Below are positions 1 through 44,580 of a stretch of 44,580 nucleotides of DNA, piece by piece; within the stretch, counting starts at the first letter, position 1; every line of letters starts with the position of its first letter. Both the position numbers and the translations under genes were made by a program. The stretch covers positions 1 through 44,580 of the forward strand of contig JALWUI010000159.1 of assembly GCA_027082775.1 (NCBI GenBank). The letters are read 5' to 3'. Below the pieces are notes generated by a model, which was not told where the DNA came from, searched no databases, and was given only the letters and a program-made list of their open reading frames with translations. The DNA comes from Candidatus Kapaibacterium sp. (lineage in GTDB: Bacteria > Bacteroidota > Ignavibacteria > Kapaibacteriales > WFXC01).

Positions 1-282
1 CACTTCGGGACGCCGAATCGCTTCCGACACATCTTCATCGTTGAGAAACGTTCGTTGTTCCCCATTGACCATTGCCAGTCGGACGGTGTATTTCTGAAGA
101 ATCTGACGGGCATGAGCTTCATCGATGGGGAAATGCTCCCGCAGAAACGCTAATGCCAGGGCGCGATACATCGCCCCCGTGTCGATGTACAAATATCCCA
201 ACCGTTGGGCTAACGCTCTCGCCGTTGTACTTTTTCCCGATCCTGCCGGACCATCGATAGCAATGATCAATTTCTTTCCCAT
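1..282 (-). CDS. cmk: Cytidylate kinase, partial (C-terminus beyond window)
   Basis: Minus-strand translation from ATG at 282: [46 protein letters not shown]..., typical CMP kinase P-loop and DTGAMYRA motif. Confidence 0.9.
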
Positions 283-971
283 AGCGCTTCGACCAGTTGT
301 TGCACACGTTGGCTATTCTCAAGGGAATCCAGCAAAGCATCAGGAGCACTCGCCCTCAGCCGCTGTCGAGGAACCGGACCGGTAGCAACTGCAATGACTG
401 GCATTCCTGCCTGGCGTGCCGCCGCAACATCATTCGGTGAGTCTCCGACCAGCACAAAGGGAATTTTCTGGCCATACCGCGCCTGCAACCGTTGTGCAAA
501 GAGCTGAACCAACCGTGTCCGTTCCGGCGACTCATCTCCATAAGCTCCAAGCTCCACGAATCGGTCCAGAGCAAACAGGGACAATTTCCACCTTGCTACT
601 GGCTGAATATTCCCCGTCACCACCCCAATGCCAATTTCCTGCGCGCGGAGCCTTGCAAAGAGTTCCCGCACACCGGGCAACAGTTGAAACTCTTCGCTGC
701 CATAACGCCGTATCTGACGGGCAAAGTGCCGAAAAAAGGCAGGGCGCTGCTGCTCGCCCACTTGAGCATCTATCTCTGCGATTGCCAGAAGTTCACGGAA
801 CAATTGCCAATCTGTTTTCCCTGCCGCCTGCGGATAACGCGCTTCCGGTATCCGAACCTGAAAGAGCTCCTCAAAAACTTCCACCATTACTCGTAACCCT
901 TTGCCGAAATGCCAGCGCAACAACGTACCATCAATATCAAACGCAACGTATCCCCGCGGCAGAGCAACCAT
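267..971 (-). CDS. HAD-family hydrolase (phosphoglycolate phosphatase-like)
   Basis: FDIDGTLL motif I, VVTGN motif [18 protein letters not shown] motif IV; overlaps cmk start. Confidence 0.85.
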
Positions 972-2069
972 TTACGAAACATTGAAGCGGATGTACAAAA
1001 TATCCCCATCCTGAACGCGGTAATCCTTCCCTTCAATCCGGTATCGCCCGGCTTCCCTGACCGCCTGCTCCGAGCCCAGTGCCTCCAAATCCGCAAAATG
1101 CATCACTTCGGCTCGAATAAATCCTCGTTCAAAGTCCGAATGAATCTTCCCGGCTGCCTCTGGCGCCGTTGCCCCACGGCGAACGGTCCACGCCCGAACT
1201 TCCCGGGGACCAACGGTAAAAAAGGTAATCAACCCCAGCAACTCATACGCTTTCCGAATCACCCGATGCAATGCAGGTTCTGTTATGCCAAATTCCCGGA
1301 GAAATTCCTGCCGCTCTTCATCCGAAAGCTGTGCCAACTCTGCTTCCAGAGCCGCACAAATGGTGACAACTTCTGCCTGCCGCTGCTCTGCCCACCGCTG
1401 CACCTGCTCAATCCATTGATTACTCTGCCGAAATCCTTCTTCATCGGTGTTCGCAACATACAGAATGGGCTTATCGGTCAGCAAAAAGTACTGTCGCATC
1501 CAGCGCGCTTCTGCTTCACTTCGATCAAAACTCCGGGCAAGATGTCCCTCAGACAAATGGGCAATCAACCGCTCGAGCAATGCAAATTCCTCCTTCGCAT
1601 CTTTTTCCTGCGCCCGCATCCGCTTTATCACTATTTCTTTCCGCCGCTCCAGCGTCTCCAGATCTTTCAGCAATAATTCGGTCTCCACAATCTGAATATC
1701 CCGAAGCGGATCGACTTTCTCATAGACGTGCGTAATATCGGTCGAATCAAAGCACCGCACCACGTGGAGGATTGCATCGACCTCTCGAATGTGGCTCAGA
1801 AATTGATTTCCCAAACCTTCTCCCTGCGAAGCTCCCCTGACCAGTCCCGCAATATCCACAAACTCAATGGTTGTCGGCGTTACTTTCTGCGGCTGGTACA
1901 ACTGCGCCAGCCACGTCAGCCGGGGATCAGGTACAGGAACCACGCCCACGTTGGGATCAATGGTGCAAAAAGGATAATTCGCCGCTTCTGCGGTCGTCCG
2001 GGTCAAAGCAGTAAAAATCGTTGATTTCCCCACGTTCGGCAATCCAACGATTCCTACCTGTAAAGGCAT
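972..2069 (-). CDS. ychF: Redox-regulated ATPase YchF (Obg-like GTPase family)
   Basis: [52 protein letters not shown]-terminal TGS-type domain; start chosen at internal ATG 2069. Confidence 0.95.
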
Positions 2070-2207
2070 TTTTCTTGTCTGCTGCATCCGTGCCACATAA
2101 AACCGCTGTGGAGACGTGAGCTCTTAAAAAACCGTGTATACACACTGGCTCATTACCTGCGCTGAAATTATTATTTTGCAATTCTGTTGGCTCGGGGGAA
2201 GGACACA

Positions 2208-2855
2208 ATGCCTGTCGAAGCCCTCAGATACAGGGTCGTAGCAGCCGATGATCATTCTCTGATCCGTGCCGGCATCCGCTCTGTCTTGGATTCCCTCCAC
2301 AATTTCACACTGGTGGCTGAAGCCAGTTCCTGGGATGAGGTGTTCCGTCTCTTACAAACGCAACCGGTGGACATTTTAATTGCGGATCTTTCAATGCCGG
2401 GTCCGGGGGGCATAGAGACCATCAAGCAATTGAAGGAACAATTCCCTAACCTGAAGATTCTGGTTTTGTCAATGCACCCAGAACACATCTACGCTGTCCG
2501 CTGCCTCCGAGCAGGGGCATCCGGGTACCTCAACAAAGAGGAAGACCTGGACCAACTCCAGCAAGCACTGCAAACGATCGCCTCCAACCAGCCATTTCTT
2601 ACCCCTAAGGTACAGCAATTGCTTCTGGATGCCTCCCAAACCACCGAACCGCACCATAACCTCTCAGATCGCGAGTTTGAAATTCTTCTCCAATTGGCAC
2701 AAGGGAAAACAACTGGAGAAATCGCCGAAAGCACCCAGCTCAGCGTCAAAACGATTTCCACCTACCGACGTCGCATCCTGGACAAATTGGGACTGCAAAC
2801 AAATGCCGACATTATCAAATACGCCCGTGCCCACAGGCTTACCTCAGAATTCTGA
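2208..2855 (+). CDS. Response regulator, NarL/LuxR family
   Basis: Receiver domain (AADDHSLIRAG, LIADLSMPGPGG, NKE) plus LuxR-type HTH (LSDREFEILLQLAQGKTTGEIAESTQLSVKTISTYRRRILDKL). Confidence 0.93.
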   Translation: MPVEALRYRVVAADDHSLIRAGIRSVLDSLHNFTLVAEASSWDEVFRLLQTQPVDILIADLSMPGPGGIETIKQLKEQFPNLKILVLSMHPEHIYAVRCLRAGASGYLNKEEDLDQLQQALQTIASNQPFLTPKVQQLLLDASQTTEPHHNLSDREFEILLQLAQGKTTGEIAESTQLSVKTISTYRRRILDKLGLQTNADIIKYARAHRLTSEF

Positions 2856-2972
2856 ACAAACTCTGTGGATTCCAGCACTTCCTTAGAACCGCAGCGTTTC
2901 AGGAGCACGCTATCGGGAAGTCAAGTCCCGGCAAAGAAAAGAGCGAAAGGATAAGTTTACCGACCATCACGT

Positions 2973-3146
2973 TTAAGGCGGAGAAATGAGGAAAAGCACC
3001 GCAATGATGACAAGCAGAACAATTATTGCCACACTGGCTTTGATCACGCGGCGGAGAACGGAAAATGCCACACCGAAGAGAACCAGTACTACGATCACAA
3101 GGTAAAATGGTGGCAACGAAAAGAGAAAATCAATCCACTGCTGCAC
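2973..3146 (-). CDS. Small single-span membrane protein, 57 aa (not in ORF track)
   Basis: GTG start with upstream AGGAGCG; VQQWIDFLFSLPPFYLVIVVLVLFGVAFSVLRRVIKASVAIIVLLVIIAVLFLISPP*. Confidence 0.45.
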   Translation of the reverse strand: MQQWIDFLFSLPPFYLVIVVLVLFGVAFSVLRRVIKASVAIIVLLVIIAVLFLISPP

Positions 3147-3174
3147 TTTTACGCTCCTGAACCACTGCGATCCA

Positions 3175-3202
3175 TAAAAAAAGCCCCTTTAACGGGGCTT
3201 GC
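3175..3202 (-). terminator. Rho-independent terminator downstream of tRNA
   Basis: Minus strand AAGCCCC-GTTAAA-GGGGCTT followed by T-run. Confidence 0.85.
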
Positions 3203-3205
3203 TTG

Positions 3206-3278
<73 letters not shown>

Positions 3279-3359
3279 ATATGCTTGCTCTTCGCCGGGT
3301 TTTGACGAAATTTGCAGTTTGCTTATTGTAGCTGTCAGAACAACTGAAGGTTTGCTGCT

Positions 3360-5786
3360 ATGCAGGTATCCCTTCAATGGTTGCGAGAATTTGTCGAGAT
3401 CCAGGAATCACCCGATGTTCTTGCCGACGTGCTCACCAATCTGGGACTGGAAGTGGAAGAGTGGCATCATTTCGGAGAAGAATACGAGGGGTTTCTGATA
3501 GGAACAATCCGCGACATCACGCCGCATCCCGAAAAGCCGAATTTGCAGGTATGTCGCATCGATCTTGGCGATCGCCAGATCACCGTCGTTTCTGGAGCGC
3601 CGAATCTTTCCGCTGGGAGTAAAGTCGTTGTAGCGTTGCCCGGAACAACTTTGCCGGGAACAGGGGAAACGATTGAATCCAGATCGTTTGGCGAAATCGT
3701 ATCGGAGGGGATGATCTGTAGTCGCTACGAACTGGGATTGGGCGATAGCGAAGAAGATCGGTCAACAATCTGGATTTTGCCCGACGATGCACCGGTTGGA
3801 AGCACGCTTCGAACATACCTTCAGTGGGAGGACACCGTCCTTTCAGTCGCTTTGACACCGAACCGAGCAGATTGTCTCAGCCACATCGGCATTGCTCGAG
3901 AAATTGCTGCTTATTACCAGCGTCCGCTGCAACAGCCATCGGTGGTTGTCAACGAACAACCACCTTCCACAAAAGAAGCCATCCGCATTGAGATTCAGGA
4001 TCCGGAGTTATGTCCCCGGTATGCCGGGAGATTGATCCGGAACGTTACCATCGGTCCCTCTCCTCTGTGGCTCCAGCAACGGTTGTTAGCGGTTGGTCTA
4101 CGTCCCCGCAATGTGGTTGTCGATGTCACCAATTACGTTCTAATGGAGCTGGGGCATCCACTTCACGCCTTTGATTACGACAAATTAGCCGGTCCGGCAA
4201 TCATCGTCCGGCCCGCTGAACGGGAAGAACCTTTTGTGACCTTGGACGGGAAAACCCGCTTGCTGCAACCCGGAATGTTGCTGATTTGCGACGCGGAGAA
4301 ACCAGTCGCAATTGCAGGGGTAATGGGAGGAGCAAATTCCGAGATCACGGAACAAACAACCAACGTATTCCTGGAATCCGCCTATTTTCACCCCTCCTCC
4401 ATCCGCCGTACAGCAAAGCAATTGGGACTCAGCACGGAAGCTTCTTATCGCTTCGAGCGTGGAACGGACATCGAAAATGTCCCCAGAGCGCTGGACCGGG
4501 CTGCTGCTCTCATTGCAACCCTGACTGGGGGTACGGTAGCCTCGGATATCTACGACGTTTACCCTTCTCCGCCAATTCCGAAACAGATTCGCCTCCGCTA
4601 CCAGCGGGTTCGTCGGATTCTGGGCGCAGCCATTGACCCGGACACTATCGACCAGATCTTACAACGCCTCTCCTTTACGCCGCTCCACAAAGATCCGGAA
4701 GGGATTGTTGTTGGCGTTCCCAGCTTCCGCGTCGACATCGACGAAGAAATCGATCTCATCGAAGAAATAGCACGTCTCTGGGGGTATGACGCCATTGAGC
4801 CTCAAACCACCTCGAAATTACTCTACACTGCCCCAAAGCTTCCGCCTTCGCTTTTGCCGCTACCGGACAAACTGCCGTTAGCCCAGCACCTGATTCATTC
4901 AGGGTTTACGGAAACAGTGAACCCTCATATGATCGACCCATCGACTGCCAGCCGCTTTACGGATGCGGTGGTTCGCATTGCTAATCCCTTAGGAGAAGAA
5001 CTTTCTGCTCTGCGCCCCTCCCTGATCCCATCGATCATCCGCGTTATCGATCGCAACATCCGGGTACAACGGACAGATCTCCGAATCTTTGAAATTGGAA
5101 AAATTTTCCTGAAAGTGAACTCCGAGCAAAGCTTCATTCCGGGATACACGGAAAAAGAACACCTGATTTTCGCCCTGACGGGACACCATTACCCGAAACA
5201 CTGGGGAGTCAAGCGTCGTCCTTACGACTTTTTTGACGCTAAAGGGATGCTGGAACATCTCATCAAGTTGCTCCATTTAGCCGATGTCCAGCTTCGTCCC
5301 TTTGTAGATCTCCCGTTCTACTACACCGGCAACGCTTTGCAAGCGGTATGGAACGACGAGGAAATTGGATCGGTGGGAGAGCTACATCCGGACTTGCTGC
5401 GCCGCACGGAAATCCAGCAGCCTGTGTTCACTGGGCTGCTCTATTTAGACAAAATCGCTGCCATTCCCCGGCGACAGCCGCGCTACACCCCGGTTTCCGC
5501 TTTCCCAACAGTGGAACGCGATCTGGCGTTTATCGTGGATGCCGCCATCCCTGCCGGAGATATTGAAGCGGTCATCCGCCAGAGCGCCGGTCCCTTTCTG
5601 AAGCACCTCACCATCTTTGACGTTTTCACCAATCCTAAGGTGCTCGGTGAAGGCAAAAAGAGCATTGCCTTCACGCTCCAGTTCAATGCGCCAGACCATA
5701 CGCTCACGGATGAAGAAGTCCAGCAGTTCATCGATCAGATCATCGCTGCTGTTCAGGAAAAATTCAATGCGCAATTGCGCGCTTAA
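3360..5786 (+). CDS. pheT: Phenylalanine--tRNA ligase beta subunit
   Basis: Full-length PheT with N-terminal tRNA-binding domain, B3/B4, B5 and C-terminal FDX-ACB-like end. Confidence 0.95.
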   Translation: MQVSLQWLREFVEIQESPDVLADVLTNLGLEVEEWHHFGEEYEGFLIGTIRDITPHPEKPNLQVCRIDLGDRQITVVSGAPNLSAGSKVVVALPGTTLPGTGETIESRSFGEIVSEGMICSRYELGLGDSEEDRSTIWILPDDAPVGSTLRTYLQWEDTVLSVALTPNRADCLSHIGIAREIAAYYQRPLQQPSVVVNEQPPSTKEAIRIEIQDPELCPRYAGRLIRNVTIGPSPLWLQQRLLAVGLRPRNVVVDVTNYVLMELGHPLHAFDYDKLAGPAIIVRPAEREEPFVTLDGKTRLLQPGMLLICDAEKPVAIAGVMGGANSEITEQTTNVFLESAYFHPSSIRRTAKQLGLSTEASYRFERGTDIENVPRALDRAAALIATLTGGTVASDIYDVYPSPPIPKQIRLRYQRVRRILGAAIDPDTIDQILQRLSFTPLHKDPEGIVVGVPSFRVDIDEEIDLIEEIARLWGYDAIEPQTTSKLLYTAPKLPPSLLPLPDKLPLAQHLIHSGFTETVNPHMIDPSTASRFTDAVVRIANPLGEELSALRPSLIPSIIRVIDRNIRVQRTDLRIFEIGKIFLKVNSEQSFIPGYTEKEHLIFALTGHHYPKHWGVKRRPYDFFDAKGMLEHLIKLLHLADVQLRPFVDLPFYYTGNALQAVWNDEEIGSVGELHPDLLRRTEIQQPVFTGLLYLDKIAAIPRRQPRYTPVSAFPTVERDLAFIVDAAIPAGDIEAVIRQSAGPFLKHLTIFDVFTNPKVLGEGKKSIAFTLQFNAPDHTLTDEEVQQFIDQIIAAVQEKFNAQLRA

Positions 5787-6142
5787 CGGCGGGATACTCC
5801 CAATAGAGAACAACGTTCTGGAACAACGAATCGTTGCTTTTCAGCTCCCTTTGTCATCTCAGCATACAAGTAAAATCGTACCGGCTCCTGTTAACGACCA
5901 GCGTGCCTGCTGCTTTGTTTACCCTCTGCCTGTTTTTATCCAGACACCACTCCTTCGTTTTCCCGCTGGACCGTACTGAAACCTTTAGTGATCAAAGCAA
6001 CTTTGAGCTCCGGTGCAAGAAGCTTACCTCATGCAAGAAACTCACCTCAACTGTGTAACAGCCATTCACCTGTGTGAAGATCCCGCAGAGTTTCGTAATT
6101 TGCAATTTGCTTAGGAAACTGTCGAACAAAGTGCTACAAAAA

Positions 6143-6625
6143 ATGATCCGCATTCAGCGCATCTTAGTTCCCATTGACTTCTCCGAACATTCGCAATACG
6201 CTCTGCAATATGCAGCGGAAATTGCTCAACAACTGGGTGCAAAGTTAACACTGCTTCACATTGTAGAACCTATCGCTTATCCAGCAGATTGGGGATTTTC
6301 ACAGGTCGGATTGGTAGATCTGGAAAAAGAGCTGATCGACACGGCAACCAGCGAGTTAGAAAAAATCACGCAGGAACTACGCGCCAAAGGCATACAGGTA
6401 GACTTCGAGGTGCACAGCGGGGCACGAGCATCGGACGAGATCGTGCAGTTTGCCAAGGAACACAATGTGGATATCATCAGCATTGGAACGCACGGCAGAA
6501 GCGGATTAGAACACTTTCTGTTTGGAAGCACTACCGAGCGTGTGCTGCGGAAAGCGCCGTGTCCGGTCTTAGCCGTTCGACTGCCGGAATACTTAAACAA
6601 AGAAAACGCTGGCGAATCGGAGTGA
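6143..6625 (+). CDS. Universal stress protein (UspA family)
   Basis: IQRILVPIDFSEHSQYALQYA...IDIISIGTHGRSGLEHFLFGSTTERVLRKAPCPVLAVR. Confidence 0.95.
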   Translation: MIRIQRILVPIDFSEHSQYALQYAAEIAQQLGAKLTLLHIVEPIAYPADWGFSQVGLVDLEKELIDTATSELEKITQELRAKGIQVDFEVHSGARASDEIVQFAKEHNVDIISIGTHGRSGLEHFLFGSTTERVLRKAPCPVLAVRLPEYLNKENAGESE

Positions 6626-6651
6626 GTCAAACAAAGCATTCCAGACAGGAG

Positions 6652-7689
6652 ATGGCAATGAAAGTTCGGAAGCTGGTAACGATCGAACGACACATTGCAG
6701 AAAATCAGGCACTGTCTCCAGAAGCCAGCGGGGAATTCTCCCGCCTGCTGCGTGATCTTACCTTAGCAATCCGGATCATCGCCCGAGAAGTTCGGCGCGC
6801 CGGGCTGGCGGATATCCTGGGAATCACCGAAGCCACGAACGTTTCCGGGGATGTCGTCCGCAAACTGGACGTCTTTGCTCACGACACGATCGTCCGCGCA
6901 ATGGACCACGGCGGTCATCTCTGCATTATGGCATCGGAAGAAGCGGAAGAGCTGATTCGCATCCCTGAGCAGTACGAACGCGGTAAGTATGTGCTCATTT
7001 TCGATCCGCTGGATGGATCCTCCAACATCGACGTGAACGTGACGATCGGCACCATTTTCTCTGTCTACCGGCGAGTCTCTGACAGCGGCGATGGCACGCT
7101 GGAAGATGTCCTGCAACCGGGGTACAAACAGGTTGCAGCAGGGTACGCCTGCTATGGAAGCAGCACGGTGTTGGTCTACACCACAGGCAACGGGGTGGAC
7201 ATTTTCACCTACGATCCCACCGTCGGTGAATTTTTCCTCACGCACGAAAAAGTCCAAATCCCGAAGCGGGGCAAGTATTACAGCATCAACGAAGGCAACG
7301 CCGCATATTGGTCCCCGCAACTTCAGCGATATGTGCAGTATCTGAAAACGCCGTCGGAAGACAAGCAGCGTCCCTACAAACTCCGCTATGTTGGAACGGC
7401 TGTCGCAGATGTTCACCGAACCTTGTTGTACGGCGGGATTTTTATGTATCCGGGTGATAAAAAGAGTCCAAAGGGTAAACTTCGCCTCATTTACGAAGCC
7501 AATCCAATTGCAATGCTGATCGAGCAGGCGGGAGGACGGGCGACGGACGGAGAACATCGCATCCTGGAGATCCAGCCGACAGAGGTGCATCAACGAACAC
7601 CCCTGTTCGTCGGCAGCCCGGAAGATGTGCTGGAAGCAGAAGCATTTCTGCGCGGTGAGCAACAACCCGTTGCGACCGTAGCCTCGTAG
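6652..7689 (+). CDS. fbp: Class 1 fructose-1,6-bisphosphatase
   Basis: FDPLDGSSNIDVNVTIGTIFSVYRR, YGGIFMYPGDKKSPKGKLRLIYEANPIAMLIEQAGG; ATG at 6652. Confidence 0.95.
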   Translation: MAMKVRKLVTIERHIAENQALSPEASGEFSRLLRDLTLAIRIIAREVRRAGLADILGITEATNVSGDVVRKLDVFAHDTIVRAMDHGGHLCIMASEEAEELIRIPEQYERGKYVLIFDPLDGSSNIDVNVTIGTIFSVYRRVSDSGDGTLEDVLQPGYKQVAAGYACYGSSTVLVYTTGNGVDIFTYDPTVGEFFLTHEKVQIPKRGKYYSINEGNAAYWSPQLQRYVQYLKTPSEDKQRPYKLRYVGTAVADVHRTLLYGGIFMYPGDKKSPKGKLRLIYEANPIAMLIEQAGGRATDGEHRILEIQPTEVHQRTPLFVGSPEDVLEAEAFLRGEQQPVATVAS

Positions 7690-7707
7690 ATCAAAGCGGT
7701 GTGGAGA

Positions 7708-8454
7708 ATGCCAGACAGTCGAAAACATCGTGGCAAGCATCCCTCGGACGACAAATTGTTTGCGCCAGACCAGCACAGCACGCTGCGGAACGCCGTCTAT
7801 GATCTCTCGTACCTTCTGACCCGCGGCTTCAGCGAAACGGCTGCTCTGAAAACAGTCGGCGATCGTTACCGACTAACGCAGCGGCAACGGCTGGCGGTCC
7901 AGCGCGCCAGTTGTCCCCAGCAGGCATTGAATCAACGGCTGCATTCGCAACTGGATCTGGAGGATCTGGCGGGGCAAACCATCGCAATTGATGGGTACAA
8001 CCAGCTCATTGCTTTAGAAAGCGCGCTGGGCAATGCGTATCTGTTCATCGGGCGAGATGGCTGCTACCGGGACCTTGCCAGCTTACACGGTACGTATCGC
8101 AAAGTGGAAGAAACCATCCCTGCTTTGCAGCTTTTAGGCACAACCTTAAATCAACTTCAGATCCAGCGTGCCATTATCTACCTGGATGCTCCGGTATCCA
8201 ACAGCCGCCGCCTGCAATCGCTGATGATGGAGCTGGCAAAAGAAAACCAATGGAACTGGCAGGTAGAAGTCCAGTTGCAGCCCGATCCACTGCTGGCACG
8301 TGCGCCGTACCCAGTGATCACGACCGATAGCTGGATTCTGGATCGGTGCCATCAATGGGCAAATTTGTTCCCAACGGTGCTCCTGATGGCGCAGCTTTCG
8401 CCGCCCATTGTAGATCTGCAAATTCGACAGGTCTGCGCCGCTGAACCATTTTAA
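7708..8454 (+). CDS. DUF434-like domain protein
   Basis: RHR/DD/LFAP...LRNAVYDLSYLLTRGFSETAALKTVGDRYRLTQRQRLAVQRA resembles DUF434; TIAIDGYNQLI follows. Confidence 0.65.
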   Translation: MPDSRKHRGKHPSDDKLFAPDQHSTLRNAVYDLSYLLTRGFSETAALKTVGDRYRLTQRQRLAVQRASCPQQALNQRLHSQLDLEDLAGQTIAIDGYNQLIALESALGNAYLFIGRDGCYRDLASLHGTYRKVEETIPALQLLGTTLNQLQIQRAIIYLDAPVSNSRRLQSLMMELAKENQWNWQVEVQLQPDPLLARAPYPVITTDSWILDRCHQWANLFPTVLLMAQLSPPIVDLQIRQVCAAEPF

Positions 8455-8461
8455 ATTTGCA

Positions 8462-9208
8462 ATGTCTCCACAGCTTCAGCAACGGCTGGAATCTATCCGC
8501 ACCAATACAACTGCCGGGAGCCGACAGTTGGTACTTTTTGCCCTCGATGCACTGGCAGAATGCCGGTTTTCTTCTGAAGCTCTTTCCCATTTTCTGACCC
8601 AACTCCGGTGGATCCGTCCTGCAATGGCAGCATTTCGCACGATCAGTCGTTTCCTCTCCGATCAACTCCAGCACATCTCCTGTCCAACTGCTGTCGAGAA
8701 AACCAGAGCGCTCATACAACGCAGTTCCCGTGAAACGATCCAGACCGCTTTACAGCAGCTTCCGCATCACGGCACCGTTGCCACCATCAGTTACAGCTCC
8801 CTCATTGAACAAATTCTGGTCGAAGGAATCCACGAAGGAAAACAGTGGAACATCTACTGCTTCCGTTCCGGCACTCCTGCTTATGGCGAATTTTTCCAGC
8901 AACGACTCCATCGGGCTGGCATTCCCGCCACCGTACTTCCAGATGCTGTGCCATCGCACCCCATCGATTTTGTTCTGATCGGTGCTGACACAGTCTCCCC
9001 GTCCTATGGACTTATCAACGGACACCCCAGCTATTCGCTCTGCGCTCTACTCTTCTACCAGATTCCCATTTATTGCTGCGCCGAGTCTTTTAAATATGAC
9101 GCATCGCTTGTACTGGAACCCGGCTTCGACTTTCTTCCTGCTTCCTTCGGTATTCACCAAATTTCCGACTCCGTCTGGATCGATTCTTTAGCAGAACATC
9201 GCTCATAA
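8462..9208 (+). CDS. eIF-2B alpha/beta/delta-like protein (possible sugar-phosphate isomerase)
   Basis: VATISYSSLIEQILVEG...VLPDAV...DFVLIGADTVSPSYGLINGHPSYSLCALLFYQIPIYCCAESFKYD matches the IF-2B family C-terminal pattern. Confidence 0.75.
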   Translation: MSPQLQQRLESIRTNTTAGSRQLVLFALDALAECRFSSEALSHFLTQLRWIRPAMAAFRTISRFLSDQLQHISCPTAVEKTRALIQRSSRETIQTALQQLPHHGTVATISYSSLIEQILVEGIHEGKQWNIYCFRSGTPAYGEFFQQRLHRAGIPATVLPDAVPSHPIDFVLIGADTVSPSYGLINGHPSYSLCALLFYQIPIYCCAESFKYDASLVLEPGFDFLPASFGIHQISDSVWIDSLAEHRS

Positions 9209-9359
9209 AGAGCCGTGTTTCCGGACATCGGGCTCCATTCAGCTCTTTTCTTAACATAACGGACAGCCAACTCGCTCCGACCTCCCCTTAAAAGATTTTT
9301 CCTGCAAATTCTTCCTTAGTTTTCCAGGTCAGCGGTTATGTTAAACAAACCTCTTCCCG

Positions 9360-9582
9360 TTTTCCACAATCATCCACAAATCGAGTGTTTCTGAACTGTG
9401 GAAATCCGTGGAAAACTTACCACTTTGTCCACACTTTTACTGTGGAAAACTTGTTTATCCACAACGCTGTGGATAACTCCGCACTTTTCCACATCATTTT
9501 CCACATACGACCAGTGTTCGCTCTCCCCTTGATTCCGTAGGAACGAGCACTTCTTCCATCCCGGCTTTTCCACTTTTCCACA
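9360..9582. other. oriC: Candidate chromosomal replication origin (DnaA-box cluster)
   Basis: DnaA-box-like 9-mers at 9360+,9370+,9397-,9407-,9425+,9441-,9455+ (TTATCCACA),9468- (TTATCCACA),9485+,9497+,9566+,9574+ in a non-coding interval. Confidence 0.8.
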
Positions 9583-9708
9583 TCTCCTGAAACTACAACC
9601 AGAGAAGAGAAAGCTCAATTCCTGTAACGGAAAATGAAGAGCAACCGCTTCTCTCACGGGTTTTCCCTATATTCGCAACATTGTAGAACAAAGTGGAGCA
9701 AACAGAAA

Positions 9709-10338
9709 ATGAAACGGTTTAGCCTAATTCTGCTTCTCAGCCTTGGAGTGACCATTGCACATGCGCAGTTATTCTATCCGCTTGGTGTCGGAATTGGTCT
9801 AACAGGACAGATGGGAATCAACGCTGGCGATATTCCGCAGGGAGAAAAAACAGAGCTTGCAATTGCGCCTCTACCGAATTTCTTCGCTTCTGCGTGGTAC
9901 ATTGTTTCGCAGAAGGAAGACTTCGGATTTGCGCTGGATGTGGGATACACCACGAACACGTTCATAATGAAGCCGTACCAGAATGTCACGGACCAAAACC
10001 GCTTCCAGTATGTTCTCAGCTACCTGAGCGTTCATCCGTACATCCAGTTCAAAATGTTTAACCTGGGCGTTGGGCTGGGATTCCCGCTAAGCGGCAAAAG
10101 AGAGAACGTTGCCGGAACAATCTCACAAGAACTATCAAACCTTGCAACGGCGATAGAACTCCGGTTCAAACTCTCGGTTCCCGTGTACCGGGATGCAACG
10201 GGTAAGGTGAGTTTCTGGATTACCGGAGCGTACCAGCTTAATGGGATTTATGCATCGGACATTCCCAACAATCCCAAAGTTGCCTCCGCAGGCATTGGGT
10301 TCAGCTATCACTTTCACTTCCGCCTGTGGGAATACTAA
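9709..10338 (+). CDS. Secreted outer-membrane beta-barrel-like protein
   Basis: MKRFSLILLLSLGVTIAHAQ signal peptide; alternating hydrophobic/aromatic strands, ends SYHFHFRLWEY. Confidence 0.6.
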   Translation: MKRFSLILLLSLGVTIAHAQLFYPLGVGIGLTGQMGINAGDIPQGEKTELAIAPLPNFFASAWYIVSQKEDFGFALDVGYTTNTFIMKPYQNVTDQNRFQYVLSYLSVHPYIQFKMFNLGVGLGFPLSGKRENVAGTISQELSNLATAIELRFKLSVPVYRDATGKVSFWITGAYQLNGIYASDIPNNPKVASAGIGFSYHFHFRLWEY

Positions 10339-10349
10339 GTCCGGTGGTT

Positions 10350-12062
10350 ATGCACCGGCAGGTGTGGAACGTCCTTTTTGCGGGCATTCTCGGATTTTTC
10401 AGCATATTTTCCCTTTTCCGATGCGCGCATCCTCTACCGCCACCGGGAGGACCGCGGGATACCATTCCGCCGACTGTTTTGCAGACAATTCCTACCAGTG
10501 GAACCGTTCGATGGGAACGTCCACAGATTTCCATCGTTTTCAGTGAGGAAATCGCCGTTCAATCTCCCGCCAGGTACATTACCATTTTTCCCCCCACGAA
10601 TTTTCGTGCTGAGTGGGTTGAGGATGACGAGTTGGAAATTCATCTGGATTCGCTCCGGAGCAATCAGACCTATGTTGTTACTGTGAGTCCGGCGTTTCGG
10701 GATGTTGAAGGCAATACGCTGGAAAAGGCGGTAACGCTGGTTTTTTCGACTGGTGACACGATCAGTCAATACGGCGTTGTGGGCAGGATATGGGGGAGAC
10801 ACCGTGGGAGTAAAACCATCGTGTTGTTAACGCAGGAAGGCACGAAGTGGCAGGATTCATTGTGGTATCAGCAGCCGGACTACTGGCTGGAGGTGGGAGC
10901 AGACGGAACGTTCCAGTTTCCTGCTTTGCTTCCGCGGCGATACCGTATCGCTGCTTTTGAAGATCGGAACGGCAATGGTCGGTACGATCGTGGATGGGAG
11001 GCAGCGACGGTTGGATGGAGAGAAGTGGTGCTGGGACCGGTGGTGACTGATACTATTGAGCTGTGGATGTCACCCGTTCCAGACCGGGAGCCGCCGAAGC
11101 TCATTGGAGCAACGCCGCTGACTGCTCGATTGCTCCGGCTGCGGTTTTCTGAACCACTCGATACCGCTTCGATTCAACCGGCAGCATTCTGGTGCCGGGA
11201 TACCGCAACAGGACGGATGCTCAAACCATCGGGAGCAGGGCTGGAGCCGGGAAAACAAACAACTGTTTTGCTGGCATTTGCTACCCCGCTGGCATCCAGC
11301 ATCTGGGATGTTGGCGCCAGCACCGTAGCAGACACCGCAGGAAATGTGCTCGACACCCTCCAGAATCAGGTGCAGTTTCGAATGCCCATACTCGCCGATA
11401 CGCTTGTACCACGCATCGCTGAACTTCCCCTCAAGGGCGACAGTTTGCAGCTTCTGCTCCCGTTTTTTCACTGGATCTTTGCTTTTTCTGTTCCAATGGA
11501 TACGGGGGCAACGGCAGCGGCAATTTCACTTCATCGATTGGACAGTGGGCAGACGGTACCATTGCAGAAACGATGGAAAAGCCAGACCCACATTGAACTT
11601 CAGCCGGTGGATACCCTTTTACCACAGCAGTGGTATGAGCTGCGCATTGATACGGTCGCCATCGCTGTTGGAGGGGTATCGTTGCCCTCTCCGGTTCGCA
11701 TCCGTTTCCGCACGCCCGATCTTCGGGACTTTGGAGAATTCGTCGGGGAGATTCAGGATGCGCATCCCGGAGGACCGTATATCCTGATCGTTCAGGGAAT
11801 CGGTTACGGTATGCAGTATCGGCATACGCTTCAGCAGCCGGGCACGTGGCGTATTCCATCGGTGGTGCCCGATCGGTATCAACTGTGGTGCTTTGAAGAT
11901 GCCAATCGCAATGGACGGTTCGATGTTGGACGCATCGATCCGTATCAACCGTCAGAGCGCTTTACGGGGTGGCAAACGGTCGTGCGGGTAGCACCACGGT
12001 GGACTACCGAAGGAATTCAGATCCGGATGCCGGGACATCCCGCCGCTTCTCGATCAGAATAA
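10350..12062 (+). CDS. Lipoprotein with SbsA/Big_5-type Ig-like domain
   Basis: Signal/lipobox LFRCAHPLPPPGGPRDTIPPTVLQTIPTSGTV...ISIVFSEEI, typical of FCB Ig-like (Big_5) proteins. Confidence 0.75.
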   Translation: MHRQVWNVLFAGILGFFSIFSLFRCAHPLPPPGGPRDTIPPTVLQTIPTSGTVRWERPQISIVFSEEIAVQSPARYITIFPPTNFRAEWVEDDELEIHLDSLRSNQTYVVTVSPAFRDVEGNTLEKAVTLVFSTGDTISQYGVVGRIWGRHRGSKTIVLLTQEGTKWQDSLWYQQPDYWLEVGADGTFQFPALLPRRYRIAAFEDRNGNGRYDRGWEAATVGWREVVLGPVVTDTIELWMSPVPDREPPKLIGATPLTARLLRLRFSEPLDTASIQPAAFWCRDTATGRMLKPSGAGLEPGKQTTVLLAFATPLASSIWDVGASTVADTAGNVLDTLQNQVQFRMPILADTLVPRIAELPLKGDSLQLLLPFFHWIFAFSVPMDTGATAAAISLHRLDSGQTVPLQKRWKSQTHIELQPVDTLLPQQWYELRIDTVAIAVGGVSLPSPVRIRFRTPDLRDFGEFVGEIQDAHPGGPYILIVQGIGYGMQYRHTLQQPGTWRIPSVVPDRYQLWCFEDANRNGRFDVGRIDPYQPSERFTGWQTVVRVAPRWTTEGIQIRMPGHPAASRSE

Positions 12063-12609
12063 GGTACGGAGAACGGTCTGAACTGTTGAGTCGGCGATAT
12101 TGCACTGCTATAGCGATATCGCGGGGAAAGCGACGACTCCAGTGGATGAGTGCTTCGGATTCCTCTGTCCCTGCAGGATGACCGGGATACACCACAATGC
12201 TGATGCGTCCCCCGACGTTCAGCAGGTGGAAAGCCGATCGCACCGCCGCCATCGTGGTTTCAACATCGGTTGTGATACTGCGGTCTCCGCCGGGAAGATA
12301 ACCCAGGTTGAACATTACCGCACGGATGTGTTTGTGCAGAGAAGCGGGAATATGATCCAGAAGTTTGCTATGGCAAGCGCAGATAAGAGTGCAGCGATGG
12401 TTGAGGTGGAATTCCTGCAAAAGCCTGCGGGTCCGATCTAAGGCGATCTCCTGAATGTCAAAAGCGTACACGTGTCCCGTTTCACCCACGTGCTCTGCTA
12501 AGAAAATCGTGTCTTTGCCGTTGCCAGCCGTTGCATCAATGGCGATGTCGCCTTCGTTAAGGACCTGACCGATAAACAGTTGTGCAATGTAAGTGACCGT
12601 TTCCAGCAT
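12004..12609 (-). CDS. Class I SAM-dependent methyltransferase (YtqB-like rRNA MTase family)
   Basis: IAIDATAGNGKDTIFLAEHVGETGHVYAFDIQ...AVMFNLGYLPGGD. Confidence 0.85.
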   Translation of the reverse strand: MLETVTYIAQLFIGQVLNEGDIAIDATAGNGKDTIFLAEHVGETGHVYAFDIQEIALDRTRRLLQEFHLNHRCTLICACHSKLLDHIPASLHKHIRAVMFNLGYLPGGDRSITTDVETTMAAVRSAFHLLNVGGRISIVVYPGHPAGTEESEALIHWSRRFPRDIAIAVQYRRLNSSDRSPYLILIEKRRDVPASGSEFLR

Positions 12610-12610
12610 T

Positions 12611-13666
12611 TTATCCGAACCGATTCAGATGGACTTCCGAGGGAATGGAATCTTTACCGGATAAAGCCTCAGCCAGCACGGACGCTAAGAAAGGAGCGTA
12701 CCCCACGCCTTTGGTTCCCAGCCCTGTAAAGAGCCAGAGTTGGGGATACTGAGGATGGGGACCAAGAGCTGGCAGGTGGTCGGGAAAAGTGATGCGAACA
12801 CCTGAATGGTGCGCCAGAATCGTTACTGGAACAGTGGCAAAGTTCTGGAGCGCAGAGCGGAGTTGACGGTAGCCTTCAGCCGTTGGCAGAGCAGTTGCAT
12901 CGTCCCATCGGTAGGTGGCACCAAACCGGAATATGTGATTCCCCAGGGGTGCCCAGTGGACACCCCGATTGAAAATCAAATTCTCTGGTAGCGATTCAGC
13001 AGCAAAGGTCAGCGATTCGCCTTTGGCAAACTGGAACGGCAACAGGGAGTTCCAGAAATGAGAATGGAGGATAGAGTCGCCGGGACAAAAAACGGCGAAC
13101 CGTGCTCGCACCTGACGATTCCAGCGAACGCTCCGGTGATCTAATTCGAGTTGAGCGTCGGTGTAGCGACTTTCGATCAGAGCATCGTGGTGGAACAGAA
13201 ATTGCCGCCAGGAGTGTAGAAATTTCTCTGTCTGGAGAAGAAAACTCTGGCGGGTTAGGAATCCACCCAGCGGAGCAGAAACCCATTGGGCAACTTCTTC
13301 GGGAGAAAGAAAGCGATCGATGAACTCCGCAAGAACCGTTTCCAGCTTCCGCTGCTCCCACCGCTTCTTCTGTTCTTCATCTCTGAAGAAACGAGCAATG
13401 GGCAGCGGAAAGAGAAATTGCATATTGAAGAACCGCTCAATCTCCGTAACTGCTTCAATGAGAGCGTCCCGGCAATCGGGAAAGTTCCAGAAGGGCGTAA
13501 AGCGGTATCCGGCGATGGGATTGAAGGTCCCGGTGCCGGTCGCAGAAGCCGGAAGGATTTGAGGGGAGTCCACAACCAGCACGTCCACGCCGCGACGAAT
13601 CAACCAGAAGCTGAGAAAAGACCCTGCAAGCCCCTGTCCAATAATGAGGACGTCCACCGAGCGCAT
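12611..13666 (-). CDS. FAD-dependent oxidoreductase (DAO/MnmC-C-like)
   Basis: VDVLIIGQGLAGSFLSFWLIRRGVDVLVVDS Rossmann motif; LFTGLGTKGVGYAP. Confidence 0.8.
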   Translation of the reverse strand: MRSVDVLIIGQGLAGSFLSFWLIRRGVDVLVVDSPQILPASATGTGTFNPIAGYRFTPFWNFPDCRDALIEAVTEIERFFNMQFLFPLPIARFFRDEEQKKRWEQRKLETVLAEFIDRFLSPEEVAQWVSAPLGGFLTRQSFLLQTEKFLHSWRQFLFHHDALIESRYTDAQLELDHRSVRWNRQVRARFAVFCPGDSILHSHFWNSLLPFQFAKGESLTFAAESLPENLIFNRGVHWAPLGNHIFRFGATYRWDDATALPTAEGYRQLRSALQNFATVPVTILAHHSGVRITFPDHLPALGPHPQYPQLWLFTGLGTKGVGYAPFLASVLAEALSGKDSIPSEVHLNRFG

Positions 13667-13688
13667 TGTGCATTCTTTTGCTACTGTG

Positions 13689-13723
13689 TATAAAACACAG
13701 AAGCGGCGCCGGGCGCCGCTTCT
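13689..13723 (-). terminator. Rho-independent terminator between two minus-strand genes
   Basis: AGAAGCGGCG-loop-CGCCGCTTCT (13699-13723), followed on minus strand by GTGTTTTAT. Confidence 0.6.
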
Positions 13724-13760
13724 GGCAAGCAGGAGGTTTCGAGTTTATTGTGAAACACTG

Positions 13761-14201
13761 CTACGCATTGGACGGTTCTTCTTTTCTGCAAAAACGTTCA
13801 AAAGCTTCAACCAGTGTATCGGCAATTCCTTCCGGATCGAGCATTTCAATGTGATGGCGGTGCATCATAAAGACTAGCTTTCCATCTTTCAGCAGGGCAA
13901 ACGAAGGAGAAGATGGCGGCTGATTGGTAAAGTACTCCCGTGCCCGCGCCGTTGCTTCCAGATCCTGTCCGGCAAAGACGGTAACCAGCCGGTCCGGTAA
14001 TACCGTCGCTTTTTGAAGAGCTAAAGCAACGCCGGGTCGGGCAGCGGCAGCGGTGCATCCGCATACGGAGTTCACGACAACAAACGTTGTGCCCGGCAGC
14101 GGCAGAACCTGATCGACCTCCTCTGGTGTTCGGAGTTCCTGAAATCCGATCCGGGTCAGTTCTTCTCGCATTGGCTGGACTAAAAGTTCATCGTATGGCA
14201 T
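13761..14201 (-). CDS. BrxA/BrxB family bacilliredoxin (YphP/YqiW)
   Basis: VVVNSVCGCTAAAARPGVALAL with CxC motif, DQEATARAREYF-like, PPSSPSFALLKDGKLVFMMHRHHIE. Confidence 0.9.
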   Translation of the reverse strand: MPYDELLVQPMREELTRIGFQELRTPEEVDQVLPLPGTTFVVVNSVCGCTAAAARPGVALALQKATVLPDRLVTVFAGQDLEATARAREYFTNQPPSSPSFALLKDGKLVFMMHRHHIEMLDPEGIADTLVEAFERFCRKEEPSNA

Positions 14202-14357
14202 CGATGCTTATCACCGTTTGTGGAACACAAAGTCGAATTTCCAAAGGACGATTCATCGGGAACGCCAGTGCGTTGGAAGAGGCGTTTCTCAGAGGGAAGC
14301 TCCCCAGTTCCTCGAAAGTACCGACGATAGGGGTCCCACCTCCCGCCGGTATATCCT

Positions 14358-14384
14358 GGGAGCGCCGGCTTTAGCCGGCAAAAG
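14358..14384. repeat. Intergenic palindromic repeat, single-hairpin copy
   Basis: GGGAGC-GCCGGC-TTTA-GCCGGC-AAAAG. Confidence 0.7.
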
Positions 14385-14460
14385 AAATGTAGGCTGGCAA
14401 TGCGCGGCGGTATATGAAACAGTGTGGTTTCTACTTTTTCTTTCGCATTCCGTGCAGCGC

Positions 14461-14491
14461 TTGACTTTTTGCAAAGTTTTTTGTATATTTG
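14461..14491 (+). promoter_or_regulatory. Bacteroidetes-type promoter (TTG-N20-TATATTTG)
   Basis: TTG at 14461-14463, TATATTTG at 14484-14491; matches TTG/TAnnTTTG consensus with 20-nt spacer. Confidence 0.65.
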
Positions 14492-14535
14492 CACTGTTCT
14501 CATCAGCGGTTCGTGGAACAAAAAAGGTGAGAGCG

Positions 14536-16876
14536 ATGAGAAAACTGCGCCTGTTTTTGTTCTTTCTCTTCCTGTTTGGGGGGGGGGGATATAGTTGCCC
14601 AACTCCAGTTACCCGTTTTCCTTGATACCCGTGGAGATACCATTGATTACAATTTTCCGCCACCGGATACGGCTTACGCGCCGGGAAAGCTCATCGTGCG
14701 ATTTTATCCCCACGCTTTGTACCTTGACTCACTGTGTTACGCTTATCCGGCTCCGATCACGGAGGGAGCGCCGGGTGAAGGGGTTTTGATGTTGCCTCCG
14801 TCGCTGCGCCAGCATTTGTTATCGCAGCAGTTTTCCGTTGCTTCCATCATCCGGGATTCGGCACTTCGAGTGACGCTTGAAAATCTGGGGGTTGATTTCC
14901 TGCAGCGAATGACGGTAGCCAACCCGTGTGCTGATACGATTTCCATCACGCGCTACGGTGATACGGTCCGATGCACTGATTACCTGTGGATGGTGATGAA
15001 GTTTCGGAGTGATACCATCGATATCATTGATGCAGCGGATCAGATTTTAAGCAATCACTGGGATGTGGTGGAGATTGTGGAGCCTAATTACTATCTGGAG
15101 CTTTTGGACCGGACACCTTCTCGAGATCCGAATTTCCCCTTGCAGATCAGCCTGCATCGGGAGATGACGGGAGTAACACGGGCGTGGGACTTTGAGGTTG
15201 GAGATTATGCGATCAAAGTCGGGGTCATAGACGATGGGATATGGTATTATCATTGCGATTTGGGTGGTGGTAAGGGATGGGGATACAAGGTTGCTGGTGG
15301 CTGGAATTGGACGGAAGATACGACAGATTTCAGTATAGGTTCCAGTCATGGAACTCCTGTGGCTGGCATTGTTGGGGCGTTGACCAATAGAGGATGTGTG
15401 GAGCAGGGAGTTGCCGGGATTGCTGGTGGATGGGGACCGGATAACAACTATAGCGATGAGGGAATAGGGTGTGCACTATATGGCTTTCGTGTTGCTCATC
15501 CGCAGTGGTCGGGGTATTTATCTCTTGCTTACGCTATTGCTGCTATTCTGGAAGCCAGCAGTCGTAATCCGAACACCGGGTATGGATATGGAGTGCACGT
15601 CATTAATGCCAGTTGGGGAGGTTCATTCTACAGCTTTGCGTTGAGATCCGCGATATTGTATGCATTTGAAAATGGGGTCAGCTTTGTTGCAGCAAGGGGG
15701 AATAGCTATGATGATCGATTGCATTATCCTGCGTGCTACGACGAGTGGTGGGTGTCCAGTGTGGGGGCATCTGATAGGTCCAGGAATCGGATTGATTATT
15801 CTTCGTATGGCAGGGGGATGGATTTCCTGGCTCCGGGAGGATATTATTCAGGTCCGAACGCTATAGTGTACACTACTCAATACGGCGGAGGGTTTGGATA
15901 TTTTGCAGGAACCTCTGCGGCAGCGCCCCACGTCAGTGGTCTGATTGCACTGTTGTGTTCTGAAGCCCGGGAGCACCAGTGGGATCTGGTGGTGGAGGAT
16001 TACGAAGGAATGATTAAGGCTGCTTGTGAAGATAAGTTGTCACGTTTCTATGACGATCAAACTGGATGGGGACATATCCGGGCAGATACGTTGTTTGATA
16101 TGCTCCAGCGAGGATACAGGGTGAGCCATTTCTCTGTTGATTCAGTGGCAATCGACTCTGTTGGAGAATGGAGTCCGACTTTTTTGCTGCTGGTGCTTAA
16201 TGCTGGAGGGCGACCAAAGCCGTTAGCTTCGGGACCTTACCTGGCACAGCGCCGATGGGTCTATGGTACGATTCATTTGCCTCCACATCGGTGGATAGTG
16301 GATAGTGCAAATCCCCTGTTCGTGTGGGGGCGGAGCGGTGAAGGAGCGCCCAGTGGTTGGTCGCTGGCAAATCCGTGCCTTCAAGCTGGTGCGACGTATG
16401 TTCTTTCAGGACGGGGTGGCAACGGGAAGACTGATGGCATCTACCATAGCCATTCCTTCCAGGTTCGGGTTGCCAACCTGCAGTATAAGCTGGTGTCGCT
16501 ATTGAATGGGAGGCGATCGACGCGACCAAAGAAGCTTGGATTCCATATTTCGGTTTTTGGAAGGGAGAAGGTAACCGATGTAGAAGACCGGGATGGACGG
16601 ACCCGGCATACGGCTGAGGGGCGTCGGTGGGCATTCCGGTGTGTGGTGCAGGATCGGAAGCTCAAGGTGTGGGTGAGCTCCTCAGTCCCGGGAAGTGAGG
16701 AAATGACGGTACGGATTTTTGATGCGCAGGGCAAGATGTTGTATGCTGGATCTGGCGTGTTGCGCCGGGGAGGAGAACCGCAGGAGTTTCTGGTTCCCCG
16801 TCTTTCCCGTGGGGTTTATTTTGTCCAACTGCGGATCGGAGCGGATGTGGTCACGCAGCCGGTATTTGTCTGGTAG
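14536..16876 (+). CDS. Secreted S8 (subtilisin-like) peptidase with T9SS-type C-terminal domain; signal peptide currently out of frame because of G11 tract
   Basis: Catalytic regions VGVIDDG (D), SSHGTPVAGIVG (H), GTSAAAPHVSGL (S); C-term MTVRIFDAQGKMLYAG...SRGVYFVQL. ATG 14536 MRKLRLFLFFLFLFGGG joins DIVAQLQLPVF only if one G is removed. Confidence 0.85.
14578..14588 (+). repeat. Homopolymeric G11 tract in signal-peptide coding region
   Basis: TTT-GGGGGGGGGGG-ATATAG read directly. Confidence 0.95.
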
Positions 16877-17894
16877 CATTGTCTGGATGCTGCTTTTGCT
16901 GCTGAGTGGTGGGTGGGGTGGATGCCAGGATGTTCCCGTGCAGCCGTCCCCGCCGCCGTGTGAATGGAATAATGGATATCGATTTATTGTACCACCATCG
17001 GGACATATTGTCAGAGGAGCATCGCCGGATGGAATGATGGTGGCATATGAGGACGTACGTGATGAAGGTCCTTTACACATTATCGACGTGAGCACTTATG
17101 AAATATACAAGATTGAGCTTCAGCCATATTTGCCAGAGGGAGAGATTTCTGCTGGAGCAGGAAGGATCTTATGGTGTCCGTATGATCACCGGCGCCTGAT
17201 GGTATTGGCCAAGTCGATAGATCAAGAGGGAAGATTCCGTGACTATGCATTTGTGATCGCTCTTTCAGACGGTATGGCGGTTCGAGTGGAGAAGGTGATA
17301 CCGGAAAGTCCGGGGGATCAGGTGTTTCTGCACTGGATGGCGACTTCAAAGCCTGGAGCAGATTACTTTGTGTTGTCAGGAGAGCGGATGTACTGGTTGC
17401 AGCAGGATACGATTTTGCCGCTTCCGGAGAAGTATCGCGGAGAGCCGCAGCGACGGGTATGGAGTCCCGGCGATCAGCACTGGTTTGGTATCGTAGAGGA
17501 TGGGAACGGTCAGCGACGATTTTTGCTGGATGGAGTGGAGATACAATTACCGAGGGAAACTGGTAGGGCAAGCTGGGCACCCAATGGGCGGAGTTTGATT
17601 TTGTCGCTCTATTATAATGATGAGAGTTGGGAGAATAAAGGTCCGGGCATTGACCGATTCTGGGTTATTACGGATGTCAGTCAGGTGTTGAAAAATTCGT
17701 CACCTGAAGTGGAGCCAGATTATGTGATTGATCCATCAGAGCAGTGGTGTATGTATTCGATGGACCCAGTGCCGCGGTTTACCGGTGATACGACCTTTGC
17801 GGTCTCCCTGTTTCCGCCGGGGTTTTTCACCTGTTACATATATGAGGTTTCGGTTGAAGGACGGATTTTGCGGCAGTTAACATTCGAGTTGTGA
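16845..17894 (+). CDS. Lipoprotein, beta-propeller/TolB-like (paralogue A)
   Basis: IVWMLLLLLSGGWGGC lipobox; ends YEVSVEGRILRQLTFEL; overlaps subtilase stop. Confidence 0.7.
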   Translation: MWSRSRYLSGSIVWMLLLLLSGGWGGCQDVPVQPSPPPCEWNNGYRFIVPPSGHIVRGASPDGMMVAYEDVRDEGPLHIIDVSTYEIYKIELQPYLPEGEISAGAGRILWCPYDHRRLMVLAKSIDQEGRFRDYAFVIALSDGMAVRVEKVIPESPGDQVFLHWMATSKPGADYFVLSGERMYWLQQDTILPLPEKYRGEPQRRVWSPGDQHWFGIVEDGNGQRRFLLDGVEIQLPRETGRASWAPNGRSLILSLYYNDESWENKGPGIDRFWVITDVSQVLKNSSPEVEPDYVIDPSEQWCMYSMDPVPRFTGDTTFAVSLFPPGFFTCYIYEVSVEGRILRQLTFEL

Positions 17895-17901
17895 GGGAGC
17901 G

Positions 17902-19065
17902 ATGGGAGTTGGGAAGAGGAGGCAAGGCGGAGCAGAGCGATGGTGGTTTGTGATTGTGGGGCTCATCGGGCTGATGCTCGGAAGTGGGGGGTGTGGGGAG
18001 GTGGTGGCGCCGAGACCGTGCTTTTTCCCGCACAGTCTGGGGGATAAAAATGCGCAGTTTCCGGAAGAGGGATATCATCAGGTGCTGCGGGTGTCGCCGA
18101 AGGAACGACACATAGGGTTTATTGTACGCCGGCAGCAGTTTTATTTTGGAGTCCGGAGTCTGGACCCGGCGAATTTGCAGTGGGACGATGGACGAATGGA
18201 TGCAGCGATTCGAGCACTGGGGTTCGGCATCAGGGATGTGTTGTCAATGCACTGGGCACCGTATTCCGATCGGTATGTCTTGATAGAGGCACAGACAATG
18301 GTGGATACAGGGAGATGGGTGGCATTCGGGCGGAATTATTTTCTGGTGGACCGGCAGCAGGGGAAAGCCTATCGGATAGCACCATCGGGATATAGCACAG
18401 CATTTTCGGTGGATGAAACGCTGCGGTTCTACCGATGGATGGAGCAATCCGAGCCGGGGAAGAATTTTCTGGATGCGGGGGACAAGGGGATGTATTATCT
18501 TGAGGGCGATGAGTTTTTGCCGTTTGAAAATGATCCGGTGGAACGATGGCGGCGGCAGGTGATGGGAGAAGGGAAATGGGAGCGGCGGTGGTGGCAGGAA
18601 GTGTCGCCGGATGGGGAGAAGGTGTTTCTGGCAGTAGAGCTTTCGGGGCGATATGGGGGATATGCGTACTACGTGAACGGCTACCGGTTGTGGTTTGAAC
18701 GTCGGGCGAGGTATCCGATCATCGTCAGGCGGGCACGATGGTCGCCGGATGGGAAGCGGCTGGCACTGGTGGTGATGCCGGTGCCGCCGAGGCTGTTTCC
18801 GCAGATCTGGATCTGGGACGATGTGGATCGGCTGCTTCGGGAGCGGCCGGTGGTGGCAAAGCCGGATCGGGTGGTGGATTTGTGGCAAACGGCGTGCGGG
18901 TATCGGTTTTTGCCGGGCGGGGATTTTCTGAGCAAAGATCGGCTGGTGGTGACGATGGTGCCGCCGAGGGATACATTGCCGTTTGCGTATGGGTATCTGT
19001 ACGAAGTGGATTTGCAGGGACAGATTCTGCGGCAGTTGACGATGACCCCGTTGCCATATAAGTAG
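17902..19065 (+). CDS. Lipoprotein, beta-propeller/TolB-like (paralogue B)
   Basis: VIVGLIGLMLGSGGC lipobox; RARWSPDGKRLALVV; ends YEVDLQGQILRQLTMTPLPYK, similar to the preceding gene. Confidence 0.7.
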   Translation: MGVGKRRQGGAERWWFVIVGLIGLMLGSGGCGEVVAPRPCFFPHSLGDKNAQFPEEGYHQVLRVSPKERHIGFIVRRQQFYFGVRSLDPANLQWDDGRMDAAIRALGFGIRDVLSMHWAPYSDRYVLIEAQTMVDTGRWVAFGRNYFLVDRQQGKAYRIAPSGYSTAFSVDETLRFYRWMEQSEPGKNFLDAGDKGMYYLEGDEFLPFENDPVERWRRQVMGEGKWERRWWQEVSPDGEKVFLAVELSGRYGGYAYYVNGYRLWFERRARYPIIVRRARWSPDGKRLALVVMPVPPRLFPQIWIWDDVDRLLRERPVVAKPDRVVDLWQTACGYRFLPGGDFLSKDRLVVTMVPPRDTLPFAYGYLYEVDLQGQILRQLTMTPLPYK

Positions 19066-19090
19066 CTGTTTCACAAAGAGGAGTGAGGAG

Positions 19091-19852
19091 ATGCAGCGAT
19101 GGTGGATGGTGGTGATCGTGGCAGTTGGGATCATTGGTGGAGGGATGATCGGGGGATGTGAGGATGTGACTGGACCGCGGGAGACATCGTGGATGATGCC
19201 GCTGGATTCGGGGAATTGGTGGGAATACGAATGGGTAGCGGGGAGCCTTGATACCCTGAAGTTTACAAAGCGGGTGCGGATCGAGGTAGCAGGAAGGCGG
19301 AGGGTTGATGGTCGAGCGGCGGCGATGGTGGTGTGGCGGTGGCAGTCGGAAGGTGGGGAGTTTCGGGATACGGTGTTCTGGGAGGAACGGAATGGGCAGT
19401 TGTGGGAGTATAGAAACTGGTGGATTTTGAGATTTTGGGGGATATCCCTTCGGTGGTTACCAGTGGCAGATTTTGGAAAGCCGAGTTGGAGTTATCGTTT
19501 TCAGTTCTCGGGCGCAGATACAGTAGAGTTGGTAGGAATGAAGCTCGTTGCGGACTGGATAGAGTATGGAGCCCGGTATGAAGGACGCCAGACAGTAACT
19601 TTTCTGGATACTTCTGCTGTTGCTTTGCAATATCGTTGTAGTGTGCGAGATCAGTTTTCATCGTATGGCTCAGGAGAGAGAGTGTATCCGGGATGCGAGG
19701 GGCAATGGTTGTGGATCTGGGTTGTTCGAGGGATCGGGATCGTGCAGTTTCAGGTAGCAGATGACTGGTCGTGGGAGTTTATGACCGATTATGAGCCGTG
19801 CGAGCCGAGGGATCCGGTTATGTGGCGCTTGCGGCGGTATTCGATTCGGTAG
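19091..19852 (+). CDS. Lipoprotein of unknown function
   Basis: MVVIVAVGIIGGGMIGGCEDVTGPRE lipobox; no recognised domain. Confidence 0.65.
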   Translation: MQRWWMVVIVAVGIIGGGMIGGCEDVTGPRETSWMMPLDSGNWWEYEWVAGSLDTLKFTKRVRIEVAGRRRVDGRAAAMVVWRWQSEGGEFRDTVFWEERNGQLWEYRNWWILRFWGISLRWLPVADFGKPSWSYRFQFSGADTVELVGMKLVADWIEYGARYEGRQTVTFLDTSAVALQYRCSVRDQFSSYGSGERVYPGCEGQWLWIWVVRGIGIVQFQVADDWSWEFMTDYEPCEPRDPVMWRLRRYSIR

Positions 19853-20064
19853 TGGGAGGTAAGCCGGTGTGAGCAGTGTTGTGATTTGCCCCGTTCGAGC
19901 ATAGCGTTGACCTTTGGGTGTTGGAGCGCAAACCTGCTGCGTTTGATACTGCACTACGGGTTTGCCAGGCTGAAATCTTCAGGTGCTGTGAGGCAGTTCT
20001 GCTTTGAGGGAATTCCTTTCTTTACAGCACAGCGGAATATCCGTTGTTGCGGAAGTGCCGAGGT

Positions 20065-20115
20065 GGGAGCGCCGGCTTTCGCCGGCAGAGGTTGCACGCA
20101 GAAGCGTGCGCTCCC
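20065..20115. repeat. Intergenic double-hairpin repeat, complete copy
   Basis: GGGAGC|GCCGGC-TTTC-GCCGGC|AGAGGTT|GCACGC-AGAA-GCGTGC|GCTCCC: outer stem enclosing two hairpins. Confidence 0.85.
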
Positions 20116-20128
20116 AGTAAACCCCACA

Positions 20129-20215
20129 GGGAACGCCGGCTTCAGCCGGCAAACGGTGGAACAAGGCTGCGGGTTGTCCTGCTGAAGGGAGTTGCGCACT
20201 GGAGCGTGCGTTCCC
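20129..20215. repeat. Intergenic double-hairpin repeat, second copy with longer spacer
   Basis: GGGAACG...CGTTCCC outer arms enclosing GCCGGC-TTCA-GCCGGC and CGCAC-TGGAGC-GTGCG. Confidence 0.75.
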
Positions 20216-20304
20216 GGTGGGTATGCCGTGGATCAGGGAGCAACATTATGGGGGAAAGAGCGTTAAACAGGCTGGAAAGGTAAAGAAAACAGGAGCGATA
20301 CTGA

Positions 20305-21852
20305 ATGCACTGGCAGCGATGGATGTGGCGTAGTGCCCTGTGGATCATTTTCGTTTCCCTGGCGTGGGGCATTGACCCGATTCCACCAGCGTTGTTCAAA
20401 CCAGTGACACCAGAGCGGGCAAAGAAGCATTTGCAGTTTTTGGCTTCAGATGAGCTTCAGGGACGGTCGACTCTGCGCCCGACTATCTGGATTGCGGCGC
20501 GCTACATTGCTGAACAATTTCGCCGTTTTGGACTGGAGCCGTTTCGCGATACCAGCTACTTTCACCTGTACGAACTTCGTCGTCGGTATTTGGCTTCCGT
20601 TCCGATACTGTACGTTCACCACCGTAGTGGAAAAACCGATACGCTTGCCGCCGGTCGGAACTGGCGTCCGTACTATTTCACCGCTGCGATAGCAGTGGAT
20701 TCCCTGCCGGTGGTGTTCGCTGGTTATGGAGTGTCGCTGCCCGATAGTGCCTATGATGATTATGCGCATCTGGACGTGCGGGGGAAAGCGGTGCTGGTGC
20801 TGGATGGATTGCCGGCGCCGTTGCGGCAGCGGATGAGCCGGCGAGAACAGCGACGGTATGGGGTGCGGTATAAGGCGGAGCTGGCAGCGCAATTGGGGGC
20901 AAAAGCCCTGCTGGTCGTTCGGATTCGCCGAGGGCGGGTGCGGTTAGGGGGATTTCCGTGGCCCCTGCTAAGCCATCGCATTTCCCGCCGGGCAGTACCA
21001 GCCGTTCCAGCAATGAGCATTTCACCGATCATCGTTGTCAGCTTTGGCAAAAAAGCAGCGGAAGCCGTCGTTGGCAGCCTGGATTCCTTGAGAAGCTGGC
21101 AGCGTCGAATCGATTCTACTGGAGTGCCATACACGACCACTTTCAACGGCGTCTGGCTTTCCCTGTCGGTCAGGGATACGGTGGAAAAAATTGTTGTGCC
21201 GAACGTTGTTGGTGTCCTGCGAGGAACGCTTCGTCCTGAGGAATACGTGATCGTCGGTGCACACTACGACCACATTGGAACAGGGGGGACCAAAGCAGAT
21301 ACGATCTACAATGGAGCGGATGATAATGCTTCGGGAACCACTGGGTTGCTGTTGTTAGCAGAAGCGTTTGCACAGGTCAAACACCCACCGCTGCGCAGTA
21401 TCCTGTTTGTCGCCTTTAGCGGTGAAGAGATGGGCTTGCTGGGCTCGAGAGCGTTTGTCAACGACTCCACCGTCCCCGTTGATCGGATTGTTGCGATGCT
21501 GAATATGGATATGATTTCGCGCAACCATCCGGATACCCTGCACGTGGGCGGTGTAGATCTTGCGCCGACGTTGCAAAAGATACTGGAGACAGAAAATCAG
21601 CATCTGACTCGCCCCTTTGTGCTGCTTTACGATATCGATGCGTTTATGGGACGCAGCGATCAGGCGAATTTCATCGAGAAAAACATTCCTTCGTTGTTTT
21701 TCTTTACCGGACTCCACGAGGATTACCATCAGGTCGATGATGAGGTGGACAAAGTGAATTTTGAGAAATTGGCTCACGTGGCGCGCCTGGTGGGGCGAGT
21801 GCTGTGGCAAATTGTTCACAATGCAGCGCCCATTCCATTTGGTGGGCAGTAG
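20305..21852 (+). CDS. M28 family metallopeptidase with PA-like insert, secreted
   Basis: VGAHYDHIG, YNGADDNASGTTGLLLLAEAF, FVAFSGEEMGLLGSRAFV. Confidence 0.92.
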   Translation: MHWQRWMWRSALWIIFVSLAWGIDPIPPALFKPVTPERAKKHLQFLASDELQGRSTLRPTIWIAARYIAEQFRRFGLEPFRDTSYFHLYELRRRYLASVPILYVHHRSGKTDTLAAGRNWRPYYFTAAIAVDSLPVVFAGYGVSLPDSAYDDYAHLDVRGKAVLVLDGLPAPLRQRMSRREQRRYGVRYKAELAAQLGAKALLVVRIRRGRVRLGGFPWPLLSHRISRRAVPAVPAMSISPIIVVSFGKKAAEAVVGSLDSLRSWQRRIDSTGVPYTTTFNGVWLSLSVRDTVEKIVVPNVVGVLRGTLRPEEYVIVGAHYDHIGTGGTKADTIYNGADDNASGTTGLLLLAEAFAQVKHPPLRSILFVAFSGEEMGLLGSRAFVNDSTVPVDRIVAMLNMDMISRNHPDTLHVGGVDLAPTLQKILETENQHLTRPFVLLYDIDAFMGRSDQANFIEKNIPSLFFFTGLHEDYHQVDDEVDKVNFEKLAHVARLVGRVLWQIVHNAAPIPFGGQ

Positions 21853-21966
21853 GGTATTTAAACTTTTTCGGGCTGAATAAGAGTCTAATAGTAACGCTTT
21901 CAGAAAATTGGGGATTACTCCTGGTGATTTCGGGTTTTGTTCAACAAACAAATGGAGCGTAGCGCG

Positions 21967-22707
21967 ATGAAAAGGTACAGGAAATGGGTATTCGCCGTTT
22001 TTAGCATCCTGGCTTTGTTAGTGTGGGGTGGGATTACCAGTTGTGATCGCCTGCCGACGCAGCCTCAGCAGACGTTCGTGGGAGATGAAGAAATCGCTAA
22101 TGTTGTCGTTGAAGATTGGGAGATCCCAAATCCTGAGGTCAAGGTGGATCTTGCCAGAGGCGATGGTTCCATCCTGCATCATCCTCGATATGTTCCTTTT
22201 CGTCTGGGATGTATTCTCCGGAAATTGCACCTGACGCGTGAGCAATGGGATTCGGTCAAAACGTATTTGCGCGAATATCGCGCCTGCACCTGGGAAGTAC
22301 GCGATTCCGTGCGGCGAGCAGCGCGTCCGATTCTGGAAGAATATCGCCAGCAACTCCGGGAAATTCTCCAGCAATACCGCAATGGCGAAATTAATCGGGA
22401 TTCGCTGTTTGCCCTGATTCGAGAGTTGCGCCAATCGCTGGTTGAAGCTTTCTCAGATCTGCGGCAGTGGGCACGTCAGCAGATGGAAAATTGCAAGGAA
22501 GTGCTCTTTGAAAAGATTCGGTCGATTCTTACCGATGAGCAGAAGGAAATCTGGGATGAGTGGGTGGATAACGGCGGCAGTTGCGGCGATCACTGGCGCC
22601 GATGGCGGCGGGATCACGGTCGATGGGGACACGGCGGCGACCATGGTCGGTGGGATCGTGATCGGGACCACGGTCGGCACGGTGGACACTGGCGTCGCGG
22701 CGGATAA
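21967..22707 (+). CDS. Lipoprotein with Spy/CpxP-like helical domain and His/Gly/Arg/Trp-rich tail
   Basis: GGITSCDRLP lipobox; LTREQW...LTDEQKEIWDEW; tail DHWRRWRRDHGRWGHGGDHGRWDRDRDHGRHGGHWRRGG. Confidence 0.65.
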   Translation: MKRYRKWVFAVFSILALLVWGGITSCDRLPTQPQQTFVGDEEIANVVVEDWEIPNPEVKVDLARGDGSILHHPRYVPFRLGCILRKLHLTREQWDSVKTYLREYRACTWEVRDSVRRAARPILEEYRQQLREILQQYRNGEINRDSLFALIRELRQSLVEAFSDLRQWARQQMENCKEVLFEKIRSILTDEQKEIWDEWVDNGGSCGDHWRRWRRDHGRWGHGGDHGRWDRDRDHGRHGGHWRRGG

Positions 22708-22740
22708 TTCAGTAAAAAAGTTGCTGGCGTAAAGATTGAT

Positions 22741-22773
22741 AGCCTCGGGAAGCGAGCTTCTCGAGGCTTTTTT
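22741..22773 (+). terminator. Rho-independent terminator
   Basis: AGCCTCGGGAAGC-GA-GCTTCTCGAGGCT followed by TTTTT. Confidence 0.9.
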
Positions 22774-22780
22774 GTTTCCA

Positions 22781-23644
22781 CTATCGAAGAAAGAGCCATA
22801 TGTAGCCAAACGTTGCGGGGGCGCAGAACAGCGCGCTATCAAAACGGTCCAGAAATCCGCCGTGTCCCGGAAAGAACTGGGAACTATCTTTGACCCCCGC
22901 TTTGCGCTTGAGGAGAGATTCTGTAAGATCACCGATCGGACCGATAACGCTAACCATTGCGCCTAAAACAAACCAGTGATACTGCGGTAGTGCAGGGAGG
23001 AGAAGGGAGCCAGCAATCCCAAAAGCGAGGGTGCCGCCGATGAAACCGGCGATTGCGCCTTCCCACGTTTTTTTGGGACTCACCGCAGGTGCTAATTTCC
23101 GCTTCCCCCATTGCCGACCGGCGAACTACGCAGCGGAATCACTGATCCAGATAGTGGCAAACAGTGCGATGATGAGCTTTGCCCCTGCGCGGTCAGGGGA
23201 GCCAATCATTGCAAGCATTGCCGCATCAGAGAGCTCAAAAACGAAGCGGAGCACCAGAAGGAGGGAAAGCGAAAGACCAACATAAAGAACACTGAATACA
23301 GATCCAGCGACAGCAAGAGCAGCATTTCGGTGGGGCTTGTATAGCACGAACGTGGCAGAGAGGATCACACTTCCGGAGAGGAAGAAAGCCAGTGGTTCGA
23401 GAGAGTGATCTGTGATCGACAGTTCGGGAAAGAACAGAAGTGGCAGGAAGAGGTTCCAGGCAAGAACCGGAAAGGAAGCGATGCGGATGTCCATTTTGCG
23501 GAACAGGGCTATCAACTCCAGAGAGCTTCCCAGAATCAGCAGTTCTACGGCGACAAACCAGAGCCATCCGCCGGTCCAGACGATCCAGACAAAGATCGGG
23601 ATTCCAACAACAGCGGTCAGAATTCGTATCCATAGTTCCCGCAT
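22781..23644 (-). pseudogene. cdsA: Phosphatidate cytidylyltransferase interrupted by an in-frame TAG (23126-23128)
   Basis: MRELWIRILTAVVGIPIFVWIV...[40 protein letters not shown]...IGPIGDLTESLLKRKAGVKDSSQFFPGHGGFLDRFDS; same frame before and after the stop. Confidence 0.85.
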
Positions 23645-23730
23645 TGGTACTGCTGGATTGTTGAACAAGTGAAGCGCAAAAGTACAGATTTCCGGGCAAC
23701 AGAGCATAATGAACAAGGGAAAGGAAGAGG

Positions 23731-24474
23731 ATGAGGGTTTCAACACTCCTGGTTTTTGAAGGAACAGAGCCGCATCGGGCGTCGATCGAGGAATGGTTTC
23801 ATAAGCAGCAGGTGCCTTTTCAGAGTGTAAACGCTCAGGAGTTTGGGAAGCGAGCACAGGAGATTGAACAATGGCGTCGCGCGGCTGAGCAACCGGTCGT
23901 TCTCGACTTTCGATGGAACCTTGCCCTGCAATACGGTGCTTTGTCCGATCCTGTGCTGAATCAGTTTGCTACGACTCCAGAATCTGTCTGGATTCTTTCC
24001 AGTTCCCCGTTGCTCCTTACAGCGGAGCTGGCAGCCGCACTACGGTCTCCGTTTGTTGCTCGATTCAACGGGCTACCGACGTTTTTCCCGGATGCTGCCG
24101 TGGTCGAAGTGATGCTCCCCGACGCCGATGCAGCAAAGGTTCGGTTTCTGGAAGAATACTTTAAGCTGCTGGGGAAAGAGGTCGAAGTCGTGGGTGATAC
24201 GGTCTGTTTTACCGGTCCTCGAGTGCTGGCAATGATCATCAACGAAGCCTACTTTTGTTTGCAGGAGCGCGTTGCATCGGCGGCGGATATTGACACGGCG
24301 ATGAAGCTGGGGACGAATTATCCCCGGGGACCAGTGGAATGGGGAGAGCAAATAGGGCTGGATTGCGTCTGTGCTATGCTGGACGCGCTGTATGCTTACT
24401 ACCATCAGGAGCGGTACCGTTGTGCACTCCTGCTGCGGCGTCAGGCGGTGCAAAAGAATGGACGGATGTCGTAG
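23731..24474 (+). CDS. 3-hydroxyacyl-CoA dehydrogenase C-terminal-domain protein, degenerate N-terminus
   Basis: GPRVLAMIINEAYFCLQERVASAADIDTAMKLGTNYPRGPVEWGEQIGLD; no GxGxxG in N-terminal half. Confidence 0.85.
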   Translation: MRVSTLLVFEGTEPHRASIEEWFHKQQVPFQSVNAQEFGKRAQEIEQWRRAAEQPVVLDFRWNLALQYGALSDPVLNQFATTPESVWILSSSPLLLTAELAAALRSPFVARFNGLPTFFPDAAVVEVMLPDADAAKVRFLEEYFKLLGKEVEVVGDTVCFTGPRVLAMIINEAYFCLQERVASAADIDTAMKLGTNYPRGPVEWGEQIGLDCVCAMLDALYAYYHQERYRCALLLRRQAVQKNGRMS

Positions 24475-24488
24475 ATTGCTTTTGCCGC

Positions 24489-25733
24489 TTATTCATATCG
24501 AAGGGCTTCCACCGGATCGAGTCGAGCCGCTTTCCACGCCGGATAAGATCCAAAGATCACACCTAACAGCGTACAGATGAGCACGCTACCAATGATCCAG
24601 TTCAGTGGCAGGACCAGTTGGAATCCTAAGGAAGAGCCCACAAGGGCAGCGGCAATGCCGCCCAGCACAATGCCGGCAATGCCACCCAGTTGAGAGAGAG
24701 TTAATGCTTCCAGCACGAACTGGGTCAGGATGTGACGAACCTTTGCCCCCACGGCTTTACGGAGACCAATTTCCCGTGTCCGTTCCTGCACGGCTACCAG
24801 CATAATGTTCATAATCCCAATGCCAGCCGCCAGCAGGGCAATGATCCCGGTTCCAAGTCCGAAAATCTGGAGGTATTGCATAAAGCTGTCAAACTGCGAG
24901 CCGATCGCTTCGTTTGTTTGCACTTCAAAGTTGTTTTCTTCCCACGGTTTCAAATTTCGCAAGCCGCGCAAAATTGCGATTGCCTGGTCGATCATTTCCT
25001 GTAAGCTCTCCGCAGAGGGAGCTTCCACGTAGAGTGCGAATGAGCGCCATCGTGCCGGAACATTCTGGCTAAAGTAGCGGAGGAAAATGGTTGCGGGGAC
25101 AAAGACGACTTTATCGAGACTTTGTCCCATCACATTCCCACGCGCTTTCAGAACGCCGACCACTTGCAACCGTCTTCCCCGGATGAAAATGTGCTGTCCC
25201 AGCGGGGAAGAAGCGGGAAAGAGCGATCGGACTACATCGGCGCCGACCACAGCAATTGGGCGGTTCAGCAGCAGATCTTCATCCGTGATGGGACGTCCTT
25301 CTTCAATATCCAGCCGGTTTGCAAGGAAAAAGCCGCCATCCACGCCGTAGAGGGTGAAATCATTGTCTGTGGTCTGTTCTTCATACTTGATCCGAACCCC
25401 TGAAATATCGGCAGCGAAGCCAACGGCGCGGGCATACGGTTGCATTCGTTCTTTGAATTTCATCGCTTCTTGAAGGGTAATGGGCGGGCGATTCCGGTAT
25501 CGCCGCCACGCTCGATGCCCAACGACAAAGGAAGGACGGCGGTCGATCCGAAAAGTGTTTTGTCCAAGTTCCAGGATCTGAGAGGATACCGTGTGCTCCA
25601 GGGAGGTCACTAAGGTTCCGGACCCCATCAGGGCAAAAATACCGATGGCAATGCTGAGGAGTGTCAGGAACGCTCGCAATTTGTTCGAGCGGATGGAAAA
25701 AAGTGCCTGCAAAATGCTTTCTCGTAAAACCAT
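24489..25733 (-). CDS. ABC transporter permease (MacB/FtsX type)
   Basis: LRAFLTLLSIAIGIFALMGSG...[30 protein letters not shown]...[12 protein letters not shown]. Confidence 0.92.
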   Translation of the reverse strand: MVLRESILQALFSIRSNKLRAFLTLLSIAIGIFALMGSGTLVTSLEHTVSSQILELGQNTFRIDRRPSFVVGHRAWRRYRNRPPITLQEAMKFKERMQPYARAVGFAADISGVRIKYEEQTTDNDFTLYGVDGGFFLANRLDIEEGRPITDEDLLLNRPIAVVGADVVRSLFPASSPLGQHIFIRGRRLQVVGVLKARGNVMGQSLDKVVFVPATIFLRYFSQNVPARWRSFALYVEAPSAESLQEMIDQAIAILRGLRNLKPWEENNFEVQTNEAIGSQFDSFMQYLQIFGLGTGIIALLAAGIGIMNIMLVAVQERTREIGLRKAVGAKVRHILTQFVLEALTLSQLGGIAGIVLGGIAAALVGSSLGFQLVLPLNWIIGSVLICTLLGVIFGSYPAWKAARLDPVEALRYE

Positions 25734-25764
25734 CGATTGTGTTCCCTGTGACTTTCCAGACCGG

Positions 25765-27030
25765 TTATTCGTACCGCAATGCTTCCACCGGATCGAGCCG
25801 GGCAGCGCGAAGTGCTGGGGCGAAGCCTGCCAGAACGCCGACCAGCACCGCGACCAGAAGCGCAATCCCCATCAAATGGGGCGGAATGATGGATGCTGTA
25901 AAGCCCAGATCGCCGGGGAAAAGGAGAAATTTTGCTCCGGCGATCGCGCCCTGAGACAAAAGCAGAGCAATGACAGCACCGGCAGTACTCAGCAGTGCTG
26001 CTTCGATCAGAAATTGCAGTAAGATTGCTCGCCGCTTTGCCCCTACGGCTTTACGCAGCCCAATTTCTCGCGTCCGTTCCACCACCGAAACGAACATAAT
26101 GTTCATAATGCCGATGATACCTACCAGGAAAGATAGACCGGTCATTCCAATCCCGATACCCCAGATCGCAATGCGGATGGTTCGCACCTGTTGTTCGAAA
26201 GCATCGATGGAGTTGATCGAGAAATTGTCTGGTTCCCATGGAGCCAGATTGCGAACTTTGCGCATCACCATTCGCGCTTCTTCCGTAACCTCTGGCAGCA
26301 ACGATTGCGACGGGGCTTTTACCACCAGCGTGTAATTGGAGAAGTTGGTACTGTGTAACAGTTGGAACACTCGAAAGGGGATATAGACCGCATTGTCCCC
26401 CCAGTCGCTGATCAGCGTTCCCCGCTTTTTGAGAATTCCGATGACCCGGAATTTTTTGCCTCTGTAGAAAATCGTTTGTCCCAGAGGATTCTGGTTCGGA
26501 AAAAGCTCTTGCCACACATTGTATCCCAGAACGGCTACGTAGCTGGCAGTCAGGTCTTCAATGGGGGCGAGAAACCGTCCTGCTTCGATGCTGTTTGCCA
26601 CTTCCCAGTCGTTGTCACTGGTAGTGCCGATAATCCCAATGCCACTGATGGAGTTTTCTGCTGATCGAACGGTCTGTCCCCAGGCGTTACCCCGCGGATA
26701 TGCTCGCTCTGCCAGGGTCAACTGCGCAATGGCAGCTCGAATCTGCCGAATGGTAATCGGCGGGCGCTTGCGCGCCTCCCGCCACGGCGTTCGTCCCGTC
26801 CAGTCGAATTTGTGAATGTAAATGACTTCGTAGCCAAGACTGCTAATCGTTCGTTCCCACGCAGAATCCAGTCCATCCAGAAACCAGCCCATCAGGACGA
26901 CAAAGGTGACACCGATAACAACGCCCAGCGTGGTGAGCAGGGAGCGAACCCGGTTGGCGGCAATGGCAGCGACAGCAATACGGATGCTTTCGCCAAATTC
27001 TGCCAGAATGTTCAGTGTGCGTTGCATCAT
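25765..27030 (-). CDS. ABC transporter permease (MacB/FtsX type)
   Basis: [22 protein letters not shown]...[30 protein letters not shown]...[12 protein letters not shown]. Confidence 0.92.
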
Positions 27031-27728
27031 ACCGGTATGCTGCTGGTTTTGCTTTCTTCTTTCTGAATTTGACCATCCAGAATGTGGATAATGCGGTTAG
27101 CGTGTTGGGCAACGTGTGGTTCGTGGGTGACGAGAATGATGGTATTTCCCTGACGCCACAGTTCATCGAACAGCGCTAAGATTTCAGCGCCTGTACGACT
27201 ATCCAGGTTGCCGGTAGGTTCGTCGGCTAAAAGAAGCGAGGGATTGTTGATTAACGCGCGGGCAATAGCAACTCGCTGCCGTTGTCCCCCCGATAGCTCA
27301 TTGGGTTTGTGAAAGAGCCGATCTCCTAATCCCACTTTTTCCAGCATAGCCACAGCGCGCTCGTAACGTTCGTCGGCTGGAACTCCTGCATAGATAAGGG
27401 GAAGTTCGACATTGCGCACCGCCGTATAGCGCGGTAGCAGGTGGAAGGTCTGGAAGACAAAGCCGATTTTTTTGTTCCGGATTTCTGCCAGTTCATTGTC
27501 GTCCAGATCGCTGACGTCCTCGCCTTCCAGAAAGTATCGTCCCGAGGTAGGGGTATCCAGACAGCCGATGATGTTCATCAGGGTAGATTTACCGGAGCCT
27601 GATGGACCCATAATCGCGACGTATTCGTTGGGTTCAATCGAAAGTGTAACGCCGCGCAGCGCCCGGACCACCTCTTCTCCCATCTGGTATTCCCGGACGA
27701 TATTTTCCAGGTGAATGAGCGTGTTCAT
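27027..27728 (-). CDS. ABC transporter ATP-binding protein (LolD/MacB-like)
   Basis: [15 protein letters not shown] Walker [16 protein letters not shown] signature, [11 protein letters not shown] Walker B. Confidence 0.95.
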
Positions 27729-29053
27729 TGTTCACTCTTTCGTTCGTTCCGCTTTGCTTGTTGCCATCGCTTTCTGGACTTGCGTCCGGATTTGTTCTGA
27801 ATAATCAATTTGCTCCCGTCTTTGAGTCGCCGGGCAATGGCGGTGAAACTGCCCGTTACCACCTCTGTTCCTTCCTCCAGTCCCTCCACGATTTCAATGT
27901 AGTTCCCATCGCTGATGCCAGTAACCACCCGAACCATTTTCGCATAACCGTTGTCATTAACAAAGACGACCGTCGGCGGATGCTGCTGTTGCGGTTTTTT
28001 GTTTCCCGGACCACCTTTTTTCCCTTGCCACATCGGTCGTTGGGACCGGCGCACCGTAACCGCCTGGAGTGGCACTGCCAGCACGTTTTCTTTCTTTTCA
28101 GTTTGAATTTCCGCCGTGCAGGTCATACCGGGACGCATCCGGGGATCAGTTTCCAGCAGACGAATTTCTACCTTGAACAGCACCAGATCTTCGTTGCTTC
28201 CGCCGGGACCCTGCGAAATGGGGGCGTTGCCAACGTGCAATACCACCCCCCGGAACTTCTGGTTGGACAATGCGTCCAGTTCCACGAAGGCGGTATCGCC
28301 TGGCTCAATAAGCACAACGTCGTTTTCATCAACCTCCACTTCGGCATTGATCGTGTGGAGATCGGCGATCCGCATAATTTCCGTTCCCTGCATTTGAGCG
28401 GTTCCCACCACTTTTTCCCCTTTTTCAACGGGAAGAGCAATCACTACTCCGTCGATAGGGGAATAGATCTGGGTGCGCTGGAGACTCAGTTCTGCTTGCT
28501 TGAGCGATGCCCGAGCACGTTCATACTGCTTCAAACTGGCCTGGTACCGGGCTTGTGCCTGCTGGAAACGCGCCTTTGCCTGATCCAGCTCTTCCTGCGA
28601 GGCAAATTCTTTTTTGTAAAGCTGGAGTGTGCGGTCCAGCATTGCCTTAGCGTTTTCCAGCTCGGCTTTCGCAACTTCAATGTCCGATTTTGCTGCTTCT
28701 GCTGCTGCCCGAAGTTGTTCCACCTGGGTTTCCACAATGTCAGGTTTGATCCGAACTAACAGTTGCCCTTTGCGGACGGTGTCTCCCTCTTCAACTCCCA
28801 GAAAAATAATTTCGCCGCTGGTTTCCGAAGAAATTTTGACTTCCGTCTCCGGCTTAATGGTTCCAGTCACCGTCACCGTCTGAATGATGGTACGGCGCTG
28901 CACCGGTTCGACGGTAACCGGGGTTCCCTCTTCCCGGTGGGCGGAGACGTAGAAGATAAAGCTGAGAATAAGGAGTATGATGACACTGAGTCCAATCCAG
29001 AGTTGCCGCTTTTTCCGACGTTTGCGTACGCGTTTGTTTTCTGCTGTTGCCAT
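27725..29053 (-). CDS. Periplasmic adaptor subunit (RND/MacA/HlyD family)
   Basis: [53 protein letters not shown]; coiled-coil hairpin. Confidence 0.92.
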
Positions 29054-29082
29054 CGTTCGCTCGCTTTATTGGGACTTCGTTT

Positions 29083-30435
29083 TTACGGTTCAGTTCCGGT
29101 GAGCATCTTCAGTTGGTATTGGGCTTTTAGATAGTTGAACAGAGCAGTCAGGTAGTTCACTTTTGCGGATGTGAATTGCGAGTTTGCCTGTGCGTATTCT
29201 GCTAAGGAAATTTTACCCACATCCAGGCGCTCCTGAGCACTGGCATAATTCAGGCGAGCAGCATCTAAGGCAAGGGTTGCTGCCTGAAGTTCTCGTTCGC
29301 TGGCGTCCAGTTGCAGGAATGCCTGTTCAATATCCGCAGCGATTTGTTGCTCGATCTGTCGCAGTTCCAGTTCTCGCTGCATCCGCTGAACATTCGCTGA
29401 TTGAATCTGTTCATTGGTGCGGAAGTTATCGAAGATCGGTACGCGCAAAGATAGTCCAACGAAGGTGCGTCCTAAGCGGTCGAAATCTCGAAGCTCGCTG
29501 TTTGCCCACGACCAGGAAAGCGCAGCAGAAAGGCTGGGGAAGTAACCGCTGCGCGCTACGGTCAGCGATGCGTTGGCAATTGCCAGTTGCTTTTGAGCTG
29601 CAAGGTAGTCCGGACGACGGCTCAATGCTTGCTGATAGACCGTCTGGAAAGTTCCTATGCGCTGACGGAAATCCTGCATCATCGCTGCAGTTACCGTATC
29701 TGGCAAGCCGGCGGATGAAAATTCCACCGGTAAAGTGGGAGAAAGACCGATGAGACTGAGCAGCTTTGCTTTCGCAAGGGTGAGCTGGTTTTTGGCTTGA
29801 ACCAGTGCTAATTGTTTCTGCGCTACCTGCGCCTGTTGCTGATACAAAGCCGGTTTGGCAATGCGACCGGCTTCGTATTGCGCCTCCAGTTTGCGAAGCT
29901 GCGTTTCCGCTGTTTCCAAGTCCGCTTTGCGAAGATCGATGAGTCGGTAGGATTTCTGGACTTCGAGAAACTGGTCATAGACCTGCTGAAAAACGCGCCG
30001 GCGAGTGTCAGCCGCTTGTAACTCCGTCGCCTGAAGCTGGTCCTGTGCCTGCGCAAATTGGGCTTCGCGAGCAAAGCCGTCGAAGAGCGGAAGAGAAGCG
30101 TTGACACTGAGCGAATAGGAATTGGCAGGTGAGCGTGGAACCGGGATCAATTGCCCGCCGATATTTACGAATTGCTGTTGCTGTTGATCCAGGCGGCGGG
30201 AATACCCGGCGCTGAGAGAAAGACCGGGAAGATACCGCCCGAAAGCGGCGGTGAGACGGGCACCGGCGCCCAGTAATTGGGCTTCTGCCCGCTGGATGTC
30301 CAGATTGTTTTCTCGCGCTAATTGGAGGCATTCTTGCAGGGTTAAAACCTTTGGACCTTTACCCTGAATCTGTGCGCTGCTACCGGCAACGCTCAGCAGC
30401 ATTCCTGCGACGATCGCAATAATTCTCTGAATCAT
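29083..30435 (-). CDS. TolC family outer membrane efflux protein
   Basis: LTLQECLQLARENNLDIQRAEAQLLGA...duplicated helical repeats. Confidence 0.92.
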   Translation of the reverse strand: MIQRIIAIVAGMLLSVAGSSAQIQGKGPKVLTLQECLQLARENNLDIQRAEAQLLGAGARLTAAFGRYLPGLSLSAGYSRRLDQQQQQFVNIGGQLIPVPRSPANSYSLSVNASLPLFDGFAREAQFAQAQDQLQATELQAADTRRRVFQQVYDQFLEVQKSYRLIDLRKADLETAETQLRKLEAQYEAGRIAKPALYQQQAQVAQKQLALVQAKNQLTLAKAKLLSLIGLSPTLPVEFSSAGLPDTVTAAMMQDFRQRIGTFQTVYQQALSRRPDYLAAQKQLAIANASLTVARSGYFPSLSAALSWSWANSELRDFDRLGRTFVGLSLRVPIFDNFRTNEQIQSANVQRMQRELELRQIEQQIAADIEQAFLQLDASERELQAATLALDAARLNYASAQERLDVGKISLAEYAQANSQFTSAKVNYLTALFNYLKAQYQLKMLTGTEP

Positions 30436-30521
30436 CGTTTATGCCTTCATCGTCTTCGTTCTTTCTGGCGGTGACTATAAACGTACCGCCGTGTGAATAT
30501 GTTTCACTGGGGTGGAAGCAG

Positions 30522-32195
30522 ATGCGATTCTGGTGGTGGGGCGTTCTCTGGATATGCGCCGTCGGGTGGGGCAGCGCTCAGCCGATGGTTCCGGTTGTAC
30601 GGATGGATACTGTGTGGGTGGGGCAGGGGCGGATAGATACCGTAGCAGTAACACTGTCGCTCCCGTCAGATGAATCCTATCGCATCGTGGCAGTACGGGT
30701 TGTGGATGAGCGTCAGCCATTTACGGTCGCTGTACTGGATGGGGATTCGACGATTGTTCCGGGAGAACCCGTCCACCTGGTGATCCGCTGTTTGCCCAGG
30801 CATAATCTGTGGTATCAGACATTTGTGAACCTTACCGTTCGTTCAACGACGCAGCTCATTGCCCGCCCGGTTCGGCTGGAGGCTCGATGCTACTATGCGG
30901 ATTCTACCTATCGGTTTACCTGGAATCTTCAGGGATCGGCGTTGGTCAATGCCCTGTACGATTATGTGAAGGTGCATCGCGCACTGTTCTATTCCGACGC
31001 TCGCCGGCAGTTGTTCGAGTATGTGGCGAAGGGACCGGGCGATACGATCGAGTGCGTGTATTCGGGGCGGAAAATCGTTGCAAAGCGATATGAGGATGCT
31101 TATGCTCAGGGATTTAATACCGAGCACGTGTGGCCCCGAAGCTACGGCGCAGATCGGGAACCGGCAAAGTCTGATCTCCACCATTTGTTCCCGTCTGATC
31201 AGCAGATCAATGAGAAGCGGGCAAACTATCCATTTGGTCTGGTAAGTCGGCAGGTGTTGTACGAGCAGGGGGGATCCAGGCTTGGATATGATGCCGCCAA
31301 TCATATCGTTTTTGAAGTGCGACCGAAGACCCGGGGCGATATTGCCCGCGCAATGTTTTATTTTGCCCTCCGGTACCGCAATCCGCAGAATTTTCTGGCT
31401 CAGCAGGAGGCGATCCTGCGGCAGTGGCATCAGGAAGATCCGGTGGATTCGGTGGAACGGCGTCGCAATCAGCGCATTCGAACGATCCAGTATCGCCCCA
31501 ATCCATTTATCGATCATCCGGAGTTCCTGGAGCGTATTTATCAGCTCGGTGGGAATCCGGACTTTCCACCAGTGCCTGTTGTGCAATTTGCCGATTCGAT
31601 CTACCACGTGGTTGTGGATCGGCTTCCTGATACTGCCTGGTTTCCCCTGTTTAACATTGGCACGACGGCAGCAATTGCAAAAGATGGGATCGTGAAAGGG
31701 TATCGGGATACTGCAACGGTGGCGACGGCATGGATTTTGAGTGACACCATTCCAGCAGGGGGAATGGAGTTCGTCGCTCTCCGCATCGATTCCAGACAGA
31801 GGACAACAAAACAGTGGCAATCGAGGTTTGCGCAGGAAGACACGATCACGCTCCAGGTGCGATTTCGCAATGGCATACGCCCGGTGAAGGTGCCGGTGGT
31901 TATTCATCAGGCAGTTCCAGCATCGGTACCTTTGTGGTCTCAGCAGATGCCGGTCGTTACAGCGTACGGTCGTACGGCTGTCATCTATCTTCCAGATGCG
32001 TATGTTCCCTCGCCTCCAGCGGCACTTCGGGATCTGCTGGGACGGCGCTGGCAGGTTACGGCAATGGTGCAACCACAGGCAGGTGGCAGCCGAATCGTCC
32101 TGCAATGGAACGCGCCGCTGCCCTCAGGACTCTACTGGTACGTGGTTTCCTGGAATCATCGTTTGTGGATCATACCGGTTGACATTCATCCGTAA
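30522..32195 (+). CDS. Secreted endonuclease I (EndA/NucM-like) with possible T9SS C-terminus
   Basis: FNTEHVWPRSYGADREPAKSDLHHLFPSDQQINEKRANYPFG; C-term ALRDLLGRRW...LPSGLYWYVV. Confidence 0.85.
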   Translation: MRFWWWGVLWICAVGWGSAQPMVPVVRMDTVWVGQGRIDTVAVTLSLPSDESYRIVAVRVVDERQPFTVAVLDGDSTIVPGEPVHLVIRCLPRHNLWYQTFVNLTVRSTTQLIARPVRLEARCYYADSTYRFTWNLQGSALVNALYDYVKVHRALFYSDARRQLFEYVAKGPGDTIECVYSGRKIVAKRYEDAYAQGFNTEHVWPRSYGADREPAKSDLHHLFPSDQQINEKRANYPFGLVSRQVLYEQGGSRLGYDAANHIVFEVRPKTRGDIARAMFYFALRYRNPQNFLAQQEAILRQWHQEDPVDSVERRRNQRIRTIQYRPNPFIDHPEFLERIYQLGGNPDFPPVPVVQFADSIYHVVVDRLPDTAWFPLFNIGTTAAIAKDGIVKGYRDTATVATAWILSDTIPAGGMEFVALRIDSRQRTTKQWQSRFAQEDTITLQVRFRNGIRPVKVPVVIHQAVPASVPLWSQQMPVVTAYGRTAVIYLPDAYVPSPPAALRDLLGRRWQVTAMVQPQAGGSRIVLQWNAPLPSGLYWYVVSWNHRLWIIPVDIHP

Positions 32196-32200
32196 CGGCG

Positions 32201-33130
32201 ATGAGAAAGGCGATTTTTTATACGCATCACTACGAAGTGCGGCTTCCGCCGGGACACCGGTTTCCAATGCAGAAATATCGAATGCTGCACCAGGCGCTGG
32301 TGCAGTCTGGATTGGCAGCAGAAGACGAGTTACTTCCTGCGCCGCTGGCAGCGCTATGGGAAATTGAGCGGGTACATACGCCGGCGTATGTGCGGGCATT
32401 TGTGGATGGATCTCTACCACCGTCTCTGGAGCGACGCATAGGGATTCCGTGGAGTCCGGTGTTTGTTCAACGAACCCTTGCCTCTGTTGGGGCAACCTTG
32501 GAAGCGGCGAGAACAGCGATGGTCACCGGCTTTGGCGCTGCTCTGTCAGGGGGAACGCACCATGCGTTTCCCGATTATGGCGAAGGGTTCTGTGTTTTTA
32601 ATGATCTGGCAATTGCCGCAACGATGTTGCTGGAGGAATATGGCGTTCACCGCATTGCCATTGTTGATCTGGATGTGCATCAGGGAAACGGTACAGCAGC
32701 GATTTTCCAGGATCATCCGGCGGTGTTTACCCTGAGCATCCACGCGGCGAATAACTATCCATTCCGCAAGGAACGTTCTTCGCTGGACATTGCGCTGCCC
32801 GATGGATGCGGCGATGGGCAGTATCTGGAAGCCTTAGATCGGGCACTGGAGGGAGTAGCACAATTCGAGCCTGAAGTCATCCTGTATCAGGCGGGCGTCG
32901 ACGTCATCCGGGAAGATCGACTGGGACGATTGAATCTCAGCTTGGAGGGAGTATACCAGCGGGATAAAAAAGTTTTGCAGTTTGCCTATATCCGAAACAT
33001 TCCAATTGTGCTGACAATGGGCGGAGGATATGGCAACCCACTGGAACAAACAATCGCAGCGCATTTGCGGACATATTCAGCGGTAGCGGAGATTTTTTAC
33101 AGGTGCTCCAGCGCAGAACGAATCTGCTGA
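32201..33130 (+). CDS. Histone deacetylase family protein
   Basis: GGTHHAFPDYGEGFCVFNDLAIAA, VDLDVHQGNGTAAIF, TMGGGYG. Confidence 0.93.
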   Translation: MRKAIFYTHHYEVRLPPGHRFPMQKYRMLHQALVQSGLAAEDELLPAPLAALWEIERVHTPAYVRAFVDGSLPPSLERRIGIPWSPVFVQRTLASVGATLEAARTAMVTGFGAALSGGTHHAFPDYGEGFCVFNDLAIAATMLLEEYGVHRIAIVDLDVHQGNGTAAIFQDHPAVFTLSIHAANNYPFRKERSSLDIALPDGCGDGQYLEALDRALEGVAQFEPEVILYQAGVDVIREDRLGRLNLSLEGVYQRDKKVLQFAYIRNIPIVLTMGGGYGNPLEQTIAAHLRTYSAVAEIFYRCSSAERIC

Positions 33131-33453
33131 CCGGTATTGTACACGATTTTCTTGATGGTGTCGAAACTCAATTCCTTGAACTCGCTCATAATGATCTCTA
33201 AGGCATCGCCAGAAGAAAGACGTTGCGATCGGAGTTGATAGTAGCGGTGATGAATGTACCAGTTGCGCAACATTCGTTCGTTGAAAAAGCCGTGTTTCAA
33301 AAGAAAGAAATACACTTTGTCCGGCATAAAATCCCGAAAAATATTCACCTGGCAGTAAGGCGGAAGATTCTGCTGCGAAGAACTCTTTTGACAACGCTCT
33401 TCACCTGGTGAATTTTCAGCGCCTCGTTCAACGTTAATCAGTTGTACTCCCAT
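33097..33453 (-). CDS. Hypothetical protein (convergent, overlaps HDAC 3' end)
   Basis: 118-aa ORF with natural composition (FRDFMPDKVYFFLLKHGFFNERMLRNWYIHHRYYQLRSQRLSSGDALEIIMSEFKELSFDTIKKIVY). Confidence 0.5.
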   Translation of the reverse strand: MGVQLINVERGAENSPGEERCQKSSSQQNLPPYCQVNIFRDFMPDKVYFFLLKHGFFNERMLRNWYIHHRYYQLRSQRLSSGDALEIIMSEFKELSFDTIKKIVYNTGQQIRSALEHL

Positions 33454-33781
33454 TGTTGGCTCCTGCCCCTTCGTTGGACTGTTTCAGACCTTTGTTGCGA
33501 ACACTGGGACGATAGAAACGAACATTCCGTCAGGAAATTTGATAGAAAGTTGTTCTGTCTGTGAAGGTGTCGTTCAGGGGACAATGGTATTGCGGAAGCT
33601 TGCGTTTGAGTATGAGAAAAATTTCCCTCTTTTTTAGCGAGCCGCTGCTGGCAGTAAGGTCCTTGATTGCGTGGCGGAGCAGGGGGCAGGCGTTCAGTCG
33701 ATGGATGGTCTGGACCTGGTGGTTGCTTCAGGAGTTGTATTTTTGTACCAGAACAGGGGAAGAACAAACAGGCAGGATGTG

Positions 33782-35440
33782 ATGATGAAGAGGATTTTTT
33801 GCTTTATTTCAGTGCTTGGCATTTGGATGGGAGTGCTTCGAGCACAGGTACTGGACATTGCCGATGCGCGGCAGCAGCCGCCCGGCAGTGTGGTAACCGT
33901 CAGTGGGGTTGTGACCGTCGCGCAGCAATTTGGGAATCCCGCTTTTATCCAGGATCGGACTGCGGGCATTGCTGTTTATGACTTTGATTTTATCCAGCAG
34001 GTGCAGATTGGAGATTCCGTGGTAGTGCGAGGCACGCTGTCGGAGTTTGGGCAGCAGAATGGGCAGCCGGGAAGTGGATTGTTGGAGTTAACCGATGTGA
34101 CCCTGATGCAGAAAGTGTCCGGAGCGCGGATTGATACGCTTGCAGTATCGCTCGCGGCCATTGATGAAACGATCGAAGGACGATTGGTGCGCATTGATTC
34201 GGTCTTCTGGACGCTGTTGCGGGACGATTTTTTCCCTGCGGAATCGCGCAATTATGGGATTTTTGATCCAACGGGAGCGGGCGAAATTCGGGTGGATAAC
34301 AATACGGAGCTGGGAGGAAAACGGATTCCCCACACACCCTTCGATTTGATTGGCGTAGTGTCGCAGTATCGAGGGCAGTATCAGATTATGCCACGATTTG
34401 TAACCGATTTGCAGCCGCTTCCGCCGCGGCAGGCAGTGCCTGATTCCCAGCGGTTGACACTGGTGACCTGGAATTTGGAATGGTTTGGAGATCCCAATCG
34501 AGAACCATCGGATGATGCTGCCCAGTTTGCGGGTGTCTATGCGCTGATTGACAGTGTGAATGCGGATATTTACCTGCTGCAGGAAGTTGCAAACCCGACG
34601 GTATTTCAGCAGTTGGCGGATTCGCTGGCGCGCTATGACGGGTATCTGGCGCCGTACGATCAGGAGCTGCGCACGGGGTATCTGGTAAAGCGGTCGGAAA
34701 TTACAGTGCTGGACACGAATCTGCTTTTTACCGCGGCACCATCTGACGCCTGGGCGTGGGGACGGTATCCGTTCCATCTGGTGTTCCGCTGGCGGGGAGT
34801 CCGGCTGCACGTGCTCAATCTCCATATGAAGTCGGGAACCAATCTGGAGGATCAGCAGTTGCGGTGGCGGGATGCGATGATTCTGTACAATGGACTCTCC
34901 AGCCGGTGGAGCGATTCGTTGCTCATTGTTGGCGGCGACTGGAACGATGATTTCGACGAAAGTATTGTGCCGGGAGTACCATCGCCGTACGAAGCATTCG
35001 TTGCTGATTCAGGGAATTTCATCGTGCCGGATTACTGGTTGAGTGTGCGGGGCGTTGGCACCCATCGAGGAGGCTCGTTTCTGGATCATTTTGTGATGAT
35101 GGGAGTGATGCGGACTTTGCCAATTCAGTGGCAGGCAGGAGTTGTGCTGCCATCTTCTGTGGAACGGAACTTTGCAACGGTTTCGGATCATCTCCCTTTG
35201 CAACTGGAGCTGGTGTGGCAACCATCGACGGTTATCCCGGAGTGGGAAGCGGCGAAAATCCGGGTTCTCCATAAACAGCTTCTGCTGGAGCGTCCAGCAA
35301 CGATCCGGATTTATACGTTATGGGGACAGCACATTGGCACGTGGCGGCGGGTTTATCGGGTCGATCTCTCATTTTTGCCCCCGCAACCGGTCGTGTATGT
35401 GCTCAATGGGCGTCAGCGGGGGATTCTGATGGTACGGTAG
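33782..35440 (+). CDS. Secreted endonuclease/exonuclease/phosphatase-family nuclease with OB-fold and T9SS-type C-terminus
   Basis: VTWNLEWFGDP, LLQEVANP, HVLNLHMKSG, VGGDWNDD, FATVSDHLPL; C-term PATIRIYTLWGQHIG. Confidence 0.85.
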   Translation: MMKRIFCFISVLGIWMGVLRAQVLDIADARQQPPGSVVTVSGVVTVAQQFGNPAFIQDRTAGIAVYDFDFIQQVQIGDSVVVRGTLSEFGQQNGQPGSGLLELTDVTLMQKVSGARIDTLAVSLAAIDETIEGRLVRIDSVFWTLLRDDFFPAESRNYGIFDPTGAGEIRVDNNTELGGKRIPHTPFDLIGVVSQYRGQYQIMPRFVTDLQPLPPRQAVPDSQRLTLVTWNLEWFGDPNREPSDDAAQFAGVYALIDSVNADIYLLQEVANPTVFQQLADSLARYDGYLAPYDQELRTGYLVKRSEITVLDTNLLFTAAPSDAWAWGRYPFHLVFRWRGVRLHVLNLHMKSGTNLEDQQLRWRDAMILYNGLSSRWSDSLLIVGGDWNDDFDESIVPGVPSPYEAFVADSGNFIVPDYWLSVRGVGTHRGGSFLDHFVMMGVMRTLPIQWQAGVVLPSSVERNFATVSDHLPLQLELVWQPSTVIPEWEAAKIRVLHKQLLLERPATIRIYTLWGQHIGTWRRVYRVDLSFLPPQPVVYVLNGRQRGILMVR

Positions 35441-37313
35441 ATGTTCCACGTGGAACATTGCGGAGGTAGAGTGCCAGGATGGAAAGATCCGCAGCCGTCA
35501 CGCCAGCAATGCGCGAAGCCTGTCCCAGCGAATGTGGTCGGATCTTTGCCAGCTTTTCCCGGGCTTCGGTCGAGAGCGAAGGAATAGCGGCATAGTCGAT
35601 GTCCGGCGGAATCCGTTTTTCCTCCATCGCCCGCAGCCGCTCCACTTCCCGACGCTGCCGCTCGATGTACCCCGCATATTTGATTTCCAGTTCTACCTGT
35701 TCCCGAACGGCTGCTGGAAGGGAGGTGAGATCCCAGCCAAGCGCTGTCAACAGTTCCTCCAGTGTTACTTTGCCCCGCCGCAACAGCTTTTCCAGTGACG
35801 TGGCTTCCGTAATGGGAGCTTCGCCAATAGCGGTCAGATAGGCGTTGATAGCGTCGGGCGTTGCTTTCGTTGTTTGAAGCTGCTGGTGGAGTTGCGCGAT
35901 GGCTGCTTCTTTGGCAAGCAGTTGTTCGTACAATTCTGGTTCAATCAATCCTAATTCGTAGCCATAACGCAGCAGGCGTCGGTCTGCATTGTCCTGCCGC
36001 AGCAGCAGTCGATATTCTGCCCGCGAAGTGAACATTCGGTACGGTTCGTCGACGTCTTTGTTGATGAGATCGTCGATCAAAACGCCAATGTAGGCTTCCG
36101 ATCGCTGGAGTTTGAATTCGCCCTCACCACGTACCAGCAGTGCCGCATTGATTCCGGCAATGAGTCCCTGGGCAGCGGCTTCTTCATATCCCGACGTTCC
36201 GTTGATCTGTCCAGCGAAAAACAGCCCCCGGATTGCTTTGGTTTCCAGGGTAAAGTGGAGCTGGTAGGGGTAGAAAAAGTCGTACTCGACGGCGTAGCCG
36301 TAGCGGAGAATGCGGGCGTTTTCCATACCGGGAATGGTGCGCAGCGCCCGCTCCTGAATATCCCGCGGTAAGCTGGTGGAGAATCCGTTGACATACACCG
36401 AGTTTGTGCCCAAGCCTTCGGGTTCGAGCACGATCCGATGCGATTCTTTGTCTGCGAATCGGTACACTTTATCTTCGACCGAAGGGCAGTACCGCGGACC
36501 TCGCCCCGTGATCTTGCCCGTGAACATCGGGGAGCGATCGAAGCCTTCCGCGATAATTTCGTGTGTTTCTGCGGTCGTGCGGGTCATATAACAGAGAATC
36601 TTGTTTTCGACGGATTGGGTACGCAAAGAAAATGGCTGGGGAGGCTCATCCCCGGGATGGATTTCCATCTTGCGGAGATCGAGTGTTTCCAGAGCAACCC
36701 GTGGTGGCGTACCGGTTTTGAGCCGTCCGCGCTGGAGACCGTAACTTTCCAGCAGATCCGAGATTTTGGTGGCACTCTTTTCACCAAAGCGTCCTCCGGT
36801 TGTCGCTTCCAGTCCGGTGTACATTACTCCGTTGAGGAAGGTTCCGCCACACAGCACGACGGCTGTGGTTTTGAGCTGTTCGCGGTCGTCCAGGAGCACT
36901 CCAACGACCCGATCGTTGCGGACCAGAATTTCCGTCACCGTACCCTCAATCAGGGTTAAGCTGGGCAGGGATTGGAGCAGTTGTCGAGCGAACAGCGGAT
37001 AGAGAGCTTTATCATTTTGCGACCGGGGCGACCACACGGCAGGACCGCGGGAGCGGTTCAGGAGTTTGAACTGAATGCCGCTCCGGTCTGCTAAGACACC
37101 CATCACGCCGCCCAGGGCATCAATTTCTTTCACCAGATGCCCTTTTGCTGTTCCGCCAACGGCAGGATTACACGAAAGCCGTCCAATGGTGTCAAGGGAC
37201 ATCGTCACCAGCGCAACACGGCATCCCATCCGGGCAGCCGCCGCTGCTGCTTCGATGCCAGCGTGCCCACCGCCGATGACAATGACATCGTATGTATCCG
37301 ATCGATTGCGCAT
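35403..37313 (-). CDS. mnmG: tRNA uridine-5-carboxymethylaminomethyl modification enzyme MnmG (GidA)
   Basis: DVIVIGGGHAGIEAAAAAARMGCRVALVTMSLDTIGRLSCNPAVGGTAKGHLVKEIDALGGVMG. Confidence 0.97.
   Translation of the reverse strand: MRNRSDTYDVIVIGGGHAGIEAAAAAARMGCRVALVTMSLDTIGRLSCNPAVGGTAKGHLVKEIDALGGVMGVLADRSGIQFKLLNRSRGPAVWSPRSQNDKALYPLFARQLLQSLPSLTLIEGTVTEILVRNDRVVGVLLDDREQLKTTAVVLCGGTFLNGVMYTGLEATTGGRFGEKSATKISDLLESYGLQRGRLKTGTPPRVALETLDLRKMEIHPGDEPPQPFSLRTQSVENKILCYMTRTTAETHEIIAEGFDRSPMFTGKITGRGPRYCPSVEDKVYRFADKESHRIVLEPEGLGTNSVYVNGFSTSLPRDIQERALRTIPGMENARILRYGYAVEYDFFYPYQLHFTLETKAIRGLFFAGQINGTSGYEEAAAQGLIAGINAALLVRGEGEFKLQRSEAYIGVLIDDLINKDVDEPYRMFTSRAEYRLLLRQDNADRRLLRYGYELGLIEPELYEQLLAKEAAIAQLHQQLQTTKATPDAINAYLTAIGEAPITEATSLEKLLRRGKVTLEELLTALGWDLTSLPAAVREQVELEIKYAGYIERQRREVERLRAMEEKRIPPDIDYAAIPSLSTEAREKLAKIRPHSLGQASRIAGVTAADLSILALYLRNVPRGTSTVPSESPADAH
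35442..35457. promoter_or_regulatory. parS: parS-like ParB binding site, inside mnmG 3' coding end
   Basis: TGTTCCACGTGGAACA, perfect 16-bp palindrome. Confidence 0.85.
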
Positions 37314-37329
37314 TGTTCCACGTGGAACA
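37314..37329. promoter_or_regulatory. parS: parS-like ParB binding site, abutting mnmG start codon
   Basis: TGTTCCACGTGGAACA, identical palindrome. Confidence 0.85.
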
Positions 37330-37331
37330 CT

Positions 37332-37880
37332 TTATGGTTTGAGAAACTTCACGTACAGGACGTAGTCTTCATACACATCGTCATCCAGCTTCACAGCCCG
37401 TGGTTCAGTTCCATACTGCTGGAAATCCCATCGCTGGTACAATCGACGTAAAGGGACGTTCGAGCTTGCAACCGCAGTGTGAAGCTGCTCGATAGCAGGG
37501 AGCTCAGCCCGTATCAGCTCAAACAGCGTGCGCAGCAGTTGATGAGCAATTCCCAGGCGACGAAACGTTGGATCCGTATACACCCAATCGATCGCGCCAC
37601 GGTGGTGCACTCGATGGTTGTTCGCCGGTTCGGATCGGAACCGGAGCATCGAAACCAGCTCGTTTTCGAAAAAGGCGCCCAGCAGGAAAGAAGCTGGAAA
37701 GCGGAGCAGCCGATGAAATGGCTCAGGCGAATGGCGGAATTGCTCGACGAAATACGGCAGATCGAATGGAAAGGCTTCCGGATGTTCTCGCAGCGCCTGT
37801 TCCATCAGGCGTAAGTACTCAAAGCGGTCGGTGTTGCGCAGAGGACGAATGGTAATGATGTCGAAAATGGAACGATGCAT
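37332..37880 (-). CDS. GNAT family N-acetyltransferase
   Basis: AIDWVYTDPTFRRLGIAHQLLRTLFE...AVASSNVPLRRLYQRWDFQQYG. Confidence 0.85.
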   Translation of the reverse strand: MHRSIFDIITIRPLRNTDRFEYLRLMEQALREHPEAFPFDLPYFVEQFRHSPEPFHRLLRFPASFLLGAFFENELVSMLRFRSEPANNHRVHHRGAIDWVYTDPTFRRLGIAHQLLRTLFELIRAELPAIEQLHTAVASSNVPLRRLYQRWDFQQYGTEPRAVKLDDDVYEDYVLYVKFLKP

Positions 37881-37889
37881 TTCTGATGC

Positions 37890-39263
37890 TCATTTGCCAA
37901 TACAAAACCGTGAAAAAATGGCTTGCAGCACTTCGTCTGTATAAACTTCGCCAGTGATCTTGCCGATGGCGTTCAGCGCTTCGCGCACCTCAACAGCGAC
38001 AAATTCATTGGACAGACCGGCACGGAGTGCGTCGATTGCCGCTGCTAAGGAACGAGCAGCCGCAGCTAACAACGTTGCCTGACGTTCATTGATCAGGCCA
38101 TCGGTGACGCGCTGACTGTCCTCTTTTGCAATCGTTGCCAGTGTGCGCTTGAGCTGGCCAAGCCCTTCCCCCGTTCTGGCAGAAATGCCAAGGGTCTGAA
38201 CCGATCCGTTCGAGGGAAATGCTGAAGGAGGATCCGGGATCAGGTCCAGCTTGTTGTGGACCAGTAAATACCGCGACTGCGGATAGCGTTGCTGCAGCGC
38301 GGCAAGTAAAGAGTTTGAGTGATCAAATCCCAGCGAGGCATCGTTAAGGACCAGGACCAGATTAGACTGTTGCAAGATCGAGTGTGCCAGCTCGATCCCT
38401 TCCAGCTCAATGCGATCCGCCGGTTTGTCACGAAGACCGGCGGTGTCTACCAGTTTAATGCTCATTCCGTCCAGAAACAGCACTTCTTCAATGTAGTCGC
38501 GAGTGGTGCCCGGCAGGTCGCTGACAATTGCCCGCTGCTTGCCCAAAAGCGCATTCAGCAGAGAAGATTTTCCCGCATTGGGATATCCTACGATACCCAC
38601 AACATATCCCCCACGGAGAATTTCTGCTGCAACGACGCTATCAGCTAATTCGGAGCAAATGTGGTGAACTGCTTTTAATTGCTGGATCACGGTTTCACGG
38701 TCGATCAGCTCAATGTCTTCCTCTGCAAAGTCCAGCTCCAATTCTAATAGACCAGCGATGTCAATCAGTTGTTGCCGCAACTGTTGCAGCCGACGGGTCA
38801 GCCCACCAACCAGTTGCCGGGCGGCTGCCTGTGCGCCCGGAATGGTCTGAGCGTGGATTAAGTCGGCGACTGCTTCAACCTGCGTCAGATCCAGCTTGCC
38901 ATTGAGAAATGCCCGCTTGGTGAATTCTCCCGGCTCTGCGTGGCGAGCGCCAGCCGTGATCAGTGCGTTGAGAATCTGTTGCGTGACCAGCGGTCCCCCG
39001 TGGCAGCCAAATTCCACCACATCTTCGCCGGTGTACGAATGAGGAGCGCGGAACACTGAAGCCGTGACCGTATCAATGAGCTGCGGACCGTCGTAGAACT
39101 TCCCATAGTGAATGGTGTGGGTGGGCACTGTTGCCAGCGCCGCTTTGCCACGGAAGCAGCGATCGGCAATGATGAAAGCATCCGGTCCTGAGAGCCGGAC
39201 AATTGCAATACCCCCAATGCCGGGTGGCGTTGCCACTGCGCAAATAGTGTCTTTGCTGATCAT
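37890..39263 (-). CDS. mnmE: tRNA modification GTPase MnmE (TrmE)
   Basis: MISKDTICAVATPPGIGGIAIVRLSG, GYPNAGKSSLLNALLG, LPGTTRDYIEE, C-terminal FCIGK. Confidence 0.97.
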   Translation of the reverse strand: MISKDTICAVATPPGIGGIAIVRLSGPDAFIIADRCFRGKAALATVPTHTIHYGKFYDGPQLIDTVTASVFRAPHSYTGEDVVEFGCHGGPLVTQQILNALITAGARHAEPGEFTKRAFLNGKLDLTQVEAVADLIHAQTIPGAQAAARQLVGGLTRRLQQLRQQLIDIAGLLELELDFAEEDIELIDRETVIQQLKAVHHICSELADSVVAAEILRGGYVVGIVGYPNAGKSSLLNALLGKQRAIVSDLPGTTRDYIEEVLFLDGMSIKLVDTAGLRDKPADRIELEGIELAHSILQQSNLVLVLNDASLGFDHSNSLLAALQQRYPQSRYLLVHNKLDLIPDPPSAFPSNGSVQTLGISARTGEGLGQLKRTLATIAKEDSQRVTDGLINERQATLLAAAARSLAAAIDALRAGLSNEFVAVEVREALNAIGKITGEVYTDEVLQAIFSRFCIGK

Positions 39264-39337
39264 CTACAGACGTGCTTCGATGAAACTTCCTCCTGCTGTG
39301 TAAACCACTTATTGACGAACAATCAGCACGAAAAGCG

Positions 39338-39961
39338 TTACTCTCTTGAAAAATATCTTTCCCGGAAAGCTACAGCGGTCGGACGTTGTCGCAAGAGTTG
39401 TTTCCGTATGATCCTTTTGAGGTCGATAGCGAAATCCGCCAGAGATCGGAAAGGGCGAAACGACAGGTGGTGTTCCCGCAGCAGTGCTTCCAGATCCCCG
39501 CGAGCGTAAATAAGATCGGCGCATTCGTAGAGGACAAAAGCTGAGGAATGAGCAGAGACCAGTACCATCGTTGTATTCGCAGTCAGCAGGCTCAGGCACG
39601 AATGCAGCAACGGTGCGGCAGCGTCATTGCCAAGAGAGGCGCTATCGAGTATCCACAGATGGTCGCCGGCGATGCCCACCCGATGCAGAAGTTCCGCCAT
39701 CGGCGAGGCAGGATACCGGGAGAAGAAACAGAGGGAAAGCGGAAAAGTTTCCGTCAACCGGCAAACCGGAAAAACGCCAGTGTCGATCTGGAGGATCCGG
39801 TATCGTTCTTCCGTCTCGGAGGCAGCGGTGTGAAGCGAACGGAGAAAGGATGGAGGAATGTCGGGAAGCTGGAAAACCGTCGACTCCAGTTGGCAGAAGA
39901 TAAGGGTGGAGCGCAGGTGCAGCAGGGTTGATGTGAGATTGCCAGAATGAATAATCCTCAT
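39338..39961 (-). CDS. Hypothetical protein
   Basis: ORF with plausible start at ATG 39961 (MRIIHSGNLTSTLLHLRSTLIFCQLEST...); no recognised family. Confidence 0.45.
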   Translation of the reverse strand: MRIIHSGNLTSTLLHLRSTLIFCQLESTVFQLPDIPPSFLRSLHTAASETEERYRILQIDTGVFPVCRLTETFPLSLCFFSRYPASPMAELLHRVGIAGDHLWILDSASLGNDAAAPLLHSCLSLLTANTTMVLVSAHSSAFVLYECADLIYARGDLEALLREHHLSFRPFRSLADFAIDLKRIIRKQLLRQRPTAVAFRERYFSRE

Positions 39962-40351
39962 CGGAAATGGATCTTTTGCCTTACGCGGCAGGTTGTACGA
40001 GTGGCGCTGAGCTTCATTGTGGTGAATGCGGAATCTCAAAGCGTTGCGTTCCAAGGAAGGCGCTCGAATCCATTCGGGTTGACCACATTGCTGATAAGAA
40101 TGAGCGGAAACGGCGCGCTTTGTGAGGTTGAACAGTGACCAGAGCGCCTGCTATTGGTATTCCTAACAGTGGGAGAACAGGAGGGCTCTTCGGGGCAATG
40201 CTTTAGCAAAGGCATTGGCAGGAGAAGGGGCAGGAGGCGACGCGCGGTGTGCAGGCTCAGGGGTCGGACTGGTGGCGCCAGAGCACTCAGGGATATGCTG
40301 AATACGCTGGGCTGGATTGTCATCGGGATTTTCCGTATATTTGCAAAATAA

Positions 40352-40383
40352 AAAGAGGTGACCGGGGGCACGGTCACCTCTTT
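40352..40383. terminator. Perfect 13-bp inverted repeat, terminator-like (stronger T-run on minus strand)
   Basis: AAAGAGGTGACCG-GGGGCA-CGGTCACCTCTTT, minus-strand continuation TTATTTTGC. Confidence 0.65.
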
Positions 40384-40910
40384 GCTTGTGGTGAGTTCCA
40401 GGGCGCACTGGCTGCAGGGACGGCTAATTTCCCTCCTGACACAGGGGCGCTGAGGGCATCGGGGTGAAGCGCTGTGCAGAGGGCTCTATGTTGAGAGCGT
40501 TGGCTGCCATTAATCCGTTGCCGTTGCATTCCTTTGTTTTCTGTTCCTTACCGCTCTTGCCATTCATATATCAAACACTGTGCCAAAGGGAAATTACCCT
40601 GCTTGCTATCGCCTTTCAAGGGTTATTGTCGGCAAATCCGATGCTCCTATAACCCACATTTCTCGCAAGAGAACAATCGTTCAAACGGCGTTGTGTTACA
40701 CTATGGTGTCAGGTTCCGTTGGCAGCGTCAGGGAAAATGCACACCTCAGAGTGTGCATTCCCAGCACGATATGGAGGGGCACAACGCCGCTTCGCCCACG
40801 GACGACCCGCCGATGCGATGCAGTGTGAGCGGAGGAGCCGATCTGGAATCTGTTTCGCAAATACGTGATGGTAGGGGGCAGACCGATGTGTCTGCCCTAT
40901 GTCAGATGCA

Positions 40911-40994
40911 GGAAGCGCCGGCTTTAGCCAGCAAAGAAAGTGCACCCTAAGGGGGTGCGTTTCCGGTGAATGCACACTGAAGTGTGCGCTCCCG
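40911..40994. repeat. Intergenic double-hairpin repeat plus partial second unit
   Basis: GGAAGC|GCCGGC-TTTA-GCCAGC|AAAGAAAG|TGCACCC..GGGGGTGC|GTTTCCGG then TGCACACTGAAGTGTGCGCTCCCGG. Confidence 0.8.
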
Positions 40995-41021
40995 GATCCT
41001 CTCCAATCCACATTTTCGGTC

Positions 41022-41052
41022 TTGCCTGTGTCCGGAATTTTTTGTATATTTG
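41022..41052 (+). promoter_or_regulatory. Bacteroidetes-type promoter (TTG-N20-TATATTTG)
   Basis: TTG at 41022-41024 and TATATTTG at 41045-41052, same spacing as 14461-14491. Confidence 0.65.
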
Positions 41053-41096
41053 TCCCATCCTTGAAAAGTCTGTTTCACAAATTCTGGAATCCTAAA

Positions 41097-42628
41097 ATGA
41101 TGAAACCGAAAACATTTTCTGCAAATCGTGTGTGTGTGTGTACACACTCCTGTTTCTGATGACCCTCCCGCTGGCAGCGCAGGGATTGTATGTCTGGAAA
41201 CTGCAACTGTATTGGGGGAAGGATTCCACATACGATTTTGATTTGCGGACACCGGCTATCCAGCGATCTGTTGTCGTAGGTATCAATCGCTTTCCGCTCA
41301 AAGGGAGACACGAGGTACACATTGGGGAAGCTGATGGAGGAGGTGGATATGATCAATTTATCCGATTCCGGGACGTAGGCGATCAGCACCTGGAAGGCAG
41401 GAGTGTGGTTCGAACGATTGATGGCATTGGGTATCTTGTAGCAGGGGTACGCTATACGACTGGTTCGCCAGACTCAGTGATGTTTTTATTCCGATGGGAC
41501 ACCAGCCATACGAACGTATGGGCACAACAGGTGCGGTTAGCAGATCCCTATGGTTTGCCGTATGAGACCGTAATGCCTACGAAGGTGATCAATTACCGGG
41601 GGCTGTATTATCTGGTTGGCGGTTATGGACGGATAGGCGGTCGTCAGGATGCGTTTTTGCTGAAGGTCGATGATCAGGGAGCAATTGGATGGGTGATGAT
41701 TTACCGGGATGTTGCAACACCGGATCACGACAAATCGCCGTTGTGGTTATGGGATTTGGAAGCAGCGCAGAGCAGTGGGGAAGTGGTGCTGGTCGGATCG
41801 CGGGTGACACTGTTTCGGAATGCGCTGCCGGATGTGGGATGTTTGAATGAGCGGCAGCAGGCGTGGATGGTGGTAGTTGATGGGAATAATGGGACGTTGC
41901 TGAGCAATGGGATCTATGCGGAGTACAAGGATCAGTGTACAGAGTTAAAGAAGGTGCGCGTCGCAGAGGAGATGGCAACGGGGAAGCAGTATGTATTGAG
42001 CTGTGGGTGGGGGACACATCGGATACCGGGGACCAGTGCGACGATTACACCGTTGACCTACAATGGGGAGTTAGGGAACTTAGCAGGGGGAAATTTGCAG
42101 TTTCAGATGACGCTGGTGGGGATGGGCGGCAATCCGGCGTATGAGCAATTTCGGGATCTGGAATACTGGATGGTACAGGACACGGTGCAGGATATGCTGG
42201 CGTATGTGGGGAGTGTTCGTGACAGCAGTTGGTACACGCCTGTGGGGCAGTGCTGGGACGGGTTCTGGTGGAAAGCAGGGAAAGAGATACACGTGATGCA
42301 GGGATTTTACTATGGTTGGGGGCAACCGCAGCCATATCGGTTGCGGCATATGGAGAAAGTTGAAGCGGATTCAGCATTGTATTTGTTGGGGTATGATGTA
42401 GCGATCTCGCGGGCAGTGTTATGGAAGACAGAGGGGAGGGTCTTTCGACCCAAAGGGGAAGTAGTGCAAGAGTGTCGAACGGAGGTTGCAGGGGCACCGG
42501 ATCGACCGTTTGGGTTGTATCAGGAGTCGATGGAAGCATTGCCGGGGAGCGTGATCGTCGATCCGTTGCAGGTGGAGCTTCTGGATAAGTGGGGATTTGG
42601 AATAGAGTGTTCTGGTACCCTGGATTGA
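41097..42628 (+). CDS. Secreted protein of unknown function; signal peptide currently out of frame because of (GT)7 tract
   Basis: ORF track gives 41132..42628; ATG 41097 MMKPKTFSANRVCV joins YTLLFLMTLPLAAQGLYVW only if one GT unit is removed. Confidence 0.75.
41128..41141 (+). repeat. (GT)7 dinucleotide tract in signal-peptide coding region
   Basis: AATC-GTGTGTGTGTGTGT-ACACAC read directly. Confidence 0.95.
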
Positions 42629-42673
42629 TCTCAGTAGCGGAGAAGGGTGAGTGATCCCGCAAGGAGGAAGGCA

Positions 42674-44580
42674 ATGAAAAAGGTGGTAGTGATTGCAATG
42701 ATCTGGAGTTTGCAGTGGGCTGGCAGCTGGGGGCAATGCCAGCCGGCAGCGTTCAGTAACAGCTATTTTGGTAAGGAGTTTTGGGTTTTACCTATACCAT
42801 TTACCTGGCAACACGTGCAACCAGTGGATTGGGCAATTGCGCTGATAGCACCGTATGGCGCAGAGGTACGGGTGGATCTTCCAGCACTCCAGTGGCAGCT
42901 TCCTCCGATTCGCCTGGCTCCGGGGGAAGCGAAGATGCTGAATACCGGGGAAGAATTGATCAGAATTGAGCAAATACCCATTGGGGAGATTATATCAAGG
43001 GTTATTCGTATCCGGTCGGATCGTCCGATAGCGGTCATTGTGCATAGTTTTTTCTGGAGCTTTGATGTTCCCCGTCCGACGTATAGTGCTATGCCTTCGC
43101 AATATGTTGCCTATCCTCTGTCGGTGTGGGGGCGACATTACTTGCACGCGGGATATTATGACAGCTATTGGATGAGATCTTATCCGGAAAGTGTAACCGC
43201 GCCAGCGGGATTTATGATCATAGCTAAAGAAGACGGGACAGCCGTGACGATCCGGGTTCGGGGCAAGGGCTGGGGATGGATCCGCTTTCGGGGTAATGAT
43301 GAAAAGCTGGTGTTTCCACGGGATTGGGGAAAAACCTATCAGGTGGTGTTGCGCAAGGGGGAAGTGCTGAATTTTGGGAGTCTGGGACAGAGCTACATTT
43401 ATGACAATGGACAACATACGTTTGGAGGACTGGACTTCAGCGGGACAGAAATTAACGCCAATAAACCCATTGGGGTTATCTCGTACCATGCGAACGTGCC
43501 AGCGCCGTACAACTTATGGCATTCACTGGGGTATGCTATGGGCGATGAGACTATAGCTGAGATGTTACCGCCAGTAGCGGCGTGGGGCAAACAATTTTAT
43601 GCCCGTTCGGTACGGGGGCAACGCCAGTGGGTTCGGCTGGAGAAAGGAGATAATTTCCGGGTAATCGCGCTGGAGGCAAACACAGTCTTTACCGTGCGGT
43701 GGTATGATCCGCAGAGCGGACAATTGAAAGGACAATGGTCGGGACTGCTTCGGCGGGCAGGGGAGTTTATGGATTACGTTGTTTTCGAGAATCTTCCGGA
43801 GTGGATCGAGGGGTACTCGGTCTGGGAAGCAGATAAGCCAGTGATGTTGATCCAGTACGGTGGGAATCAGGCAGATGGGAGCTGGGTATTTCAGTGGGTA
43901 GCATCGCCGGAGCAGTATTTGTGTGAGCACTGGTATTACCAGTGGCAGAGCGGCGGTTTTAGCAATCAGGCGAACATCGTGACGGTATCGGAGCAGGGCG
44001 GAGAAGCGATCAAGGGGATAGAGTATGACGGGGAGCCGTTATGGCAGCGGTATCCGGGGATTGTGGTGCAGCAGATTCCCGGGGAGGCAGTCTGGGGGAT
44101 ACAGGTGAGTGGATTAGAGGCGGGAGGGCATCAGATCAGGGCGCCGGTACCAATGATGGTGCAACCGAATCAGTTGGGTACCGATGTTTCGCAGGCTATG
44201 TTTGCCACCGGCTACACCTTAGCGGCGTGGAACCGATTGGGGAAGCTGGACACGGAAGCGCCACGATTGCAGCGGCAGGATAGCTGCGGTATCGCCACCG
44301 TTACCGCCCGTGATGACTCCCTCGATCTTCCCTACGAAGATACCGGCATTAGCAGAGTGGAACTGCTCAGCGATCGGTCCTATAACTACCGCCTCCGAAT
44401 GGTCTCACCACCGGTGCTGGAAAACCGCGGCGAGGGGTACTGGCGACAGATCCGCTTCCGACTGGAAGTGATCGATCCTGCCCGTGATGGCAAAGCGGTC
44501 TATGGGGTGGTGGACTGGCGGGGCAATGTGCGGCTGGATAGTGTGGTGTACGATGCACCGGAACTGGCACTGAGTGACAC
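42674..44580 (+). CDS. Large secreted IgGFc-binding-domain-like protein, partial (runs off window; absent from ORF track)
   Basis: RBS AAGGAGG then MKKVVVIAMIWSLQWAGSWGQCQPAAFSNSYFGKEFWVLPIPF...VIRIRSDRPIAVIVHS...AGFMIIAKEDGTAVTIRVRG...NKPIGVISYHANVPAPYN; no stop to window end. Confidence 0.7.
   Translation, partial: MKKVVVIAMIWSLQWAGSWGQCQPAAFSNSYFGKEFWVLPIPFTWQHVQPVDWAIALIAPYGAEVRVDLPALQWQLPPIRLAPGEAKMLNTGEELIRIEQIPIGEIISRVIRIRSDRPIAVIVHSFFWSFDVPRPTYSAMPSQYVAYPLSVWGRHYLHAGYYDSYWMRSYPESVTAPAGFMIIAKEDGTAVTIRVRGKGWGWIRFRGNDEKLVFPRDWGKTYQVVLRKGEVLNFGSLGQSYIYDNGQHTFGGLDFSGTEINANKPIGVISYHANVPAPYNLWHSLGYAMGDETIAEMLPPVAAWGKQFYARSVRGQRQWVRLEKGDNFRVIALEANTVFTVRWYDPQSGQLKGQWSGLLRRAGEFMDYVVFENLPEWIEGYSVWEADKPVMLIQYGGNQADGSWVFQWVASPEQYLCEHWYYQWQSGGFSNQANIVTVSEQGGEAIKGIEYDGEPLWQRYPGIVVQQIPGEAVWGIQVSGLEAGGHQIRAPVPMMVQPNQLGTDVSQAMFATGYTLAAWNRLGKLDTEAPRLQRQDSCGIATVTARDDSLDLPYEDTGISRVELLSDRSYNYRLRMVSPPVLENRGEGYWRQIRFRLEVIDPARDGKAVYGVVDWRGNVRLDSVVYDAPELALSD

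Follow-up and report, generated by a model that had tools for sequence, protein, structure and literature searches.

The locus considered here raises a simple question: can the replication origin of a chromosome be recognized in a region that does not adjoin dnaA? In the window (the whole stretch of 44,580 nucleotides from Candidatus Kapaibacterium sp. that was analyzed), the initial annotation had singled out a dense cluster of DnaA boxes as a candidate oriC. This proposal is supported by the uniqueness of the box cluster, by a switch in GC skew, by the conservation of the boxes and by the presence of parS sites nearby. Because these four lines of evidence agree, positions 9360-9582, with flanks extending to about 9250 and about 9650, are very probably the single chromosomal oriC, as predicted from sequence.

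The DnaA-box cluster and its surroundings

The motif scan confirmed that twelve boxes lie on both strands in non-coding DNA. All are 9-mers that match TTWTCCACA (seven exactly and five with one mismatch) and occupy 223 bp located entirely between a gene of the IF-2B family and a right-hand ORF. From left to right, their orientations are + + - - + - + - + + + +, and the boxes starting at 9566 and 9574 overlap by one base. The perfect back-to-back pair separated by an acgc spacer is as initially described. Concerning the neighbors, the assignment of the left one as eIF2B-like agrees with its Pfam match, whereas the beta-barrel label given to the right one is unsupported by any Pfam or NCBIfam match. 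The features of the region are the following:

8462-9208, + strand: left neighbor, IF-2B-family (eIF2B-like) gene (PF01008, E=2.2e-13)
9251-9346, no strand: left candidate unwinding element, conserved AT-rich CTTAAAAGATTTTTCCTGCAAATTCTTC of low duplex stability (putative function)
9360-9582, no strand: core of the predicted oriC, twelve DnaA boxes (motif match, conservation in the same-genus genome G001, uniqueness in the genome)
Box starts, left part (at most one mismatch to TTWTCCACA): 9360+, 9370+, 9397-, 9407-, 9425+, 9441-
Box starts, right part (same threshold): 9455+, 9468-, 9485+, 9497+, 9566+, 9574+
9455-9476, no strand: back-to-back pair TTATCCACA-acgc-TGTGGATAA, both boxes identical to the E. 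coli consensus
9565-9644, no strand: right (alternative) candidate unwinding element, 80-bp stability minimum (putative function)
9709-10338, + strand: right neighbor, 209-aa protein with a signal-peptide-like start (likely ATG at 9709) and no family match

The window as a whole contains 43 matches to TTWTCCACA with at most one mismatch, compared to 18.5 +/- 4.1 in shuffled sequences, none of which reached 43. In the complete set of 215 contigs that make up the 2.74-Mb draft genome, the exact motif occurs 76 times. The 69 occurrences outside the cluster are scattered, and no pair of them is less than 500 bp apart anywhere in the draft. The search for a denser cluster, which had been suggested as a check, therefore found no denser group of exact boxes anywhere else in the genome. 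Furthermore, the Poisson expectation for seven exact boxes in 223 bp is about 1e-15 per genome. A collection-wide scan for the back-to-back pair was uninformative, since the matches listed fall in many unrelated phyla, and a spaced-pair TGTGGA pattern with three mismatches was too loose for use.

Two AT-rich tracts adjacent to the boxes may act as unwinding elements. The left one carries CTTAAAAGATTTTTCCTGCAAATTCTTC between conserved inverted arms, TTAACATAAC (9251-9260) and GTTATGTTAA (9335-9344). In the window, the stability of the right one is nearly as low, and in G001 it is the lowest. A scan for DnaA-trios found no run.

Conservation, GC skew and the position of dnaA

The same twelve boxes are found in the same order in G001 (positions 97346-97568 of its 123-kb contig C15). 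In the alignment of the window with this genome, none of the 107 box bases differs, compared to 41 of the 116 bases located between boxes (Fisher p=3.7e-14) and 44 of 278 bases in the flanks. Each of the five imperfect boxes carries the same mismatch in both species, and in the central pair only the 4-bp spacer differs, its two boxes being unchanged. Since substitutions affect 41 of the 116 between-box bases and no box base, this comparison indicates selection on the boxes. In a third genome of the genus (G002), the portion of the locus that is present shows 99% identity. Its assembly (C24:1) is interrupted in the flank to the left of the boxes, immediately ahead of them, and this break may explain the absence of an IF-2B-family gene there.

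The initial annotation had also proposed a GC-skew check, and the minimum was indeed found at the cluster both in the window and in the sister species G001. In the window, the skew is mostly negative to the left of the cluster and positive to its right, with a cumulative minimum at 10.6 kb; the local minimum is offset rightward from the cluster by about 1 kb. On contig C15 of G001, the cumulative minimum is at 98.6 kb, at a negative-to-positive switch whose two arms cover about 98 kb (left) and 25 kb (right). For comparison, 1.1 Mb of this genome was sampled: 40 other contigs were read at their starts and 20 of these also at their ends, leaving out C42-C47, C49, C50 and the middles of large contigs. 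Contigs sampled at both ends have one skew sign each, except C34, which shows the positive-to-negative switch expected of a terminus, and C20, whose skew is weak and mixed. Among these contigs, no clear negative-to-positive switch was found besides that of C15. In the same sample, the best 300-bp box score elsewhere is 4, compared to 26 at the origin.

Overall, the locus combines three properties of an oriC: (i) an intergenic box cluster, (ii) a skew minimum and (iii) boxes conserved between species. The location of dnaA next to the cluster, a common but non-defining arrangement, is not found here. The gene, which encodes a full-length DnaA with its DNA-binding domain, lies on a separate 3-kb contig of the same genome (C125), and no box cluster accompanies it on this contig. 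In G001, dnaA is carried by C48, and the contig ends place it no less than 46 kb away from the cluster; the 20-kb neighborhood of the gene has a uniform skew sign in this genome as in G002. The origin thus lies apart from dnaA, as initially noted. An origin at dnaA itself was considered and ruled out, owing to the lack of an adjacent box cluster and to the one-signed skew around the gene in these two sister genomes. The view that this context is unusual did not hold: an oriC far from dnaA was described as common in the phylum Bacteroidetes by the authors of the Prevotella intermedia OMA14 genome (PMC4755523), which makes the placement found here ordinary, and other families of the order are similar.

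parS sites, predicted mechanism and alternative explanations

Only two sites in the whole genome match the parS consensus TGTTNCACGTGNAACA perfectly. They flank mnmG, 26-28 kb from the box cluster:

35442-35457, no strand: parS site TGTTCCACGTGGAACA, one side of mnmG, perfect, conserved in G001 and G002
37314-37329, no strand: parS site TGTTCCACGTGGAACA, other side of mnmG, perfect in G001, one mismatch in G002

The genome also carries a ParB gene (ParB_N match on contig C77), and parS in the origin region together with such a gene is what is expected of a ParABS system. parS sites are most often close to the origin, according to two studies (PMC7333895, PMC7022226). The two sites provide independent support for the identification of oriC. 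An origin at mnmG itself was also considered for this genus and ruled out: the skew is already positive there, and no DnaA box was found around this gene in the window.

The initiator DnaA binds its boxes, assembles as an oligomer, opens a neighboring AT-rich tract and loads the helicase. At this locus, DnaA encoded elsewhere would bind all twelve boxes, among them the back-to-back TTATCCACA pair. The bound protein would oligomerize and melt the adjacent AT-rich tract, either the left or the right one, and the helicase would be loaded for two divergent forks. ParB would then bind the two parS sites flanking mnmG and segregate the new origins.

Dense DnaA boxes are also carried by datA- and DARS-type loci of E. 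coli, so the cluster could be a locus titrating or regulating DnaA, the true origin being located elsewhere, for example at mnmG and its parS sites or at dnaA. In line with this, other families of the order have their skew minimum near mnmG, and in the window this gene, with its parS sites, lies 26 kb from the cluster, on its right side. However, it is at the cluster that the skew switches, whereas it is already positive at mnmG, where boxes are absent; dnaA is located in DNA of one skew sign; and the genome contains no other cluster able to act as an origin. Moreover, a datA- or DARS-like cluster is expected away from the replication origin, whereas this one coincides with the skew switch. 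Altogether, we consider such a titrating or regulating locus very improbable.

Some plasmid origins also have iterated DnaA boxes, and the cluster could accordingly derive from an integrated plasmid, phage or other mobile element. The core genes found on both sides (those encoding PheT, FBPase, YchF, MnmG and MnmE), in the same order in G001, argue against it, as do the lack of any replication-initiator gene seen among the translations of the window and the extent of the skew switch in G001 (about 98 kb on one side and 25 kb on the other); the probability of such an origin is therefore negligible. The same very low probability applies to a cluster arisen by chance or corresponding to a DnaA-regulated promoter of the downstream gene. 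The cluster does lie upstream of a + strand gene, but the region contains no sigma-70-like promoter (in a scan that excludes promoters of the Bacteroidetes type), the 107 box bases have undergone no substitution and the cluster coincides with the skew switch. With the shuffle and Poisson controls, a chance origin of the cluster is excluded.

Origin position in the order and comparison with known systems

The predicted oriC can be compared with loci from other families of the same order. In two complete genomes whose skew was sampled at intervals, the negative-to-positive switch was found (i) in G012, around 1.466 Mb in the vicinity of serS and mnmG, dnaA being located at 1.324 Mb, and (ii) in G005, around 0.126-0.14 Mb in the vicinity of mnmG, dnaA being located at 0.725 Mb. 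Both carry parS sites at mnmG. Their best box groups are weak: that of the switch region of G012 lies between a Dps-like gene and serS, which adjoins mnmG, and that of G005 lies one gene beyond mnmG. In a third family (G015), an eight-box cluster is located beside serS at a sharp skew minimum. The gene names at these three loci were read from translations, mnmG alone being matched by similarity. A relic origin at serS was also searched for in the genus studied here and rejected, as only one exact box was found there, and this box is absent in G002. In a genome from another family of the order (G007), three separate clusters of exact boxes, each a candidate origin, were observed (C15:281838-282131, C5:22813-22868 and C1:135483-135541).

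Within the order, the origin is thus located at different distances from the parS-mnmG landmark (26 kb in the window, 20 kb in G001 and about 1 kb in G005), which is the modest new point of this work. Since this landmark recurs in G005, G012 and the present genus while its distance to the origin varies, these data suggest that the origin moves relative to it, on the basis of few genomes and with weak box groups in G005 and G012. The chances are slightly below even that the origin moved repeatedly in the order (by mnmG, by serS or 26 kb off) with parS remaining fixed around mnmG. If so, origin and centromere would change position independently of each other, and the genus studied here would have a box-rich origin displaced to a site between an IF-2B-family gene and an unrelated one.

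A literature search on the replication origin of Kapabacteria found no published account. Outside this lineage, chromosome 1 of P. intermedia OMA14 similarly has multiple DnaA boxes at a GC-skew transition without dnaA nearby (PMC4755523), but its gene neighbors differ from those of the window. In Melioribacter roseus (Bacteroidetes/Chlorobi group), the prediction of oriC likewise relied on DnaA boxes and on two clear transitions in GC skew; however, this origin lies between dnaA and dnaN (PMC3534657), whereas dnaA is located elsewhere here. The oriC of E. coli and Yersinia, beside gidA (mnmG), shares the box consensus TTATCCACA and the presence of mnmG in the origin region (PMC10225481), but here this gene is 26 kb from the boxes and carries the parS sites. 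Among cyanobacterial origins, that of Cyanothece ATCC 51142 has boxes of the form TTTTCCACA, which is also that of six of the exact or near-exact sites in the window, and it is likewise defined by its own cluster. However, this cluster has only three boxes and such origins are usually next to dnaN, compared to twelve boxes without a dnaN neighbor in the window (PMC4674748). An oriC distant from dnaA being already known in Bacteroidetes, the present one is a well-supported but ordinary case. It nevertheless gives the lineage an origin with coordinates and a box map. These coordinates allow peak-to-trough estimates of growth rate and the assignment of leading and lagging strands in these drafts, and the families compared here provide a test case for origin shifts relative to parS.

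Two other features of the window were observed. An island (14576-19852) with unusually strong positive GC skew (up to 0.4) encodes a subtilase and three lipoprotein-like proteins. The subtilase carries a type IX secretion sorting domain that scores exactly at the cut-off and suggests a Bacteroidetes-like affiliation. This protease has moved, since its place and orientation are different in G001 (C15, 42.9-45.2 kb). Further to the right, an operon-like run (24489-30435) seems, from its translations, to encode an ABC ATPase, two permeases of the FtsX type that are 35-37% alike, a TolC-like protein and a membrane-fusion protein. It is a probable MacAB-type exporter whose permease is duplicated.

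Follow-up and report, generated by a model that had tools for sequence, protein, structure and literature searches.

The opa genes of Neisseria form a multi-locus family in which each gene carries a 5′ coding repeat, CTCTT. Few of the genes are in frame, alleles are shuffled between loci, and genes have been lost at some loci (PMC12889595). The oipA gene of Helicobacter pylori has a CT dinucleotide repeat in its signal-peptide region, and is turned OFF by frameshift (PMC10564699). Within Bacteroides, the phase variation of surface structures includes examples of DNA inversion (reviewed in PMC11868660), and the same review asks why multi-locus phase-variable genomes seem to be confined to pathogens. 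We have studied a locus of Candidatus Kapaibacterium sp. which very likely forms part of a multi-locus, slippage-driven, phase-variable and recombining system of surface proteins, in which a GT tract acts as a contingency switch within the coding sequence of a signal peptide.

The window comprises the entire contig C159, 44,580 nucleotides in length, of a 2.74-Mb MAG (the own genome, denoted G000). On its plus strand the start codons ATGATG and the n-region of a signal peptide, MMKPKTFSANR (41097 to 41127), are followed by the putative slippage tract GTGTGTGTGTGTGT of exactly seven GT units (41128-41141). This is the sole GT/AC run of at least five units in the window. The long ORF, gene 1 (41132 to 42628, plus strand), comprises the h/c region of the signal peptide, YTLLFLMTLPLAAQ, and a protein of ~480 amino acids whose secretion is inferred. 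Its frame runs without a stop from within the tract to 42628, giving 498 codons from the GTG at 41132, or 489 codons from the first in-frame ATG at 41159. As assembled the gene is OFF, being out of frame with the upstream start; translation from the ATG at 41097 or 41100 reads MMKPKTFSANRVCVCTHSCF and meets a stop after 19-20 codons. For a tract of n units the ATG and the long ORF share a frame only if n mod 3 = 0, i.e., (GT)6 or (GT)9. An earlier note on this DNA had described the tract, the two ATG codons, the early stop, the (GT)6/(GT)9 frame rule and an ORF of ~495 amino acids, and all of these held when recomputed from the sequence. One criterion for a contingency locus is a 5′ coding repeat that sets the frame of a conserved ORF by its unit number, and it is met here.

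A second criterion is that the tract should be longer than chance predicts. The expectation was calculated for both strands of the 2.74-Mb genome using a first-order Markov model built from 181 kb of that genome, giving 0.23 runs of at least six units and 0.014 runs of at least seven units genome-wide. Three (GT)≥6 tracts are observed, against the 0.23 expected, with 12 units in contig C50, 13 units in C90 and seven units in C159, and all three lie at the 5′ end of paralogues of one gene. The (GT)7 tract is longer than predicted by chance, and this criterion is also met.

Gene 1 itself gave no match in Pfam and no relevant match in NCBIfam, and a profile search of the PDB was likewise without a relevant match. 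A coat-protein entry of the PDB (0.024) was rejected as noise, and identity as an SBBP beta-propeller was not accepted, the score of 15.1 bits falling short of the cut-off of 400. An AlphaFold2 model calculated from the single sequence was unusable (mean pLDDT 34), and was discarded. Among 58 other genomes of the same order the gene has one weak match (E = 4e-4); (GT)≥8 tracts occur in eight of these genomes, and in none of them was such a tract seen to coincide with the signal peptide of a long ORF. A scan of IMG/VR with the gene 1 family profile found no relative, and with no phage DNA match either, a phage-borne cassette is not supported.

The tract was compared across the own genome and two congeners, G001 and G002, all of them fragmented MAG assemblies. 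It could be read in 21 copies, three in the own genome and nine in each congener (18 in the congeners), with between 5 and 16 GT units; at two further sites in G002 the contigs stop short of the tract, and these lie outside the 21. Among the 19 copies that could be scored, four are ON, with the ORF in frame (G001_C32, G001_C45, G001_C27 and G002_C135), and the remaining 15 are OFF, with the ORF out of frame. Where OFF copies could be read to a stop, translation ends after 16-48 codons. The earlier note had proposed phase variation by slippage at one locus. The mechanism is supported, but the locus is one of many, and the note had missed that the gene belongs to a dispersed family of many copies, and that one site can carry different cassettes.

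Most of the copies share a 5′ module consisting of the element TTTTTTGTATATTTG, a leader, the ATG, the KTFSANR codons, (GT)n, and an h/c region with MTLP and AQ. The promoter-like element, of the Bacteroidota type TAnnTTTG, lies at 41038 to 41052 on the plus strand of the window and is common to the tract-bearing copies; its promoter function is inferred from sequence alone. A GT repeat read in any frame gives only Val and Cys codons, and therefore the tract can vary in length without creating a new stop, and always suits a hydrophobic core. That the Val and Cys residues made by the tract extend the hydrophobic core of the signal peptide is an inference from the genetic code, with no experiment behind it. 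The N-terminus of an ON copy, for example MTKAKTFSANRVCVCVYTLLFAMTLPLLAQ, has a charged n-region, a Val/Cys core derived from the tract and a cleavage-like end. Such N-termini support the earlier note's reading of an in-frame signal peptide joined to the long ORF, although export is inferred.

Could translation start within the tract itself? The tract would then not be a switch: a GTG codon inside it (GTGTGTGTGTAC, MCVYTLLFLMTLPLAAQ...) would initiate translation in every phase, and the unit number would alter only an untranslated leader. It is true that, wherever a copy has enough sequence to judge, the long frame extends without a stop back into the tract and offers in-frame GTG codons. However, the product would be without the positively charged n-region, and the other copies conserve KTFSANR, or something close to it, ahead of the tract; in those that are ON it joins on to a textbook signal peptide. 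We regard initiation within the tract as very unlikely, and favor the tract as a switch.

A further criterion for a contingency locus is that the unit number differs between close relatives while the gene is otherwise intact. The window cassette and a 99%-identical cassette in G002 (G002_C131) differ by 33 substitutions and one indel in ~3,553 columns, and that sole indel is one GT unit (2 bp) within the tract. For the pairs G000_C90 and G002_C27, and G000_C50 and G002_C47, the sole indel in 700 compared coding bases is again in the tract, with differences of 2 or 6 bp, corresponding to one and three units. The criterion is met. The G002 contig carrying the window cassette has a coverage of ~2x, a figure known for that contig alone, so its unit count is soft. 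Length polymorphism is shown only from copy to copy between MAG assemblies, and heterogeneity of length within a population is not shown.

It might be argued that the true tract is in frame, and that the frame difference is an artefact of assembly or sequencing in short-read metagenomes. All the genomes are indeed MAGs, one G002 contig has the low coverage noted above, and copies are found at contig ends. Against this, the same design with different unit numbers is present in 21 copies from three separate assemblies, both ON and OFF; the tracts, at 10-32 bases, fit inside the read length; and the compared pairs show no further indel in the adjoining coding sequence. Dinucleotide tracts are also not a common class of sequencing error. 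An explanation by error is most improbable.

Are the OFF copies simply pseudogenes of a decaying family, with the tract a mutational relic? As many as 15/19 scorable copies are OFF, and the family includes deletion forms without a tract, as well as one gene 2 with a frameshift (see below). However, for a pair of OFF copies compared over 495 codons dN/dS is 0.11, and it is 0.08-0.25 overall. Moreover, frames of ~490 codons are open, with no other frameshift in the full-length copies that were read, and ON copies are present in two of the three genomes. Synonymous changes dominate in OFF copies, which are therefore being kept; the OFF copies are under purifying selection. Decay is very unlikely as an explanation. 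Phase variation by slippage is supported by the single GT unit as sole indel, the range of 5-16 units, the coexistence of ON and OFF copies and the selection acting on OFF copies, while switching itself is inferred.

In the window gene 1 is followed by gene 2 (42674 to 44580, plus strand), which has its own signal peptide, an IgGFc_binding domain (PF17517) and the start of a conserved C-terminal half, before running off the contig. The match to PF17517 is above the gathering score, with E = 4e-30 in the window ORF read from 42647 and values down to 1.6e-32. When longer homologues are included, gene 2 contains IgGFc_binding, ASH/choice-of-anchor-D repeats and a C-terminus resembling T9SS sorting domains. 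Tested against two homologues, the T9SS sorting domain model TIGR04183 scored 15.3 in one, compared with a cut-off of 23, and gave no match in the other; the T9SS component SprA is present in all three genomes. Gene 2 consists of two halves. The IgGFc-binding half is variable, and the C-terminal half is conserved, with 94-98% identity among many of the copies; gene 1 and the N-terminal half of gene 2, in contrast, can be sorted into distinct types. Most copies have the common 5′ module, a variable gene 1 and, where readable, the large gene 2, with secretion predicted.

Two departures from this layout were observed. The gene 2 adjoining the C90 copy has a frameshift when compared with its G001 homologue (L071 ~3230-3250), which seems to stem from an insertion of 2 bases that does not lie in any long repeat. 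Short tractless forms of gene 1 are found at some sites under a GTAATTTG variant of the promoter (L100 7228-7515, L072, L073, L085, L086 and L087); they resemble LDVW or GLHVF types that have lost an internal part but kept the C-terminus.

Sites were matched between genomes by their left flanks. The metH site carries the LDVW type in G000 and G002, and GLYVW in G001. The OsmC site has a short form in G000, GLHVF in G001 and GLYVW in G002, and at two further sites LDVW in G001 is set against GLHVF in G002. The window site has a GLYVW cassette in G000 and a tractless short form in G002, where the 99%-identical GLYVW cassette sits not at this site but at the OsmC site; the window cassette occupies the window site in one genome only. 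Eight flanks lack a cassette in a genome, the flank continuing into other genes. Upstream of the expression site in the window are dispersed palindromic repeat elements, such as GCCGGCTTTAGCCGGC and GCACACTGAAGTGTGC (40734 to 40995); segments 40734-40854 and 40911-40995 have matches at tens of positions in G001 and G002, and several cassette junctions fall within or near such repeats.

Most copies end at contig breaks, so that the assignment of cassettes to sites may include misjoins. The exact identity spanning the tract is 33-43 bp between the copies in G000, and at most 64 bp when the G002_C131 copy is set against its paralogues, but reaches 130 bp for G001_C5/G001_C27 and 119 bp for G002_C59/C115. 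With such short exact repeats across the tract, misassembly is an unlikely source of the cassette differences for G000; for the G001_C5/G001_C27 and G002_C59/C115 pairs it remains possible, and is not excluded. With this reservation about short-read assembly, the genomes differ in which cassette a given site carries, and in whether it carries one at all. Homologous recombination is inferred as the simplest route of exchange, and transposition is not ruled out.

Repeat tracts are also present in other predicted secreted genes. An S8 subtilase with a T9SS-type tail (window 14536-16876) has a run of 11 G at 14578-14588 in its signal-peptide region, the sole G/C run longer than 8 in the own genome, and is out of frame. 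Its orthologues, with G11 (G001:C15) and G9 (G002:C116), are out of frame too. Only two other (GT/AC)≥6 tracts occur in the congeners, and both lie at the 5′ end of a second gene whose product is predicted to be secreted. This gene reads MMKRFPFYALLAELFSK and then a His-Thr run, with an AC repeat in the signal-peptide region of 11 and 6 units (L104 (G002:C64) ~8750-9877, and L105 (G001:C35)).

In the mechanism that we propose, a GT unit would be gained or lost at replication, so that the ORF and the ATG come to share a frame or cease to do so. When they share one, the K/R-rich n-region, the Val/Cys core from the tract and MTLPLAAQ would together form a signal peptide, and the product of gene 1 would be exported; when they do not, translation would stop early. 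Each genome holds several cassettes, mostly OFF as assembled. A cassette would comprise gene 1 with the variable N-terminal half of the T9SS-type gene 2, and cassettes would be exchanged, gained and lost between sites, most likely by homologous recombination through the conserved 5′ module or upstream repeats on one side and the conserved C-terminal half of gene 2 on the other. The outcome would be that cells of one population show different surface proteins, for which evasion of phage or predators, or bet-hedging in adhesion, may be the selective agent. Slippage in real time, export, surface location, protein function, the route of recombination and the selective agent are all inferred, and all the data come from MAG assemblies. 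We lean, by no great margin, toward a bolder reading, in which whole two-gene cassettes, each with its own GT switch, move among many repeat-flanked expression sites. An uncultured lineage that is not among the species known for multi-locus phase variation would thereby have a repertoire resembling antigen variation.

The Kapaibacterium genus, in which each fragmented assembly yields 3 to 9 copies with a tract, along with the poly-G run in a secreted protease and the secreted gene with an AC repeat, provides a test case outside pathogen lineages, no link to a host having come to light. If the system is real, the architecture that immune evasion selects may also be selected by phage, predators or fluctuating surfaces, and the cassettes may also account for the fragmentation of the genomes at these sites. 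No report linking phase variation with Kapabacteria was found in the literature searched, which is weak evidence of novelty.

How does the locus compare with the known systems? In common with Bacteroides it would show phase variation of surface structures on the Bacteroidota side, but by slippage within a reading frame rather than by DNA inversion. It shares with H. pylori oipA a dinucleotide tract within the signal-peptide coding region and an OFF state due to frameshift. However, the repeat is different, the searches made gave no match of oipA to gene 1, and exchange of cassettes among many sites is not described for oipA in PMC10564699. The likeness to Neisseria opa extends to a multi-locus family, a frame-setting repeat near the start of the coding sequence, few genes in frame, shuffling, and loss at some loci. 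In contrast to the CTCTT pentamer of opa, the Kapaibacterium tract is a GT dinucleotide. No homology of gene 1 to the Opa outer-membrane proteins was found in Pfam, NCBIfam or the PDB; gene 1 matches none of the known outer-membrane families and is followed by a large IgGFc_binding/T9SS-type gene, and whole cassettes are present or absent at sites in an uncultured lineage. By analogy, the Kapaibacterium cassettes may work as opa genes do, without being members of the Opa family.
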